A stretch of DNA of 64,000 bases from Jiangella gansuensis DSM 44835. Its GTDB lineage: Bacteria > Actinomycetota > Actinomycetes > Jiangellales > Jiangellaceae. The first letter of the stretch is position 1. Every line of letters starts with the position of its first letter. The DNA lies in NCBI RefSeq assembly GCF_000515395.1, contig NZ_KI911782.1, forward strand, positions 1,903,212-1,967,211, read 5' to 3'. Made by a program: the position numbers and the translations under genes. The notes beneath the pieces are model-generated. The model did not search any database, was not told where the DNA came from, and saw only the letters and a list, made by a program, of their open reading frames with translations. This document shows, piece after piece, positions 1-64,000 of the stretch.

Positions 1-15
1 CCGGCCCGCCGCGCC

Positions 16-47
16 GCCGTCCCGCCGCGCTGCCGTCCCGCCGCGCT
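16..47. repeat. Two tandem copies of a 16-bp GC-rich unit
   Basis: Positions 16-31 and 32-47 are identical 16-mers (GCCGTCCCGCCGCGCT), followed by a partial third copy. No start or stop decides whether this is the 3' end of a gene running out of the window or intergenic DNA. The rest of 48-371 holds no convincing gene. Confidence 0.6.
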
Positions 48-371
48 GCCGGGTCTGCCCGGCGCTGCCCTCGGGTCCCGCGCCGCCCGCAATAGTGTGG
101 GACGACCTCGATAGCCGCAGCCGTGCCTGTGGGCCGATTGTGTCCCCGCAGCGCGGTTCCCGCCATTGACGTCGTTCCGCGCTATCGAGGTCCAGCCGGC
201 CGGCGGCGGTTCCCAGGAGGCGGTGGCGCCGGTGCCGAGGTTGCGCCGTCCGGCCATCCAAGCCGGCCCACACCAGGCGTTCTACCGCCCCACGCGGCAA
301 GCATCCCTGGTGGAGCGGGAGGACCCATGCCGAACGTGATCATTTCGGGGTCACTGAGCGGAAACCGGGCA

Positions 372-401
372 TTGACAGGTTCGTCACATTGCACCTAGTG
401 T
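372..401 (+). promoter_or_regulatory. Candidate vegetative promoter of the glycosidase operon
   Basis: TTGACA at 372-377 and TAGTGT at 396-401 are separated by 18 bases, which fits a primary-sigma promoter. The glycosidase start codon lies about 45 bases downstream, preceded by CGGAGG at 436-441. Further upstream, GACCTCGATAGC (104-115) and its exact reverse complement (181-192) flank 65 bases and could be operator half-sites. Assignment is from consensus only. Confidence 0.45.
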
Positions 402-446
402 CAGCAATCGATTTCTCACCGTCCGCACACACCCCCGGAGGACGCG

Positions 447-3400
447 ATGGGCATCGACCTCACTCCAACCCACGATCCGGCTGCGGAGTGTTGCGGCGGC
501 GCGTCGTGCGATCCCGGCGGGCTGAGCCGGCGGGCGTTCATCGCGCTCTCCGCCGTCGGTGCGGCCACCGGCGGTGCGGCCCTCGGGCTCTGGCCGGCCG
601 GTGCCGGCCGGGCGGCCGCCGCCATGCCGCACACGCGCTCCGTCCCCACCGCCGGCCTGGACCGGCGCTGGCTGGACAGCATCGGCGCCCGCGGCGCCGC
701 CACCGAGTACACCGGCGCGGCGCTGCGGCGCATCGGGATGCCGGTCGGCGGTGCCTGCGCCGGCCAGGTCTACCTCGCCGGCGACGGCCGCCCGTGGCTG
801 TGGGACGTGTTCAACGCCGACAGCTTCCGCTACGGCGGCGACGACTGGCAGGGCCTGCACTATGCCGACCCGATCGACCTGGACCCCTTCGTCACCACCG
901 GTTTCGCCGTCCGCTGGACCAGCGACGACGACGGCGCGACCCGGACCCGCTCCTTGGACAGCGACGGCTTCGCCGACGTGCGGTTCCGCGGCCGGTACCC
1001 GATCGGCCACGTCGAGCTGCGCGACGACGCGGTCCCGCTGGAAGTGGACCTGGACGCGTTCTCGCCGTTCGTGCCCACGAACGTGGCCGACTCGTCGCTC
1101 CCGGCCACGGTCTTCGAGTACACGCTGCGCAACCGCTCGGAGCGTCCCATCGAGGCGCAGATCCTGGGTCTGGCCGAGAACCCGGTCTGCGTCGACAGCC
1201 GGCGCACCCAGCCGATCCTGCTGAAGACCGGACCCACCGACGCCCACCGCGACGCCGCCGGCCTCGTCCACACGGCCGCCACCTACGACGGCCCCGAGCC
1301 GGACCGCCCGGACATCGTCTTCGAGGACTGGGAGCGCGACACCTACGCGCCGTGGACGGCGAGCGGCACCGCGTTCGGGCCCGGCCCGGTCGCCGTCGGC
1401 GAGCTGCCCGGTTACATGCTGCGCGGCGGCAGCCTCGGTGTCAGCGGCGAGCACCTCGTCACCTCCCACCACTTCCGCGACGGCGGCGACGTGTTCGAGG
1501 CCGACACCCACACCGGCCGGCTGACCAGCCCGGAGTTCACCATCGAGCGGGCCGGCATCGTGGTCCGAGTCGGCGGCGGCGCCCACGCCGGCGCGACCTG
1601 CCTCAATGTCGTCGTCGACGGTGCCGTGGTCGCCACCGCGACCGGCGCGAACGAGGAACGGCTGCGCACCTACTGGCTGGATGTCGCAGCGCACCAGGGC
1701 AGCACCGCCACCATCGAGATCGTCGACACCGTCACCGGCGCGTGGGGGCACGTCAACGTCGACCGCATCGTGTTCACCGACCGTCCCGCGCCGCGGCCGG
1801 ACGTCATCATCGAGGACTGGGAACGCACCACGTACGCCCCCTGGACGGCCTCCGGGACCGCGTTCGGGTCCGGCCCGGTCACCGAGGCGGAGGCACCGGC
1901 CTACTTCCGCCGCGAGGGAGCGTTGAACGTCACCGGGCAGCGCTTCGTCACCTCGCACAACTGGCGCGACGGCGGGCCGCCTGCCGACGACCACCAGGGC
2001 CGCCTCACCAGCCCGCCGTTCACCATCGACCGGCGCTACCTGGCGGCCAACATCGCCGGCGGCAACCGGGTGGACGCCGGTCTGAACGTCGTCGTCGACG
2101 GCGAGGTGGTCGCGCGCCTCACCGGCCACAACTCCGAGGTCATGCGCCAGAAGTCCATCGACGTCAGCGCCCATCAGGGCCGCACCGCCGTCATCGAGCT
2201 GGTCGACGAGGGCGTCGGCGGCTGGGCGCACGTCAACTGTGACCGCATCTGGCTCTCCGACGTGCCCATTGACGAGCGGCCGCTGGAGGAGCTTCCCGAC
2301 GCGGGCACGTTCGGGCTGGCGGTCTTCGACCGGCCGGATGCCACCGTCCGGCCGTCCATCGCCGACTGGTCCACGCCCGAGGCCTGGTTCGACTCCGCCG
2401 ACGGCCCGCTGGAGGTCGACGGCGGCAGCGGTGCCATCGCCGGCACCGTGAGCACCACGGTCAGCCTGCGACCCGGCGAGGCCACGACCGTCCGGTTCGG
2501 GCTGGCCTGGCACTTCCCGAAGATCGGCAGCCGCTTCGGCTACATCCAGGGCGCGGTGAACCTGCGCCGGCACTACGGCGAGGTGTACGCCGATGCCGGC
2601 GCCGTCGTCGCCGACCTGGCAGAGCGCGGTGGCGAACTCGCCGCCGCCACCCACACCTTCGCCACCACCTGGTACGACGACGCCACTCTGCCGGTGTGGT
2701 TCCTGGAACGCACCCTGATCCCGGCGTCCACCGTCGCCACCGGCACCTGCCTGCGCTTCCACGACGGCCGGTTCTACGGCTGGGAGGGCATCTACTGCTG
2801 CGACGGCACCTGCACCCACGTGTGGAACTACGCGCAGTCGATCGGGCGGCTGTTCCCGGAGCTGGAGCGCGACGCGCGGGAGCGGGTCGACTTCGGCATC
2901 GCCTTCCACGATGACACCGGTGCCATCGACTACCGCGGCGAGGCGCACCGGCGGGTGGCGCACGACGGCCAGTGCGGCAACATCCTGCGCACATACCGCG
3001 AGCACCAGATGTCCGCCGACGGCGCGTTCCTCGCCCGCATCTGGCCGCAGGTGAAGGCGGCGACGGAGTACCTGATCAGGCACGACGGCCTCGGCGACGG
3101 TGGCACTGCGGACGGCGTCATCGAGGACGAGCAGTACAACACTCTGGACGCCTCGTGGTACGGCGAGATCCCGTGGATCACCGGCCTGTACGTCGCCGCG
3201 CTGCGGGCCGCGGCGGAGATGGCCGATGACGCCGGCGACGCCGCGTTCGCCGAGCGCTGCCGAACGCTCGCCGACGCCGGCAGCGCCCACCTGGACTCCG
3301 CGCTCTGGAACGACACCTACGGCTATTACGAGCACGTGGTCGACCCGGAGCACGCCGATGCCACCAACTCCAACCGCGGCTGCCACATCGATCAGATGTT

Positions 3401-4211
3401 CGGGCAGACCTACGCCCACCAGCTCGGGCTGCCGCGCGTGTTCTCCGAACGGAACGCTCGCGCAGCACTGCAAAGCCTGGTCCGCTACAACTACCTGCCG
3501 GATGCGCAGGCGTACCAGGACGAATCCGGCATCGTCGGCGGCCGCGTCTACAGCACCGAGGGCGAGGCCGGCACCGTCATGTGTACCTGGCCGTTCGGCG
3601 GCGCCGACACCGCGCCGGGCAATGGCGATCCAGGTCTGGTCGCGTACTTCAACGAGGTATGGACCGGCCAGGAGTACCAGCTCGCGGCGCACCTCATGGC
3701 CGAGGGCATGGTGGACGAGGCGCTGGCCGTCACCCGCGCGGTGCATGACCGCTACACCGCGCAGAAGCGCAACCCGTACAACGAGATCGAGTGCTCTGAC
3801 CACTACGCGCGGGCCATGATGAGCCACGCGGTGTACCTGGCGGCGACGGGCTACGAGTACCACGGCCCGCGCGGCCACCTGGGCTTCGCGCCCCGGCTGG
3901 GCGAACCGGCGGACGTCGCCGCCGCGTTCACCGTCGCCGAGGGCTGGGGACTGTACCGGCAGGAACGGACCGGGACGCGGCAGCGCAGCGAGGTGGAGCT
4001 GCGCTACGGCCGGCTGCGGGTGCGCTCGTTCGCGACCCGGGTGCCGGAGCGGCCCGGACGACGGCAGGTGGTCGCGGAGCTGGTGACCGACCGGCGCCGG
4101 CGCCGGCTCGACGTCGCGGACGTCGCTTTGGACGGCGAGCGGGTGTTGGTGACGCTGGCCGCCGATGTCGAGCTGAGCACGGCCGACACGCTGGTGGTGA
4201 CGGTCGCATGA
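447..4211 (+). CDS. Tat-exported GH116-type glycosidase with two inserted beta domains
   Basis: This 1254-residue protein is probably an exported glycoside hydrolase of the GH116 (GBA2-like beta-glucosidase/xylosidase) type. A twin-arginine signal (SRRAFIALSAVG, residues about 27-38) is followed by a hydrophobic stretch and an Ala-rich cleavage region. The N-terminal beta domain carries two copies of a roughly 155-residue module (about 289-447 and 452-607), each opening with EDWER-TYAPWTASGTAFG and closing with a VN-DRI motif. The same kind of module is known from GH32 fructan enzymes. The C-terminal helical barrel shows GTCTHVWNYAQ, IEDEQYNTLDASWYG (probable nucleophile Glu), CHIDQMFGQTYA (probable acid/base Asp) and ending signatures of the family. 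The start is set by CGGAGG seven bases upstream. The stop overlaps the next start by 4 bases. The substrate is not shown by the sequence. Confidence 0.85.
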   Translation: MGIDLTPTHDPAAECCGGASCDPGGLSRRAFIALSAVGAATGGAALGLWPAGAGRAAAAMPHTRSVPTAGLDRRWLDSIGARGAATEYTGAALRRIGMPVGGACAGQVYLAGDGRPWLWDVFNADSFRYGGDDWQGLHYADPIDLDPFVTTGFAVRWTSDDDGATRTRSLDSDGFADVRFRGRYPIGHVELRDDAVPLEVDLDAFSPFVPTNVADSSLPATVFEYTLRNRSERPIEAQILGLAENPVCVDSRRTQPILLKTGPTDAHRDAAGLVHTAATYDGPEPDRPDIVFEDWERDTYAPWTASGTAFGPGPVAVGELPGYMLRGGSLGVSGEHLVTSHHFRDGGDVFEADTHTGRLTSPEFTIERAGIVVRVGGGAHAGATCLNVVVDGAVVATATGANEERLRTYWLDVAAHQGSTATIEIVDTVTGAWGHVNVDRIVFTDRPAPRPDVIIEDWERTTYAPWTASGTAFGSGPVTEAEAPAYFRREGALNVTGQRFVTSHNWRDGGPPADDHQGRLTSPPFTIDRRYLAANIAGGNRVDAGLNVVVDGEVVARLTGHNSEVMRQKSIDVSAHQGRTAVIELVDEGVGGWAHVNCDRIWLSDVPIDERPLEELPDAGTFGLAVFDRPDATVRPSIADWSTPEAWFDSADGPLEVDGGSGAIAGTVSTTVSLRPGEATTVRFGLAWHFPKIGSRFGYIQGAVNLRRHYGEVYADAGAVVADLAERGGELAAATHTFATTWYDDATLPVWFLERTLIPASTVATGTCLRFHDGRFYGWEGIYCCDGTCTHVWNYAQSIGRLFPELERDARERVDFGIAFHDDTGAIDYRGEAHRRVAHDGQCGNILRTYREHQMSADGAFLARIWPQVKAATEYLIRHDGLGDGGTADGVIEDEQYNTLDASWYGEIPWITGLYVAALRAAAEMADDAGDAAFAERCRTLADAGSAHLDSALWNDTYGYYEHVVDPEHADATNSNRGCHIDQMFGQTYAHQLGLPRVFSERNARAALQSLVRYNYLPDAQAYQDESGIVGGRVYSTEGEAGTVMCTWPFGGADTAPGNGDPGLVAYFNEVWTGQEYQLAAHLMAEGMVDEALAVTRAVHDRYTAQKRNPYNEIECSDHYARAMMSHAVYLAATGYEYHGPRGHLGFAPRLGEPADVAAAFTVAEGWGLYRQERTGTRQRSEVELRYGRLRVRSFATRVPERPGRRQVVAELVTDRRRRRLDVADVALDGERVLVTLAADVELSTADTLVVTVA

Positions 4212-5347
4212 GAGTCCGCTTCGTCGCGCTCAGCGGGTTCCTCGGCGCCGGCAAGACGACGACGCTCGGGGCCCTGGCCCGGCTGCTGGAGACCCGCGGC
4301 CGGCGCGTCGCGGCCATCACCAACGACCAGGGCGAACAGCTGGTGGACACCCGGGTCGCGGCAACGGCCACCGGTGACGTCGCCGAGGTGACGGGCGGCT
4401 GCTTCTGCTGCCGGTTCGACGACCTGGAGGCGGTGGTGACGGCCGCGATCGAGCGCGGTGCCGACACCGTCGTCGCCGAGTCCGTCGGCACCTGCACCGA
4501 CCTGCAGGCGACGGTGGTCCGGCCGCTGCGCCGGCGCTACGGCGACGGGTTCACGGTGGCGCCGCTGGTGGCCGTGGTCGACCCGATCCGGCACGCCGGG
4601 CTCGGCCGTTCGCTGACACTGCGCGACGAGCGCTCCGACTTGGCGTACCTGTACGACCGGCAACTCGCCGACGCCGACGTCGTCGCCGTCAACAAGATCG
4701 ACGCGACGCCGCGCGAGGACGTCGAGCGAACCATCGCCGACCTGCGGCGACGGTATCCGCACGCGGGGGTCCTGGCGTACTCGGCGACGACGGCGGAGGG
4801 CCTGGCCGCGTTGTCCGGCCTGGTCGCGGACGACGACGGTGACGGTGCGGCCGCCGTCGCCGCCCGGGACCTCGACATCGACTACGACCGGTACGCCGCC
4901 GCGGAGGCGGAGCTGGCCTGGCTGAACCACACCGTGCGGCTGGCTCCGGCCGGTGCCGGGCCGGTGCCACCGGCCAGGTGGGGTGCGGCGGCACTGACCC
5001 ATCTGCGCACGGCCGCGGCCCGGAACGGCTGGACCATCGGACATGCCAAGGTCGCCATCGAGGCCGGCGGCCGTCTCACCAAGCTGAGCCTGGTGGACGC
5101 GGCCCGGCCGCCGGTGACCGACCTCGACGCCGCGCCCGGCTCGACGACCACCGCCGGGCCGGCCACCGCCGTGGTGAACGCCCGCATCGCCTGCCGCCCG
5201 CAGGACCTGGACGAGGCCGTGCTGGCCGCGGTGGCCGCCGCCGACGGCGTCACCGGCACGGTCTCCACGCCACACGCCGGGCCGCCGGCGTCGTTCGCGC
5301 CGACGTACCCGACCCCGACCCACCGCATCCCGAGCACCCCCACGTGA
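4208..5347 (+). CDS. CobW/COG0523-family P-loop GTPase
   Basis: A 379-residue G3E-family GTPase. It has an N-terminal Walker A (SGFLGAGKTT), a CxCC metal-binding motif (GGCFCCRFDDL, about residue 60), and a VNKID guanine-specificity motif. Relatives insert or traffic metals (Zn, Co, Fe) or activate metalloenzymes such as nitrile hydratase. It starts inside the last codon of the glycosidase gene (ATGA overlap), so it is translationally coupled to it, and a sugar ABC transporter follows. A metal chaperone in a sugar operon is unusual. It may serve a metal-dependent enzyme of the pathway, but nothing in the sequence names the client. Confidence 0.85.
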   Translation: MRVRFVALSGFLGAGKTTTLGALARLLETRGRRVAAITNDQGEQLVDTRVAATATGDVAEVTGGCFCCRFDDLEAVVTAAIERGADTVVAESVGTCTDLQATVVRPLRRRYGDGFTVAPLVAVVDPIRHAGLGRSLTLRDERSDLAYLYDRQLADADVVAVNKIDATPREDVERTIADLRRRYPHAGVLAYSATTAEGLAALSGLVADDDGDGAAAVAARDLDIDYDRYAAAEAELAWLNHTVRLAPAGAGPVPPARWGAAALTHLRTAAARNGWTIGHAKVAIEAGGRLTKLSLVDAARPPVTDLDAAPGSTTTAGPATAVVNARIACRPQDLDEAVLAAVAAADGVTGTVSTPHAGPPASFAPTYPTPTHRIPSTPT

Positions 5348-5429
5348 TCACGAGGCCGTAGCGACCTCCAGAGGAGGCGCCACGTCCTGTCGATCACCCG
5401 TACTGGTGGTCACCGAGAGGAGAAATCGA

Positions 5430-6980
5430 TTGCTCGATTCCACCGCCCCACCGCTGCTCGCGATGCACGGCATCGTGAAGCACTTCGGCGGCGTCCATGC
5501 GCTGCGCGGCGTCGACCTCACCGTCGGGGCCGGCGAGGTGCATGCTCTGCTCGGTGAGAACGGCGCCGGCAAGTCGACCCTGATGAACATCCTGTCCGGG
5601 GTGATCCGCCCGGACGGCGGCGGCATCGAGCTCGGCGGCGAGCCGGTCGAGTTCACCTCGCCCGCCGACGCCCAGGCCGCCGGTGTCGCGATGATCCACC
5701 AGGAACTCGACCTGGTGCCGCAGTCGACCGTCACCGAGAACCTGTTCCTCGGCCGCGAGCCGCGCACCCGGCTGCGCGCTCTGGACCGGGCCGCGATGCG
5801 CCGGCAGGCGACGGCGCTGCTCGACGACATCGGCGTCGACATCGCGCCGGGCCGGCGGCTCAGCTCGCTGCGGGTCGGTGAACAGCAGATGGTCGCGATC
5901 GCCAAGGCGCTGAGCCTGGACGCGCGCGTCCTCGTCATGGACGAGCCGACGTCGGCGCTGGCGGACTCCGAGGTGGAGCGGCTGTTCGCGATCCTGCCCG
6001 GGCTGCGCCGGCGCGGCGTCGGCGTCATCTTCATCTCGCACCGGATGGACGAGATCGCAGTCATCGCCGACCGCGGGACCGTCCTGCGCGACGGGCGCAA
6101 CGCCGGATCGTTCGTCGTCGCCGAGACGCGGCCGGCCGAGGTCATCAGGATGATGGTCGGGCAACCCATCGAGCAGCTGTTCCCCGACCGTGACCCGCCG
6201 GGCGACCGGGTGCGGCTGCGCGTGCGCGAGCTGACGGTCGCCGACGGGTCGGGCGCCGGCGGGCGCAGCGAGCCGCGCGGCATCGACCTCGATGTGCGAG
6301 CGGGCGAGGTCGTCGGCCTGGCCGGGCTGCTCGGCGCCGGCCGGACGGAGCTGCTGGACGCGCTGTTCGGGCTGGCCGGTCACCGGTTGAGCGGCACCGT
6401 CGAGCTGGACGGCGAGCCTGTCCGGCTGGGCGACCCGCGCGACGCCATCGCCGCCGGCATCGGCTACGTGCCGGAGGACCGGCGGGCCAGCGGCCTGGTG
6501 ATGATGGAGTCGGTCGCGGCGAACATCGTGCTCGCCGCGTTGCCCGCGCTGGCCCGGGCCGGCTGGCGGCGCACCGGGCGTGAGCGGCAGGCGGTGGCGT
6601 CGTCCATCCGCGACCTGCACATCAAGACCGCGAGTGCGGACGCCGCCGTCGGGACCCTGTCCGGAGGCAACCAGCAGAAGGTGGTCTTCGCCCGGCACCT
6701 GCTGCGCGAGCCGCGGCTGCTGCTCCTGGACGACCCCACCCGTGGCGTCGACATCGGCGCCAAGTCCGAGATCTACCGGCTGCTCGCGAACCTGGCCGCC
6801 AGCGGCCTGGCCGTCGTCGTGGCGTCGTCGGAGCTGCCGGAGCTGCTCGGCATCTGCGACCGCATCGCGGTGCTGCGCGGCGGCCGCATCGTCACCGTGC
6901 TCGACGGCAGCGCCGCCACCCAGGAGACGATCCTCGCCGCGGCGAGCCTCGAGCCGAACACCACAGTGGAGGCCGGATGA
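5430..6980 (+). CDS. Sugar ABC transporter ATPase with two fused ABC domains
   Basis: A CUT2-type (RbsA/MglA/YtfR-like) sugar-import ATPase of about 516 residues that energises the membrane permease encoded next. The first cassette has GENGAGKST, the Q-loop region and Walker B VLVMDEPTSAL. The second has a degenerate P-loop (GLLGAGRTE) but a good signature (LSGGNQQKV) and LLLDDPTRGVD, a usual asymmetry in this family. The TTG start at 5430 is preferred because AGAGGAGA lies about 7 bases upstream. A GTG at 5406 in the same frame would add 8 residues and lacks a ribosome site. Its stop overlaps the permease start. Confidence 0.92.
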   Translation: MLDSTAPPLLAMHGIVKHFGGVHALRGVDLTVGAGEVHALLGENGAGKSTLMNILSGVIRPDGGGIELGGEPVEFTSPADAQAAGVAMIHQELDLVPQSTVTENLFLGREPRTRLRALDRAAMRRQATALLDDIGVDIAPGRRLSSLRVGEQQMVAIAKALSLDARVLVMDEPTSALADSEVERLFAILPGLRRRGVGVIFISHRMDEIAVIADRGTVLRDGRNAGSFVVAETRPAEVIRMMVGQPIEQLFPDRDPPGDRVRLRVRELTVADGSGAGGRSEPRGIDLDVRAGEVVGLAGLLGAGRTELLDALFGLAGHRLSGTVELDGEPVRLGDPRDAIAAGIGYVPEDRRASGLVMMESVAANIVLAALPALARAGWRRTGRERQAVASSIRDLHIKTASADAAVGTLSGGNQQKVVFARHLLREPRLLLLDDPTRGVDIGAKSEIYRLLANLAASGLAVVVASSELPELLGICDRIAVLRGGRIVTVLDGSAATQETILAAASLEPNTTVEAG

Positions 6981-8011
6981 GCGTCGACACCACCGAACCC
7001 GCCGCGCCGGAGGCGACCAAACGGCGGCGGTTCGTCATCCCGGAACGGTTCTTCACGTTCCAGAGCTACGTCGCACTGATCCTGGTCTTCCTGGCCGCGA
7101 TCGTCTTCTCGCCGCGGCGCAACGGCGAGATCGTCTTCCTGAACTCGGAGAACCTGCTCAACATCGTCCGGGCGGTCTCCGAGATCGGCATCCTGGCGAT
7201 CGGGATGACGTTCGTGATCCTCGTCGCCGGCATCGACCTGTCGGTGGGCGCCATCCTCGGCCTCGCGGCCACCGGGACGGCCAGCCTGCTCATGGTCAAC
7301 GACTTCGGTGTGGCCATGACCGTCCTGATCATCCTCGCGATCGGGCTGGCCTTCGGCGCCACCCAGGGCTACTTGTCCGCGCGGCTTGGCATCCAGGCGT
7401 TCATCGTGACGCTGGCCGGGCTGCAGGTGGCCCGCGGGCTGGCGCGCATCTGGTCCGGCGGGCAGGGCATCGCGCTGGCCTACGGCGACGGCCCGGACGT
7501 CGCGCCGCAGGCGTTCTCGCTGCTCAACTCGCGGACGTTCAACGGCACGGTGCCGATCCCGGCGCTCATCTTCGTCGGCGTCGGCGTCATCGCGCTGATA
7601 GTCGTGCGCAAGACGGTGTTCGCCCGGCACGTCTACGCCGTCGGCGGCAACGAACGGGCGGCTCGGCTCTCAGGCATCCCGGTCACCCGGATCAAGGTGA
7701 CGGTCTTCGCCATCTCCGGGCTGCTGGCGGCACTGGCCGGCATCATCCACGCCGGGCAGCTCAACCAGGGCAGCCCCAACGACGGCATGGGTTACGAGCT
7801 GGACGCCATCGCCGCCGTCGTCATCGGCGGCACCAGCCTGATGGGCGGCGTCGGGACGGTGTCTGGCACGCTCGCCGGCGCCCTGCTCCTGGGCATCCTC
7901 AACAACATCCTCGCCCTGAACAACATCGACTCGAACGTCCAGCTGCTGATCAAGGGCGTGATCATCGTCGCCGCGGCCGGCATCCAGGCCTTCCGATCGC
8001 AACAGAAGTAA
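6977..8011 (+). CDS. Sugar ABC transporter permease (RbsC-like)
   Basis: A 344-residue membrane protein of the CUT2 permease family (RbsC/YtfT-like) with about nine to ten hydrophobic segments. It carries the family's GTSLMGGVGTVSGTLAGA motif, which contacts the ATPase, near residues 290-310. It overlaps the upstream ATPase by 4 bases (ATGA), and the binding-protein gene follows after 20 bases, so the three form one import system. It moves a monosaccharide or furanose across the cytoplasmic membrane; the substrate is inferred only from the neighbours. Confidence 0.93.
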   Translation: MSVDTTEPAAPEATKRRRFVIPERFFTFQSYVALILVFLAAIVFSPRRNGEIVFLNSENLLNIVRAVSEIGILAIGMTFVILVAGIDLSVGAILGLAATGTASLLMVNDFGVAMTVLIILAIGLAFGATQGYLSARLGIQAFIVTLAGLQVARGLARIWSGGQGIALAYGDGPDVAPQAFSLLNSRTFNGTVPIPALIFVGVGVIALIVVRKTVFARHVYAVGGNERAARLSGIPVTRIKVTVFAISGLLAALAGIIHAGQLNQGSPNDGMGYELDAIAAVVIGGTSLMGGVGTVSGTLAGALLLGILNNILALNNIDSNVQLLIKGVIIVAAAGIQAFRSQQK

Positions 8012-8031
8012 GCCCAGAGAAGGGACCCGCC

Positions 8032-9051
8032 ATGTCCAGAACCACCCGTGCGCTGACCGCGCTGTGCGGTACCGCGGCGCTGTTCGCCGCCGCCTCGTGC
8101 GGCACCGAGTCCGACGTCCCGGAGTCCGCCGGAGGCTCGGCTCAGCCCGACGACGGCGCGGAATGCGAGGGCGCCGACGGCGAATACCTCATCGGCATGA
8201 GCCAGGCCAACGTCGGCGAGCCGTACCGACAGCAGATGGACGACGACATCCGGGCCGCGGCGGAGGAGGTCGACCAGTTCGAGGTGGTGTTCGCCGACGC
8301 CGCCCAGGACAACGCCAAACAGGTCGCGGACGTCGAGAACTTCCTCACCCAGGGCATCGACCTGCTCATCATCAGCCCGAACGAGGCCGCGCCGCTGACC
8401 GCCGTCGTCGAGCGCGCCTACAACGAGGGCATCCCGGTCATCGTCCTGGACCGCAAGATCGAGGGCGATTCGTACACCCAGTTCATCGGCGCCGACAACG
8501 CCGAGATCGGTCGCGCCGCGGGGGAGTACGTCGCCACCGAACTGCTACCCGACGGCGGTTCCGTCGTGGAGTTGAAGGGCCTGCCCGGCTCCACTCCGGC
8601 TCAGGAGCGCGCCGACGGGTTCAGCGAGGGCATCGCGGCCAACCCGAACATCGAGATCATCGCGGAGGGCGTCGGCGACTGGCTGCGGGAGAAGGGGCAG
8701 AGCCAGTTCGAGGCGATCCTGCAGGCGCAGCAGTCCATCGACGTCGTCTACGCGCACAACGACCCGATGGCCGAGGGCGCCTACCTGGCCGCGCAGGCCG
8801 CCGGCCGCGAGACCGAGATGAGCTTCATCGGCATCGACGCACTGCCCATCCCGTCCGGCGGCATCAAGGCCGTGGAGGAGGGCCGGCTGTCGGCGACGTT
8901 CGTCTACCCGACCGGCGGTAAGGAGGCCGTCGCCACCGCCGAGCAGATCCTCGTCGAATGCGCCGACGTCGACAAGGAACAGATCCTCGAGACCGAGCTG
9001 ATCACGCAGGACAACGCCGCCGAGGTCTACGCCCGCAACGCGACCCAGTAA
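8032..9051 (+). CDS. Sugar-binding lipoprotein of the ABC importer (YtfQ-like)
   Basis: A 339-residue type 1 periplasmic-binding-protein-fold lipoprotein. The signal peptide ends in a lipobox (FAAASC, Cys about residue 23), so it is anchored outside the membrane. The body shows IIISPNEAAPLT, VIVLDRKI, VYAHNDPMAEGA and IGIDALPIPSGG. The pattern is closest in my memory to YtfQ, the galactofuranose-binding protein, rather than RbsB. The start ATG follows GAGAAGGGA at about 8 bases. It is the last gene before a 19-bp hairpin and completes the ATPase-permease-receptor set. The furanose preference is inference. Confidence 0.9.
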   Translation: MSRTTRALTALCGTAALFAAASCGTESDVPESAGGSAQPDDGAECEGADGEYLIGMSQANVGEPYRQQMDDDIRAAAEEVDQFEVVFADAAQDNAKQVADVENFLTQGIDLLIISPNEAAPLTAVVERAYNEGIPVIVLDRKIEGDSYTQFIGADNAEIGRAAGEYVATELLPDGGSVVELKGLPGSTPAQERADGFSEGIAANPNIEIIAEGVGDWLREKGQSQFEAILQAQQSIDVVYAHNDPMAEGAYLAAQAAGRETEMSFIGIDALPIPSGGIKAVEEGRLSATFVYPTGGKEAVATAEQILVECADVDKEQILETELITQDNAAEVYARNATQ

Positions 9052-9068
9052 CGCCACCCTTCCTCCCA

Positions 9069-9117
9069 TGATCATGTTCCCTGGCGGACGCTGAGCGACC
9101 GCCAGGGAACATGATCA
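9069..9117. terminator. 19-bp perfect hairpin after the sugar importer operon
   Basis: Arms 9069-9087 and 9099-9117 are perfect reverse complements around an 11-base loop that can itself pair. There is no T-tract, as is common in actinobacteria. It separates the importer operon from the GH172 gene and begins with the same 14 bases (CCTCCCATGATCAT, 9062-9075) as the hairpin at 44785. Confidence 0.75.
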
Positions 9118-9138
9118 CCGGATCCCCGGAGGTCCCCG

Positions 9139-12100
9139 ATGAACCTGGCACGACTGACCCTGACCGCCGCACTCATCGCCACCTCAGCCCTCAGCATGAC
9201 CACCGCCAACGCCGCACCGCACCCCGTCGCCGGCGATACGGCGCAGACGAACCCGCACGGGCCCGTCGGGTGGGACGTCTACCGGCAGCTGGACCGGCTC
9301 CCGGAGCTACCCGCCGGCGTGGGCACCGAGCAGTTCTCCAGCTTCGACCGCACCGGCGGCAACGACGACGGTTTCGTCGGCACCTACTCGTGCCTGCGTC
9401 AGGCCGAGCACGGTTGCGTCATCGCCGAGCACACCGGGGCCGGCGAGATCGGCTCCATCTGGTTCACCCGCGACGGCGGCAACGTCTCTGCCACCGGGAA
9501 CATCGTGATCGAGCTGGACGGGACGGTCGTCCTGGACGCCCCGCTGCAGGACGTCGTGGACGGCGAGCTGGGCGCCCCGTTCGTGTTCCCGCTGGTGGCG
9601 AACGCCGACCAGAGCTCCGGCGGCGTCACCATCAAGGTGCCCATGACGTACCGGGAGTCGATGCGGGTCTCCACCACGAATAACCCGCTGTTCCACCACG
9701 TCAGCTACCGGACCTTCCCGACCGCCGACGGCGTGCCCACGTTCGATCCGGCCGAGGTGCCGTCGGACGTCCTGGAGCTGCTCGCTGCCTACGGCACGCG
9801 GGACCCCAAACCGGCGCGTGACGACGCGCGCACGGCGACGCGGGACTTCGCGCTGGCGCCGGGGGAGAGCGTCCGGCTGGGCCGGTTCGCCGGCAGCGGA
9901 CTGCTCACCGAGCTCGGCTTGCGGCTGCCGCAGGTGGTCGGCCCGACGGAGGGCCCGAGCGTCACCGACGACGGCCGCGCCCACGTCGGGACCAGCACGT
10001 TCACCGTCGCCGTCGACCCGGCCAACGAGGGCGTGCGGCTGACCCGGCGGCTGGACACGTTCTCCGGCGACCAGGTCGCCACCGTCTCTGTCGACGGTGT
10101 CGAGGTGGCCGAGTGGGAACCGCTGGCACCGACCGGAGGCGAGTGGGCCGACCAGACCGTGCAGCTGCCGGCATCGGTGACCGCGGGCAAGTCGTCGATC
10201 ACCGTCACCAACACGTTCGTGTCCGCGAGCATCGACTACAACGAGTTCCGCTACTGGGTGGACTCCGTCGTGGACGGTGAACCGGTGCGCACCGACGAGG
10301 TGGACGTCGGCGCGTCGGCGGCGGCTCTGGAGAGCGAGGCCGCGCACGACTACGTCATCGTCGAGCAGCGCTGGCAGGGCGAGCGCACGTACACGTACCC
10401 GGCCGACCCCGGTCAGGAGCCGGTCGTCGCGGAGTCCGACGCGCTGCTGCGCGACCTGCGCCTCTCGATCTCGTTCGACGGCGAGCAGACGGTGGACGCC
10501 CCGGTCGGCGAGTTCTTCGGCTCCGGGCTGGGCGAGACGTCGGTGCGCTCGCTCATGTACGCGATGGACGACGGCGACGACGGCTGGTACCGGTCGTGGT
10601 GGCCGATGCCGTACGCGCGGTCGGCCGAGGTGTGGCTGGTGAACTCGTCCGACGTGCCGGTGACCGCGGGCTCGTCGTCGATCACCTGGGCCAGGGACTC
10701 GTCGGTGGCGCGGCAGCTGCGCGGCGCGGCGCCGTCCATCGGCTACTTCCAGGCGGAGAGCCGGCGCGGCGACACCGAGTTCGGCCGCGACTGGGTGTTC
10801 CTCGACGTCGTCGGGCACGGCAAGTTCGTCGGCGTTAACCACACCATGGAGGGCCGCATCACCGGCGGCAACATCCGCAACTACCTCGAAGGCGACGAGC
10901 GCGTCTACGTCGACGGCATGCGCACGCCGCAGCTCTACGGCACCGGCTCGGAGGACTTCTACGAGGGCGGCTGGTACTTCAACCGCAACGAGTTCTCCAA
11001 CCCCACCAATGGCGCGCCGGAAATGGAGACCCGCAGCTTCGGCTGCGAGCACCAGTGCGACGCCGCCTACCGCCTGATGATCGCCGACTCGGTCGCGTTC
11101 CGCACCGGGCTGCGCTTCGGCATCGAGCCCGGCCCGACCGCGAACGAGCCGGCCGTGTACGGGTCGACGGCATTCTGGTACGGACACCAGGGTTCGGTGG
11201 GTCTGCGGGTGACGGACGTGGTGACGCCGGATTCTCCGGACGGGCGGGAGCTGACCTCGACGTTCGAGGGCGACGACGACACCGTTGCGGTCACGGGTTC
11301 CGTGGTGGACACGACCGAGCCGGTGACGTTCTCCGTCGACGTCGACCGGCGGAACGACGGCGTCAGGCTGCGGCGGCTGTCCGACCAGGCCTCTGCCGGC
11401 CAGGCGGCTTCGGTGACGGTGGACGGCGTCGAGGTCGGCCTGTGGCAGCAGCCGCTGGGCAACACGCACTCGCGGTGGCTGGAGGACGAGTTCGAGCTGC
11501 CGGCGTCGGTCACGGCGGGCAAGTCGTCGGTGTCGGTGACGCTGACGCCGGTCTCCGGGGCGCCGGCCTGGACCGCGGCGTCCTACGAGGTGCTGTCCCA
11601 CGTGCGGCCGTTCTCGGACCGGACGCCGCCGGGCGCGGTGTCGTCGCTGGTGGCGACCGGCCTCGACACGAACGGCGTCGACGTCTCCTGGGCGGCCGCC
11701 GTCGATGACGTGTCCGTGGCGCGCTACCAGGTGCACGCGGCCCGGACCGCGGGTTTCACACCGTCGGACGAGACGCTGGTGGCGACGGTGTCGGCGCCGG
11801 GCTTCCGGCACGACGGGCTGGGGCTCGCCGAGACCTGGCACTACCGGGTCCGGGCGGTCGACTCGTCCGGCAACCTCGGCGCATGGTCGCAGGAGGTGTC
11901 CGGTACCACCGGCCGGACACTGAATGTCGAGGCAGAATCGCTGCTACCGGCCGTGTCGGCGTCCGCGCCGCTCGATGCCCAGGGCAACTGCTGCGGCGTC
12001 TCGTGGTCCGGGGGAGCGCAGCTGTGGTTCCGCGCCGATTCGGCGGGTGACACCGCCGTGCTGTCGTTCTCGGTGCCGACCTCGGGCAGCTACGACGTCT

Positions 12101-12339
12101 CGGCCGTGCTCACCCAGGCCGCTGACTACGGCACGGTGCAGCTGTCCGTCGACGGCTCACAGGTGGGGCCGGCGTTCGACGGCTTCAGCGGCGGCGTGCG
12201 TGTGGCCGATCCGGTCGCGCTGGGCTCGCTGGAACTGTCCGAAGGCGACCACGAGCTGACCCTGACCGTCACCGGTCGCAACGCCGCCGCGCGTGGGTTC
12301 CTCGTCGGCCTGGACCGGCTGTTGCTGCAGCTCAGCTGA
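9139..12339 (+). CDS. Secreted GH172 (DUF2961) enzyme with fibronectin III and C-terminal beta domain
   Basis: A 1066-residue exported protein with a Sec signal (about residues 1-26, ending TANAAP). The N-terminal half has GH172/DUF2961 signatures: [24 protein letters not shown] and [18 protein letters not shown]172 includes difructose-anhydride enzymes and D-arabino- or galactofuranosidases acting on furanose glycans. Two copies of a jelly-roll strand set occur: one around residues 292-360 ([12 protein letters not shown]) and one around 733-800 ([12 protein letters not shown]). Each ends in [12 protein letters not shown]-like or [12 protein letters not shown]-like sequence. A fibronectin type III domain begins near 829, and a last beta-sandwich (about 935-1066) may bind carbohydrate. 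The ATG at 9139 is preceded by CCGGAGGT. It stands alone between two hairpins, next to a furanose-type importer. Confidence 0.85.
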
Positions 12340-12355
12340 GGCCGCGCGGGCCGCA

Positions 12356-12406
12356 GGGTAGCGGTCGGGCTGCCGGTTTGGATCGGACCCGGCCCGACCG
12401 CTATCC
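12356..12406. terminator. 15-bp hairpin after the GH172 gene
   Basis: Arms 12356-12370 and 12392-12406 pair over 15 positions with one G-U wobble around a 21-base loop. It starts 17 bases after the GH172 stop and ends before the tRNA-Gln gene. Confidence 0.65.
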
Positions 12407-12443
12407 TTACCGGGCGGTCGAGCGGCAAACCCGCCCGATCCAG

Positions 12444-12515
12444 TGGGGTATGGTGTAATTGGCAGCACGACTGATTCTGGTTCAGTTAGTCTAGGTTCGA
12501 GTCCTGGTACCCCAG
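12444..12515 (+). tRNA. tRNA-Gln (CTG)
   Basis: The acceptor stem TGGGGTA/TACCCCA (12444-12450 with 12508-12514) closes a 72-base cloverleaf. The anticodon stem ACTGA/TCAGT encloses loop TTCTGGT with anticodon CTG at 12477-12479. The T-arm carries GGTTCGAGTCC. CCA is not encoded. Confidence 0.93.
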
Positions 12516-12605
12516 CGCCCGGCTCCAGTCGAGGAGTCGCTTCCAGCGAGTTTGGAGGCGGACCACGACTCGGGTACAGTTTCACCTCGCGACCACGGTC
12601 GCAAA

Positions 12606-12678
12606 GGCCCCGTTGTGTAGCGGCCTAGCACGCCGCCCTCTCAAGGCGGTAGCGCGGGTTCGAATCCCGTCGGGGCTA
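12606..12678 (+). tRNA. tRNA-Glu (CTC)
   Basis: Acceptor stem 12606-12612 pairs with 12671-12677 (one G-U). The anticodon stem CCGCC/GGCGG encloses CTCTCAA with anticodon CTC at 12640-12642. The T-loop is GGTTCGAATCC. It lies about 90 bases after tRNA-Gln. An integrase remnant begins shortly downstream, making the 3' end of this gene a possible former attachment site. Confidence 0.93.
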
Positions 12679-12687
12679 CGCTGATGA

Positions 12688-12727
12688 AACGGCCCCTCAC
12701 CTGCTAGAACGTAGGTGAGGGGCCGTT
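12688..12727. terminator. 15-bp perfect hairpin after tRNA-Glu
   Basis: Arms 12688-12702 and 12713-12727 are perfect reverse complements around a 10-base loop, ten bases past the tRNA. The 3' arm is followed by TGTCG with no T-run. It probably ends the tRNA transcript. Confidence 0.8.
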
Positions 12728-12853
12728 GTCGTCTGTCCGGCCGTCCACGGCTCCTGGCGACTTCTACGGGTGTTCTCGCCAAATGCGCGCCCAAGTTTTC
12801 GCGGCTGGTCTCGGTGGTCCAAGGCGTTCTCGATCCTGGGCCGGCCAGGCCGC

Positions 12854-13476
12854 ATGACCGGCGCCACCCTGCACGGCTTCGTCGCGTGGCTGCGTGGCAG
12901 CGGCATCAACACGACCCTGCAGACCACGCCGCGACCGCAGGGCCTGCCGGAGGTCACCATGTCCGAGCAGGAACGATGGGCCCACGTCGAGCGGCTCCTG
13001 CACGACGACACGATCCGCCTCTACACCCGATCGGCGGGCTGTTCATGCTGCTGTTCGCCCAGCCGCTGGCCACCATCTGCCGCATGCGCACCGACCAGGT
13101 CACCATCACCGACGACGGTGACGTGCTGGTCCGCTTCAAGGACACGGCGATACAGATGCCCGGACCGCTCGACGCGCTCATCCGGGACCACCTGACGCGG
13201 CACGGGCAGGCCTCCTACGCCAGCAGGAACGGCCGATGGCTGTTCCCCGGCGGCATCACCGGCAACCCGTTGACCACCGAGAACGTCCGCAGCCAGCTCG
13301 TCGCGCGCGGCATCAAACCCCACGACTCGCGCAAGGCCGCGCTGTTCCAGCTCGCCGCTGAGGTCCCCACCCCGATCCTGGCCGACCTGCTCGGCATCCA
13401 CACCACCACCGCCGTCGCCTGGGCCACCCTCGCCGCCCGCGACTGGAGCAGCTACATCACGGAACGAGCTCGCTGA
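12854..13476 (+). pseudogene. Tyrosine-recombinase-like integrase remnant, frameshifted
   Basis: Two reading frames together give a protein resembling the C-terminal half of the large integrase-like proteins common in actinobacterial genomes. The first frame runs to about 13040 (FVAWLRGSGI, then ERWAHVERLLHDDTIRLYTR). The second continues GLFMLLFAQPLATICRMRTD, then LADLLGIHTTTAVAWATLAARDWSSY to the stop at 13476. The family text expected here (DDT-L----GAL-LL-QPL-RI--L) is recovered only by a one-base shift near 13035-13045. No complete R-H-R-Y active-site set is visible, and the N-terminal half is missing. It sits directly after tRNA-Glu, suggesting the relic of an integrated element. Family assignment is from recall of relatives. 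Confidence 0.65.
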
Positions 13477-13481
13477 CAGCC

Positions 13482-13919
13482 TCACGTCAAGGCGTCGACG
13501 GCGTCGGCAAGCTCCCCAACGGGCCGCCGGCCGTCGAGCTCCATGCTTGCTCCCGCACGCAGCAACGGTTCGACCTCAGCGACGTATCGACGGATCTCGG
13601 CCTGCTGCTCCGGTGTCCGTCCGTATGGGTTGTTCGAGCGACGCGCGACACGCTCGATCAGGACGTCGACGGGCGCGCTGAGCAGCACCACATGATCGAA
13701 CCGGTCATAGAAGTGGCCCTGATTCTCGACCGTGCCGGACACGACGACGTCACGGTGCATCGCCAGGAGCTCCTCCATCCGGACCTCATCCCAGTTGCCA
13801 TCGGCTCGCACCCAGCCGCCGTAGTCGGTATCGACCGTGTGACGTCCACGCCGCTCCAACTCCTTCAGCAGGGTCGACTTTCCCGCTCCGGACATGCCGG
13901 TGACCAGGACGCGAGGCAC
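13482..13919 (-). CDS. Small P-loop kinase-like ATPase
   Basis: A 145-residue AAA/kinase-fold protein. A Walker A motif (GMSGAGKST) is at residues 7-15. An LERRG helix, acidic switch (DTDYGGW), and a C-terminal RSNNPYGRTPEQ lid-like segment follow. Similar actinobacterial proteins are annotated as AAA-family or shikimate-kinase-like; the phosphorylated substrate is unknown. The start is confirmed by the P-loop's usual closeness to the N-terminus. It appears intact, although it lies between decayed genes. Confidence 0.75.
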   Translation of the reverse strand: MPRVLVTGMSGAGKSTLLKELERRGRHTVDTDYGGWVRADGNWDEVRMEELLAMHRDVVVSGTVENQGHFYDRFDHVVLLSAPVDVLIERVARRSNNPYGRTPEQQAEIRRYVAEVEPLLRAGASMELDGRRPVGELADAVDALT

Positions 13920-14063
13920 CCCGGAAGCCTAACGCCGACAAGCGACCCAGACCGCTCCATCGCCGACCGGGGCACGACCGCTCGACCCGTCATGTGTTGT
14001 TGTGCGCCCGCTGCTCGTGCCGGGTATCGGCGGGCCACCAGCTGACGCTGACACTATGCCGGC

Positions 14064-14312
14064 ATGTCGCTAGTGCGCATTCTGGACACCTTGGAGACCG
14101 ATCGCCTCATCCTCCGGCGTAGCAGAGTGGGCGATGCCGCCATCTATCGCCAGATGTGGACCGAGCGGGATCCGCGGGTGCCGCCGCATCGGCAGATCGA
14201 TCCCGAGGGCCGACCGACCGTGGAGGACATCGCCGCGCAGATACGTGCGGCGCGCGAGGAGCAGCCTGCGCGACGTCACCGGAAAGCAGAACGGCGGAGC
14301 AGTCGGGATTAG
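14064..14312 (+). pseudogene. Truncated GNAT acetyltransferase
   Basis: The first 67 residues (ETDRLILRRSRVGDAA, then ERDPRVPPHRQIDPEGRPT and DIAAQIRAAREE) match the start of a GNAT N-acetyltransferase of the RimJ type. The acetyl-CoA-binding region and the rest (about 110 residues) are missing. After about position 14265 the frame runs through arginine-rich sequence into a hairpin. The gene has therefore lost its 3' two-thirds and should be inactive. Confidence 0.7.
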
Positions 14313-14335
14313 GCGTCCCGACTGCTCCGACGTTC
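14289..14335. terminator. Long hairpin between the acetyltransferase stub and the immunity-like gene
   Basis: The core arms 14295-14308 and 14316-14329 are perfect over 14 bp around a 7-base loop. After one mismatch they extend by 5 bp (14289-14293 with 14331-14335). It could terminate transcripts from both sides. Confidence 0.75.
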
Positions 14336-14419
14336 CGCTTGCGCCTCTCTGTAGTCTTCCTCGCCTAACGATGGCTAGCTCCGCAAGGATGAAACGCTAT
14401 GCTGACGTGGCGCTGGCGC

Positions 14420-14740
14420 TTATGCTATCCACCGCCAGCCGACCATCGCTAGCCAATAGAATAATGCTGCTGAAAGTGCTGCATTCACTACTAGAAGCAC
14501 TGCGATCAGCGCATTGGGTGCCGATGAGTTCCTTAGCAAGAACCACATCGAGAGAACGGATACGATAGTGGTGTTTGCCGTGAACATATACGTTGTGGCT
14601 GGAGGGTCGTCGGATGGCCGATCCTGGGCCGCTGCGATAGCTATGAACAGCAGCGATACAACTGACCCTCCCCCGAACACGAGCAAACCCGTGCGGGCAA
14701 AATCAATATCCTTCCAGGGAGGTGGTTCCATGTTCGACAT
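14420..14740 (-). CDS. Small membrane protein, candidate immunity protein of the Rhs tail
   Basis: A 106-residue protein I cannot place in a named family. It has three hydrophobic segments (about residues 16-38, 50-68 and 73-104) with a short charged N-terminus (MSNMEPPPWKDIDFART). Its ATG follows the rhs stop with no gap (TAGATG), and GAGGG lies about 10 bases upstream inside the rhs 3' end. That placement, right after the variable C-terminus of an Rhs gene, is the classic position of a cognate immunity gene; the immunity role is inferred. Local DNA is visibly richer in A+T than the surroundings, which supports recent transfer. Confidence 0.6.
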   Translation of the reverse strand: MSNMEPPPWKDIDFARTGLLVFGGGSVVSLLFIAIAAAQDRPSDDPPATTYMFTANTTIVSVLSMWFLLRNSSAPNALIAVLLVVNAALSAALFYWLAMVGWRWIA

Positions 14741-17163
14741 CTATTCGCAACCCTCGTGTCCGATGGCGCCCCAGAATAGGCTTATTCCGGCCCCCACCAG
14801 GAGGCTCGTTCCGACCGATGCACCTGCCAGCCCTAGTGCGATGCCCCAGGCTCCGCTATGGATTAGTCCGCCGGCCGTGGCTGCCCACCCACAGGAGAGT
14901 TGTCCGGTCGGGTCGAGGTTATTGATGGGGTCACCGATGGCGTAGGCGTAGGGGTTGCGTTCTTGGCCGGTGGGGTCCATTTGGGTGAAGCGGGCCAGGG
15001 TGAGGTCGTAGTAGCGGGATCCGAACTTGTACTGGCCGGTGTCACCGATGAACAGCCCGCTGGTGTAGCGGATGGGGTTGAGCTGGGCCTGACTGGTGGG
15101 GGTGGAACTGTTGAGCAGGTCTCCGTACGGCCCGTACTCGTAGGTGCCGTTGTGGTTGCCGGTGTTCGAGGTGAACCCGATGACCGAGCCGACGGGGTCG
15201 GTGAAGAAGTAGCTGTCGATGGTGCCGGTCCGGATACCGATCGGGGTGCCGTCGGGAAGGCGTGTGATGCGCTGCCGTGCGGGGCTGGGCGGCTCGAGTG
15301 CGGTGATCCCGATGGGGGAGTTGGTGACGTCGGTGTCGCCGTAGCTGAGCAGTTGGTCGTTCAGTTCGCCGCGGTAGGTGAAGTCCACCCCGTCGCGGAT
15401 TGCGAGTTGGTTGCGGTCGGTCCAGGTCGAGCTAGCACCGGCGTGTGAGGTTTCGTTGCCGCTGCCGTCGTAGGTGATCGGGTAATACGTCAAGGGTGTA
15501 CCCGGGCGTGCGCGCGTACGTCCTGTCGCTTGACCACTGGCGTTGTGTGCGAAGGTGTTCGCGGTGAAGGACAGCGGCGTTGTGCCGGTGAACTTGCGGG
15601 TGAGGTTGCCTGCGTCGTCGTAGTCGAACTCCCACGTCCGGTCCCCGGCCGCGCTGCCGCCGGCGGTGACGTCTTCGGCTTCGGTGAGCCGGCGCAGTGA
15701 GTCGTAGGTGTAGGTGGTGGTGACGTCGGTACCGTGCAGTTTGGTTCGGGACTGGATGAGGGTCCGGTCCTGGCTGCCGGTGGTGTAGTTGTAGGAGTAG
15801 TCGGCGAACACGGTGCCGGCGGTGTTGCGGCCGGTGATGCGGGTGGCGCGGCCGGGCTCGTCGCGCTCGGTGGATTGCTGTGCGCCGCCGGGGTAGATCT
15901 GCTCGACCACGGCGCCGTTGCTGTCGTACTCGAACTTGATGCAGCCCGAGTTCGCCGGCGGTGCCCCGGTGGCCGGGCAGGTACCGCCGGGTTGGGTGAT
16001 CGTGAGCAGCTGGTCAGCGTCGTCGTAGGTGTATGTGGTCGTGCCGTCGGCGTTGGTGAGGGTGAGCAGGTTGCCCACGTCGTCGTACGTCAGCGTGTGC
16101 GTGGTCCCCGCCGGGCCCGGCGTCTCCTCGGTAGTGATGCGGCCGAGCGCATCGTAGGTGCGGACCAGCTCAGTCGCGAGCAGACCCTGGTAGTCGGTCT
16201 GGGTCAGCTGGTTGCCGTCGAGGTCGTATTCGTAATGCACCGCATCGGTGGTCGCCGGGCCGGCGTCCCAGGTGGTGGCGACGAGTCGGTCGCGGATGTC
16301 GTACTCCAGCGTGCGGGTGATGCCGTTGCCATCCGTCACCTCGATCAGCCTACCGATGGAGTCGTACTCGTACAGGGTCGAGCCGAGCGGGCCGGGCGGA
16401 TCGACAACGGCGAGGTTGCCGTTGTCGTCGTAGCTGAAGCCGAGCTTGTTGCCAGCGTCGTCGACGATGCACGTGGGCAGGTGCGCGTGGGTGGCGTCGG
16501 CGTTCGGGCAGTTGGCGTCCAGCCCGTAGGTGGCCTGCAGCGCGGCGCCCGTGGGCAGCGTCATCGCGGTGGCGTTGTTGAGCTGGTCATAAGCGAACGT
16601 GATCGTGTTACCCGGTGTGGTGCCCGATCCCATCGCGTCGGTCGCGGTGGCGACGTCGCTGTTGGGGTCCAGGTCTGTGACCGGGTCCGGTCCAGCGGGT
16701 CGGTCACCTCGATCACGCGGTCCTGCGAGTCGAACACGAACACCGACTCGTGACCGTTCGGGTCGGTGACCGTCGTTTCGTCGCCGTTGTAGGCGAACGA
16801 CCTCACCGCGGCGTCCCCGGTCCGCGAATGCTGCGTGAAGAAGCGGCGCACCTCCGTGACCCGATTCGAGGTGTCGTAGGTGAACCGGGTGCTGTACCCG
16901 TTGGGGCTGGTGATCCACTGCAGCAGCCCGGCGGGGTTGTACTCGTACGTGGTGACGTCCGCCGGCTGCGCCGCGGCCGAGGGGGCCGTCACCTGGCTCA
17001 GCCGGCCGTTGCCGTCGTAGCCGTACGTGGTGTTACGGCCGCCGGCGTCCCCGAGGTGGGTGGCGCGCTGTGTGGAGCCGTCGATGTAGACGTAGGTGAA
17101 ACGGGCGGCGGCGTCCTCGAATCCGTGGCCGAGGATGACGGGTGTCGGTTGGGGGCCGACCAT
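14741..17163 (-). pseudogene. 5'-truncated, frameshifted Rhs/YD-repeat gene with a hydrophobic C-terminal tail
   Basis: Many YD repeats are visible (for example TYTYDDADQLLTITQPGG and TLTYDDVGNLLTLTNADG). They lead to the Rhs core end (FGSRYYDLTLARFTQMDPTGQ, then NNLDPTGQLSC). The protein then ends in a roughly 52-residue Gly/Ala-rich hydrophobic tail (LIHSGAWGIALGLAGASVG and GISLFWGAIGHEGCE). The frame changes near 16690, between DPLDRTRSQT and DLDPNSDVATATD. Upstream of about 17163 the sequence switches into a phzF remnant, so the secretion signal and N-terminal half are gone. Intact relatives are over 1500 residues long. It may be an orphan toxin-tail cassette rather than a working gene. 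Confidence 0.75.
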
Positions 17164-17691
17164 CGCCCAGGCAGACTCGGAGCAGCGCCGACCGGTCGTG
17201 GACCGGTACCAGCATGCGTGGTGCGCCGGGCGCGGCGATCCGTGGCGCGTCGGTCGGATGCGTATCGTCCGCGGTGAGCCGGAGCGCGGCGACGATCGCG
17301 GCGCGCTCGTCCGGTTCCGGGTGACGCAGCGCGACGACGCCCTGGTCGAACCACACCTCGATCCGGCGGGGCGGCGGATCGCGACGGTGTCGAACGTGCG
17401 CCCGCCGGTGTGTTGGCGGTCGTTCAGCTCGCCCAGCGCGGTGCGGGTCAACCGGACGGCCTGAGCGGCAACGGTGCCGTGGCCGCAGCCGGACAGTTCG
17501 GCGGTGGCGGTGAAGAACCGGACCGGCCGGCCACCGTCCGGCGTCCGCCCCGGGCCGAGGAACGCCGCGTGCGAGGTGCCGGCCGCAGCAGCGACCGCAC
17601 GCCGGTCCGCGTCCGTCGCCGCCGAGTCGTCGTCGGCGACGGCCATGGGGCTACCGCCCCCGCCGTCGCGCCGCACGCACGCATCAACCAC
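17164..17691 (-). pseudogene. Broken PhzF-family epimerase gene
   Basis: The N-terminal part (VDACVRRDGGGGSPMAV, then AAAAGTSHAAFL and VRFFTATAELSGCGHGTVAA) is clear PhzF-family isomerase sequence. Near 17380 one base is missing. The continuation VWFDQGVVALRHPEPDER and ADDTHPTDAPRIAAPGAPRM runs in another frame. Around 17165 PhzF sequence stops and the Rhs gene begins. The protein's C-terminal third is absent. The GTG at 17691 is the most natural start. Confidence 0.7.
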
Positions 17692-17715
17692 CGTGACATC
17701 CGGCCAGGACGTCGG

Positions 17716-18012
17716 TCAGTCGATGCCTTCGACGATGCGGAAGTCGCGCTCGAAGCCGTCGGGGAGTTCGGCCAGCGCCCCCTGGTAGGCCGCGCTCGCG
17801 CGTGCGGCGACCGCCTGTTCGAAGCTGTCGAACTCGATCAGGACGACGCGCTCGGCGATTCCGGCTTCGTGTGCGTCGACCCGGCTGCCGATGCTGGCGA
17901 GCACCCGCCCGCCCGCGGCCGCGACGGCTAGACCTGCCAGTTCGTTGTAGACATCAAGCCTCTCGGGGTCCTCGATGGTGGGGTAGACGCTGACCCAGTA
18001 GCCCTTGGGCAT
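17716..18012 (-). CDS. DUF1330-family protein
   Basis: A 98-residue protein of the DUF1330 dimeric alpha/beta-barrel type. It opens with GYWVSVYPTIEDPERL, has a central GGRVLASIGSRVDAHE strand, and ends with the RDFRIVEGID edge strand. The ATG is preceded by GGAGGTTCC. A 56-residue ORF lies 33 bases upstream on the same strand. The divergent HxlR regulator and its operators follow, so this gene is a likely target of that regulator. The biochemical role of DUF1330 proteins is poorly known. Confidence 0.85.
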   Translation of the reverse strand: MPKGYWVSVYPTIEDPERLDVYNELAGLAVAAAGGRVLASIGSRVDAHEAGIAERVVLIEFDSFEQAVAARASAAYQGALAELPDGFERDFRIVEGID

Positions 18013-18045
18013 GGAACCTCCAGTGTTGGGATGAGTGCATCTGAC

Positions 18046-18216
18046 TTACGGGTTGGTCCCGGACGAGCGTCGGCGGGCGAGAGCGAGGCTTGTCAGCGTC
18101 GTGATCGCCATGGCGTCGATTCCGGCCAGCGCCGCGGTGGTGTGGGCGCTGCCGGCCAGGAGCAGTGCGCCGGCCTGGCCGGTGCACGGCGGCTCCAGCG
18201 GGACTATCTGCGACAT
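18046..18216 (-). CDS. Small hypothetical protein upstream of DUF1330 gene
   Basis: An uninterrupted 56-codon frame: ATG at 18216, stop TAA at 18046-18048. It begins MSQIVPLEPPCTGQAG, has a mildly hydrophobic Ala/Leu-rich middle (GALLLAGSAHTTAALAG), and ends basic (ALARRRSSGTNP). Its start lies 19 bases from the nearer HxlR-type operator, so it would be the first gene of the regulated leftward operon. I know no family for it. Codon third positions are GC-rich like those of neighbouring genes. Confidence 0.45.
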   Translation of the reverse strand: MSQIVPLEPPCTGQAGALLLAGSAHTTAALAGIDAMAITTLTSLALARRRSSGTNP

Positions 18217-18234
18217 CGGCTCCCCCGTCGAGTT

Positions 18235-18253
18235 CGTTTCGAAATCAGAAACG
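18235..18253. promoter_or_regulatory. Candidate HxlR operator 1
   Basis: CGTTTC and GAAACG flank 7 bases (GAAATCA), making a 19-bp dyad between the divergent DUF1330 operon and the HxlR gene. Operator 2 at 18269 has the same outer half-sites, so a repeated binding site is likely. Confidence 0.6.
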
Positions 18254-18268
18254 CCGGCTGGATGCTAT

Positions 18269-18287
18269 CGTTTCGAATAACGAAACG
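18269..18287. promoter_or_regulatory. Candidate HxlR operator 2
   Basis: CGTTTCG-AATAA-CGAAACG is a perfect 19-bp dyad ending 11 bases before the HxlR start codon and next to its GGAGGG ribosome site. Occupancy here would block the regulator's own transcription, as expected for autorepression. Centre-to-centre distance to operator 1 is 34 bp. Confidence 0.65.
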
Positions 18288-18298
18288 CAAGGAGGGTC

Positions 18299-18652
18299 AT
18301 GCCGACACCGCGCCCAGGAACACCGGTTCGTGGATCGACTACCGGCCGTCCCCTCATGGCCGCGATGGACCTGTTCGGCCGCCGGTGGGCGCTGCGAATT
18401 CTCTGGGAACTGCGTGCGGGTCCGCTCGGTGCCCGCGCGCTGCTGGCACGGTGCGAAGGGCTGTCATCCAGCGTCCTCTACCAGCGGCTCCGCGAACTCG
18501 CATCGAGCGGGATCATCGCCCCCTCGGCCGATGGCTACGAGCTGACTCGGCTGGGGACAGCACTCCGGGATGCCCTTCGTCCGCTCGACGAATGGGCGAT
18601 CACCTGGGCGCAGGAGCACGAACACAACGATCAGGAGCCCACGAAGACGTGA
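18299..18652 (+). CDS. HxlR-family transcriptional regulator
   Basis: A 117-residue winged-helix regulator of the HxlR/MarR-like group. The helix-turn-helix lies in FGRRWALRILWELRAGPL and CEGLSSSVLYQRLRELASSG. The wing is ADGYELTRLG and the dimer helix follows (LRPLDEWAITWAQEH). The start ATG has GGAGGG two bases upstream of the TC spacer. Relatives sense redox or electrophilic compounds, but no cysteine near the N-terminus of this protein suggests a thiol sensor. It is divergent from the DUF1330 operon, with two matching dyads between them. Confidence 0.9.
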   Translation: MPTPRPGTPVRGSTTGRPLMAAMDLFGRRWALRILWELRAGPLGARALLARCEGLSSSVLYQRLRELASSGIIAPSADGYELTRLGTALRDALRPLDEWAITWAQEHEHNDQEPTKT

Positions 18653-18655
18653 AGA

Positions 18656-18964
18656 TCACGCCCGACCAGGTGGAGCGTTGATCTGACGGACGCCGACTCG
18701 GGACACGGGCTCACGCGGCCTGTGAAAACCCCTCGGTCGCTGTCTTGTCGCCGCGCAGAGGGGTGAAGCGACGTCCAGGCGCGGGTCGTACGCGTCGGGC
18801 TCGTCGCCGAGCTCGTGGATGGTGTATCCGCCGAAGCGCCGGATGTGCTCGGTCAGGGGCGAGAGTTGGCCCGGGAGCGTGGCGTTGAGCATCTGGTGCA
18901 CCACGCCGACGGCACCGTCGGTGACCGCAGCACGTATCCTCGCGGCCGCGATCCCACGCGACAT
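18656..18964 (-). pseudogene. Fragment of a larger, unidentified protein
   Basis: The segment GVVHQMLNATLPGQLSPLTE and HIRRFGGYTIHELGDEPDAYDP has natural protein composition. It resembles the C-terminal ends of some large actinobacterial mobile-element proteins, but I cannot name the family with confidence. Beyond about 18755 the frame turns arginine-rich and non-protein-like. It abuts the arsenite-permease remnant, so it is probably a relic. Confidence 0.3.
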
Positions 18965-18989
18965 CCCCGGCTGACCTCCCGGCGCTGGG

Positions 18990-19510
18990 TGGCGCCGGAG
19001 GCGGGGAACAGGCGCGGGATCATCTGGACGTAGATGACCATGCCGATCACTTCGATGAGGGTCTGGAGCACTACTACCACGGCTGCGATGGCGAAGCGTC
19101 CGGGAGGGCCAGGGCCAGCGGCAGGAGAACCAAGCCGTTACGGGTGGCTCCGGTGAACGCGATGGCTCTTCCCTCGATGGGTGGGAGGCAGAACAGGCGG
19201 GTGGCGGCGAGGGCGATCAGCGGCATGACGACCAGGAACCCGGCGAAGAGGGGGGCCAGGCCGGCCACCTCGGTGAGGTCTACATCGAGCTTGGGGATCT
19301 GGGAGCTGACCACCAGCGCAAGCGTTGCGGCCATCAGGGGCACCATCGCGTTCTCGGCTGCCGCGGTGACCTTGCGCCCGGCGGGTCTGCGCGAGGCCCA
19401 TGCCTGGGTGGCCCAGGCCAGGGTGAGTGGGGTGACGATGAAGGTGAGGAACGCTTCGATGAACGGGCCCGCCTCCACCAACGTCCGCCAGGTCCGATCC
19501 CACGGTGTAC
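18990..19510 (-). pseudogene. Remnant of an ACR3/ArsB-type arsenite permease
   Basis: The main frame carries five or so hydrophobic segments (EAGPFIEAFLTFIVTPLTLA, VSSQIPKLDVDLTEVAGL, GATRNGLVLLPLALALPDA), typical of the C-terminal half of ACR3-like (bile-acid-symporter-fold) arsenite exporters. Near 19085 the frame shifts and continues VVVLQTLIEVIGMVIYVQMI then PRLFPASG. The N-terminal half (about 170 residues) is absent beyond about 19510. It is both truncated and frameshifted. Confidence 0.6.
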
Positions 19511-19672
19511 GTGCGGCTGGAGCGGCCTGCGGGGGAAGCTCGTCGACGATCCCGCGCCGAGGACTGTGAAGCTCGCCGGGTCCACGTCGACCGCGAGCGC
19601 CCGCATCCGCCGGAGCGTGTCGACGACGCCGTCTACGTCGGGTGGACGATCCACATCGCGCCGGACCGCGCG

Positions 19673-19825
19673 GTGGCCGAAGTCGAACGCGCCGCGGATG
19701 ACGTCACCGACGCGAACCGCCGGCTGAACGAGGCGGTCGTGTTCGCACGGGCCGCGGGCGCCAGCATCGGCGACGCGGTGGGGATCTCGCGGCAGGCAGC
19801 CAACGAGAGGTGGGGCCGCCGGTGA
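19673..19825 (+). CDS. Small helix-turn-helix protein, start uncertain
   Basis: The end of this frame (VERAADDVTDANRRLNEAV, then ARAAGASIGDAVGISRQAANERWG) matches small actinobacterial proteins with a coiled segment followed by a helix-turn-helix. A GTG at 19673 would give 50 residues. The frame is open back to 19505, but that part looks like antisense of the arsenite-permease remnant. It may be an N-terminally truncated survivor. No ribosome site decides the start. Confidence 0.4.
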   Translation: MAEVERAADDVTDANRRLNEAVVFARAAGASIGDAVGISRQAANERWGRR

Positions 19826-19849
19826 CGAGCCTGGCGCGGTGTGCAGGCG

Positions 19850-20692
19850 TCAGCGAACCGCTTGGGCGCCGATGACGGACAACAGCTGCAGCTTCTCGTG
19901 GCTCTCGCTGCCGGGAACGGCGGTGTAGACGAGCAGCGAATGCGACTGGCCCGGGTCGAGCAGGACTTGGCAGTTCAGCTCGAGTGCGCCGAGCTCGGGG
20001 TGGACGAAGTGCTTGACCTCGTGGGGCCGAATGCCGACCTCGTGGTCGTTCCATACCTCCCGGAACTCCTCGCTGCGAGCGAGTAGCAGGTCCGCGAGGT
20101 GGGCCGCGCGGGAACCAGGTCCTCGCAGCGTGACCACTCCGCGCAGGCCGGAGGCGAACATGCGGGTGAGGAACGGATGGTCGTCGGGATCGTAGAGCTG
20201 TCGCGTGGCGGGGTCGGTGAACCAGCGGTAGCCGATACTGCGGGCCGGGCCGGTGTATGCGGTCAGGTCGCCGGTGAGCGCGACGCCGAGAGCGGTCTGC
20301 CGCAGAGTCTCGCCGAGCTCGGTGACGATCTCCGCGGGAGTGTCGTGCAGGCGGTCGAAGATGCGCAGCAGGCCAGGGCTGATGTGCTCGCCGGCCGCGC
20401 CGCGGGTGGGTGGGTTGTGTCCGGCGAGCCGGAACAGGTGGTCACGCTCGTCGAGGGAGAGGTGGAGTCCTTGCGCGATGGAGGCGATCATCTGCTCCGA
20501 CGGCTGGGGTCCACGCTCCCGTTCGAGCCGCGCGTAGTAGTCGGCCGACATGTGGCACAGCGCCGCCACCTCCTCCCGCCGTAGCCCGCTGGTCCTGCGG
20601 CGCCGACCGCGCGGGAGACCGACGTCTTCGGGTTGCAGCGCCTCGCGACGGCGCCGGAGGAACTGCGCCAGCCCGGACCGGTCGATCACCAC
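19850..20692 (-). CDS. XRE/MmyB-like transcriptional regulator
   Basis: A 280-residue regulator with an N-terminal XRE helix-turn-helix (RTSGLRREEVAALCHMSADY and YARLERERGPQPSEQ). A MmyB-like ligand-binding PAS-type domain follows (RSIGYRWFTDPATRQLYD, HPELGALELNCQVLLDPGQ, ESHEKLQLLSVIG). GTG at 20692 is chosen because GAGGAGG lies 6-8 bases upstream. The frame is open further 5', but that part is low in protein character. Such regulators usually control a divergent SDR oxidoreductase, and the start of exactly that gene survives as a chimera at 20931. Confidence 0.9.
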   Translation of the reverse strand: MVIDRSGLAQFLRRRREALQPEDVGLPRGRRRRTSGLRREEVAALCHMSADYYARLERERGPQPSEQMIASIAQGLHLSLDERDHLFRLAGHNPPTRGAAGEHISPGLLRIFDRLHDTPAEIVTELGETLRQTALGVALTGDLTAYTGPARSIGYRWFTDPATRQLYDPDDHPFLTRMFASGLRGVVTLRGPGSRAAHLADLLLARSEEFREVWNDHEVGIRPHEVKHFVHPELGALELNCQVLLDPGQSHSLLVYTAVPGSESHEKLQLLSVIGAQAVR

Positions 20693-20930
20693 ACGCTCCC
20701 TCCTCGGTGCTGCTTCAGTTCTACCGGCCGCGGCGTCTGCGCATCCACGGCTTGCCGATCCCCCTTTATCGACGTACCGGGTCGTCGCGTGATCCACGGG
20801 CCGGAGGCTGTGGCCCAGGCGCGGGTCCGGCCGGAGCCCCGCCTTCCGTATCAGGGGATCGAGCAGCCCTGGATGCCGCCACGGTGTTCGACGACCGTGG
20901 AGCCAACGACACCACTATTCGGAGTGCCAC

Positions 20931-21119
20931 ATGCCACGCAGAACCATCGACATCACCGTTCCCAGCCTCGCCGGGCTCCCGTTGGACTTCTTCGGCCAGG
21001 CCGCTGACGCGACCGCCGCCGCCATCCCCAACGCCGAACGCGTGACGATCGACGTGTACGAGCACGTCGTCAATCCGAAGGTCCTCGCACCGATACTCGC
21101 GGACTTCTACCGCTCGTGA
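20931..21119 (+). pseudogene. SDR/hydrolase chimera left by a deletion
   Basis: A 62-residue frame. The first 15 residues (MPRRTIDITVPSLAG) match the start of SDR oxidoreductases commonly found next to MmyB-type regulators. From PLDFFGQAADATAAAIPNAE onward, through HVVNPKVLAPILADFY, it matches the C-terminus of an alpha/beta hydrolase. Neither Rossmann fold nor catalytic triad is complete. A deletion joining the 5' end of one gene to the 3' end of the next explains it best. Confidence 0.55.
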
Positions 21120-21268
21120 ACGGCCCGATCAGCACGACGCCCATCGGACCTCCGCCGCTCGCACGACGACCCGCGGCGGCGAACCGGGACATCTGGCGGT
21201 CAGCGGCGTGGATGAGGAGGAGGTGGCCGCGTCGGGTACCTCACCTGACGCGGGTGTGAACGGTCGGC

Positions 21269-22915
21269 GTGATGCCCCGTCCGCGGGCGAACGAACCCGT
21301 CGTGCCGTCTAACCTCCTGGCCATGAGGCGTGCGGTGCCCGCGGTCGTGTGGCTGATCGTCGTCGTGCACCTGGCCGTCGCCCTCGCGCAAACGGCGGTC
21401 TTCCCCAACGCGCGGTCTCCTGACGAGCGCCAGCAGGTGGATCTCGTCCTGCAGGTGGCTCAGGGCGAGGCATGGCCCTGGCCGGATCCCGGAACGGCCT
21501 TCATCACCGAGGGTGTCGAGGCCGGCTATTTCGTCCCGGTGGACCGGCTACCCGGCCGGCAACACCTCGCCGACCGCGACGACGTCCCGGCCCGCGGCGA
21601 GCGCCCGTCGTATGCCGACGCCGGTGGCGGTGACCCGCTGGACGAGCCGTCGCACAACCAGCTCATCCAGCACCCGCCGCTCTACTATCTGCTGGGTGCC
21701 GGCGTCGTGACCGCGGTCCCCAACTGGGCGGACCAACCCCTCGACATCGTGTGGATGCTCCTGCGCTGGGGCAACGCGCTGCTCACTGCCGCATTACCGA
21801 TCCTGCTCTTTCTCACAGCGACGCGACTCCGGCTCCCGGCGCCGCTGCCCGTCGCTGCCGCCGCGACACCGCTCGTCGTCCCCGAGCTCACGCACATCGA
21901 CTCGTCGGTCAACAACGACAACCTGCTGATCGTCCTCGCCGCCGTGGCCACGTACCTTGTGGCCCGGGTCCTCACCGGTGACCTGCGGTGGCGGACCGGC
22001 GCCGCGCTGGGGGTCGTCACCAGCCTCGCACTGCTCACCAAGGGCTTCGCGCTCCTGATGCCGGCGTGGATCGTCCTGGCCTACGCCGTCGCGGCCGTGC
22101 GGGAGCAGCGGGCCGCCGACGCCGTCCGCTGCCTGCTCGTGGCGGGCGCGGCCAGTGTGCCGGGGGCGCTGTGGTGGCTGCGCAACAGGCTCGTTCACGG
22201 CACGATCCAGCCGCACGGCACGCACGCCGAACCGCCGGATCTCACCCCCGTCTACGGCTGGTCAGACGGCGGGTGGGACTGGCTGACTCGGTTCGTGGAG
22301 CGGTTCGTGACACTCTTCTTCGTCAACGACCACGACTCGGACCGCTCCATGGACGCCTCCTGGTGGATGGCCCGGGTCGCGCTCATGGTGATCCTGGTGG
22401 GCATCGGCGCCGCGCTCGTGCGCCGCAGCATTCCTCGCTCGGCCGCGCTCGTCCTGCTGTTCCCGATTCCCGCGCTCGCCGGGATCGTCGCGCGCGGCTC
22501 GTGGGAGCAGTTCGCGGCGTTCGGGGACGTCGGGGCCGCGCAGCAGGGCCGCTACCTGTTCCCCGGCGTCGTCGGGCTGATGGTCGTGGCCGTCGCCGGC
22601 GCCTCGACGCTCGTACCGGGGTGGCGGCGTTGGCTCCTCCCGGGCGTCCTCGCACTCGCCGTGGTCATCCACGCGGCGTTCTGGCATGACGTGTGGGCTC
22701 TCTACTGGCTGCCCGCGGATCTGGGCGCGGGCAGTCTCGGTGGCGTCGCCCGCGCGGTCGAGGCGATCGCGTTCTGGTACCCGTTCCCGCCGGTGGTGCT
22801 CGGCGTCGTGCTGGTCGCCGGCCTCGCCGCCGCCGGGCTGCTCGCACGGTGGGCGATCCGGGAGGCGCTGGCCTCGCCGGCGGTGCCGCAGCGCATGAAG
22901 GAGCCAGTAGCGTGA
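21269..22915 (+). CDS. GT-C/DUF2142-like polytopic membrane protein 1
   Basis: An approximately 548-residue integral membrane protein with 11-13 hydrophobic segments. A large first extracytoplasmic loop carries the acidic ARSPDERQQ motif just after TM1, and NQLIQHPPLYYLLGA begins the next membrane block. This is the layout of DUF2142 and ArnT/PMT-type GT-C glycosyltransferases, which transfer sugars from polyprenyl-phosphate donors at the outer membrane face. GTG 21269, ATG 21272 and ATG 21323 are all possible starts with no good ribosome site. The last would put TM1 immediately at the N-terminus. The next gene overlaps it (GTGA). Confidence 0.75.
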   Translation: MMPRPRANEPVVPSNLLAMRRAVPAVVWLIVVVHLAVALAQTAVFPNARSPDERQQVDLVLQVAQGEAWPWPDPGTAFITEGVEAGYFVPVDRLPGRQHLADRDDVPARGERPSYADAGGGDPLDEPSHNQLIQHPPLYYLLGAGVVTAVPNWADQPLDIVWMLLRWGNALLTAALPILLFLTATRLRLPAPLPVAAAATPLVVPELTHIDSSVNNDNLLIVLAAVATYLVARVLTGDLRWRTGAALGVVTSLALLTKGFALLMPAWIVLAYAVAAVREQRAADAVRCLLVAGAASVPGALWWLRNRLVHGTIQPHGTHAEPPDLTPVYGWSDGGWDWLTRFVERFVTLFFVNDHDSDRSMDASWWMARVALMVILVGIGAALVRRSIPRSAALVLLFPIPALAGIVARGSWEQFAAFGDVGAAQQGRYLFPGVVGLMVVAVAGASTLVPGWRRWLLPGVLALAVVIHAAFWHDVWALYWLPADLGAGSLGGVARAVEAIAFWYPFPPVVLGVVLVAGLAAAGLLARWAIREALASPAVPQRMKEPVA

Positions 22916-24360
22916 CGTCCCTAGCTCGCGCGCCCCTGTCGCTCGCCGTCCTCACCGCGGTGCTCCTGTCGGCTCTGGCGGCTCTGGTCCAGGCGCCGTA
23001 CGCGACCGGTGACGAGGCCCCGCACATCGACTACGCGTACCAGGTATGGCGGGGCGAACTCCCCGTCTTCGAGGACGGTCTCGAGCACCGCCCGGCGGGT
23101 GCCTGGCTCGCGCCGGTCCAATGGACGGCGCAGCATCCGCCCCTGTACTACGTGCTCGTCGCCCCCATCGTCGGGCCGCTCGCGGAGGCTGGCCACCCGG
23201 TGGCGGCCGTGTACGCGGCCCGCGCTGTCAACGTGTTGCTCTCCGGCGTCCTCGTCCTGGTCGCGCACGCCGGCGCGAGAAGGATCTGCCGGCCCGGCAG
23301 CGCGGTCCCGGCGGTGGCCGCCTTCGTCGCGGCGATGATGGCGGCGAAGTCCCACATCGGCGGTTCCGGCTACAACGATCTCCTCGCGGCGGTCTTCGTG
23401 ACGGCAGTGTTCGGCGTCGCGGCAGCGACGATCAGGCGTGGCCTCGACACCCGGCTGGTCCTCGCTCTCTCGCTCCTCGCGAGCGGCGCGGCGCTCACCC
23501 GGCTTTCGGCAGGTGTCATCGCCGTGGCCGTCGCCGGTGTCGCGGGGCTCGCCGGGATCGTCCGGGCGGCGCAGGGGCGGGGGCGGTGGCCACCGCTGCT
23601 CGGTCTCGTCCTCGGCGGTCCCGCGCTCGTGCTGGCCGCGGCGGGCTGGTTCTACGCGCGGAACGTCGAGCTGACGGGCACCGTCACGGGGTCTCATTTC
23701 GACTGGTCCGTCGAACACCAGGGCAGGTCCCCGAAGCCGCTCTGGGAGGTGCTGGTCGAGCACGTCACCTGGCTGCGTCTGCCGAACCTCTTCTGGTGGG
23801 CGGGCCAGCAGCCGCCGCGGACCACGTACGTCGAGAGCACGATGATCGTCACCGGCGTCGTGCTCGTCTGGGTCCCGCTCGCGATCGCGCTGGCCCGCGC
23901 CGCCCGTGACCGTTCTGGCCCCGGCGACGTCCCGGGCGCCGACCGGCTGGCGCTGCGCCTGCTTCTCGTCCTGCCGGTAGTGGTGCTGGTGGCGATGCAG
24001 GTGGTGTTCGCGTCCAACAGTGGCGGGGTCTATCCGCGTTACCTGCTGCCGGTCTCGCTCCCGGTCTGCCTGGCGATCGCGGCCGGGCTCGCCGTCCGGC
24101 CCCGCCTGCTGGTCCCGCTGTGGACGGCGGTCACGCTCGCGGACCTCGTCGGCTGGGTCGTGGTCGAGCTCGGCACCGCGCCGGCGGAGCCCTGGTACTA
24201 CACGGAGGCGCCGGTCCCATCCGTCGTGGTCGCGGTGCTGGCGGTGGCCGTCGCCGCGGGAGCGGCGCGCCGGGTCGTGGCGACGACGGCGAACCGTACG
24301 CAGGCGCCGGCCGCCACCACCGCCACCACGAAGGTCGAGGCGCCGACGGTCCCGAGCTGA
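22912..24360 (+). CDS. GT-C/DUF2142-like polytopic membrane protein 2
   Basis: A 482-residue relative of the preceding protein with the same landmarks: TGDEAPHIDYAYQV after TM1, then AQHPPLYYVLVAPIVG. GTG at 22912 overlaps the upstream stop (GTGA), with AAGGAG nine bases before, so the two are cotranslated. Its last 54 codons run antisense to the end of the oppositely oriented third paralogue. Both tails are low-complexity Ala/Thr sequence. The acceptor is probably a cell-wall or secondary polymer, inferred from the glycosyltransferase neighbours. Confidence 0.75.
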   Translation: MTSLARAPLSLAVLTAVLLSALAALVQAPYATGDEAPHIDYAYQVWRGELPVFEDGLEHRPAGAWLAPVQWTAQHPPLYYVLVAPIVGPLAEAGHPVAAVYAARAVNVLLSGVLVLVAHAGARRICRPGSAVPAVAAFVAAMMAAKSHIGGSGYNDLLAAVFVTAVFGVAAATIRRGLDTRLVLALSLLASGAALTRLSAGVIAVAVAGVAGLAGIVRAAQGRGRWPPLLGLVLGGPALVLAAAGWFYARNVELTGTVTGSHFDWSVEHQGRSPKPLWEVLVEHVTWLRLPNLFWWAGQQPPRTTYVESTMIVTGVVLVWVPLAIALARAARDRSGPGDVPGADRLALRLLLVLPVVVLVAMQVVFASNSGGVYPRYLLPVSLPVCLAIAAGLAVRPRLLVPLWTAVTLADLVGWVVVELGTAPAEPWYYTEAPVPSVVVAVLAVAVAAGAARRVVATTANRTQAPAATTATTKVEAPTVPS

Positions 24361-25844
24361 CCAGGCGAGAGCGGGCTCCACTCGGCCAGCCGCGCCGCCG
24401 CCTCGGCCGCGCTCTCCCGGGGGCCCCCGTACATGCCGCGGAAGGCGAACACCAGGGACGCCGCCGCGACCGCCCCGCCCGCGCCGACGAGCCACGGCAC
24501 GGCTCGGGCTCGCGGGCGGGCACCGAGCGCCGTCACCACGGCCAGCGCCGTGAGCCCCGCGAACAAGTACCGTCCCTGGACCGCCGTGATCCAGCCGGTG
24601 TCGACGTAGTGGCGCCATGCGTTGCTCACGACGCTGACCCAGAGCGCAGCCGGGAGGATGAGTAGCGCTGCGGCGTCCCTGCGGGTGTCCCGCCGCACGA
24701 GCGCCACGATGCACAGCGCCGCGACGATCGTGGCGCCGGCCCAGAAGACCGCGGTAGGCACGCGCAGCTCGAGCCAGCCGAAGTCACCGAAGAACGAACG
24801 CGTCAACGCGGTGAGCACCGTGGTGACGAAGTGGCCGACCCCTGCGTTCGGTACCGGCTCCCACCGCTCCGGAAGACCCACCGGCTGGACGGCGTCGAAC
24901 AGGAGCAGGTTCCGCAGCCACCACCAGCCGCCGGCCGCGAACGCGACCAGGCCCGCTACGAGCACGCGTGCCGTCCGCCGCCACCAGGTCCGGCGCAGGT
25001 CCGCGAGCAGGGGCCGCCCGGCGGGCCCGGCCAGGAGGTACGCCACGACCACCATGGGCACGGCGAACGCCGCCATCACCTTGGTGAGCAGTCCGACGCC
25101 GAGCGCGAGCCCGAGCCCGATCGCCGTACGCCACCGCAGGTCGCCCGGGAGGACCCGCGCCACGAGCCACGTGATGACGGCGCCCGACAGCGCGACCAGC
25201 GCGTCGTTGGTGACCGCCGAGAGGATGTGCGCGGACATCGGGACGAACAGCACGGCTGCGGCGGCGACGAGCGCCGCGGGCCGGGCCTGCCGCCGGTCGC
25301 CCAGGAGGGTGCGCGCGGTCGCCGCGGCCAGCAGCGGCAGCGGCACGAGCAGCAGCACACCGAACAGGCGCAGCGACAGCAGCACCTGGTCCCAGCGGGC
25401 GTCCGCGGTCCCGGTCACGTGGAGCCAGGCCGCGGCGGCCGCGTAGTAGAGCGGCGGGTGCTGGGTCATCTGGTCGACAGCGGCGAGGCCCGAGCTGCTC
25501 CCGGGCTCCGGGAGCGCGTTCTCCGCCGTGACCTGCAGGCGCTGGCCGTCCGGAACGGGGACGACGTCGGTGTACTGGATGACGCCGGCACGGTTCCAGT
25601 GCCGTCCCGGGATGTCCGACTCCAGAGCGGCCTGCCGGCGGGCGACGTCCATCGCTGGGCTCATCCGCGCTTCGCCGGGTGCGGGCCAGCCGCCGCCGTA
25701 GGCGAGCCGGAGGACGCTGTTGACGTGCTGCGGCTCGTCCGGTGCCCGGAACGCGGGCGTGAGCAGCGCCCAGCAGCCCGCGACCGCGACCACCAGCAGC
25801 GTGATCGCCACGAGTGCGGCTCGGTAGCAGGTGGCCTCGCGCAC
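24198..25844 (-). CDS. GT-C/DUF2142-like polytopic membrane protein 3
   Basis: A 548-residue third paralogue on the other strand. It has FRAPDEPQHVNSVLRLAYGG after TM1, DQMTQHPPLYYAAAAAW, and the shared RVLPGDLRWRTAIGLGLALG segment that closely matches TGDLRWRTGAALGV in protein 1. GTG at 25844 follows the upstream flippase-like gene's TAA by 2 bases, making it the last gene of a four-gene leftward operon. Its 3' end overlaps paralogue 2 by 163 bp. It is likely a polyprenyl-phosphate-dependent glycosyltransferase or a related transfer protein. Confidence 0.75.
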   Translation of the reverse strand: MREATCYRAALVAITLLVVAVAGCWALLTPAFRAPDEPQHVNSVLRLAYGGGWPAPGEARMSPAMDVARRQAALESDIPGRHWNRAGVIQYTDVVPVPDGQRLQVTAENALPEPGSSSGLAAVDQMTQHPPLYYAAAAAWLHVTGTADARWDQVLLSLRLFGVLLLVPLPLLAAATARTLLGDRRQARPAALVAAAAVLFVPMSAHILSAVTNDALVALSGAVITWLVARVLPGDLRWRTAIGLGLALGVGLLTKVMAAFAVPMVVVAYLLAGPAGRPLLADLRRTWWRRTARVLVAGLVAFAAGGWWWLRNLLLFDAVQPVGLPERWEPVPNAGVGHFVTTVLTALTRSFFGDFGWLELRVPTAVFWAGATIVAALCIVALVRRDTRRDAAALLILPAALWVSVVSNAWRHYVDTGWITAVQGRYLFAGLTALAVVTALGARPRARAVPWLVGAGGAVAAASLVFAFRGMYGGPRESAAEAAARLAEWSPLSPGQLGTVGASTFVVAVVAAGACVRFAVVATTRRAAPAATATASTATTTDGTGASV

Positions 25845-25846
25845 GG

Positions 25847-26755
25847 TTACCGGCGCCTCCCGGCCGCCGCCAGGCCGAGCGCGACGTCCGCCACCGTCAT
25901 GAGCACTCGGGAGGCGAGCACGACGACGATCACGGAGCCGCCGGCCAGCTGATCGGCGAGCACGAGGGCGAGGACGGCCTCACGGACGCCGGCCCCGGCC
26001 GGGACGACCACGACGAGGAAACCCACCGTCCAGGCCAGGGCGTACGCCCCGGTCGCGAGCGCGGCCGTCGCGAGCGTCGCCTCCGCCCCGACCGCCGTGA
26101 CGAGCAGCCACAGGTGCAGGCCCGCCAGGAGCCACGCCAGGACCGCCCATACCGACGCGCGGGTGACGCCGGCAGCCGTCAATGGACGCTCGAGCGGAGG
26201 ACGGCCCAGCAGCCGCAGGACGAGCCCGAGCAGCCGGTTCACCACGGGCGGCAGCAGGAGCACGATGAACAGGGGGAGTGCGAGGATCGCCGCCCCGTAG
26301 GTGTCACGGACGTCGGCGGGGCCGGTGAGCAGCGCGACGACGGCGACCAGCAGTCCGGTCACGATCGAGACCAGCAAGGCCACCGCCATCACCGTCACGG
26401 ACCGGCGGCGCGGGATCCTCAGGTCCGCACCGATCTCCGCGGCGGCAACGAGGTTCCACACCCCGCCGGGAACGTACTTGCCCAGCTGGGAGAGCAGGAA
26501 CATCCGTGCCGCCGGCCCCAGGGGCATCGCCGAGCCGAGATCGGTGAGGACCGCGCGCCAGGACGCCATGGTGGCGAGGACGTAGGCGAGCGCCGCGACC
26601 ACGGCGGCCAGCAGGGACAGCGCCGGCATCGTCGTCAACGCGGCCCGCACCTCGTCCCACCGGCTCGCGACGGCCCAGGCGGCCGCGGCGAGCGCGAGGA
26701 CGAGGAACGCCCGCCGCACCCACGGGTTGCGCGTGAGCGCGAGCAGCCGCCTCAC
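25847..26755 (-). CDS. Lysylphosphatidylglycerol-synthase-TM-like (UPF0104) membrane protein
   Basis: A 302-residue protein with seven to eight hydrophobic segments and hallmarks of the LPG_synthase_TM/UPF0104 flippase-like fold. These include FLLSQLGKYVPGGVWNLV (about residues 85-103) and GFLVVVVPAGAGVREAVL near the end. GTG 26755 is fixed by the GTGA overlap with the upstream GT4 gene. Proteins of this fold next to glycosyltransferases are thought to flip or hold lipid-linked intermediates; the cargo here is unknown. It completes a GT2-GT4-flippase-GT-C operon. Confidence 0.85.
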   Translation of the reverse strand: MRRLLALTRNPWVRRAFLVLALAAAAWAVASRWDEVRAALTTMPALSLLAAVVAALAYVLATMASWRAVLTDLGSAMPLGPAARMFLLSQLGKYVPGGVWNLVAAAEIGADLRIPRRRSVTVMAVALLVSIVTGLLVAVVALLTGPADVRDTYGAAILALPLFIVLLLPPVVNRLLGLVLRLLGRPPLERPLTAAGVTRASVWAVLAWLLAGLHLWLLVTAVGAEATLATAALATGAYALAWTVGFLVVVVPAGAGVREAVLALVLADQLAGGSVIVVVLASRVLMTVADVALGLAAAGRRR

Positions 26756-27912
26756 CGGGTGGGCGTCGCCGGCGCCGCGGCCAGTGCTTCGACGAGCGGT
26801 GCGACGACGGCGCCGGCAGTGAATCGATGGGCGGCCGCGCGGCTGGCAGCCCGTGCCCGCGTGCGCACGGCGGGGTCCGCGACGGTCTCGATCGCCGTGG
26901 CAAGCGCCTCGACGTTCCCGGGTGGCACGAAGATCGCCGCGTCGCCGAAGGCGCGCCGCTGCGGTTCGGTGCCGCTCGTGATCACCGCACACCCGGCCGC
27001 CGCGCCCTGGTAGACCTTGTTCGGGACGACAGCGAGCGCCTTGTCCGTGGTGCCGAAGATGCCGAGGCAGATGTCGTGACCGGCCACCAGACCCGGCAGG
27101 TCCGCGGGCTGGACCCATTCGTGCCAGGCCACGTCGACGGTGCTGCGCGTGCCGTCGGACGGACCGATACCGGCCAGGGTCGTCCTGACGGCCGGGGCGT
27201 CCTGTCCCGACCCCACCAGGGTCGCCCGGATCCTGACGCCCCGGCGACCGAGCAGGCGCAGCGCCTCTGCGATCACCGGTGCGCCCTGAAGCGGGGTGAA
27301 CAGACCGAAGAAGACCACCGTGAGCGCGCCGTCATCAGTATCGAGCGTCCTCGCGGCCTCGGCTCGCGCTCCGGCGTCGAACCAGGCCTGGGTCGCACCG
27401 ACGGCGACGACGACGGCGTCGTCGGCCCGCCGCGCCGGCACCTGCGCGGCGTGCTCGGCCGTGTCGGTGACGACGACGTCCGCCGCCGCGATCGCGAGCC
27501 GGTCGACTCCCGACAGCAGCAGGGTTCGCAGGCCGCCGCCCACGCCGCGGTCGCGGGCGGTACCGGCGGCGAAGACCAGGTGGTCCAGCACGACAGTGGC
27601 GGACGGGAAGAGGACCCGGGCGAGCAGCACGTCGAAGTGGCCGAGGTACCCGACGAGTACGTGGCTCGGGTACTCGTCGCGGCCGAGCCGGCGTGCGCGG
27701 CGGGCGAGCGTGAGCCACCGCCGGCCCAGGCGCACGGCGAGGACCGGAACCAGCCACGGCTTCCTGAGGATCTCCACCCGCCGTGCCGTGTCGAGGCCGA
27801 GGGGTTCGGCGATCTCCCGGACCTCGATCCCGCGCTCACGCAAACCGTCGATGAGGACCTGGATCCTCGGGTGCGCCGCGGCGTCGTAGGTCCCGAACGC
27901 CAGCACCCTCAC
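26752..27912 (-). CDS. GT4-type glycosyltransferase
   Basis: A 386-residue GT-B enzyme. The N-terminal domain starts VLAFGTYDAAAHPRIQVLID. The C-terminal donor domain shows VVFFGLFTPLQGAPVIAEAL, ATLVGSGQD and VVPNKVYQGAAAGCAVITSG, then a conserved acidic position in EPQRRAFGDAAIFV. It presumably adds a nucleotide-sugar unit to a lipid-linked acceptor on the cytoplasmic side. It overlaps both neighbours by 4 bases (GTGA), so stoichiometric translation with the GT2 and flippase-like proteins is likely. Confidence 0.88.
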   Translation of the reverse strand: MRVLAFGTYDAAAHPRIQVLIDGLRERGIEVREIAEPLGLDTARRVEILRKPWLVPVLAVRLGRRWLTLARRARRLGRDEYPSHVLVGYLGHFDVLLARVLFPSATVVLDHLVFAAGTARDRGVGGGLRTLLLSGVDRLAIAAADVVVTDTAEHAAQVPARRADDAVVVAVGATQAWFDAGARAEAARTLDTDDGALTVVFFGLFTPLQGAPVIAEALRLLGRRGVRIRATLVGSGQDAPAVRTTLAGIGPSDGTRSTVDVAWHEWVQPADLPGLVAGHDICLGIFGTTDKALAVVPNKVYQGAAAGCAVITSGTEPQRRAFGDAAIFVPPGNVEALATAIETVADPAVRTRARAASRAAAHRFTAGAVVAPLVEALAAAPATPTR

Positions 27913-28958
27913 GACGCGACGGCCGTCTCGCTGGCGGCCAGTTCCTCGGCTTCTCGCGCGAGCTCCGGAGGCGCCGTGGACGGCCTACCCGCGCCACCGG
28001 CTGGCGCCGTGTCGCGCCTCGCAGCCCCGTACTGCACGGCCTTGATCCGTTCGAGGGACTCCTCCAGGAGGATGCGGTTGGTGCGCAGCAGGTCGACGAT
28101 CACGAGGAGCGCGAACGTCAGCAACGCGCCCACGAGCATCGCCGTTCCGAAGACGAGGGACTGGACATGGCCGTCACCGTCGCCGGCGAACCACAAGACG
28201 AGGAAGCGCACGAAGGGCACGAGCCCCGCCACCAGCATGGGCACGCCGATCCAGCCGAGGATCACGTTCGGCCGGTACATGAGGTAAGACCGGACGATCG
28301 CCCGCCCGGACAGGTACATGTGCTGCCAAGGGCTCGTGAACAGGCGCGACTCGCGGGTCTTGGCGTTGGTAACGATCTGCAACGAGGTGATCGCCAGGCG
28401 CTTGTTGCCCGCCTGGATGATGGTCTCCATGCAGTAGCTGAACTGCGTGACCACGTTGAGCCGCAGGAGCGCGGCGCGTGAGTAGGCGCGGAAGCCGCTG
28501 GCGGCGTCCGGCAGGTCCGTGCCCGCGGCGAAGTTCACCACCCGCGAGCCGAACCTCTGCATCGCCTTCTTGAACGGCGAGAAGTGTGCGATGGTGCCCG
28601 TCTGCCGGTCCCCGATGACCACGTCCGCCTGGCCGGCGATCACCGGCCAGACCAGGTCGGCGATGCGCTCCTGCGGGTACTGGTTGTCGCCGTCGGTGTT
28701 CACCACGATGTCCGCACCGTGTGCCAGGGCGTAGTCGACGCCGTCGCGGAACGACCTGGCGAGCCCCATGGTGCGCGGATGACGCAGAACCTCCGCGCCG
28801 TAGGAACGGGCCACCTCGGCGGTCCGGTCCGTCGAGCCGTCGTCGATCACCAGCACGCGGACCTCGTCCACACCTGGGATCTCACGTGGGATCGACTTGA
28901 GTACCAGCGGCAGAGTCTCCTCCTCGTTGAGGCACGGGATCTGCACGAACAGCTTCAT
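27909..28958 (-). CDS. GT2 glycosyltransferase, polyprenyl-phosphate sugar synthase-like
   Basis: A 349-residue GT-A enzyme of the dolichyl-phosphate-mannose-synthase/DPG-synthase type. It has PCLNEEETLPLVL, VIDDGSTDRT, the NTDGDNQYPQERI metal-binding DxD region, and DAASGFRAYSR. Two C-terminal hydrophobic segments (about 248-272 and 285-310) anchor it. The ATG at 28958 has GAGGA upstream. It should make the polyprenyl-phosphate-sugar used by the GT-C-like proteins encoded nearby. First gene of the leftward operon. Confidence 0.9.
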   Translation of the reverse strand: MKLFVQIPCLNEEETLPLVLKSIPREIPGVDEVRVLVIDDGSTDRTAEVARSYGAEVLRHPRTMGLARSFRDGVDYALAHGADIVVNTDGDNQYPQERIADLVWPVIAGQADVVIGDRQTGTIAHFSPFKKAMQRFGSRVVNFAAGTDLPDAASGFRAYSRAALLRLNVVTQFSYCMETIIQAGNKRLAITSLQIVTNAKTRESRLFTSPWQHMYLSGRAIVRSYLMYRPNVILGWIGVPMLVAGLVPFVRFLVLWFAGDGDGHVQSLVFGTAMLVGALLTFALLVIVDLLRTNRILLEESLERIKAVQYGAARRDTAPAGGAGRPSTAPPELAREAEELAASETAVAS

Positions 28959-29259
28959 AACATCCTCGCGCGGGGGCTGCAGACGGAGAAGTCGCGAGCA
29001 GGCTAACCCAGGCGGCCACGGCGCCTTTCGCGGTCGCCGAGCGGCTGCCACGCACCGGCGAAGCGCTGCGGACCTGCGGTTTCGCCCGCTGCCAGCCGCA
29101 CGAGGCGGGCAGCTGAATCCGAAGGCGTCGTACGGCGCCCACGCAGTGTTTCTCGAAGGTTCACAAGGCGGCTACGTTCGCCCGACGAGCAGGGGGAGCG
29201 GAGTTCTCGACCGGCCAGCACGGACGCCCGGCACCCCGGAGCAGCTTGCCGTCGAACCG

Positions 29260-30150
29260 TCAGTGGCGTGTGGGCGAGGCCGTGACCTGCTCGAGGACTG
29301 CGTCGAGTTCGCGTTGAAGCGTGCGCTGCACCGTGGCGTCCGTGGGTGGTTCGCGGGGGTCCTCCGCGGTCGCCAGAGCTTCTTCGAAGTAGCCGATGCT
29401 CAGGATCGGTTCGCCGGCGTCGCGGTGGGCCCGGGCCAGTGCTGCCAGCAGTGGTCGCCGGCCGGGCGTGTAGCCGGTGTCGTCGGCGATGCGCAGGGCG
29501 GTGTGGAGCGGTTCGACGGCGTCGGCCGGACGGCCGAGGGCGGCTCGCGCCAGGCCGAGGTTCTTGTGTGCGTCGACGCCGAGGTACGGGTCGGCGCCCT
29601 CGAGTTCGCGCCAGATCGTGATGGCGTCGGCCGCCTGCTGCGCGGCGGCGGTGTACCGGCCGGATTCGAGGTGGTGCTCGGCGAGTGTGCTCGCGGTGAT
29701 GCCGTAGCTGCGGCGGTTTGCCGCCGAGGTCGTGGGCGGCGAGGGCTTCGCCGAACGCACGCAGCGCCGCGGCGTCGTCACCGGTGGCCTGGTGCGCGAG
29801 GGCCAGGGTAGTGAGGCCGCGGCCCAACCGGGTGTGGTCACCGGTGGCCCGGTGGTGTGCGACGAAGGGCAGGACGTGCGCGGCGGCCGTGGCGCCGTCG
29901 CCGGCCCGCAGGGCGTGGTGACCGACGGTTTGCATCACACCGTCGACCCGGAGGCGGCCCGGCACGAGCCGTGTGGCCAGGCCGGTGAGTACCTGGTGAC
30001 GGTGGAACGGCTGGCGGGTTCGGGCGAGGTGCTGCCGTACGAGCTGGCGTTCACGGCCGAGCCTGGTCTGGGCCAGCGCCGCGCCGCCGCTCCCGGATCC
30101 CGGTGGGTCGGGACCGGGCAGTCGGAGCGGCCGCAGCGCCGCGTACATCT
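29260..30150 (-). pseudogene. Frameshifted TPR-repeat protein remnant
   Basis: The upstream frame has TGDHTRLGRGLTTLALAHQA and TGDDAAALRAFGEALAAHDL. After a shift near 29715 another frame continues with good TPR units (TLAEHHLESGRYTAAAQQA, NLGLARAALGRPADAVEPL, LAALARAHRDAGEPI) to 29260. This is the TPR part of an AfsR/SARP- or NB-ARC-like regulator; no DNA-binding or ATPase part remains. It is joined directly to a GntR fragment. Confidence 0.6.
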
Positions 30151-30349
30151 CGTTGCCCGAGGCCGCCAGGATGATGCGGTGGAACTCGATGTCGGCCGTC
30201 AGGTAGCGCATCGGGCAGCGCGACGTGCCGAATCGGCGCATGTCCTCGGCCGCGGACCGCAGCGCCTCGCGCTGGTCCTCGGTGGCCCGGATGGTGGCCA
30301 GATGCGCCGCTATGGGTTCGATACCCTCATCGCCCTCCGGCATCGTCAT
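30150..30349 (-). pseudogene. Fragment of a GntR-family FCD ligand-binding domain
   Basis: About 65 residues (HLATIRATEDQREALRSAA and TADIEFHRIILAASGNEMY) match the middle of the FCD domain of FadR/GntR regulators. This includes the D-x-x-F-H metal/ligand motif. The winged helix and the end of the FCD domain are missing. The sequence then turns into TPR-protein remnant. Confidence 0.6.
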
Positions 30350-30473
30350 CTCCCCTGGTCAGGACCTTCGAGGCGACGGAACGACGACGACCACCGCCAT
30401 CGGCCCGTCGCCCATCGTCGACACCAACGGTGCACCTTGTCGAGACGGTCCGGGATCACTCCGACGGGGTGAA

Positions 30474-31736
30474 TCAGCGCATCGCGTCGCGGCGGCGCAG
30501 CCGGAGGGCCCGGTAGGCCAGTCCGGCCGCGAACACGCCGAGGCCGATCAGCACGGCCTCGACGGGGAGAGTCGCGACCAGGGTGAGGCAGCCGGCGGCA
30601 CCGAGGATCTGCAGCGCGCGGGGGAAGCGTCGCTGGTCCGCGGGTTGGCTGAGGGCGGAGAGGTTGGCGATCAGGTAGTAGATCAGCACCCCGAACGATG
30701 AGAACCCGATCGCGCCACGCAAGTCCACCACCAACACCAGGACACAGACGACGACGGCGAGCGCGATCTCGGCATGGTGGGGGACCTTGAACCGCGGATG
30801 CACGTCGGCCAGCCAGCCGGGAAGGTCGCGTTCGCGAGCCATGGCCAGGCTGGTGCGGCCGATGCCGGCGATCAACGCCAGCAGTGCGCCGAGCGCGGCC
30901 GCTGCCGCGCCGACCCGGACCAGCGGTGCCGCCCAGTCCCAGCCGTCGGCCTGGACGGCGGCCACCAGCGGGGCGGAGGCGTTCGCGAGCCCGTCGGACC
31001 CGAGCACCAGCAGCGCGCTGGCGCCGACCAGGGCGTAGACGACGACGGCGATGACCAGCGAGGTCACGATGGCGCGGGGGATGGTCCGCGCCGGGTCGCG
31101 GACTTCCTCGCCCATGGTGGCGATGCGGGCGTAGCCGGCGAAGGCGAAGAACAGCAGACCGGCCGACTGGAGGATTCCGTACCAGCCGCCGTCCGGTCCG
31201 GCCCGGCCGGTCAGGTGGGCGGTGTCGGCGGAGCCGCCGGCGAGATTCGCGATCACGACGACGGCGAGCGCGGCGAGCACGATCACGATGAGGACGCGCG
31301 CCAGCCGGGCGGTGCGGGTGATGCCGCGGTAGTTGACCGCCGCCAGCCCGGCCACGGCGACGACGGCGACCGGCTTGCGCCAGGCTTCGTCGGGCACGGC
31401 GTAGGCGGCGAACGTGATGGCCATCGCGGCGCAGGAGGCGGTCTTGCCGATTACGAACCCCCACCCGGCGACGAACCCCCACCACTCGCCCAGCCGCTCC
31501 CGCCCGTACACGTAGGTGCCGCCCGACGTCGGATACACCGCCGCCAGCTGCGCCGACGAGGTCGCGTTGCAGTAGGCCACGACGGCGGCAACGGCCAGAC
31601 CGATCAGCAGACCCGTGCCGGCGGCCGCCGCGGCCGGGGCGAACGCGGCGAACACCCCGGCGCCGACCATCGACGCCAGCCCGATGACCACCGCGTCGAC
31701 CGTGCCCAACCGCCGCGCCAGGCCCGGCTCAGCCAC
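30474..31736 (-). CDS. APC-superfamily amino acid permease
   Basis: A 420-residue protein with about 12 transmembrane helices. The APC signature is at the start (IGLASMVGAGVFAAFAPAAAA) and in helix 2-3 (AVYPTSGGTYVYGRERLG). Helix 6 carries FFAFAGYARIATMGEEVRDP, the region that binds the amino acid alpha-carboxylate. It imports or exchanges an unidentified amino acid or amine. It has no operon partner: downstream are regulator relics, upstream a divergent methyltransferase. Confidence 0.88.
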   Translation of the reverse strand: MAEPGLARRLGTVDAVVIGLASMVGAGVFAAFAPAAAAAGTGLLIGLAVAAVVAYCNATSSAQLAAVYPTSGGTYVYGRERLGEWWGFVAGWGFVIGKTASCAAMAITFAAYAVPDEAWRKPVAVVAVAGLAAVNYRGITRTARLARVLIVIVLAALAVVVIANLAGGSADTAHLTGRAGPDGGWYGILQSAGLLFFAFAGYARIATMGEEVRDPARTIPRAIVTSLVIAVVVYALVGASALLVLGSDGLANASAPLVAAVQADGWDWAAPLVRVGAAAAALGALLALIAGIGRTSLAMARERDLPGWLADVHPRFKVPHHAEIALAVVVCVLVLVVDLRGAIGFSSFGVLIYYLIANLSALSQPADQRRFPRALQILGAAGCLTLVATLPVEAVLIGLGVFAAGLAYRALRLRRRDAMR

Positions 31737-31842
31737 GCCGCTCTCCGCTCGCTCGCCGGCCGATGTCGAAGCCCGATACTAGCGGTTGGGCGACCTACGG
31801 CCGTCGACGGACCATGTCACGGCCAGGCGCTAGCGTCGGCCC

Positions 31843-32607
31843 GTGGCCTTCGACTACGACAGTGAACTGCGCTACCTGGACCCATCTTTCCGCGCGTCCC
31901 TCGGAATCCGTAGCGGGGATCACGTGCTCGACGTCGGTTGCGGCAGCGGTCGCACCACCCGCGACGCGGCCAGGATCGCGGCGGAAGGCCGGGTGGTGGG
32001 CGTGGACGTCTCGCAGGCGCGTATCGAGGAGGCTCGCGAGCTCGCCGCCGCCGATGGACTGCGCAACGTCGTGTTCGAGGTCGCCGACGCGCAGACACAT
32101 CCGTTCCGCGATGCGGAGTTCGACCTGGTGATGAGCCGCTTCGGGACGATGTTCTTCACCGATCCGATGGCGGCGTTCACGAACCTCGCGCGGTCGACCA
32201 CGACCGGCGGGCGCCTGGTGATGACCGTCTGGCAGGAGCGCGCCGTCAACGAGTGGGCGGGCCCGCTGATCGACGCCATCCTGGGTGACTCGGCCGAGGC
32301 TCCCGCCGACGACAGCGCGTTCTCCCTTGCCGATCGGGAGTCGACGCGGTCGTTGCTCGAATCCGCGGGATTCGGCGACGTCGGGTTCTCGGACGTGTCA
32401 CGGCCGGTCTGGTACGGGGCCGACGTCGACGCGGCCTTCGACGCGGTGCTGCAGCTGCGGGGTCCGCAGGAGGTCCTCGGCCGGTTCACCGGGGCCGCGC
32501 TGCACCGTGCCATGGGCCGGCTGCGCACCCAGCTCGCCGCGCACGCGACCCCGGAAGGGGTGCTCTTCGGCTCCCGCGCCTGGATCGTCGTCGCCCGTCG
32601 TCGATGA
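31843..32607 (+). CDS. Class I SAM-dependent methyltransferase
   Basis: A 254-residue Rossmann methyltransferase with motif I HVLDVGCGSGRTTRD, motif II GVDVSQARIEEA and an acidic post-II stretch DAQTHPFRDAEFD. It is of the UbiE/ArsM-like type. No extra metal-binding cysteines suggest arsenite methylation. GTG at 31843 is used because the protein then starts a few residues before the core; no strong ribosome site is visible. Substrate unknown. Confidence 0.85.
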   Translation: MAFDYDSELRYLDPSFRASLGIRSGDHVLDVGCGSGRTTRDAARIAAEGRVVGVDVSQARIEEARELAAADGLRNVVFEVADAQTHPFRDAEFDLVMSRFGTMFFTDPMAAFTNLARSTTTGGRLVMTVWQERAVNEWAGPLIDAILGDSAEAPADDSAFSLADRESTRSLLESAGFGDVGFSDVSRPVWYGADVDAAFDAVLQLRGPQEVLGRFTGAALHRAMGRLRTQLAAHATPEGVLFGSRAWIVVARRR

Positions 32608-32639
32608 GCACCGGTGCCGCGGGCGGCTGGGTGTTCCGC

Positions 32640-33030
32640 CGGCTCCGCAACGCGATTTGGCGGTGGTTCACCGACCCATCGTCACGGCCGATGTTGGAGC
32701 CCGAGTGGACCCGAATCTCCGCGGCTCTGGTGAGCGACCTCCGTGCAACGTACGCGCGCCGTTCAGAGACGCCGACGTCACCTCGCTGGTCGACGACCTG
32801 CTGGCTCGTAGCGCGAGTTCCGGGAGTTGTGGGAACGTCACGACGTCGCCGTTCGCCGGTCCGACATCAAGTCCATCGTGCACCCTTAGGTGGGCGTGGT
32901 TCAGCTGCGGTGCGAGATCCTGCTCACCCCAGCCGCCGACATCCAATTGCTCGCCTCCTTCCCGCTCGAAGGACACCGACGCGGCCGAGAAGCTCCAACT
33001 TGGAATGGGCTGGCGTCGTCGGGGTACCGG
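32640..33030 (+). pseudogene. Decayed MmyB-like regulator C-terminus
   Basis: Pieces in three frames read in order: RNAIWRWFTDPSSRPMLEPE and RISAALVSDLRATYARR; DADVTSLVDDLLARSAS; then VGVVQLRCEILLTPAADIQL; and finally KDTDAAEKLQL. Together they rebuild the MmyB-type ligand domain, as in the intact regulator at 19850. An in-frame stop near 32888 and several shifts break it. The XRE DNA-binding half is absent. Confidence 0.6.
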
Positions 33031-33072
33031 CGAGGAGCATCCGACCACACCGCAGTGAAAGGTGCACCAGCC

Positions 33073-33954
33073 ATGTTCTTCCACCGCCAAGAACTCCAAC
33101 ATGCCGCCAAACCTGACCGACCCGACGCGGTCTACGCCCGTAAGCTCCAGGAAGTACTCGGTGGGCAGTACGGTGAGATCACCGTCGCCATGCAGTACGG
33201 GTTCCAGTCGTGGAACGTGCACCTTCCCGGGAAGTACCGTGATCTGCTCTATGGGATCGGCGCGGAAGAGTTCGGGCACGTCGAGATGCTCGCGACCATG
33301 ATCGCTCAGTTGCTGGAGAAGGCGCCTGTCGGTGTCACCGAGGATGCCGTGCAGGACGACCCGACCGTCGCGGCGGTGGTCGGTGGTACTGATATCCAAC
33401 ACGCCATCGTGGCCGGGGCCGGTGCCCGTCCGGTGGATAGCATGGGCAACCCGTGGACGGCCGGTTACGTCACGGCCAGCGGCAATCTGCTGGCCGATTT
33501 CACCGCCAATGCCAACGCCGAGATGCAGGGCCGGTTGCAGGTGGCCCGGTTGTACAACATGACCGACGATGCCGGCGTGCGGGATCTGCTGTCGTTCTTG
33601 ATCGCTCGCGACACCATGCACCAGAACCAGTGGATCGCGGCCGCCCGGGAACTGCAGGAAGAAGGGTTGGAGAATCTCCCCGTGCCCAGCAACTTCCCGC
33701 AGTCGCAGGAGGACGGGGAGGTCGCCTACCAGTACATCAACTTCTCCGACGGAGAGCACGCGTCCGAAGGTAGCTGGGCCAGCGGGCCGTCCCCGGATGG
33801 CAAGGGCGAGTTCCAGTACGTTGCCCAGCCCCCGGCCGGTGCCGCGATGCCCAAGCCGACCAGGCCCGATTCCCGGCTTTACGGCACGACCGACGTGCCG
33901 AACATCGTCGAGAAGACGGCCGGCAAGGCCCAGGACATGCTGCACAAGGAATGA
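33073..33954 (+). CDS. Manganese (non-haem) catalase
   Basis: A 293-residue di-manganese catalase that breaks down hydrogen peroxide. The four-helix ferritin-like core is plain: GGQYGEITVAMQYGFQSW, GAEEFGHVEMLATMI, NANAEMQGRLQVARLYNM and RDTMHQNQWIAA carry the Glu/His ligands. A family-typical C-terminal tail follows (PVPSNFPQSQEDGEVAYQ). Length matches the usual size. ATG 33073 lies 15-20 bases after a weak GGTGCA. A 12-bp hairpin ends the gene. Confidence 0.95.
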   Translation: MFFHRQELQHAAKPDRPDAVYARKLQEVLGGQYGEITVAMQYGFQSWNVHLPGKYRDLLYGIGAEEFGHVEMLATMIAQLLEKAPVGVTEDAVQDDPTVAAVVGGTDIQHAIVAGAGARPVDSMGNPWTAGYVTASGNLLADFTANANAEMQGRLQVARLYNMTDDAGVRDLLSFLIARDTMHQNQWIAAARELQEEGLENLPVPSNFPQSQEDGEVAYQYINFSDGEHASEGSWASGPSPDGKGEFQYVAQPPAGAAMPKPTRPDSRLYGTTDVPNIVEKTAGKAQDMLHKE

Positions 33955-33999
33955 GCGCTCCAGGATTCGTCGGCGCGAACACACACGCGTGACCCGCAT

Positions 34000-34028
34000 C
34001 CGTCCCGTTCTCCAGCAGGACGGGACGG
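34000..34028. terminator. 12-bp hairpin after the manganese catalase gene
   Basis: Arms 34000-34011 and 34017-34028 pair over 12 positions with one G-U wobble around a 5-base loop. It is 46 bases past the catalase stop and ends 24 bases before the next start codon. Confidence 0.75.
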
Positions 34029-34052
34029 ACGGCCCCGGCTGAGGAGGGCGAG

Positions 34053-34547
34053 ATGGTCGGTGACAACGGGCGCGCGGATGCGCCGGAGCCCATGGCCAAC
34101 CGGTCCCTGACGGTCGGCGCCATGATCGGCGTGGCCGTGATGGCCGCCGTGGACGAGGTCGTGTTCCACCAGCTGTTGGGCTGGCACCATTTCTACGATC
34201 GTTCCGCAACGGACGTGGCGCTCATGTCCGATGGCCTTCTTCACGCGGCCGAACTCGTGTTGCTCGTCGCCGGTTTCGTGCTCCTGAGTGACCTTCGCAG
34301 GCGCGGGACGCTCGCTGTCGGCGCCGCCTGGGCGGGTGTACTGCTCGGCTCGGGAGCGTTCCAGGTGTGGGACGGGCTCGTCCACCACAAGGTTCTACGG
34401 CTCCATCAAGTCCGGTACGGCGTGGACCTGTTGCCCTATGACATGACGTGGAACGCCGTCGGGGTGGTGCTGTTGGCTGCCGGTGTCGCACTCGCGAGAC
34501 GGTCACGGCGCAGCAGTGGTGGACGTCGGCGGCGAGCCGCTGGCTGA
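34053..34547 (+). CDS. DUF2243 membrane protein
   Basis: A 164-residue protein with four hydrophobic segments. It has DUF2243 landmarks: AAVDEVVFHQLLGWHHFYD near residues 31-50, FQVWDGLVHHKVLRLHQVR, and DLLPYDMTWN. The conserved histidines suggest metal or haem contact, but no activity is known. ATG 34053 follows GAGGAGGGCG. A CtaG-like gene starts 5 bases after its stop. The pair is commonly seen together near oxidase genes, so a role around copper or cytochrome oxidase is plausible. Confidence 0.85.
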   Translation: MVGDNGRADAPEPMANRSLTVGAMIGVAVMAAVDEVVFHQLLGWHHFYDRSATDVALMSDGLLHAAELVLLVAGFVLLSDLRRRGTLAVGAAWAGVLLGSGAFQVWDGLVHHKVLRLHQVRYGVDLLPYDMTWNAVGVVLLAAGVALARRSRRSSGGRRRRAAG

Positions 34548-34552
34548 CAGCC

Positions 34553-35425
34553 ATGCTGACGGCCTTCGCGCACGCGCAGCACGCTGCTGGTTCCGGACCG
34601 GCGGGCTGGATCGTTCCCGCCCTGGCGGTTGCCATGGTGAGCGGCGGATATCTCGCGGCTGTGCGGAAGTACTCACGACGCACTCTGCGCCGCTGGCCGA
34701 TGGCGAGAACGGGCGCCTTCGTGGCCGGCGCGGCGATGCTGGGGCTCGCTGCATCGCCGCCAGTGCGCATGCTCGCCGACAGCGACCCGCGCGGGCACAT
34801 GGTGCAGCACCTCCTGATCGGGATGTACGCCCCCCTGGCGCTCGTCCTGGCGGCTCCGATGACCGTCCTGCTGGCGGCGTTGCCGCCGAGGCGTGCCAGG
34901 GCGTTGACCACTGTGTTGCGGTGCAGTCTGGTCCGCGTCCTGTCTCATCCGGCCACAGCGGGACTCGCCACGACAGCCGGCCTCTACGTGCTCTATCTCA
35001 CCCCGCTGCACGCCGCCAGCGCTGACAGCGCGATCTTGCACAGCGGTGTTCACCTGCACTTTCTGCTCGCCGGTTACCTGTTCGCCTGGTCGATCGTCGG
35101 ACCCGACCCCGCACCTCGGCGCCCCGGCCGGCCGACGCGAATCGCCGTTCTCATCGTGGTGGCCGGTGCGCATGCGTATGTGGCCAAGCTCCTGTATGCC
35201 GGCGCCGCCGAGCTTCCACCGGGTGCCGGCTACGCGCCTGAGCTCGTCCGGCAGGCTGCGCAGATCATGTACTACGGCGGTGATCTCGCCGAGCTGCTCA
35301 TCGCCGTGGTGCTGTTCACCGCATGGTCAGGCCGGCGGCGCGAACGCTCACGGCCGACGAACCGGCCGGCGGTATTCGCCTTCTCTCGACCGCGGCGCGT
35401 CAGCACGGTCATCAGCCCGCCCTAA
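34553..35425 (+). CDS. CtaG-like cytochrome oxidase assembly membrane protein
   Basis: A 290-residue protein with about seven transmembrane segments, of the caa3_CtaG type. It shows DPRGHMVQHLLIGMYAPLAL, LHSGVHLHFLLAGYLFAWSI and YYGGDLAELLIAVVLF with the conserved His and acidic positions. In relatives it helps put copper into cytochrome oxidase. ATG 34553 is chosen just after the DUF2243 stop. The frame stays open 5' into that gene, so an overlapping start cannot be excluded. Oxidase subunit genes lie 2.7 kb downstream. Confidence 0.85.
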   Translation: MLTAFAHAQHAAGSGPAGWIVPALAVAMVSGGYLAAVRKYSRRTLRRWPMARTGAFVAGAAMLGLAASPPVRMLADSDPRGHMVQHLLIGMYAPLALVLAAPMTVLLAALPPRRARALTTVLRCSLVRVLSHPATAGLATTAGLYVLYLTPLHAASADSAILHSGVHLHFLLAGYLFAWSIVGPDPAPRRPGRPTRIAVLIVVAGAHAYVAKLLYAGAAELPPGAGYAPELVRQAAQIMYYGGDLAELLIAVVLFTAWSGRRRERSRPTNRPAVFAFSRPRRVSTVISPP

Positions 35426-35499
35426 TCGCGGCCGGGAATGAACGCCTCGACTGTGGGCAAAAGCAACCATGTCCATCACTGACGATGAAAGGAACCGCC

Positions 35500-36156
35500 G
35501 TGAATGTCCGACGACTGGCCGCGGCCGGCGTCGGAGCAATTGCTCTGACGCTGCTCGCCACCACAACAGCGCAAGCACAGCAGCAGGAGCTGTCCGACCA
35601 GGACCGGAGCTTCTTGATTCAGGCCCACCAGAGCAACCTGGCCGAGATCGCCTCCGGCGAGGCGGCGGTCGCCCAGGCGACCACCGAGCTGGTGCGCTCC
35701 CAGGGACAGATGCTCATCACCGACCATACGATGCTTGACACGTCACTTCAGCGAGTCGCTGCCGCTCACGGCGTCGACCTGCCATCTGAACCCACTGCTG
35801 AACAACAGGCGCAACTAGCCGAGGTGACCGCCCAAGAAGGCATGGCGTTCGATCAGGCGTGGACACGGCTGCAGATCACCGCGCACCAGGCGGCCCTCGC
35901 GATCGGTGATCAAGAACTGCAAAGCGGCAGCGCAGCCGACGTCGTCGCGCTGGCGGAGGAATCCGCTCCCGTCATCCAGAAACACCTGACCATGATCGAG
36001 TCTGGAGAGGCGCCGGCCCCCGACGGCGTTGACGCCGGAACCGGTGGCCATGCAGCGGCGGAGCAGCGGGACGTCGGCCCGGGGACGTGGGCACTTGCCG
36101 TTGGTGGGTTGCTCCTGGTCGCGGTCAGCTCGGCCGCGTTGCGTCGCCGAGGTTGA
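35500..36156 (+). CDS. Exported DUF4142 protein with C-terminal membrane anchor
   Basis: A 218-residue secreted protein. A signal peptide (VRRLAAAGVGAIALTLLATT to TAQAQ) is followed by a ferritin-like DUF4142 four-helix domain (DRSFLIQAHQSNLAEIASGE, QGQMLITDHTMLD). The C-terminus is a single TM anchor (GTWALAVGGLLLVAVSSAAL) with a basic end. GTG 35500 is preferred because AAAGGA sits 7-10 bases upstream; an ATG at 35485 is in frame. There is no LPxTG motif, although a sortase gene follows after 6 bases. Confidence 0.85.
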   Translation: MNVRRLAAAGVGAIALTLLATTTAQAQQQELSDQDRSFLIQAHQSNLAEIASGEAAVAQATTELVRSQGQMLITDHTMLDTSLQRVAAAHGVDLPSEPTAEQQAQLAEVTAQEGMAFDQAWTRLQITAHQAALAIGDQELQSGSAADVVALAEESAPVIQKHLTMIESGEAPAPDGVDAGTGGHAAAEQRDVGPGTWALAVGGLLLVAVSSAALRRRG

Positions 36157-36162
36157 TCTCGA

Positions 36163-36831
36163 ATGAGCTGCGGACAACGTCGGATCAAACGACACTTGGC
36201 CCGCGCTGGACTCGTCCTCGGCGGAACTCTTGTCGCCGTCTCAGCTCATCTCGCAATATCAGGCGACGGTCCGGTGACGGTGGCTGAGGTCGGGTTCGGT
36301 CCGAACACGGCTCTGGACACCGCAACGCCACCGAACCACGCATCACGACCCAGCACAGTCCCGTCCCCGCCCGCCGTGTTCGACACGTCGTCGCCGCCGG
36401 TACGTATGCACGTCCTGGGCCGGGACGTCACCGTGGAACCCGTGGGCTTGCTCGCCGACGGGAGTATGGAGTTGCCCGCGAGTCCGCACACGGCCGGCTG
36501 GTGGGCACCGGGCGCCGCGCCCGGCGACGCCGCCGGCACCGTCGTCGTCGCCGGTCACGTGGACACCGCGGCGGACGGACCCGGCATTTTCGCCCAGATT
36601 GCCGCCGGCATTTCCACCGGTTCAAACATTATCCTCAACAGCGCTGACGGCCAGAGCTGGCACTATGTCGTGACGGAGCGGCGCCATCACGACAAGGCCG
36701 CCCTGCCCGCAGACCTCTTCGCCAGAACCGGTGCACCCCGCCTGGCGCTGATCACCTGCACAGGACCCTTCGACGAGGACGCCGGCGGATACACACGGAA
36801 CCTCGTCGTCATTGCCGAGCCGGGCTCCTGA
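36163..36831 (+). CDS. Class F sortase
   Basis: A 222-residue membrane-anchored transpeptidase that attaches proteins with a sorting signal to the cell wall. It has an N-terminal TM (about residues 12-31) and a Pro-rich linker. The catalytic core has His in VVVAGHVDTA, Cys in ALITCTGPFD and Arg in YTRNLVVIA. It sits directly after the DUF4142 gene, probably cotranscribed. The only sorting-signal protein seen in the window is the LPDTG protein at 42529. Class F sortases accept LPxTG, so the two may be enzyme and substrate. Confidence 0.92.
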   Translation: MSCGQRRIKRHLARAGLVLGGTLVAVSAHLAISGDGPVTVAEVGFGPNTALDTATPPNHASRPSTVPSPPAVFDTSSPPVRMHVLGRDVTVEPVGLLADGSMELPASPHTAGWWAPGAAPGDAAGTVVVAGHVDTAADGPGIFAQIAAGISTGSNIILNSADGQSWHYVVTERRHHDKAALPADLFARTGAPRLALITCTGPFDEDAGGYTRNLVVIAEPGS

Positions 36832-36840
36832 CATGCCTCG

Positions 36841-36873
36841 GACCCGGCACACACAGAAGTGCGCGGCCGGGTC
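36841..36873. terminator. Hairpin between convergent sortase and DUF4383 genes
   Basis: GACCCGGC (36841-36848) and GCCGGGTC (36866-36873) form an 8-bp GC-only stem around 17 bases. It is placed to end transcripts from both sides. Confidence 0.5.
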
Positions 36874-36897
36874 GAAGCAACCGGTTCACCGCGGCGG

Positions 36898-37359
36898 TTA
36901 TGCCGCCTTGCCTGGGCGGGGAGTCCGGCTGAGCAACAGGCCGAGCAAGATCATACCCGCGGCGAGTACGAAGTGCAGCCAGTCATCGGCGTTGTTGAGC
37001 GGAACGAAGTTGGCGTCGCTCTGTTCGTCGACGACCAATCCGTACAGCCACAAGAGTGCGTAGATAGCTCCACCCCAGATGAGGTAGTTGCGCGCACCAG
37101 CGGCGCTGCGGGCCAGGGCAAGGCCGGCCAGGCCGAACAGCAGGTGGACGATGTTGTGCAGGATGGACACCTGGAAGATGCCGAGTAGCATCGCCTCGGA
37201 CTCGTGCCCCGCGAATTCCATGGTGTCGAAGTCAGAGGTGATGCCGGGTATGAAGCCCAGGACTCCGACGGCTAGGAAGACGACGCCGACGATGGTGGCA
37301 GCGGTTTGCACGGGCGTCGCGGTCATGGTGGATCTGCCTGAGTCGTGATCGTGTGCCAT
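36898..37359 (-). CDS. DUF4383 membrane protein
   Basis: A 153-residue protein with four hydrophobic helices. It has the DUF4383 pattern: GVVFLAVGVLGFIPGIT, SILHNIVHLLFGLAGLALAR, and NNADDWLHFVLAAGMILLGL. ATG 37359 is fixed by GAGGAGA nine bases upstream. Function of the family is unknown; it is widespread in actinobacteria near stress and envelope genes. It is convergent to the sortase. Confidence 0.88.
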   Translation of the reverse strand: MAHDHDSGRSTMTATPVQTAATIVGVVFLAVGVLGFIPGITSDFDTMEFAGHESEAMLLGIFQVSILHNIVHLLFGLAGLALARSAAGARNYLIWGGAIYALLWLYGLVVDEQSDANFVPLNNADDWLHFVLAAGMILLGLLLSRTPRPGKAA

Positions 37360-37879
37360 CGCTCTGATCTCCTCTCGGGCGGGCGTACTGCTCCCGCGGC
37401 TCGAGTCCACGTGGCTGCCCAAGATGGCAGTCGCAGGACTGGTACCCACGGATGACATGGCCATTCCGGGGTATCGAGAGCTGAACTCAGCTGACGGCTC
37501 GCACCCGGCGACTGCCCCCTCGTGGTCTGCCAGTGAGCTCCGGCGCGCATCCATGCCGGCCAGCGTTCAGTGACGTCTCCGCGCGCAGGTGGTGCTTCGG
37601 CGGCACCGACCCTTCTGGCCGTGCGGGGGGTGCACCGTCGAGATGTCGCCAATGATCTGGAAATTCTGGAGTGTGCGGGTTCGCCAGAAGGGTATGGGTT
37701 GCTCGTCCACAGCTTTCCGATTCGGCGTATGTGGGGGGAGCCATGATCGGATTCGCCGTCGTGGCCGGCGCGTGCCCTGTCAATACACCGAGCGCATGGC
37801 CTGGCCAGCACTTCCTAAGCCCTTGCTTCAGGGAAGGCAGCACATGATGTCCATCCAAAACGGCAACGAAGGAGCCACC
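37360..37879. other. 520-base region without a clear gene; possible small relic ORF
   Basis: Only one item stands out: a rightward 49-codon frame at 37424-37573 (MAVAGLVPTDDMAIPGYREL, later SWSASELRRASM). It resembles a piece of the short IPGY-EL-type motif seen in some actinobacterial small proteins. I read it as a likely relic. The rest may hold promoters for the divergent genes at 37359 and 37880. Confidence 0.35.
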
Positions 37880-38104
37880 ATGGACGACAAGCAAATCGAG
37901 GAGCGGCTGCACGCGGTAGAGACAGCGCAGGCGGCGGGTGCGGCCACCTTGGCCGGCGCGCAGGCCACTCAAGCCGCCGCGCAGGCCGGCTCGAGCGCCA
38001 CAATGGCCGCGATGCAGGCCGGCAACATGGCGACCATGGTTGCCGGCAGCGTCGGTTTCGTGGTCGGCATCTTCATCGGAATTGCGATACGTTCCGCACG
38101 TTAG
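37880..38104 (+). CDS. Small Ala-rich protein with C-terminal membrane segment
   Basis: A 74-residue protein: a helical N-terminus (MDDKQIEERLHAVETAQAAG), a long Ala/Gln/Met-rich stretch of near-repeats, and one C-terminal TM (GSVGFVVGIFIGIAIRSAR). ATG 37880 follows AAGGAG at 6 bases. Its stop is only 6 bases before the oxidase subunit II start, so it is probably the first gene of that operon. The amphipathic Ala-rich middle could oligomerise. No family is recognised. Confidence 0.65.
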   Translation: MDDKQIEERLHAVETAQAAGAATLAGAQATQAAAQAGSSATMAAMQAGNMATMVAGSVGFVVGIFIGIAIRSAR

Positions 38105-38110
38105 CGACAC

Positions 38111-38959
38111 GTGGCACATCTGGTTCCCGGACGCGATCCGGCTCTGACACGACGCGTCGCGGCTGTCGTGCTCGGCGCGGCGGTCGTGCTGAGTGGTTGC
38201 TCGGCCGAGCAGCGTGACGAGTGGTCGCGGCTGGCGCTACCGGAGCCGGCCACCGACGAGGCGCCGCTGATCGGTGACCTCTGGGTAGGTGCCTGGATCG
38301 CGGCGTTCGCGGTCGGCTTCCTGGTCTGGGGGCTGATCCTGTGGGCGGTCATCGCCTACCGCAAGCGCAACGACGAACTGCCGAAGCAGACTCGCTTCAA
38401 CATCCCGATCGAGTTCCTCTACACGGTGGCGCCGTTTTTCGTGATCGCGCCATTCTTCTACTTCACGGCCGACCACCAGGACCAGATCACCGGTATCCGC
38501 GCCGAGCCCGATCTCACAGTCGACGTCGTGGGCCAGCAGTGGTCCTGGACGTTCAACTACGTCGACGAGGACGTCCACGAGATCGGCACCATCAACGAGC
38601 GCCCGACGCTGTACCTGCCGGTGGACCAGACGGTCCGGTTCAACCTTGGATCGCCGGACGTCATCCACTCGTTCTGGATCCCGTCCTTCTACATGAAGCA
38701 GGACGTCTTTCCCGGCCAACCGAATGCGTTCCAGGTGACACCCGACCGTGAGGGCACGTTCGACGGTCGGTGTGCCGAGTTCTGCGGCGTCTTCCACCAG
38801 TCGATGCTGTTCACCGTCGAGGTGGTATCCGAAGAGGAATACCAGGACCAGATGGACCAACTGCGTGACGCAGGCCAGACCGGTCTCATCGATCCGCCGA
38901 TCCGCGGCGCCTACGAAGGGGAGCCGCTCGACCCGGACAGCCCCGGGGGCGACCGGTGA
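38111..38959 (+). CDS. ctaC: Cytochrome c oxidase subunit II
   Basis: A 282-residue lipoprotein subunit of aa3-type oxidase that receives electrons from cytochrome c. The signal peptide ends in a lipobox (VVLSGC). Two TM helices follow (about 57-80 and 100-120). The cupredoxin domain has the Cu-A ligands: His in [11 protein letters not shown] and [12 protein letters not shown] with two Cys, His and Met. An aromatic electron-entry patch is present ([10 protein letters not shown]). GTG 38111 is used. The next gene overlaps by 4 bases. No subunit III or bc complex is nearby, so this looks like an accessory oxidase copy. Confidence 0.93.
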
Positions 38960-40674
38960 CCACCTTCAAGGAGCGGACCGCGCCCTCGCGCGGGCGTGTC
39001 GCCCGGCCGAAGCGCAAGGGCAACGTCGTCGTCCGGTGGATGACCTCCACCGACCACAAGGTCATCGGGTACATGTATCTGATCGCCTCGTTCGGGTTCT
39101 TCCTGTTCGGCGGCGTGCTGGCACTGTTCATCCGGGCCGAGCTGTTCTCGCCGGGTCGGCAGGTCGTCAGCGACCAGATGTACAACCAGCTGTTCACCAT
39201 GCACGGCACGATCATGCTGTTGCTGTTCGCAACGCCGTTGTTCATCGGCTTCGGCAACATCATCGTGCCGTTGCAGATCGGCGCGCCGGACGTGGCGTTC
39301 CCGCGGCTGAACATGTTCAGCTTCTATCTGTTCCTGTTCGGCGGGCTGATCGTCTGTGCCGGGTTCATCACGCCGGACGGCGCCGCCGACTTCGGCTGGA
39401 CCGCCTACGCGCCGTTGCACGACACCGTCTACAGTCCCAACGTGGGTGGCGACCTGTGGGTCGCCGGCCTGGCGATGAGCGGTTTCGGCACCATCTTCGG
39501 CGCGGTCAACTTCATCACCACCATCGTGTGCATGCGCGCGCCGGGCATCACCATGTTCCGGATGCCGATCTTCACCTGGAACATCCTGGCTACCAGCATC
39601 CTGGTGCTGATCGCGTTCCCGCTGCTGGCCGCCGCCCTGTTCGGCATGCTGGCCGACCGCACCCTCGGAGCGCACATCTACGACCCGAGCGCCGGTGGTG
39701 CGGTCCTCTGGCAACACCTCTTCTGGTTCTTCGGCCATCCAGAGGTATACATCATCGCCTTGCCCTTCTTCGGCATCATCACCGAGGTCATCCCGGTGTT
39801 CAGCCGCAAGCCGATCTTCGGCTACAAGGGCCTGGTGTTCGCCACCCTCGCGATCGTCGGTCTGTCGGTGGCGGTGTGGGCGCACCACATGTTCGCCACC
39901 GGAGCGGTGAACCTGCCGTTCTTCTCGGCCATGACCATGCTCATCGCCATTCCGACCGGGTTGAAGTTCTTCGCCTGGATCGGCACCATGTGGCGCGGCT
40001 CACTGACGTTCGAGACCCCGATGCTGTTCGCCATCGGGTTCCTGGTGACCTTCCTGTTCGGTGGCCTGACCGGCATCATCCTGGCCTCGCCGCCGCTGGA
40101 CTTCCACGTGCACGACAGCTACTTCGTCGTCGCGCACTTCCACTACGTCGTCTTCGGCACGGTCGTGTTCGCCATGTTCGCCGGCTTCTATTTCTGGTGG
40201 CCGAAGTTCACCGGGCGGATGCTGAACGAACGCATGGGCACGATCCACTTCTGGCTGCTGTTCCTCGGCTTCCACGGCACGTTCATGGTGCACCACTGGC
40301 TGGGCGTCGAGGGCTTCCCGCGGCGCTACTCCGACTACGAGCCAGATGACGGATTCACCACGCTGAACCAGTTCTCCACGGTGTTCGCGTTTCTGCTGGC
40401 GGTATCGACGCTGCCGTTCCTGTGGAACGTGTGGCAGACCCGGCTGGCTCCGAAGGTCGAGGTCGACGACCCCTGGGGCTTCACGAACTCGCTGGAGTGG
40501 GCCACGTCCTGCCCGCCGCCGCGGCACAACTTCACCTCAGTGCCACGCATCCGCAGCGAGCGTCCCGCGTTCGACCTCAAGTACCCCGAGGCCGCCGCGA
40601 CCGCCGAGGGCAAACCGGCCGACGCCGGTCCACTCACCGAGGCACTGGGTCCGCCCGACATCGAGCCGAACTGA
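38956..40674 (+). CDS. ctaD: Cytochrome c oxidase subunit I
   Basis: A 572-residue haem-copper oxidase core subunit with 12 TM helices. Key sites are intact: His of haem a in [13 protein letters not shown], the Cu-B His and cross-linked Tyr in [15 protein letters not shown], Cu-B HH in [10 protein letters not shown], and the haem a3/a His pair in [17 protein letters not shown] 38956 overlaps the subunit II stop. The K-channel is of the A1 type ([13 protein letters not shown] region). Together with subunit II it should reduce oxygen and pump protons. Confidence 0.95.
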
Positions 40675-40749
40675 GCGTTTCGGCTCTCTCACTCTCGGAG
40701 TCTTCGCACCAGGGCGCGATGGTTCAGGTGCCGCGGTCGGTGCCTTGTG

Positions 40750-40772
40750 CTTGACATTGACACAGTGACAAG
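40750..40772. promoter_or_regulatory. Candidate MerR-type operator upstream of the HEAT/MerR-HEAT pair
   Basis: A 23-bp dyad: left half CTTGACATTGA, right half CAGTGACAAG. Positions CTTG-CA-TG and CA-TG-CAAG are symmetric. TTGACA inside the left half could be a -35 element. It lies 32 bases before the ATG of the first gene and fits the long spacer-embedded dyads bound by MerR proteins. Confidence 0.55.
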
Positions 40773-40803
40773 GATTTCACTGGGGCGGAAGGAGGTGGTC
40801 GTG

Positions 40804-41481
40804 ATGGCCTTGCCGTATCAGAGCACGGACGACACTGGGTTGGTCGAGGCGCTGGGGCACCCCCAGTCGTCGGTGCGGCTGCGGGCGGCGATGTCGGCGG
40901 GCACGCGGCCCGACCCCCGGTATGTCGAGAAGCTCGTCGAGCGGTGCGGGGTCGAGCCGGACTTCTTCGTGCGCGACATGCTCACGTGGGCGCTGACCAG
41001 GCACTCGGCGTCGATCACTGTTCCCAGGCTGGTCGAGGAGTTGAGCTCGCAGCGTGCTCAGGCGCGGAGCCAGGCGCTGCACACGTTGTCCAAGATCGGC
41101 GATCGGGGAGTGTGGACGGCGATCACCCGGTCGTTGCTGTTCGACGCCGATCACGAGGTGGCCCGCAGCGCATGGCGGGCGGCTGTCGTGCTCGTGCCGG
41201 ACAAGGACAGGTCCGCCCTGGCCGAGGCGCTTTCGACGCAGCTGGGACGCGGTGACCGGCACCTGCAGCTGAGCCTGAGCCGGGCGTTGATCGCGCTCGG
41301 GGACGTGGTCCCTCCGGTTCTGGCAGCCGCGATGACGAGCTCGGTGGTCGAGGTCCGCGCGCACGCGATCGCGACCCACCGGCTGTGGCGTGACCCGGAC
41401 GCGGGCTTCGAGCTCGCGATCGAGGAAGCCAAGCGGGTGGCCGCACTGGGCCCGGACGAGGAAAGCGCTCGGTCGTGCTGA
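40804..41481 (+). CDS. HEAT-repeat protein
   Basis: A 225-residue all-helical protein made of about five HEAT/PBS-lyase-type repeats (for example GHPQSSVRLRAAMSAGT, RAQARSQALHTLSKIGDR and ADHEVARSAWRAAVVL). GGAAGGAGG precedes the ATG by nine bases; a GTG three bases upstream is an alternative. Its 3' end overlaps the MerR-HEAT gene by 7 bases, and both end in related helical repeats. A partner-binding or sensor role is plausible. No catalytic motif is seen. Confidence 0.8.
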   Translation: MALPYQSTDDTGLVEALGHPQSSVRLRAAMSAGTRPDPRYVEKLVERCGVEPDFFVRDMLTWALTRHSASITVPRLVEELSSQRAQARSQALHTLSKIGDRGVWTAITRSLLFDADHEVARSAWRAAVVLVPDKDRSALAEALSTQLGRGDRHLQLSLSRALIALGDVVPPVLAAAMTSSVVEVRAHAIATHRLWRDPDAGFELAIEEAKRVAALGPDEESARSC

Positions 41482-42476
41482 TCGGTGAGGTGGCGCGGCG
41501 CTCCGGGGTCAGCGCGCGAATGCTCCGGCACTACGACGCGCTGGGCCTGGTGCGGCCGACGGGGCGAAGCGTCGGCGGCTACCGGGAGTACTCCAGCGAG
41601 GACATCCGGCGGATATTCCACGTCGAGAGCCTGCGGTCGCTGGGACTGTCCCTGCGCGAAGTCGGGCGCGCCTTGGACGATCCCGGGTTCGACCCCTCCG
41701 GCCTCATCGACGAGCTGATGCGTCAGACGCAGGAGCGCATCATGCGTGAGAAGGAACTGCTCGCGCGACTCCGTCACATCGATGCTGCCGAACCCGCCGA
41801 CTGGGAGGAGGCGCTCGGGATCGTGGCGCTGCTCCAGGCGCTGGGTTCCGAGAGCGCCAGGGTCCGCCAGCGCGCGGCCCTGGCGTCGGTCGGCGAAGCC
41901 TCCGCGCCCGTCGAACTACTCGTCGAGGCGGCACTCGCGGAGACGGATCTCAATGTCGCCGGAGCGCTGCAATGGGCACTGAGGCAGGCGGGCAGTGACG
42001 GGTTGGCGCGGCTCGCCGCCGGCCTCAGATCCACCGATGCCGGCGTCCGCAAACGCGCCGTTGTGTTGATCGCGCAGGTACCGACCGACGACGCGACGGC
42101 AGTGCTCGCAGACGCTCTCACAGACCCCGACGTCGCGGTCCGCAGAACGGCGGCCCTGCCTCTCGGGGCACGTGGGGTCGTCGACGCCGTTCCGACGTTG
42201 ATCGACATGGTGGTCGCGGGCGCCAACGATGTCGACGCCGCGGAGGCCCTGGGCACGCTGGCGCGTCGCCGTGAACTCGCCGACCGGATCGTCACCGAGT
42301 TCGTCGCCCACCTCGCCGAGGACGGTGCCGGAACCCCGACGCGGCGACGCATCGCACAGGCGCTGGCAGACATCCCCGGAGCCGAGGCGACGCGTGTCCT
42401 CTCGGACCTGGCGCGCAGCGACGAGCCGTCAATCGCGCTGACCGCGGCCTACGTTCTCCAACAGCGCGGCGTGTGA
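41475..42476 (+). CDS. MerR-family regulator fused to HEAT repeats
   Basis: A 333-residue protein. Residues 1-70 are a MerR winged helix (LIGEVARRSGVSARMLRHYD, RSVGGYREYSSEDIRRI), followed by the dimerising coiled coil (LMRQTQERIMREKELLARL). From about 115 to the end, six to seven HEAT-type repeats replace the usual small ligand domain (RVRQRAALASVGEASAPVEL, DAGVRKRAVVLIAQVPTDD, DVAVRRTAALPLGARGV). GTG 41475 overlaps the upstream HEAT gene. No metal-binding cysteines are seen. The signal is probably a protein or a conformational input rather than a metal; that is inference. Confidence 0.88.
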   Translation: MLIGEVARRSGVSARMLRHYDALGLVRPTGRSVGGYREYSSEDIRRIFHVESLRSLGLSLREVGRALDDPGFDPSGLIDELMRQTQERIMREKELLARLRHIDAAEPADWEEALGIVALLQALGSESARVRQRAALASVGEASAPVELLVEAALAETDLNVAGALQWALRQAGSDGLARLAAGLRSTDAGVRKRAVVLIAQVPTDDATAVLADALTDPDVAVRRTAALPLGARGVVDAVPTLIDMVVAGANDVDAAEALGTLARRRELADRIVTEFVAHLAEDGAGTPTRRRIAQALADIPGAEATRVLSDLARSDEPSIALTAAYVLQQRGV

Positions 42477-42528
42477 CGTCGTTCGGAGCCCGCTGCCGCG
42501 ACCGGACGTGCCCGAAGGGCCCGGCCGC

Positions 42529-43764
42529 TCACAGACCGGCCGTACGCCGCTTGTTGAAGAAGACCAGGCCTGATGCGAGCGCGATGAGCACGACTCCCGC
42601 GGCCGCCAGGATCAGGGTCGAGCCGCTGCCGGTGTCGGGCAGGTCACCCGTGCCGCCGGTCTCGGTGCCGGTGTCGCCGGTTTCAGTTCCCGTCTCGGTG
42701 CCGGGCGGGGAGTCGGTCGGCGTCGGGGTCTCAGTCGGCGTTGGGGTCTCGGTCGGAGTGGGGGTCTCGGTCGGAGTGGGGGTCTCGGTCCCCGTTTCCG
42801 TCCCGGTTTCGGTGCCGCTGTCGTCGCCGGTGTCCGTCCCCGTCTCGGTGCCGGTGTCGGTGCCGTTGTCGTCGCCGGTATCCGTGCCGGTTTCGGTTCC
42901 CGTCTCGGTGCCGGTGTCGTCACCGGTGTCGTCGCCGATCTCGGTTCCCGTCTCGGTGCCGGTTTCGGTGCCGGTGTCGTCTCCGGTCTCGTCGCCGTTG
43001 TCGTCGCCGGTCGGAGTGTCTGTGGGGGTGGGCTCGCAGGCGTCGTCGGTGATCTGGTTGGTGTCGAGGGTGACGGCGGCCGTTCGAGCCAGCGCTCGGC
43101 CTTGCAGGTTCGCGCCGGTGTCCATGGTGATCGATGCGGTCGCCATGATGGTGCCGATGAAGTCTGTGCCGGTGCCAAGAGTGGCGGAGCTGCCCACCTG
43201 CCAGAACACGTTGCACGGCGCCGCTCCGTTGACGAAGATGACGCTGCTGTCCGTGGCGGTGATCAGGGTGGAGTCGATCTGGAAGATGAACACCGCCCCG
43301 GGGTCGCCCTTGCCGTCGAGCGTGAGTTGCCCCGTCAGTTGGGCGGCTGAGATGCGATAGACGCCCGCGTCGAGTGAAGTGCCGCCGAGTTCGGCGGCCA
43401 GGTTCGTGAACGGCGTGCGGCCGGCAGCGTCGTTGTAGGCGGTGGTCAGGTCGTCCTTGGCCTGGAGTGCGACTGCGTCGGCCAGGTGTGTCTCACCGTG
43501 CACTTCGCCCGGCGGGAAGCCCGGAGCGGTGGTGCCGGGGTGCACGCCGAGATCCTGTTCCAGCGACGTGGGGCCGGTGTTGGTGACGGTGGAGCCGGCC
43601 AGCACGGAGAAGTCGCCCGCGGTCCCGAGGCCGACCGGAGCGTCGGCGGCATCTGCCACGCTCGTGTTGAAGAACAGCGGTGCCGTCACGAGCGCCGCAA
43701 CGCCAAGGCTCGCCAACCCTGGCCACAGTGCACGTTGGACCGGATGAGATGATGTCCTGGCCAT
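42529..43764 (-). CDS. DUF3494 ice-binding-like surface protein with LPDTG sorting signal
   Basis: A 411-residue exported protein. A signal peptide (about 1-40, ending SVADAAD) leads to a DUF3494 beta-solenoid domain (GTAGDFSVLAGSTVTNTGPT, GVYRISAAQLTGQLTLDGKG, ATLGTGTDFIGTIMATASI). This fold is known from ice-binding proteins and also general adhesins. A long Thr/Glu/Gly/Asp low-complexity stalk and four PTPTET repeats follow. The end is LPDTG, a TM helix and KRR, a complete cell-wall sorting signal. ATG 43764 is preferred over the longer frame. Ice binding cannot be claimed from sequence alone. Confidence 0.88.
   Translation of the reverse strand: MARTSSHPVQRALWPGLASLGVAALVTAPLFFNTSVADAADAPVGLGTAGDFSVLAGSTVTNTGPTSLEQDLGVHPGTTAPGFPPGEVHGETHLADAVALQAKDDLTTAYNDAAGRTPFTNLAAELGGTSLDAGVYRISAAQLTGQLTLDGKGDPGAVFIFQIDSTLITATDSSVIFVNGAAPCNVFWQVGSSATLGTGTDFIGTIMATASITMDTGANLQGRALARTAAVTLDTNQITDDACEPTPTDTPTGDDNGDETGDDTGTETGTETGTEIGDDTGDDTGTETGTETGTDTGDDNGTDTGTETGTDTGDDSGTETGTETGTETPTPTETPTPTETPTPTETPTPTDSPPGTETGTETGDTGTETGGTGDLPDTGSGSTLILAAAGVVLIALASGLVFFNKRRTAGL
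42650..43030 (-). repeat. Low-complexity coding repeat of the surface-protein stalk
   Basis: Short units encoding TGTETGTE, GDDTG and PTPTET recur many times with small variations. The DNA is therefore a degenerate 6/12/18-bp repeat prone to slippage, which would change stalk length without breaking the frame. The opposite strand is also open here, as a by-product of the repeat. Confidence 0.8.
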
Positions 43765-44013
43765 GAATTGACCCTTTCGGTTGAGATCCTCATGGGTCAC
43801 GTCTGGCCGATGAACGCCCGGGGCGCGAAGCATGTTTCGCCCTACTCAAGCATAAACTCGCGCGTGCGCGATCATTCAAAGCGATAAAGTCGAAATAGAG
43901 CGTTCAGATATCGCCCCAAACACGTACAAGAAACACAAAACGTCTACCGGTCTTTTGGCTGCGCCGGCGTTTTCCCAGCTGGCGCGCCCCTCGCCTCGTC
44001 GAACAAGCTCACG
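43765..44013. promoter_or_regulatory. A+T-richer intergenic region upstream of the surface-protein gene
   Basis: About 250 bases without a gene, with a distinctly A+T-rich part at 43850-43980. A leftward TTGAAT with TATGCT 19 bases further (about 43850-43882) may be a promoter, with a long leader before the 43764 start. No riboswitch or terminator was recognised. Confidence 0.3.
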
Positions 44014-44460
44014 TCAGATCGATTCCGGGCCGGCGGCGGTGATGCCGTCGAGCAGGCGGTGCAGCCCCCAGAGATGCTGCTCGGTGGAGTTGTAGTCCGC
44101 CATCGTGGCCGCGACCGCGGCGGCTCTCGGATATTGGTCGGCAGGCGTCAGTGAGAATGCCCGATGTCTGGACGCTTTTCGTTCTGCTTCCGGCTGTGGT
44201 GGGCCGGGTTCAGGCGCATCGGCGATCTCCAGGGCGATCGAACCGAACGCATAGACGATGAGCACATAGGACGCGCGTGCGGCCGCGACCGGATCGAGGC
44301 CGGCGTCGGCGAGGACCTCGAGGAGTCGTTCGTTCAGGGTGAGGGCATGTGGCCCGGTCAGTGGGGCGCCGATCATCAGCGGCACCGTCCCCGGGTGGTC
44401 GGAGAGTCGTCGCCTCAGTTCCAGGGCGAGGGCCTCGAGGCGTAGCCGCCAGGGACCCAT
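44014..44460 (-). pseudogene. TetR-type regulator C-terminal remnant
   Basis: The frame from about 44460 (GPWRLRLEALALELRRRLSD, PLTGPHALTLNERLLEVLAD, YVLIVYAFGSIALEIADA) matches the ligand domain of TetR regulators of the TetR_C_1 type. The DNA-binding N-terminus is missing. Upstream of 44460 the same frame is merely antisense to a dehydrogenase fragment. Confidence 0.55.
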
Positions 44461-44461
44461 G

Positions 44462-44775
44462 ACGACTTCGCCGCCGGGCCGCAGCGCTACGACCTGATCC
44501 TCGACATTGCCGGCAACCCGTCCCTGTCGCGGCTGCGGCGCGCACTCGCCCCCACCGGCACGGCCGTCATCGTCGGCGGCGAGGGGCCTGGCACGTGGAC
44601 CGGCGGTTTCGGCCGCCAACTGCGCGCCCCACTCGTGTCGCTGTTCGTGCGCCAGCGGCTGGCCATGTTGGCCTCCAAAGAGCGCGCCAGCGATCTCGAA
44701 CGGCTGACGGTCCTCATCGAGGCGGGCGCGGTGACGCCGAGCATCGACCGGACGTTTCCGCTGGCCCGGGCCGCA
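44462..44775 (+). pseudogene. Fragment of a zinc-type alcohol dehydrogenase/quinone oxidoreductase
   Basis: About 104 residues (RYDLILDIAGNPSLSRLRRA, GTAVIVGGEGPGTWTGG, LASKERASDLERLTVLIEAG, then SIDRTFPLARAA) match the C-terminal NAD(P)-binding part of MDR-family dehydrogenases. The start is missing and the end breaks off at a hairpin. It faces the TetR remnant with nothing between, so two broken genes are fused head to head. Confidence 0.6.
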
Positions 44776-44784
44776 CGATCTGAA

Positions 44785-44848
44785 CCTCCCATGATCATCA
44801 AGAGTTGGTCCGGCTATGACCGGGGCAACTCTTGATGATCATGGGAGG
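44785..44848. terminator. 23-bp perfect hairpin downstream of the desaturase gene
   Basis: Arms 44785-44807 and 44826-44848 are exact reverse complements around 18 bases. It lies 9 bases past the desaturase stop. It begins CCTCCCATGATCAT like the hairpin at 9062, so the two may belong to one family. There is no T-tract. Confidence 0.75.
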
Positions 44849-44857
44849 GGTGGTGGG

Positions 44858-45949
44858 TCAGGTGCGGTACTGGGCGGTGAGTGGGCAGCGGAACGGGTCC
44901 GTCGTGGCGTTCTCGACGGTGTTGAGGTAGCGGATGATCACGCGGTAGGCGCCCACGAAGCTGGTCTCGGTGTAGCGGACGCCGTGCTTGGCGCAGTGTT
45001 CGCGGACGAGGGCCTGCGCCTTGCGCAGGTTGGGCCGGGGCATGTTGGGGAACAGGTGGTGTTCGATCTGGTAGTTGAGCCCGCCCATGGCGAAGTTGGT
45101 GACCCAGCCGCCGCTGATGTTGCGCGACATCAGCACCTGGCGTTGCAGGAAGTCGATCTTCATGTCGCGCGGGACGATGGGCATGCCGAGGTGGTTGGGC
45201 GCGAAGGCGCCGCCGAGCAGGAGACCGAACACGGCCATCTGGACGCCGAAGAACGCCGCCGCCTTGCCCGGCGGCAGCACGAGCAGCAGCACCGTGATGT
45301 ATCCGGCGAACCGGCCGGTGATGAACGTGACTTCCCACCAGCGGTGCTTGAGAGGTTGCCGGCTCATGAGCCGCTGGACGCTCGCGATGTGCAGGGCGAG
45401 TCCCATGAACAGCGCGAGCGGGAAGAAATAGCCCTGCCAGCGGGTGAGGCGCGCCGACAGGCCGCGCCGACTCGCGGCGATGGCGGGGGTGAAGGCGAAG
45501 GCGCTGGGCCCGATGTCGGGGTCCGAGCCCTCCTTGTTCGGGTTGGCGTGATGGCGGCTGTGCTTGATCATCCACCAGCCGTGGCTGAGTCCGACGAACA
45601 GCCCTGCCAGCACCCGGGACATCCAGTCGTTCCAGCGGTGGGATGTGAAGATCTGCCGATGGGCGCTGTCGTGGCCCAGGAAGGTGAGCTGGGCCAGCAC
45701 GACCCCCAGCCCCGCGGCGAGCAGGAGCTGGAACCACGAGTCGCCGATGAAGGCGAAGAGCACCCAGATTCCGGCGAAGACCGCGACGGTGCCGATGATC
45801 TTGGACCAGTAGTAGGCGTAGCGGCGGCGCAGGAGGCCGGCGGCCTGAACCTGCTGCGAGAGCTCGGTGTACGTGCTCACGTAGCGCACGCGACGCGGCG
45901 CGGTCGTCGTCGCCGCGGCAGCCGTCCGGCTCGGTGACGTCGTACTCAT
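44858..45949 (-). CDS. Membrane fatty acid (acyl-lipid/acyl-CoA) desaturase
   Basis: A 363-residue di-iron desaturase introducing a double bond into acyl chains. The three histidine boxes are intact: HDSAHRQ, HSRHHANPN and QIEHHLFP. The third, with Q in place of the first H, is typical of front-end/DesA3-like enzymes. Four TM helices lie in two pairs. ATG 45949 overlaps the stop of the DUF5994 gene by 4 bases. There is no fused cytochrome b5 or ferredoxin domain, so an external electron donor is needed. It should help adjust membrane fluidity. Confidence 0.92.
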   Translation of the reverse strand: MSTTSPSRTAAAATTTAPRRVRYVSTYTELSQQVQAAGLLRRRYAYYWSKIIGTVAVFAGIWVLFAFIGDSWFQLLLAAGLGVVLAQLTFLGHDSAHRQIFTSHRWNDWMSRVLAGLFVGLSHGWWMIKHSRHHANPNKEGSDPDIGPSAFAFTPAIAASRRGLSARLTRWQGYFFPLALFMGLALHIASVQRLMSRQPLKHRWWEVTFITGRFAGYITVLLLVLPPGKAAAFFGVQMAVFGLLLGGAFAPNHLGMPIVPRDMKIDFLQRQVLMSRNISGGWVTNFAMGGLNYQIEHHLFPNMPRPNLRKAQALVREHCAKHGVRYTETSFVGAYRVIIRYLNTVENATTDPFRCPLTAQYRT

Positions 45950-46500
45950 GCGGGCCGCCCCGCCGTCGCGACGGGTTGGCGCATCGGCCCGCCCTCGGAC
46001 TCCCAGGCGGATTCGGCCACCCGGTCGGCGCGTGCTGCGACCGGTTCCGACAGCGCCGGGGTCTGCAGGTTCGCCTCGGCATCGGCCAGGATCGCGCTGG
46101 CGCTGTCGTGATGCTGGTCCTCTTCGATCCGTGCGAAGACTCGGCCGGCGAGCTGCGGATCGCTCTGCGCGGGCACGACGAGCAGATCCAGCCGGCCCTG
46201 GGTGTCGGCGCCGGTGAGGCTGACCACGTGGGCGTCGATGGTGCGGAACCATCCGAACCGGATGATCTTGCCGGCTACGGGCAGCTTCCTGATCGCACCG
46301 TCCCAGGAGTCCCGGTGGTATGCGACCCGGGTCACGGTGAAGTCGCGTCGCGAGAGTTCGGCCGCCAGCGCCGGCAGTTCCGCGACCAGATCGCGGGAGC
46401 GGGGCCACCACGCGCCGTCGACGGCCCGGAGGTCATGGCCGGTGACAGGGCTGAACACCGCACGAACGGCGGTGTCTGGTTCGGTGTCGGGCAGTCGCAT
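45946..46500 (-). CDS. DUF5994-family protein
   Basis: A 184-residue protein. The DUF5994 core is DGAWWPRSRDLVAELPALAA, VTRVAYHRDSWDGAIRKL and IIRFGWFRTIDAHVVSLTG, followed by a helical acidic tail. Function unknown. Its stop overlaps the desaturase start (ATGA), which suggests both act together. This end-to-end coupling may help assign DUF5994 a lipid-related role, but that is inference. Confidence 0.82.
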   Translation of the reverse strand: MRLPDTEPDTAVRAVFSPVTGHDLRAVDGAWWPRSRDLVAELPALAAELSRRDFTVTRVAYHRDSWDGAIRKLPVAGKIIRFGWFRTIDAHVVSLTGADTQGRLDLLVVPAQSDPQLAGRVFARIEEDQHHDSASAILADAEANLQTPALSEPVAARADRVAESAWESEGGPMRQPVATAGRPA

Positions 46501-46633
46501 GACTGGGCCTGTCTTCGGCCTCTACGACCGACCTACATCGTGCCAGCGCGGCTGGAGCCATCAGCGGCTCCGTGTCCAACGCCGCTCCTACTATTTTACC
46601 CCGGAATGCCGGGCAAACCAGCATGACGAACGG

Positions 46634-47842
46634 TCAGCTGATACTGGACGCGCCCAGCTCGTGGCGCGGCTCGGGCCGGCGACCTGGGGCGATGGGACAT
46701 GGTTCTTCCGCCGATGGTGCGGCGATCAACTCTTCGAGTTGCCGGGTGATGGCCGCAGGCGGGATCGGCTGCGGCGCGGCGAACACGCTCAGCAGCGTGT
46801 CCACTGACTGTCCGACGGTGAACTTCGTGCCGGCGTCCCGGCGAGCGGCGACGGAAAGTGGCCCGGCCGCCACGGCCGCCCGGATCCCCCAGGCGAGCGT
46901 CTCGGCGTCGTCGGGCCTGATCAGGGTCACGCCGCCGCAGTCGGTTTCGGGCAGGCCGCCGTCGTCGGAGGCGACGACCCGGCACCCGGCGTGCTGCGCC
47001 TCGATCGAGACGATGCCGAAGGTCTCGTGCCAGTACTGGCTGTTGGACGGCATCACGACGATGTCGTGTTCGGCCATCAGCGCCGCCATCGTGTCCGGTG
47101 TCTTACGGGTGGGGACGACCGAGATCCGGGGATGCGCGGCCAGCAGCCCTTCGATGATCTTTCCTTGCGGTTTGTCGGCGCCTGCGGTCGTCGCCACGAA
47201 GTCGAGGTCCACGTCCTGGTCGATGATGTCGATGTGCAGGGTCGAAAGCAGGGTGTAAATGCCCTTCTCCGGGCTCAACCGTCCGGCGAACAGCACCCGG
47301 GTCCTGCCACGGGTGTTGACCGGGCGGGGCTGCGCCGCGAAGCAGGGCTCGGCGAAGGGGTACACGACGCTGATGGTCTGCACGTCGACGTCCAGGAAGC
47401 GTGCCCACAGGTCGGCCGCGTAGCGGCTCGTGGCGATCAGGGCGCGGTCCCTGGTCCCGTCGGCGGCGAACGCCCACTCGCGTTCCCGGATCGGCGGCGG
47501 GTTGTGCAGGATCAGGAACGCCTGCGTCCTGGTCGGCACGATGTGGGGTTCGTTGACGAAGACGACGGTGCCGTCGAGCTCACTGACCTCGGCAAGCGTC
47601 GATAGGGACAGGAATGGGATGCCGGCGAAGTCGTCGCGGCCGTCGGCGGTGCCCAGGCCGACGGTGACCACCTGCGCCGGCACGCCGCGTCGGTTCAGCT
47701 CTCGAACCTGACCGACGGTGTAGTTCTCGGAACCGCCGGTGCCGGCCGGCAGCGGGTTACCCGGAGACCAGATGAAGGAAATCAGCTCGTACCACCCCAA
47801 GGGCTCGGTGTGTATCGGACTCGAACAGGTCGGGGCCGTCAT
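46634..47842 (-). CDS. GT4-type glycosyltransferase
   Basis: A 402-residue GT-B enzyme. The N-terminal domain begins with a nucleotide-sugar-enzyme-like SPGNPLPAGTGGSENYTVGQ. The donor domain has VLFAGRLSPEKGIYTLLSTL, SQYWHETFGIVSIEAQHAGC (E-x7-E motif) and GLPETDCGGV. It stands alone. It could make a small-molecule glycoside or act in envelope synthesis; context does not decide. Confidence 0.85.
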   Translation of the reverse strand: MTAPTCSSPIHTEPLGWYELISFIWSPGNPLPAGTGGSENYTVGQVRELNRRGVPAQVVTVGLGTADGRDDFAGIPFLSLSTLAEVSELDGTVVFVNEPHIVPTRTQAFLILHNPPPIREREWAFAADGTRDRALIATSRYAADLWARFLDVDVQTISVVYPFAEPCFAAQPRPVNTRGRTRVLFAGRLSPEKGIYTLLSTLHIDIIDQDVDLDFVATTAGADKPQGKIIEGLLAAHPRISVVPTRKTPDTMAALMAEHDIVVMPSNSQYWHETFGIVSIEAQHAGCRVVASDDGGLPETDCGGVTLIRPDDAETLAWGIRAAVAAGPLSVAARRDAGTKFTVGQSVDTLLSVFAAPQPIPPAAITRQLEELIAAPSAEEPCPIAPGRRPEPRHELGASSIS

Positions 47843-48171
47843 GGCCCCGGCTGCGAGCCCGGACGCGACGACGGTCCGTGAGGACGGACCCGTGCATGGT
47901 CGGCCGAGCGTGAGGGGAGAACTACGTCAACGCTGAAAACACCCGCGGATTCGGGGCAGCGGCGCATCCCGCAACGTTCGATGGAACAACGATCACAGCT
48001 ACCTGGAGAATAGCACGAGCGGCGCTGCCACCAGCCCGAACGACCTGCTCGTCAGCAGGCGTCGGGCTGCTGACGCGGTCGTGGGCCTCGAGCTGATTCC
48101 ACTCAATCGAGGCATTGTGGTGTGTTTCGATCTTGCCAGGCAGCGCCGCTCGGAGGCGATAGTCTGGGTGG
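47843..48171. other. 329-base region between divergent genes, no gene seen
   Basis: This stretch separates the leftward glycosyltransferase and the rightward small membrane protein. Frames here lack protein character. It should hold two divergent promoters, but no strong consensus was found. Confidence 0.5.
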
Positions 48172-48330
48172 ATGTTGACACTCGTGGTCGTGTTGCTAGC
48201 GATCTGGCTGGTCCTCTCGATCGTCGGGTTCGCGATCGAGGGCATCTTCTGGCTCGGCGTGATCGGGGTGGTCCTGTTCGTCGCCACGGCGATCATCGCC
48301 GTGATCAGGCGCAGGGCCAGCAGGACGTAG
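48172..48330 (+). CDS. 52-residue hydrophobic membrane peptide
   Basis: An uninterrupted frame from ATG 48172 to TAG 48328-48330. It has two hydrophobic helices (LTLVVVLLAIWLVLSIVGFA and LGVIGVVLFVATAIIAVI) joined by EGIFW and ends RRRASRT. GGGTGG directly before the ATG is a weak ribosome site. Similar two-helix peptides are frequent in actinobacteria with unknown role. It is convergent to the gene at 48369. Confidence 0.6.
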   Translation: MLTLVVVLLAIWLVLSIVGFAIEGIFWLGVIGVVLFVATAIIAVIRRRASRT

Positions 48331-48368
48331 CCGGCTGCAGCTTCACCCTTCGCCGGGGGTCACCATCC

Positions 48369-48881
48369 TCATCCGGTCACCATGATCTGGGCCGCGGACT
48401 CCTTGAGCTTGGCGTTGGCCCAGCGCATCTGGCGCAGGGTTTCGGGGTGGCACTGCTTCGACAGGTCGAGCAGTTCCTGGTCCTTCATGGCTTGCGCGGT
48501 CTGGGCCATGATCTCCCAGTCGAGGGAGGCGCCGGCGGCCTTCCGGTGGATCTCGCGGAGGTCGCGCAGCAGGAGCAGGCCGGGTTCGTGGTACCGGCCG
48601 ATGAGTTCGCTGCCTTTCTGCCGGATCTTGGCGATGACGGTGGCGTCGTCGTCCGGTTCGGGATCGAGCTCGAGGTCGTAGTCGTGTCCGACCTCCGCGA
48701 GCCGGCGGACGTGCTCCTCCGACCAGCGTGCCAGGTCGCGTCCGAGATGGTAGATGTCGTGGTCGGCCTTGTGCCGGTCCGAGACCTGCAGCAATTCGCC
48801 GGCGAGGTCGTTCTCCGCGCGGTGGAGCTCTTCGATGGCCAGCCCGACCTTGTTGCCGACCATGCTGGTCAACCTGTTCAT
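48369..48881 (-). CDS. Helical protein coupled to the molybdopterin oxidoreductase
   Basis: A 170-residue, mostly helical protein (GLAIEELHRAENDLAGELLQ, DIYHLGRDLARWSEEHVRRL, LLLLRDLREIHRKAAG, DQELLDLSKQCHPETLRQMR). It has ferritin-like spacing of E/H residues but no proven metal site. Its ATG overlaps the oxidoreductase stop (ATGA). In relatives such a gene commonly follows the same oxidoreductase, suggesting an accessory subunit or maturation role; this is inferred. Confidence 0.75.
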   Translation of the reverse strand: MNRLTSMVGNKVGLAIEELHRAENDLAGELLQVSDRHKADHDIYHLGRDLARWSEEHVRRLAEVGHDYDLELDPEPDDDATVIAKIRQKGSELIGRYHEPGLLLLRDLREIHRKAAGASLDWEIMAQTAQAMKDQELLDLSKQCHPETLRQMRWANAKLKESAAQIMVTG

Positions 48882-51340
48882 CGCGGGCCTCTCTCGGGAT
48901 CGAGCCGCTCCTCGGCGTACGCCGTCTGGCCGCCGGTGGTGGCTGGCACGTTCGCGGCGACGGGCCGGGAACCAGTGGTCGTCGGTGCGGGGGAGGGGGA
49001 GCCGTCACCGGCTTCGATGCGCTCGACGCGCGCGGCCGCCGTCTTGAAAAGGGGCTGCTTGGACGCGGGGTCCCAGTCCGTCAGGGTGAGCTCGTTGGCC
49101 GCGCGGCCGCCGTTCGCCGGCTCGTGGCCGCCGGTCGTGTCCCAATAGCCGTAGTGGAACGGCAGGAACAGGGTCCCGCGCCGGATTCCGCTGACGCGGA
49201 GGCGGGCGGTCACCGAGCCGCGTGGCGTGGTCACCCGGATGAAGTCGCCCTCGCCCCACCCCGCCGCATCCGCGTCCTGGGCGGACATCTCCACCCAGAC
49301 GTCCGGGGCGGCGGCTTGTAGCTGCGGCGCCCGGCCGGTCTTGGTGCGCGTGTGGAACTGGTACAACGTGCGGCCCGTGATCAGCTGCAGCGGGTACTCG
49401 TCGCCGGGCGGCTCGTGCGGCGGCAGATACTCCGCGGCCTTGATCACCGCCTTCCCGAACGGGTTGAGCGCCTTGTACTCCGTCTCCTCCACGGGTGCGC
49501 CGGTCACCATGTCGCGACCGTAGCTCTCGCAGTAGTCCGGAGCGCTCCAGAAGGCTCCATCGGCATAGAGGCGCTCGGTTCCGTCCGGATGCTCCTCGTC
49601 GCACGGCCACTGGATGCCGCTGCCGCCACGCAGCTTGTCGTACGTGATGGCGGTGTAGTCACACGGCCGGCCGCGGCTGCACTCCTTCCATGCCTCGAAC
49701 GCGCCTTCCGGGTCCGACCACTTCACCAGTGGCGCCCCGTCCTTGTCCGTCAGCTCCAGGCGGTGTGCGAGATCGATCAGGATGTCCAGGTCCGGGCGTG
49801 CCTGGCCGGGCGGATCAATCGCCTTCTCGGACAGGTGGACGGTGCGGTCGACGTTCGTGAACGTGCCCGTCTTCTCCGCCCACGTGGCCGCCGGGAGCAC
49901 CACGTCGGCGAGCCGCGCGGTCTCGGTGAGGTAGAGGTCCTGCACGACGAGGAAGAGCCGCTCCTGCGACAGAATGCTCCGGATCCGGCGCAGCTCCGGC
50001 AAGGAGACCGCCGGGTTGGTGGCCGAGACGTGCAGCCACCGGATCGAGCCGTCCTCGATGTAGCGCATCATCTGCATGAGATGCGTGGGCGGGCTGTAGT
50101 GCGGAATCTGTATCGGGTCGATGTTCCAGACGCGGGCGAGGTCCTCGATGTGGGTGTCGTTGGACCAGTTCCGGAAGCCGGGGAGGTCGCCGTCGGCCCC
50201 GCACTCGCGGGTGTTCTGCGCCGTGGGCTGGCCGTTCATCTGCAGCACCCCGCACCCGGGCTTCCCCAGCATGCCGCGGACGAGGTGCACGTTGTTGACC
50301 TGTACCGCCGCGGCCGTGGCCTGGTGCGACTGGTAGAAGCCCTGCAGCACGGACGACAGCAGCCGCTGCGCGGTCCCGAGCAGGCGAGCGGCCTCGCGTA
50401 GCTGGTCAGCCGGCACGTCGCAGACCTGTGCGGCACGCTCTACCGTGCACTCCGCGACCATCGTCCGCAGCTCGGCGTAGCCCACCGTGTGCCGCGAGAT
50501 GTAGTCCTCGTCCACCCAGCCGTGCGCGATGATCTCGTGCAGAAGGGCGTTCATCACCATGACGTTCGTGCCGGGCCGCGGGGCGAGGTGGACGGTCGCC
50601 TCCCTGGCGACAGGGGTCTCGCGCGGGTCGACACAGAGGATCCGCGGTGGGTTCGGGCCGGCGAGCCGGTCGAGGATCCGGCTCCACAGGACGACCTGGG
50701 TCTCGGCCATGTTGTGGCCGAACAACGCGATGGTGTCGGCGTGGTCGATGTCGGTGTACGAGCCTGGCTGCCCATCGCACCCGAAGGACTCCTTCAACGC
50801 CGCGGCCGCCGTCGCCGTGCAGAGGCGGGTGTTGCCGTCGACGTGGTTGGTGCCGATGCCGCCGTGCGCCAGCAACCCCAGCGTGTAGTACTCCTCCAGG
50901 AACAGCTGGCCGGTGGTGTAGAACGCGATCGAGCTGGGGCCGCGCTCGGCGAGCAGCTCCTTCGCGCGGCCGGCGACGGCGTCCATGGCGGTGTCCCAGT
51001 CGGTCTCCACGAGCTCGCCGTCGCGGCGGATCAACGGCGCGGTGAGGCGGTCCCGGTGGTGGTTGGCCTGCCAGCCGAAGAGATCCTTCGGGCCGAGCCG
51101 CCCGTGGTTCACCCGGTCGACGGCCCTGCCCCGCACGCCGACGATGCGCCCGTCCTTGACGGCGATGTCCATCGCGTCGCCGTTGGAGTGCAGGATCGAG
51201 GCCGACTGAACCCACCGGTCCACCTCGTCCTCCGTGACACCCGCCTCGAGGTGGACATCGACCCGCCGGGGCCACGTCTGCTCCTGACCGTACGGCGTTC
51301 GAGCTCCCCATGGTTCCGCGATCCGGTCTCTACCAGGCAT
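48878..51340 (-). CDS. Molybdopterin oxidoreductase lacking the N-terminal Fe-S cysteines
   Basis: An 820-residue enzyme of the nitrate-reductase/formate-dehydrogenase (DMSO-reductase) superfamily. The Mo-ligand Cys is in GNTRLCTATAAAALKESFG. MGD-binding segments include ADTIALFGHNMAETQ and PADQLREAARLL. The C-terminal domain begins QLITGRTLYQFHTRTKTGR. The place of the usual 4Fe-4S cysteines reads SASILHSNGDAMDIAVKDGR, so the cluster cannot form. There is no Tat signal with ATG 51340, so it is cytoplasmic. The frame stays open 5' but loses protein character. The electron path and substrate are unknown. Confidence 0.88.
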   Translation of the reverse strand: MPGRDRIAEPWGARTPYGQEQTWPRRVDVHLEAGVTEDEVDRWVQSASILHSNGDAMDIAVKDGRIVGVRGRAVDRVNHGRLGPKDLFGWQANHHRDRLTAPLIRRDGELVETDWDTAMDAVAGRAKELLAERGPSSIAFYTTGQLFLEEYYTLGLLAHGGIGTNHVDGNTRLCTATAAAALKESFGCDGQPGSYTDIDHADTIALFGHNMAETQVVLWSRILDRLAGPNPPRILCVDPRETPVAREATVHLAPRPGTNVMVMNALLHEIIAHGWVDEDYISRHTVGYAELRTMVAECTVERAAQVCDVPADQLREAARLLGTAQRLLSSVLQGFYQSHQATAAAVQVNNVHLVRGMLGKPGCGVLQMNGQPTAQNTRECGADGDLPGFRNWSNDTHIEDLARVWNIDPIQIPHYSPPTHLMQMMRYIEDGSIRWLHVSATNPAVSLPELRRIRSILSQERLFLVVQDLYLTETARLADVVLPAATWAEKTGTFTNVDRTVHLSEKAIDPPGQARPDLDILIDLAHRLELTDKDGAPLVKWSDPEGAFEAWKECSRGRPCDYTAITYDKLRGGSGIQWPCDEEHPDGTERLYADGAFWSAPDYCESYGRDMVTGAPVEETEYKALNPFGKAVIKAAEYLPPHEPPGDEYPLQLITGRTLYQFHTRTKTGRAPQLQAAAPDVWVEMSAQDADAAGWGEGDFIRVTTPRGSVTARLRVSGIRRGTLFLPFHYGYWDTTGGHEPANGGRAANELTLTDWDPASKQPLFKTAAARVERIEAGDGSPSPAPTTTGSRPVAANVPATTGGQTAYAEERLDPERGPR

Positions 51341-51477
51341 GACCACCGCGATACCCAGCGACTGCCGGGCCATGCCGGCCGCAGCCGTGGGCGTCGCGTC
51401 CGCCTGGTGCATGGCCGCGGGCGGCGCGGGTACTCGGCGACGCAGGGACGACGACCAGCACAGCTGAGGAGGACACC

Positions 51478-51881
51478 GTGGTAGTGACCGAGATGTTGCG
51501 TACATACCCGAAGAGCCTCGGCGACGTCGATCGCGACGGTCTGTGGCGTGTATCGAAGCGTGCGTCGAGTGCGCGCAGGCATGTACGGCGTGTGCAGATG
51601 CGTGCCTGAGCGAGGACAATGTCGCTGAGCTGAGCAAGTGCATCCGGACGAACCTCGATTGCGCCGACATCTGCGAGACGACCGGCCGGGTGCTGTCGAG
51701 GCACACCGGCTACGACGCCAACATCACCCGGGCGTTGCTGCAGGCCTGCATGACGGTCTGCAGGTCGTGCGCCGATGAATGCGGGCGGCATGCCGACGCC
51801 CACGAGCACTGCCGCATCTGCGCCGAGGCGTGCCGGCGCTGCGCTGAGGCCTGCGACGCCCTGATGGGCGGCCTCGGCTGA
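51478..51881 (+). pseudogene. Csp-like four-helix copper-binding protein, frameshifted
   Basis: The 5' part (GTG 51478, GAGGAGG upstream; TEMLRTYPKSLGDVDRDG) is the expected N-terminus of DUF326/Csp-type four-helix copper storage proteins. The rest (ACIEACVECAQACTACADAC, CRSCADECGRHADAHEHC, EACRRCAEACDAL) with its many cysteines lies in another frame from 51543. One missing G near 51542 would restore a protein of about 135 residues. It is either a real frameshift or a sequencing error. An internal GTG at 51543 could still give a 112-residue protein keeping most Cys ligands. Confidence 0.75.
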
Positions 51882-51912
51882 CGAGGCGGCGCCAGGGGTC
51901 CACGAGCAACCC

Positions 51913-52728
51913 CTAGCGCCCGTTGCGGATGACCGCCAGGACGTCCGGGACGGAGAGGTTCTCGGGGTCGAGTTCGGGCATCCACCAGGTGGCGCCGGCG
52001 GCCACGTACGGTGCCGGGTCGGTGCCGGCCGGTACCGGAACGATCAGGTCGAACGGGCTTGCCGAGTCGGGGTCGCGCTGCTCCCGGACGGCGTGGCTGA
52101 CCTCGGCGACCTGGTCCGGGCCGGTGAGACTCACCGGCATGAAGCCGTCGTGGCGGACGGCACGTTCGAGCGGGCGGCGTCGTCCGGCCGTGCCTGCGAC
52201 CCAGATGGGAATGGTGGGTTGGGCCGGGCGTGGAAGGAATCGAACGTCGTCGACACGGTGGTGCGTTCCGTCGTGATGAACGGTCTGCCCGGTCCACGCT
52301 GCCGTGAGGATGGCCAGGGATTCGTCGAGCATGTCCGCCCGGATCCGATCGTCGGTCACCTCGCCGAAAGCGGTGAATTCAGCACCGAACCGGTCATGGC
52401 CGATGCCCACACCGAGGACCAGCCGGCCGTTGCTGAGACGGTCCAGCGTCACGGTCTCGCGGGCGACCTTGGCTGGACGGCGCCGGGGTAGAGGCGTCAC
52501 GAGGGGGCCGATGCGGACTCGGGTCGTCGCCGCGGCGATCGCCGCCATGACGATCCAGGGATCGGCCGCGCTGCGGACGGGCGGGCGCCATTGCAGGTGA
52601 TCCCAGACGAAGACGCCGTCCCAGCCGGCGGCTTCGGCTTCGCGGGCGAGTTCCGTGCAGACGTGAGGATCGGCGAGGTCGTCGAACAGGGGAAGCCAGA
52701 TCCCGGCCTGGGCGCGCTGTTGCGTCAT
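51913..52728 (-). CDS. LLM-class flavin-dependent oxidoreductase
   Basis: A 271-residue luciferase-like monooxygenase-fold protein. It has GIWLPLFDDLADPHV at the N-terminus, AATTRVRIGPLVTPLPRR, VTLDRLSNGRLVLGVGIGHD (signature) and TIPIWVAGTAGRRRPLERAV. It likely uses F420 or FMN. ATG 52728 or ATG 52737 (three residues longer) may start it. The substrate is unknown; divergent from the FAD oxidoreductase with its ECF41-type promoter. Confidence 0.88.
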   Translation of the reverse strand: MTQQRAQAGIWLPLFDDLADPHVCTELAREAEAAGWDGVFVWDHLQWRPPVRSAADPWIVMAAIAAATTRVRIGPLVTPLPRRRPAKVARETVTLDRLSNGRLVLGVGIGHDRFGAEFTAFGEVTDDRIRADMLDESLAILTAAWTGQTVHHDGTHHRVDDVRFLPRPAQPTIPIWVAGTAGRRRPLERAVRHDGFMPVSLTGPDQVAEVSHAVREQRDPDSASPFDLIVPVPAGTDPAPYVAAGATWWMPELDPENLSVPDVLAVIRNGR

Positions 52729-52792
52729 GCCCGGCATTGTCGCTGTTGTGGACCATTCTTGGTAGGGCGAGCGCTGCGGAGCGCGCACCGCC

Positions 52793-52819
52793 TGTCACAA
52801 CAACCGATCGCGCGGTGTC
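52793..52819 (+). promoter_or_regulatory. Candidate ECF41-type promoter
   Basis: TGTCACA at 52793-52799 and TGTC at 52816-52819 are 16 bases apart. The consensus reported for ECF41 sigma factors is TGTCACA, 16 bases, CGTC: one mismatch here. The FAD oxidoreductase ATG is 34 bases further, and an ECF41 sigma gene is second in that operon, so autoregulation is likely. Confidence 0.65.
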
Positions 52820-52853
52820 TTGAGGCTGAACCCCCTGATGCGGAGGAGAGACG

Positions 52854-54065
52854 ATGCCCGAGAAGACCGATGTCGTCGTGGTCGGCGGCGGATATGCCGG
52901 TGTCCTGGCGGCCAGCCGCCTGACGCAGCGCGACGACGTGGGCGTGACCCTGATCAACCCGCGCCCGGCCTTCGTCGAGCGGATCCGCCTGCACCAGATG
53001 GTCGGCGGTTCCGACGACGCGGTCGTCGACTACGGCGAGGTCCTGGCCGGGGACGTCCGGCTGGTGGTCGACACGGCCACCCGGATCGACGCGGCCGGGC
53101 GCAGCGTGGCACTGGCCAGCGGCGGGACGGTCGATTACGACTACCTGATCTACGCGGTGGGCAGCGGCAGCCCCGACTCGAGCGTGCCCGGCGCGGCCGA
53201 GTTCGCGTATCCGATCGCGACGTTCGAGGCGGCGCAGCGGTTGCGAGCCGCCCTCGACGCGGCTGCGCCCACGGCCCCGGTGACCGTGGTCGGCGCGGGT
53301 CCGGCCGGCATCGAGACCGCCTCCGAGCTGGCGGAGCTGGGCCGCCGGGTGACCCTGGCCTGCGGTGAGGTGCTCGGCCCGTACCTGCATCCCCGGGGCC
53401 GGCGCTCCGTGGCCAAGCGGCTGGCCCGGCTCGGGGTGACCGTGCTGGACGGCCCGGGCGGAACGGTGACGGCTGTGACCCGCGATGGCGTGGAACTCAG
53501 CGACGGCCGCCGGCTCCCGAGCGAGGTGACCATCTGGACCACCGGGTTCGGCGTGCCGGACCTGGCCGTCCGCAGCGGGCTCAGCACCGACGCCTTGGGC
53601 CGGCTGCGCACGGACGAGACACTGACGAGTGTGGATGACACACGCATCGTCGCGGCCGGTGACTCGGCGGCACCGTCGGACCTGCCGTTGCGGATGAGCT
53701 GCCAGGCCGCGGTCCAGTTCGGCCCGCGCGCCGCGGACACGGTACTCAGCCGGATCGCGGGCGAGCAGCCCGCGCCGCTGACCGTGGCGCTCGCCGCCCA
53801 GTGCATCAGCCTGGGGCGGCGCGCCGGCATCTACCAGTTCGCGCGCCGGAACGACAGCGCGGTCGGCGTGCACATCGGGGGTCGCCCGGGCGCGAAGGTC
53901 AAGGAGCTCGTGTGCTCGGGCGTCCTCAAGATGCTGGTCCGCGAGGCGCGGAAACCCGGGTCGCTCACCTGGCCGGGCTGGGTCGACGACGCCAAGCGCC
54001 GGAAGGCCCTGGAGGCCAGGCGCGACGAGGCATCGGCCGTCGCCGCAGGGGTGGCTCGGCCGTGA
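52854..54065 (+). CDS. FAD/NAD(P)-binding oxidoreductase (NDH-2-like)
   Basis: A 403-residue two-dinucleotide-domain flavoprotein. The FAD-binding GxGxxG is at the N-terminus (VVVVGGGYAGVLAAS), a second nucleotide-binding motif is VTVVGAGPAGIETASELAE (about 145-163), and the FAD-anchoring acidic motif is RIVAAGDSAAP. It resembles type II NADH dehydrogenases and related quinone reductases. ATG 52854 follows CGGAGGAGAG. Its stop overlaps the ECF41 sigma gene (GTGA). ECF41 operons typically carry an oxidoreductase, carboxymuconolactone decarboxylase or epimerase; this is the oxidoreductase version. Confidence 0.9.
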   Translation: MPEKTDVVVVGGGYAGVLAASRLTQRDDVGVTLINPRPAFVERIRLHQMVGGSDDAVVDYGEVLAGDVRLVVDTATRIDAAGRSVALASGGTVDYDYLIYAVGSGSPDSSVPGAAEFAYPIATFEAAQRLRAALDAAAPTAPVTVVGAGPAGIETASELAELGRRVTLACGEVLGPYLHPRGRRSVAKRLARLGVTVLDGPGGTVTAVTRDGVELSDGRRLPSEVTIWTTGFGVPDLAVRSGLSTDALGRLRTDETLTSVDDTRIVAAGDSAAPSDLPLRMSCQAAVQFGPRAADTVLSRIAGEQPAPLTVALAAQCISLGRRAGIYQFARRNDSAVGVHIGGRPGAKVKELVCSGVLKMLVREARKPGSLTWPGWVDDAKRRKALEARRDEASAVAAGVARP

Positions 54066-54961
54066 GCGAGCGCCCCACCGATCCGGCAACGGAGACCTTC
54101 GTCGCCCACCGCAACCTGCTCTTCACCGTCGCCTACGAGATGCTCGGGTCGGCGGCCGACGCCGAGGACGTCCTCCAGGAGACCTGGCTGCGGTGGGTCA
54201 AGGTCGATCTGGCGCAGGTGCACGACGAACGCGCCTACCTGGTCCGCATCACGACCCGGCAGTCGCTCAACCGGCTGCGTGCCATGAAGCGCCGCAAGGA
54301 GACGTATGTCGGCCCGTGGCTGCCCGAGCCGATGCTCACCTCACCGGACGTGGCCGAGGACGCCGAGCTCGCGGAGAGTGTGTCGATGGCGCTCATGCTC
54401 GTCCTCGAGACGCTGTCGCCGACGGAACGCGCCGTCTTCGTGCTGCGCGAGGTCTTCGACGTCAGCTACGGCGAGATCGCGGCGGCCGTCGGCAAGAGCC
54501 CTGCGGCCGTCCGCCAGATCGCGCACCGCGCCCGCCAGCACATCGATGCGCGCCGTCCGCGCGAAGTGGTCTCGCCGGGTGACGCGCGGGCGGCGCTGGA
54601 GGCAATGCGGCGCGGCTTCGAAACCGGGGACCTGCAGTCCGTCCTCGACGTGCTCGCGCCCGATGTCGTCCTGATCAGTGACGGCGGCGGCGTCAAGCAG
54701 GCCGCGCTGCGGCCGATCGTCGGCGCCGACAAGGTGGCCCGCCTCGCCTCCGGCGGCCTGTCCAGGGTCGTCGGCAAGATCACCTGCGAACCCACCCTGG
54801 TCAACGGGAACCCGGCCCTGGTCGTGCGCCTGGACGGCGAGATCGACGGCGTCGTGGCGGTCCGCGTCGACGGCGCCGGCCACATCACCGGCATCTACTA
54901 CGTCCGCAACCCGGAGAAGCTGTCCCGGGTCGAGTCCGAGACCCCGCTCGCGCTGCGGTGA
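54062..54961 (+). CDS. sigJ: ECF41-group RNA polymerase sigma factor (SigJ-like)
   Basis: A 299-residue sigma factor. Region 2 (VAYEMLGSAADAEDVLQETW), region 4 (LSPTERAVFVLREVFDVSYG then EIAAAVGKSPAAVRQIAHRA) and a C-terminal SnoaL/NTF2-like domain (ALEAMRRGFETGDLQSVLDV to GHITGIYYVRNPEKL) are all present. This domain order defines ECF41, where the C-terminal domain controls activity in place of an anti-sigma factor. GTG 54062 is set by the overlap. Symbol sigJ is used in the broad family sense. Confidence 0.9.
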   Translation: MSERPTDPATETFVAHRNLLFTVAYEMLGSAADAEDVLQETWLRWVKVDLAQVHDERAYLVRITTRQSLNRLRAMKRRKETYVGPWLPEPMLTSPDVAEDAELAESVSMALMLVLETLSPTERAVFVLREVFDVSYGEIAAAVGKSPAAVRQIAHRARQHIDARRPREVVSPGDARAALEAMRRGFETGDLQSVLDVLAPDVVLISDGGGVKQAALRPIVGADKVARLASGGLSRVVGKITCEPTLVNGNPALVVRLDGEIDGVVAVRVDGAGHITGIYYVRNPEKLSRVESETPLALR

Positions 54962-54968
54962 GCGCCGT

Positions 54969-55673
54969 TCAGGAGCCGGCCGACGAGGCGGTGACCAGGC
55001 CGGTCTCGTAGGCCGTTACGACCAGCTGGGCGCGGTCACGGGCACCCAGCTTGAGGAACAGCCGCGAAACGTGGGTTTTGGCGGTCAGCGGAGACAGCAC
55101 GAGGTGCTCGGCGATCTCGTGGTTGGACAGGCCACGCCCGACGAGGCCGAGGATCTCGCGTTCGCGCGGGGTCAGGTCGGCGAGGCGGCTGTCGTCGGGT
55201 GCCGGAACGACGGCGGGAGTGGCCACCGGCGCGGACTCGGCCGCGATGTACGCCTCGATCAGCCGCTTGGTGACCCGGGGTGCGAGCAGCGCCTGACCGT
55301 CGTGCACCAGCCGGACGGCCTCGACGAGCGCCTCGGGCTCGACGTCCTTGAGCAGGAATCCGGCGGCACCGGCGCGGAGGGCGCCGAACACGTACTCGTC
55401 GAGCTCGAACGTCGTCAGCACGACCACCCGGACGGCGGCGAGGCGGACATCGGCCGTGATCCGGCCGGTGGCTTCAAGGCCGTCGACGCGGGGCATCCGG
55501 ACATCCATCAGCACCACGTCGGGCACCAGCTCGCCGGCCAGCCGGATCGCCTCGGCACCGTCGACGGCTTCGCCGACCACCTCGATGTCGGGTTCGGAGT
55601 CGAGCAGCGCCCGGAACCCCGCGCGCACCAGGGTCTGGTCGTCGACCACCAGCACGCGGATCGCGGCGGTCAC
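54969..55673 (-). CDS. NarL/LuxR-type response regulator
   Basis: A 234-residue two-domain regulator. The receiver domain has the acidic pair in VLVVDDQTLVRAG, the phospho-acceptor Asp in DVVLMDVRMPRVDG and Lys in GFLLKDVEPE. A LuxR helix-turn-helix follows (LTPREREILGLVGRGLSNHE, then LSPLTAKTHVSRLFLKLGA). It overlaps its sensor kinase by 4 bases. With the MMPL transporter gene upstream on the same strand it probably forms one operon and may control that exporter. Confidence 0.95.
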   Translation of the reverse strand: MTAAIRVLVVDDQTLVRAGFRALLDSEPDIEVVGEAVDGAEAIRLAGELVPDVVLMDVRMPRVDGLEATGRITADVRLAAVRVVVLTTFELDEYVFGALRAGAAGFLLKDVEPEALVEAVRLVHDGQALLAPRVTKRLIEAYIAAESAPVATPAVVPAPDDSRLADLTPREREILGLVGRGLSNHEIAEHLVLSPLTAKTHVSRLFLKLGARDRAQLVVTAYETGLVTASSAGS

Positions 55674-56887
55674 GTGGCGCCCACCGGCAGGGATGCGGCG
55701 ACCCGCCAGCCGCCGCCGGCACGCGGGCCGGCCTCGAACGAGCCACCGATCGCCGCGGCCCGTTCGCGCATGCCTCTAAGGCCGTTGCCGGACCCGGAGC
55801 CGTCGAGCGGCGTGGGGCCGTAACCCTCGTCGTTCTCGACCTCGATCACCACCGCGTCGTCGCGGTGCGTGACCCGCACCCGCGCCGTGGTCGGGCCGAC
55901 GTGGCGCATCACGTTGGTCAATGCCTCCTGGACGATCCGGTAGCCGGTGGCCCCGACAGCCGCCGGCAGTGCGCCGATCGCGGGGTCGAGGTCGACGTCC
56001 AGATGGATGCCCGCCGAGCCGAGGCCCTCGCGCAGGTCCTCGATCTGCGCCATGCCCTGCGTGGGCCGGACCGGAGCCGCGGACCCGGCGTCGTCGTCGG
56101 AATCCCCTTCACGCAGCAGCCCGAGCATCGAGCGCAGGTCGTCGAGCGACTCGCCGCTGACCCTCTTGATGTCGCGAAGGGTCGACCTGGCCCGCTCGGG
56201 GTCGCGGTCGAGCAGGTGGGCGCCGACGCCGGCCTGCACGTTGATCGCGACCATCGCGTGCGCGACGACGTCGTGGACGTCGCGCGCGATCCGCAGCCTT
56301 TCCTCGCCCACCCGGCGCAGCGCCTCCTCCTCGCGGGTCCGTTCGGCCGACTCGGCCCGTTCGACCAGCGCGGCCGTATAGGCGCGCCGGTCGTGTGCGG
56401 CGACGCCCAGCGCGAGCGGGATGGCGACGTAGCCCAGGTTCTTCGCGGTGTCCCAGGTGAAGTAGCCGTGCGGGCTGTACACCTGCAGGATCGCGACGAC
56501 GAGCGGCAGCGCGGCCGCAGCGGCCACGAACGCGGCCCGGCGTCCGCGCGCCTCGGCCAGCGCATAGCCGCAGATGATGCCCGGGGCCGCGACCGTGACG
56601 TAGATGCCGGCGAACGTCATCACCGCGAAAATCAGCGCCATGGCGAGCGCGAACGCCAGGATCGGCGCCCTCCGGCGGATCAGCACCGGCGACGACGCCA
56701 GGACGATCACCGCGACCGCCGCGACGGTGACGTCCGCATCCGGCGACCGCACCACGTCGACCCACATGATCGTGACGCACAGCACCATCGCGAGCACGTC
56801 GACGAGGCGATCGCGGACCTCGCGAACCGAGCGGACAGCAGCAGGTGGGGTCGCCACCCGCACTACGGTAACGACGAGCATCCGCAT
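55670..56887 (-). CDS. Sensor histidine kinase (HisKA_3, NarL partner)
   Basis: A 405-residue membrane kinase. There are five or more hydrophobic segments in the first 170 residues, with short loops, so it probably senses inside or at the membrane. The HisKA_3 box has the phospho-acceptor His in ERLRIARDVHDVVAHAMVAI. The ATPase domain has YRIVQEALTNVMRHVGPTTA (N box) and DGSGSGNGLRGMRERAAAIG (G box). ATG 56887 follows GGAGGACG. The stop overlaps the response regulator start (ATGA). Confidence 0.92.
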   Translation of the reverse strand: MRMLVVTVVRVATPPAAVRSVREVRDRLVDVLAMVLCVTIMWVDVVRSPDADVTVAAVAVIVLASSPVLIRRRAPILAFALAMALIFAVMTFAGIYVTVAAPGIICGYALAEARGRRAAFVAAAAALPLVVAILQVYSPHGYFTWDTAKNLGYVAIPLALGVAAHDRRAYTAALVERAESAERTREEEALRRVGEERLRIARDVHDVVAHAMVAINVQAGVGAHLLDRDPERARSTLRDIKRVSGESLDDLRSMLGLLREGDSDDDAGSAAPVRPTQGMAQIEDLREGLGSAGIHLDVDLDPAIGALPAAVGATGYRIVQEALTNVMRHVGPTTARVRVTHRDDAVVIEVENDEGYGPTPLDGSGSGNGLRGMRERAAAIGGSFEAGPRAGGGWRVAASLPVGAT

Positions 56888-56966
56888 CCGGCGTCCTCCC
56901 GGGGGAGTACGTCGGAGCCGGGCCACCGCTGTCGGTGACCCGGCCCGCGACGGTGGCAGCGAGCTG

Positions 56967-59150
56967 TCAAGCCTGGTCAGCGGCCATAGCTGGCTCCTTC
57001 ACCGGCTCGGTGGGTGCCGGCCCGCTCTCCGAGATCCCGACCCTGTCGTGGAGCCGTCGCAACCACATCGGGGCCCACCAGTTCCACTTGCCCATCAGGC
57101 CCATCAGCGCCGGGACGAGCAGGGAGCGCACCACGAACGCGTCGACCAGGACTCCGACCGCGGCGGCGATACCGATCTGCTGGATGAAGGAGATCTCGCT
57201 GACGCTGAACGCCCCGATCGCGACCGCCAGCAGGATGGCCGCGGCGGTCACCACGCTGCCGGTCCGGCCGAGGCCGACGGCGACGGACTCCCGCTCGGTG
57301 AGGCCCGCCTCCCGGGCCTCCTTGACCCGGCCGAGCAGGAAGACGCCGTAGTCGGTGGAGAGGGCGAAGACGACCGCCGCGGCGATCAGGAAGTTGGTGG
57401 GTTCGATGCCGCCGTTGGGTGTGTAACCCAGCAGGCCGGTCAGCCGGCCGTCCTGGTAGACCCAGGTGATGGCCGCGAGGGCGACGCCGACGGTCAACAG
57501 GTTCATCACGACAGCCTTGACCGGGAGCACGACCGAACCGGTCATGAGCCACAACACCAGCATCGTCAGCAGGACCAGCAGGACGGCTGCGAGCGGAAGA
57601 CTGCCGGCGATCGCGTCCTGCTGGTCCATGAACTCGGCGGCGGGTCCGGTGACGAGCGCGTCGGTGCCGCTGTCGTCGGCGAGGTCGCGGACGTCCGCGA
57701 CGACGGCACGGGCGTCCTCACCGGCCGGGTCCCCGGCGACCTCGAGGTCGATCTGCCAGGTGCCGTCACCCACCTCGACCGCCTCGGCGGGTGCCACGAC
57801 CTCGGGCAGGGACGAGGCCTGCCGGGCGAGGCCGGCAGCCCCGCCGTCGGCGTCGCCGGAGCCGTCCACGACGACGGTCACGGGGGTGGTTCCGGTGCCC
57901 GCGTAGTCGCTCTGGACGGCGTCGGTGACCGCACGGGCGCTCTGACTCTGCGGGATCACGGTCTCGTCGACCGGCGTCCACTCGGTGCGCAGGGCCGGGG
58001 TGGCGAGCACGATCATGACGGCCGTGGTGACCGCGGCGAACAGCCCGGGCCGGCGCATGACGAGGTGAGAGAACCGGTACCAGCGGGCTTCGGCCGAGTC
58101 GCCGCCGCGGCGACGCCGGCGAGCGAGCTTGGAGCCCCACAGCCCGAAGAGGACAGGGCTGATGACCAGGGCGGCCAGCGCGGCGACGACGGCGACGACC
58201 ACGCCCGAGAGACCCATCGAGGTGAGGAAGCCCATCGGGAAGACCATGAGCGTGGCGAGGGCGACCGCGACCGTGGCGGCGGAGAACACCACCGTGCGGC
58301 CGGCGGTGCGCATCGTCGTGACCACCGCGGCGAACGACGGTCCCTGCCGCTCCAGCTCCTCCCGGTAGCGCGTGACCAGGAACAGCGTGTAGTCGACCGC
58401 CAGGCCGAGGCCGAGGCCGATCACCAGGTTGAGCGAGAAGGCGTTGATCCCGTAGATCTGATTGATGCCCGTCAGGGCCAGGAAGGTGCCGAGCACGGTG
58501 GCGATGCCGACCGTCACGGGCAGCACGGCCGCGCGGCCACCGAAGAAGAGCAGGGCGAGGACCACCAGGATCGGGAAGGCGAACAGCTCGGCGCGGGCCA
58601 GGTCCGCACCGATCTGCTCGCCCATCTGCACACCGGCGACGGCGCCGCCACCGACGGTGACGGCTGGGTCGTCGCCGAAGATCGCGAGAACGCTCTGTGC
58701 CACGGCCACGCTGTCGGCATCCGCCTCCAACGTCGCGACGACCAGCGCGGAGGAGCCGTCGAGCGCGGTGGCCGCTGGAGCAGCCTCGGCGATGCCGTCG
58801 ACCTCGTCCAGGGTCGCGGCGGCCGCTTGCGCTGCCGCCGCGTCGGCAGCGGACGGCGTGTCGACCAGGAGGACGATCCCGGGCGAGGGCTCGAGGCCGC
58901 TGGCCGCCTCGATCCGCTCCACTGCCCGGAGGGATTCGGCGTCCGGCGGGGTGAACCCGCCCTCGCTGTCGAACGCTCCGGTGCCCGGCGCACCGACGGC
59001 GCCGGCGACGACGATGAAGAGGAACACCGCGACGAGGGCGCGTCGCGGGTGGGCGTGGAGGGCCCGGATGACTCGCCGGAGCCGTCCGGCGGCCGGCTCA
59101 GCGGGCCCGGTGCGGGGGTGGTCACCGCGGTGCGTGAGGTTCATGCCCAT
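56967..59150 (-). CDS. MMPL-family transporter
   Basis: A 727-residue RND-superfamily membrane protein with two blocks of six TM helices and two extracytoplasmic loops. The proton-relay type motifs are GLGLGLAVDYTLFLVTRYRE in the first half and VVFALSTDYGVFLLGRVKEA in the second. MMPL proteins export lipids, lipid-linked glycans or hydrophobic drugs. Two ATGs (59150, 59144) are possible starts; the first has GAGGGTC upstream. It is first in an operon with the sensor kinase and response regulator (gap 79 bases), which suggests envelope-stress-controlled export. Confidence 0.92.
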   Translation of the reverse strand: MGMNLTHRGDHPRTGPAEPAAGRLRRVIRALHAHPRRALVAVFLFIVVAGAVGAPGTGAFDSEGGFTPPDAESLRAVERIEAASGLEPSPGIVLLVDTPSAADAAAAQAAAATLDEVDGIAEAAPAATALDGSSALVVATLEADADSVAVAQSVLAIFGDDPAVTVGGGAVAGVQMGEQIGADLARAELFAFPILVVLALLFFGGRAAVLPVTVGIATVLGTFLALTGINQIYGINAFSLNLVIGLGLGLAVDYTLFLVTRYREELERQGPSFAAVVTTMRTAGRTVVFSAATVAVALATLMVFPMGFLTSMGLSGVVVAVVAALAALVISPVLFGLWGSKLARRRRRGGDSAEARWYRFSHLVMRRPGLFAAVTTAVMIVLATPALRTEWTPVDETVIPQSQSARAVTDAVQSDYAGTGTTPVTVVVDGSGDADGGAAGLARQASSLPEVVAPAEAVEVGDGTWQIDLEVAGDPAGEDARAVVADVRDLADDSGTDALVTGPAAEFMDQQDAIAGSLPLAAVLLVLLTMLVLWLMTGSVVLPVKAVVMNLLTVGVALAAITWVYQDGRLTGLLGYTPNGGIEPTNFLIAAAVVFALSTDYGVFLLGRVKEAREAGLTERESVAVGLGRTGSVVTAAAILLAVAIGAFSVSEISFIQQIGIAAAVGVLVDAFVVRSLLVPALMGLMGKWNWWAPMWLRRLHDRVGISESGPAPTEPVKEPAMAADQA

Positions 59151-59341
59151 GACCCTCGCGGTCGCGGTGGGCCTGCCGCGTCCGGCCAGGGGAGTAGCCC
59201 GGCGGCCGCGGCGAGCTGGGCTACCTCCGGGGGAGTACACCGGTCGGTGCAGGTGCCGACGCTCGTCGACGTCGCGGCGGCCGGGTGCCTGTCAGCTCGA
59301 GGGCTCATTCGGTTGTCGGTGGGAGACGGCAAGATGAGCGG

Positions 59342-61084
59342 GTGCAGCCTGTCGTCGCCCCTGAGCCCGGTGACGCCGTGCGTGTGGTCGGGCTGGACGT
59401 GCCCGGCGGCGAGCGGCGGGTCGCGGCCGGAGGGCTGGCCGCCGTGGTGCGCGACGCCGAAGCCACGGCAGCGGTCCGGCCGCGGTGGACGTGGGACGAC
59501 ACCAATCGGTGGTATCCGGCACTGCTGGCTGCGGGAGTGCGGGTGGAACGCGCGCACGACCTGCGGCTCGCGCACCGGATCCTGCGGCAGTCGGCGGTGG
59601 CGGCGTGGCCGTCGCCGGACGGTGCCCCGCCCGGTCCGTGGGACATGCTGGCGCCAGTGCCGCTGACCACCGCGGCGGCCGTGGCGGCGCGGGACGAACC
59701 GGCCACGTTGTTCGCCGACCTGGCGCCGGCGGAGGCGACCCCCGAGCTGGATCCGTTCGCGGAGCTCGACGCCCAGAACGCCGCCGTCGCGGGTTCGGCC
59801 GCGGCGGGACGGTTGCGGCTGCTCCTGGCGGCGGAGTCCGCGGGAGCCCTGGTGGCGGTCGAGATGTACCACGCCGGGCTGCCGTGGCGGGCCGACGTGC
59901 ACGACGAGATCCTGACCGAGATCCTCGGGCCGCGGCCGCGGGCGGGTGAACGGCCGGCCCGGCTCGAGGACCTCGCCGTCCGGATCCGCGCCGCTCTGGA
60001 GGCGCCGGCCAGTCTCAACCCGGATTCCCCGCGCGATCTGCTCAAGGCGATGCAGTTGGCGGGCGTCGGTGCCCGGAGCCTGCGCAAATGGGAGCTGGAG
60101 CGGCTCGACCACCCGGTCGTCGCGCCGCTGCTGGAGTACAAGTCGTTGTACCGGCTGTTGACCGCCAACGGGTGGGCCTGGCTCGACGCCTGGGCGCGCG
60201 GCGGGCGGTTCCGCAGCGAATACGTCGTCGGCGGTGTCGTCACCGGGCGGTGGGCGTCGAGCGGCGGGGGAGCGCTGCAACTGCCGAAGAACGTACGCCG
60301 GGCGGTCGTCGCCGACCCCGGCTGGACCTTCGTCGTCGCCGACGCCGCGCAGCTCGAGCCGCGGGTGCTGGCGGCCATGGCCGGCGACGAAGCCATGGCC
60401 GCCGCGGGGCGTGGAGCTGACGGCAGCGGCGCGGACATGTACGCGGGCATCGTGGCCTCCGGCGCGGTCGAGACACGGGAGCTGGCCAAGGTCGGGATGC
60501 TCGGCGCGATGTACGGGGGAACCACCGGCTCCAGCGGCCAGGTGTTGCCGCGGCTGGCGAAGGCGTTTCCCCGTTCGCTGGCGTTCGTCGACGACGCCGC
60601 CCGGGCCGGGGAACGCGGTGAGGTGGTCACGACGCACCTGGGCCGCAGCTCGCCTCTGCCGGGCGCGGGCTGGCACGAGGCACAGTCCGGTGCCTACCAG
60701 GACGACGCCGGGGAGGACGAGGCGGCGCGGGCCAGGTCGTCCGCCCGGTCATGGGGCCGCTTCACCCGGAACTTCGTCGTGCAGGGAACGGCCGCCGAAT
60801 GGGCCATGTGCTGGCTGGCGTCGATCCGGCGCCGGCTGTGGGCGTTGGGGCAGGCGCCCGGCGCCGACGGCACACTCGTGCCCCAACCGTTCGCGGCGCG
60901 TCCGCACCTCGCGCTCTTCCTGCACGACGAGGTCGTGATCCACACCCCGGCCAGCATGGCCGAGGCGGTCGCCGACGAGGTCCGCGCCGCCGCGGCCGAA
61001 GCGGGCGGGCTCCTGTTCGGCGACTTCCCGGTGCAGTTCCCGCTGAGTGTCGCCGTGGCCGACTGTTACGCCGACGCGAAATGA
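59342..61084 (+). CDS. PolA-type DNA polymerase (bifunctional exonuclease/polymerase family)
   Basis: A 580-residue family A polymerase without the 5'-3' exonuclease domain. The N-terminal part is a degenerate 3'-5' exonuclease-like region (ATAAVRPRWTWDDTNRWYPA). The polymerase part has the thumb helix ending RSLRKWELERLDHPVV, motif A VVADAAQLEPRVLAAMAGDE, the finger helix ELAKVGMLGAMYGGTTGSSG and motif C LALFLHDEVVIHTP. GTG 59342 fits the start of family members. This class is common in actinobacteria; the role is probably repair, not bulk replication. Confidence 0.9.
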   Translation: MQPVVAPEPGDAVRVVGLDVPGGERRVAAGGLAAVVRDAEATAAVRPRWTWDDTNRWYPALLAAGVRVERAHDLRLAHRILRQSAVAAWPSPDGAPPGPWDMLAPVPLTTAAAVAARDEPATLFADLAPAEATPELDPFAELDAQNAAVAGSAAAGRLRLLLAAESAGALVAVEMYHAGLPWRADVHDEILTEILGPRPRAGERPARLEDLAVRIRAALEAPASLNPDSPRDLLKAMQLAGVGARSLRKWELERLDHPVVAPLLEYKSLYRLLTANGWAWLDAWARGGRFRSEYVVGGVVTGRWASSGGGALQLPKNVRRAVVADPGWTFVVADAAQLEPRVLAAMAGDEAMAAAGRGADGSGADMYAGIVASGAVETRELAKVGMLGAMYGGTTGSSGQVLPRLAKAFPRSLAFVDDAARAGERGEVVTTHLGRSSPLPGAGWHEAQSGAYQDDAGEDEAARARSSARSWGRFTRNFVVQGTAAEWAMCWLASIRRRLWALGQAPGADGTLVPQPFAARPHLALFLHDEVVIHTPASMAEAVADEVRAAAAEAGGLLFGDFPVQFPLSVAVADCYADAK

Positions 61085-61126
61085 GTCGAGCGGTAGGCCG
61101 CGCCTGCCCGCCTGCCTGCCCGCCTG

Positions 61127-61438
61127 TCAGCGGCTGGCGCAGGTGACGCAGAGCCGCGTCCACGGCCGCAGCTCGAGCCGTTCGGGCGGGATGACGGCGC
61201 CGCATCGTTCGCAGCCGCCGAAGGTGCCGCGGGCCAGCCGGGCCTGGGCCGCCTCGACCTCGACGAGGATGCGGTGGACGCTGGCGCGATGCGCGGCGCC
61301 GGTGGGATCGCCGTCGCCGGCCGGCAGGGCGTCGAGCTGTCGCCGGCGGCTGTCCGCGGCCTCGGTCAGGGCGGCTTCGATGCGGGCCCTGGCGTCGGCG
61401 GGAATCGTGGCGTACGGGTCGTGTGTGTGAGTGTTCAC
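61127..61438 (-). CDS. TraR/DksA-type zinc-finger protein
   Basis: A 103-residue protein with a helical hairpin (ARARIEAALTEAADSRRRQL and RASVHRILVEVEAAQARLA) and a C4 zinc finger near the end (GTFGGCERCGAVIPPERLEL, then CVTCASR). The family binds RNA polymerase's secondary channel. The acidic coiled-coil tip typical of DksA is not obvious. GTG 61438. It is convergent to the polymerase gene. Confidence 0.88.
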   Translation of the reverse strand: MNTHTHDPYATIPADARARIEAALTEAADSRRRQLDALPAGDGDPTGAAHRASVHRILVEVEAAQARLARGTFGGCERCGAVIPPERLELRPWTRLCVTCASR

Positions 61439-61544
61439 TGTCCTGCCCTCGAGCGTGCGGAAGGGCGCGACCTGGTGCGAGCGGACGGCGCCAGGGCGCG
61501 CTGGAGTGCCGCGGCCGGAACGGCACGCGGTGGTCAGGGGGAGG

Positions 61545-61709
61545 TCAGGAACAGGCGGGCGGGGCGCGGTCGACGCTACGGCGCAGCACGTCGAGCCCGC
61601 GGACGCCGCGCGCGGTTTCGGCCAGTTCGAGGGCCAGCAGCGCCGGCCCGGAGAGCACGTGGGACGGCTCGGCCGTAGCCGTCTGCGTCGCCCCCCGCCC
61701 CTCGATCAT
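61545..61709 (-). CDS. Possible 54-residue hypothetical protein
   Basis: The frame starts MIEGRGATQTATAEPSHVLS, has an amphipathic Leu/Ala helix (GPALLALELAETARGVRGLD) and ends SVDRAPPACS. It has a protein-like composition, but no ribosome site is evident and no family is known. It may be a real small protein between the C69-like gene and the DksA gene. Confidence 0.35.
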   Translation of the reverse strand: MIEGRGATQTATAEPSHVLSGPALLALELAETARGVRGLDVLRRSVDRAPPACS

Positions 61710-61792
61710 GTGGGCACCATAGCAACGAACCACGGCCCCGGCCACGCGGCGGCTGGCGGCAGCCGTCCCGTGACCGGGGGAGTGAGGGTCCG

Positions 61793-63715
61793 TCAGCGTT
61801 TCGCGCCGCGCAGCCGCCACGTCGCCAGGACGCCGAGGAGCGCACCGGCCGCGACGCCGGCGATACCCCACAGCCAGCCGCGGTCGTCGCCGTCGCCCGC
61901 CGCTGCTGTCGCGGCCGGGTTCCCGGAGATGCGCGCGTCGTCGAAGTCCGGGACGTCCGCCGGGTCGCCGTACGAGCCGGCCCGGTCGAGCGTGGAGCCG
62001 TCGGTCCAGCCGCCGCCGGCGTCGCAGTTCATCCGGTCGCGCGCCGACACCCCGTCCATGGCCATCGACAGCGATCGCGCGGACGCCGTCGTGCCAACCG
62101 GGACCTCGACCTCCGGCACGCGCAGGCCGCCGTTCTCGCGGGAGAGGGCCAGGACGTCGTCGAGCAGATGGTTGCCGAGGGCGAGGCCGGCGAGCGCGCG
62201 GTCGTGCGTGTACGAGGTGAGCACGTCGGCGCCGTCGCCGCCCGCGGCGATCTCGTCGGCGGCCTCGGACTGCACGTCGCGCCAGTCCGCGAGGGACTGT
62301 GCCTCGAAGCCCTCGAGCGCCGCGGTGACCTCGGCGAGGTAGTCCTCGGGCCGTGAGCACGCCGCGTACATGAGGCGTTTGAACGTCTGCGTCGCGTACT
62401 CCGTGGCCTCCTGCTCCGCATACTCCGGCGACAGGTACGTCGATGACGCCTCCGCCGTGAGGTACCGGTGCTGGGTGTACTCGACGGGCAGGTCCTCGGT
62501 GCCGATCGCGATCGGGGTGTACGGAGCGGTCGCGGCCGCGGTGGGCGCCACCCACAGCGTCGCCAGCGACGGGTCGGCGAGGTCGCTGCGCAGCTCGGCG
62601 ACGTGGCCGTAACCGGAGCGGTCGTCGGACCAGCGCGGGTCGCGCACGATCCGCATGACGTCCTCGAGCTTCACGGGGGCGAGCTTGGCGAACTCCTCCT
62701 CCAGCGAGACCGGGTTGCGGTACGGCGCGGGGTCCTCGGGGTCCGCGTCCTGCCCGACCGCGAACTCGGCCGTCGGGAACGGCTGGCCGTACACCTGTTG
62801 CAGGTCGAACGCGGCGTCCGTCGCCGGGTCGTACCAGCCCTGTTGCTGGGCGAACGAGACGAGGTTCGCGGAGCCGAGGAAGTCGGGGTCGGTGCCGTCG
62901 ACGGCGCTGACCGGGAAGTCCTGGATGTATCCCGGGTAGGACACGCGGATCTCGTCCGGGCCGAGGCGTTCGGCCGCCCACAGGCCCGCGCCACCGGAGA
63001 ACTCGATGAACACCCAGCCCTCGTTCTCGTCGGCGAACAGGTGCGAGTTGCCGCCGTACGTGCTGTAGCCGTACGTGTCGATGAGGTCGCCGAGAATCTC
63101 GACCGCCTCGCGGGCGCTGCTCGCGCGCTCCATCGCGATGCGCGACAGGTCCGAGTACTGCGGGCCGGTCTGGTCCGTGGGCGTCATGTCCCACAGTTCC
63201 TCGCGGGAGTTGGACCACACGTCGCGGGCCGCGACGTTCTTCTCGTTCAGCCCGCCGTTGGTCAGCGGCGCGGGGAAGCCGGCGAACTCGGAGTAGTTCG
63301 ACGTGATGTAGCGGAATGTGTGCTCGACCTGCGGGATCTGCGACAGCTCGCCCGGCATGTCGGCCTCCGGCGTGACTCCGACGGTGATCGTCGACCCGGC
63401 CGGGTGGTCCTGCGCGGGCACAACCTCGACCCAGTGGCTCGACGGCTCGTGGCCGAACCCGCCGAGCATCGTGTGCCCGTCCTCGGTGAGGTCCTTGCCG
63501 ACGTAGACGGCGAACGATTTGTCCGGCTCGTCGAATGTCTCCGCCGGCGACGGCGTGCCGGGGGACGCCGGGTCGGCGCCCGGGTCAGCGACGGCCGGGT
63601 CAGCGGCGGCCGGGGCAGCGGCGGTGGCGCCAGCGAGGATGAGTGCTGCGGCCGGCGCGAGCGCGGCGGCACGGAGCAGGCGGACGGGTCGGGATCCGGG
63701 CGGTCGTCGAAGCAC
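61793..63715 (-). CDS. C69-family dipeptidase-like exported protein
   Basis: A 640-residue protein. A signal peptide (RLLRAAALAPAAALILAGAT) leads into a C69/PepD-like N-terminal-nucleophile hydrolase fold (SFAVYVGKDLTEDGHTMLGG, NGGLNEKNVAARDVWSNSRE, SSAREAVEILGDLIDTYGYS, NEGWVFIEFSGGAGLWAAER). A C-terminal TM (WGIAGVAAGALLGVLATWRL) anchors it. The position of the catalytic Cys in the C--------GK start motif is Ser here, so activity is doubtful or altered. GTG 63715 gives the signal peptide at the start. Confidence 0.82.
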   Translation of the reverse strand: MLRRPPGSRPVRLLRAAALAPAAALILAGATAAAPAAADPAVADPGADPASPGTPSPAETFDEPDKSFAVYVGKDLTEDGHTMLGGFGHEPSSHWVEVVPAQDHPAGSTITVGVTPEADMPGELSQIPQVEHTFRYITSNYSEFAGFPAPLTNGGLNEKNVAARDVWSNSREELWDMTPTDQTGPQYSDLSRIAMERASSAREAVEILGDLIDTYGYSTYGGNSHLFADENEGWVFIEFSGGAGLWAAERLGPDEIRVSYPGYIQDFPVSAVDGTDPDFLGSANLVSFAQQQGWYDPATDAAFDLQQVYGQPFPTAEFAVGQDADPEDPAPYRNPVSLEEEFAKLAPVKLEDVMRIVRDPRWSDDRSGYGHVAELRSDLADPSLATLWVAPTAAATAPYTPIAIGTEDLPVEYTQHRYLTAEASSTYLSPEYAEQEATEYATQTFKRLMYAACSRPEDYLAEVTAALEGFEAQSLADWRDVQSEAADEIAAGGDGADVLTSYTHDRALAGLALGNHLLDDVLALSRENGGLRVPEVEVPVGTTASARSLSMAMDGVSARDRMNCDAGGGWTDGSTLDRAGSYGDPADVPDFDDARISGNPAATAAAGDGDDRGWLWGIAGVAAGALLGVLATWRLRGAKR

Positions 63716-63895
63716 GGCACTCCTGAGTTCGCGGGACGAGGACAGGACCGATCGACACTGACGGTCCCGTCTGTCCTATCAACGGGAGGCTGGGCTTTGA
63801 CAAATGTCAGCGCGATTCCTACACGCGCGAGGACTTCTGTGGCCAGATTCACGCCGGTGGGTTCGGTGGAACGGCTCGTGCGTAGGGTGAGCTTC

Positions 63896-64000
63896 ATGCC
63901 GGACACGCTTCCCCTCGTCGAGCCGTTCACTCAGCGGACCGACCCTGCGGCGCTCGACGACCTGCGCGCGCGGCTGCGTGCGACGCGCTGGCCGGACGCG
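63896..64000 (+). CDS. Epoxide hydrolase N-terminal part (runs off the window)
   Basis: The visible 35 residues (PLVEPFTQRTDPAALDDLRA then RLRATRWPDA) match the N-terminal EHN domain of epoxide hydrolases of the alpha/beta-hydrolase fold. The gene continues past position 64000, so the catalytic residues are not seen. Confidence 0.65.
   Translation, partial: MPDTLPLVEPFTQRTDPAALDDLRARLRATRWPDA

Follow-up and report, generated by a model that had tools for sequence, protein, structure and literature searches.

Textbooks present MerR regulators as switches for small molecules and metals, and the family activates transcription by distorting the DNA upon signal binding. Within it, the TipA class (TipAL/TipAS, SkgA and AlbA) has antibiotic sequestration as a class trait. 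For TipAL/TipAS, it is described that a single gene yields both the regulator and, via an internal start, a free sink, and the system is stand-alone and self-regulated (PMC7762955). For heavy-metal MerR systems, a strong palindrome in a promoter spacer of 19 or 20 bp is described as the signature (PMC1526738). Here we describe a locus in Jiangella gansuensis DSM 44835 at which a MerR regulator with seven HEAT repeats (MerR-HEAT) is encoded directly behind a second HEAT-repeat protein.

The window, i.e. the whole stretch of 64,000 nucleotides that was analysed, is part of one 5,585,780-base contig (G000). On its forward strand, the gene of the HEAT-repeat partner (225 aa) occupies positions 40804..41481 and that of MerR-HEAT (333 aa) positions 41475..42476, and the two overlap by seven bases (41475-41481) across the stop codon of the upstream gene. 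The sequence AGGAGG at 40790..40795 (+) would serve as ribosome binding site. The two products are the sole proteins above the HEAT_2 cut-off in their own genome. Upstream, 38111-40674 (+) contains two genes which we take, by eye alone, to encode cytochrome c oxidase subunits II and I, the second one stopping 76 bases before the -35 element of the pair. Downstream, 42529-43833 (-) presumably encodes an ice-binding-like (DUF3494 kind) surface protein, again recognised by eye alone, whose repeat stalk is rich in Thr, Glu and Gly and which carries an LPDTG anchor.

An earlier note on this DNA had read the regulator as a normal MerR DNA-binding head followed by six to seven HEAT repeats where a small-molecule domain would be, and the overlapping upstream gene as HEAT repeats as well. 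Profile searches and structure models bear this out. Residues 1-68 of the regulator match PF13411 (E 7.9e-15; 55.2 bits, cut-off 21.6), PF00376 is also hit (51.8 bits, cut-off 28.2), and PF13646 is matched at E 7.9e-16 (58.6 bits, gathering 27.7). The AlphaFold2 model (mean pLDDT 90.8, pTM 0.69) displays a normal head, a helix at residues 74-104 and seven HEAT helix pairs at 110-332, corresponding to HTH 41475-41684, helix 41694-41786 and HEAT region 41802-42470 (+). The 31-residue helix is predicted to be of the dimerisation type that the MerR family has after the HTH. Among solved structures, the head profile matched TipA best (2vz4, E 7e-19), and SkgA, also of the TipA class, came next. This likeness is not exclusive, as the top NCBIfam model for the head was CueR (54.5 bits, far under its cut-off of 147.4). 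The ZntR and CadR-PbrR scores were likewise far under their cut-offs, and no cysteine occurs among the residues conserved in 90% of the 66 regulators collected from the class (see below), so that a metal sensor was rejected. The TipAS effector domain PF07739 gave no Pfam match in the regulator at E 0.1; HEAT_2 is in its place, and MerR-HEAT is thus not a TipA member.

The partner matches PF13646 at E 8.9e-12 (45.6 bits, gathering 27.7), and its AlphaFold2 model (mean pLDDT 93.5, pTM 0.88) shows six helix pairs plus C-terminal helices. Pfam families other than HEAT ones were not found in it, and its sole NCBIfam match, CpcE lyase, stayed below the cut-off (15 bits vs 330). Fold and structure searches returned mostly generic HEAT/ARM scaffolds, chiefly protein binders, and no functional fold match. 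Known anti-phage defence was tried with PADLOC and rejected, the matches being limited to positions 819-944 and 818-1025 of 1972 in HEAT-ARM_XIII and to the HTH of mad1; a search for a phage link gave one weak partial HEAT match among 50,697 records.

By general HEAT geometry, the second helix of a pair is expected on the concave side. Correspondingly, we sorted the polar and aromatic residues that are at least 95% conserved over the 66 loci by their place in the model. In the partner, they account for 19 of 81 positions in second helices, 6 of 80 in first helices and 6 of 64 in loops; in the MerR sensor the counts are 9 of 85, 1 of 83 and 2 of 57, respectively. Many of these conserved residues are basic, and those on the concave helices of both proteins would suit a binding surface. 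Structure alignments, which took in 52 of 76 partners and 41 of 66 regulators, left R25, E51, F54, R57, W62, Q90, H93, K97, D114, W124, R125, R149, H187 and T191 as polar or aromatic residues invariant in all 52 partners.

Partner and sensor also resemble each other. BLASTP aligned them with 37% identity over 112 aa (E 2e-8), hhalign gave a probability of 96.9% (E 1.9e-10), and the pattern E....V...L.WAL is common to residues 51-64 of the partner and 156-169 of the sensor. In a control with the partner profile and Z fixed at 3000, the sensor segment was recovered at E 6.6e-9, while none of 200 shuffles and no frame of the other HEAT-like loci in the own genome passed; the full-length MerR entry was likewise stopped by the filters of HMMER. 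Designed alphaRep proteins fitted the partner profile at least equally well, so that the similarity may reflect only general HEAT likeness, and querying the own genome with the partner sequence on its own did not bring up MerR-HEAT. Moreover, H93 and W124 of the partner are not kept in the sensor in the hhalign alignment, which leaves a shared ligand uncertain.

At a threshold of E 1e-30, which selects close relatives only, MerR-HEAT was found in 66 of 393 genomes of the class, with one copy each and in eight families; within its own genus it is patchy (6/12 genomes). In keeping with the earlier note's reading of the two genes as a pair, the regulator was never seen without its partner, which lies directly upstream on the same strand in 66/66 loci and likewise in 80/80 named loci, the 80 best among 584 relatives. 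The named loci belong to, among others, Streptomyces, Actinomadura, Microbispora, Micromonospora, Nonomuraea and Jiangella, and nine of them repeat members of the 66, their MerR sequences being identical. Across loci, the genes of the pair overlap or are closely spaced. Plasmid records contained the MerR gene in 20 cases and the partner in 20, side by side in the 15 MerR records listed, which, where annotated, name the MerR gene 'HEAT repeat domain-containing protein' or 'MerR family transcriptional regulator'. In the regulator tree, the families are intermixed (16 changes vs a minimum of 7), and the starred branches force at least four changes for family f19. Horizontal movement of the pair is therefore likely. 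Neighbours that travel with it were not found: the largest cluster, presumably the general SDR family, was present at 14 of 146 loci, crude gene calling being able to miss neighbours, and the pair thus has no other obvious output. Relatives outside the class were also sought in 246 genomes of the phylum at E 1e-25. Nine of the 14 matches were full-length and belonged to members of the class; the remaining five, all from family f58, which lies outside it, covered the head only (query 3-104 to 3-121) and were rejected.

The start of the HEAT gene varies among the loci. In 16 of them (L042, L044-L047, L050-L053, L056, L058-L061, L069 and L104), ATC stands where relatives have ATG, 7-8 bases after GGAGG. 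All of these fall inside one 21-locus clade that also contains other start types, and none has an in-frame ATG, GTG or TTG within 18 bases after GGAGG. A GTG overlaps the GGAGG in frame in 15 of the ATC loci and out of frame in L044, which makes an AUC start codon a real candidate; the alternative to AUC in most ATC loci is a GTG further downstream. The tree labelling took 17 loci as ATC, 16 of which are supported; the 17th, L066, has an ATG two codons on.

In front of the pair, we recognised a promoter with the -35 element TTGACA at 40751..40756 (+; TTGACC in most relatives) and the -10 element TTCACT (TTnAnT) at 40776..40781 (+), separated by a 19-bp spacer (40757-40775, +). Over the 66 loci, the conserved columns of the -35 element are T66 T66 G62 A65 C66, and those of the -10 element are first T 65/66, A 61/66 and last T 66/66. 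The spacer is overlapped by a putative operator, a 21-bp palindrome at 40754..40774 (+; centre 40764) with the consensus ACCTTGnCACnGTGnCAAGGT. The earlier note had placed a 23-bp dyad at 40750-40772. That a dyad precedes the pair was upheld by its conservation in 66/66 and 80/80 named loci, but the proposed register was wrong: it averages 5.9 of 11 pairs over the 66 loci, whereas the register centred on 40764 reaches a mean of 8.0 of 10, the best among all centres tried. Judged by eye from the window copy by itself, neither register stands out (8/11 pairs for 40750-40772 and 7/10 for 40754-40774), so that it is the comparison of loci alone that decides between them. A palindrome within a 19- or 20-bp spacer, the feature expected of the MerR family, occurs in all 66 loci.

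A site resembling CTTGACCTTGACACGGTGACAAGGTCTTCACTG precedes the HEAT gene in 66/66 loci with 26-33 of 33 matches, this 33-base consensus having been read by eye from the same 66 loci that it then scored. In the named loci, the site is present in 80/80 with 27-33 of 33 matches; as a control, the best match anywhere in eight site-less loci with the HEAT gene only was 17-20 of 33. Promoter and dyad are thus carried by all 146 loci (66 + 80), 144 of which also have a GGAGG at most 45 bases after the site. The window has one such site where shuffled sequence leads to an expectation of 0, and in the own genome the locus of the pair is the sole match with fewer than three mismatches. A wider regulon in the own genome was considered and rejected, since the two matches with three mismatches are fewer than the five of a backward-read control. 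The own genome gave eight MerR-like matches, the MerR-HEAT gene included, so that MerR-HEAT is the presumed rather than the established binder of the operator.

Across the 393 genomes, a 31-base pattern allowing at most three mismatches found 67 sites in 63 genomes (backward control: 1 genome), comprising 60 of the pair's own, with 6 of the 66 pair genomes falling beyond the three-mismatch limit, and seven others. All seven were inspected: six have the ATG of another MerR gene 7-11 bases downstream and one precedes a broken HEAT copy. A wider regulon in other genomes was accordingly rejected as well, and the position of the six sites just before other MerR ATGs suggests that this promoter type goes with MerR self-regulation. 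The six loci (L201-L206) are other MerR genes in Actinomycetes behind a nearly identical palindromic promoter with a 19-bp spacer that ends 7-11 bases before the ATG; to judge by this layout, their mRNAs are probably leaderless and the genes self-regulated. At the seventh (L200, 5268-5463, -), a site with zero mismatches is followed by the remnant of a HEAT gene, and the same genome also has an intact pair.

Vice versa, the HEAT gene also occurs without the regulator. It was found in 76 of 393 genomes, ten of which are without MerR-HEAT. The site is partly kept in two of these ten loci (26 and 25 of 33) and absent from the other eight, where scores near the gene reach 15-19 of 33 at best. Three of the ten genomes are of only 1.3-1.4 Mb; in two of these three, Pfam named neighbours, namely DUF1801 and 3-dmu-9_3-mt genes (L191) and a DinB gene (L192). 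All ten copies keep the invariant residues of the partner. Persistence of the gene without its MerR gene in 10/76 genomes argues against a mere accessory of the regulator, and the partner probably has a job of its own. In L194 and L196, two related genomes only (both of genus g40), the HEAT gene lies directly behind that of a Clp_N protein. Clp_N proteins can be antibiotic-binding decoys, as described for mycobacterial ClpC2 and cyclomarin A (PMC10030653).

Taken together, the single site in the own genome and the position of the extra sites elsewhere, before other MerR genes or a decayed copy, suggest that the pair very probably forms a self-contained autoregulated operon with the HEAT protein as its output. 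The simplest reading of these sequence comparisons would be a MerR operon with hardly any target but itself, and in soil actinobacteria, which keep the two genes together, the pair has the look of an independent switch under its own control. We propose that a MerR-HEAT dimer sits on the palindrome in the 19-bp promoter spacer. Uptake of a signal by the HEAT domain would realign the promoter, upon which RNA polymerase would transcribe the HEAT gene together with merR. The induced HEAT protein would then be the working output, its conserved and largely basic concave groove binding the same kind of thing as the sensor, and by removing or neutralising the ligand it would shut the signal off again. 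To this mechanism as a whole, an autoregulated pair whose HEAT protein captures or neutralises a shared signal by TipAL/TipAS logic, we assign a probability of roughly 0.4. Comparison of the loci supports the operon, a cognate operator, a single target in the own genome, the presence of the partner wherever the regulator is, and the conserved grooves; activation via DNA realignment, the shared ligand and sequestration are what we infer beyond these. More specifically, the pair might stand for a new class of minimal, horizontally moving resistance or stress modules, in which a MerR sensor built as a HEAT superhelix and a free HEAT sink share the same large anionic ligand (e.g. a peptide antibiotic, a nucleic acid or an acidic protein); we hold this version only tentatively.

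The main rival is the idea of the earlier note: the same pairing could also be explained by titration between the two proteins themselves, with the partner binding the HEAT domain of the regulator and holding it inactive or active until a third protein or a cell state competes for one of the two. This is what the strict pairing (66/66 and 80/80 loci), the overlapping or closely spaced genes and the conserved concave helices of both proteins would lead one to expect, as would the correlation of pairwise distances between partner and MerR sensor (r=0.90, and a partial r of 0.78 once the DNA-binding part is accounted for). However, linked and co-inherited genes correlate in distance anyway: the dimerisation helix reaches r=0.85 with the partner, so that much of the correlation must be put down to shared descent. 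The ten genomes out of 76 that have the HEAT gene without MerR-HEAT weigh further against titration, since all of these copies share the invariant residues and the partner thus does something without the regulator. We regard it as rather unlikely.

These MerR-less copies, three of them in genomes of 1.3-1.4 Mb, would agree with a further reading, in which the groove of the partner is catalytic or binding and the protein works as an enzyme or as a factor for nucleic acids or protein quality; MerR-HEAT would then sense the damage or substrate that the partner deals with, and sequestration would play no part. Its 14 invariant polar or aromatic residues across 52 partners are likewise more than a passive scaffold should need. 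But the partner has Pfam HEAT families only, the CpcE lyase score in NCBIfam is 15 bits against 330, and structure searches returned mostly generic HEAT/ARM scaffolds, which makes a dedicated enzyme or factor less likely still. That MerR-HEAT is a global or developmental housekeeping regulator beside which the HEAT gene is incidental would agree with its presence in eight families among the genomes sampled from the class (66/393), but is highly improbable given its patchiness within the genus (6/12), its occurrence on plasmids, the one operator in the own genome and the partner in all loci examined. We retain the autoregulated pair with a captured signal as the working model.

How does this pair relate to described systems? 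Our searches of the open literature listed no study in which a MerR regulator carries HEAT repeats. Weak HTH and HEAT signatures are described for some homologues of Ccr1/SCO1842, which is said to be without conserved motifs and to adjoin a hydrolase-motif gene and a glyoxalase-motif gene (PMC11272600); MerR-HEAT was compared with it by this description only. With the HEAT scaffolds (HEAT_2, alphaRep, the PP2A scaffold and CpcE/NblB), the partner shares fold and repeat family, but it differs from them in having invariant groove residues of its own and in being genetically tied to a MerR gene. Like the metal-sensing regulators CueR, CadR and ZntR, MerR-HEAT has a MerR HTH and the palindrome in a 19-bp spacer that is described for heavy-metal MerR promoters (PMC1526738); unlike them, it has no conserved cysteine and scores far under their cut-offs. 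A very similar site lies directly before other MerR genes in Actinomycetes (L201, L202 and L203) whose products, in our own reading of the sequences, have a GyrI-like effector domain of the BmrR kind. These differ from the pair in being one gene without HEAT repeats, with the ATG 10-11 bases after the -10 element, and their mRNA is hence probably leaderless.

The TipA class offers a parallel in overall design. MerR-HEAT shares with it a head whose best matches among solved structures are of this class (2vz4, 7cla). Self-regulation, to judge by the conserved MerR-type site before the operon, and a free copy of the sensor domain made with the regulator may be further common points; the partner resembles the sensor, though designed HEAT proteins match its profile too. 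The pair departs from the class in that the TipAS domain is absent, the sensor consists of HEAT repeats and the free protein has a gene of its own upstream. Our best guess by this analogy is that the pair does with two genes, one for the sensor and one for a free sink, what TipAL/TipAS does with one; if true, HEAT repeats would be the basis of a MerR system. With seven HEAT repeats, an operator of its own and a HEAT partner at all loci examined, this MerR protein widens the family to sensors of a large, groove-like type. The pair is also a compact one-target system in which a new ligand or mechanism of resistance might be sought, in actinobacteria that include many antibiotic producers. Compared with the systems above, the DNA-binding and promoter logic of the pair is already known, whereas the type of sensor and the two-gene arrangement look new.
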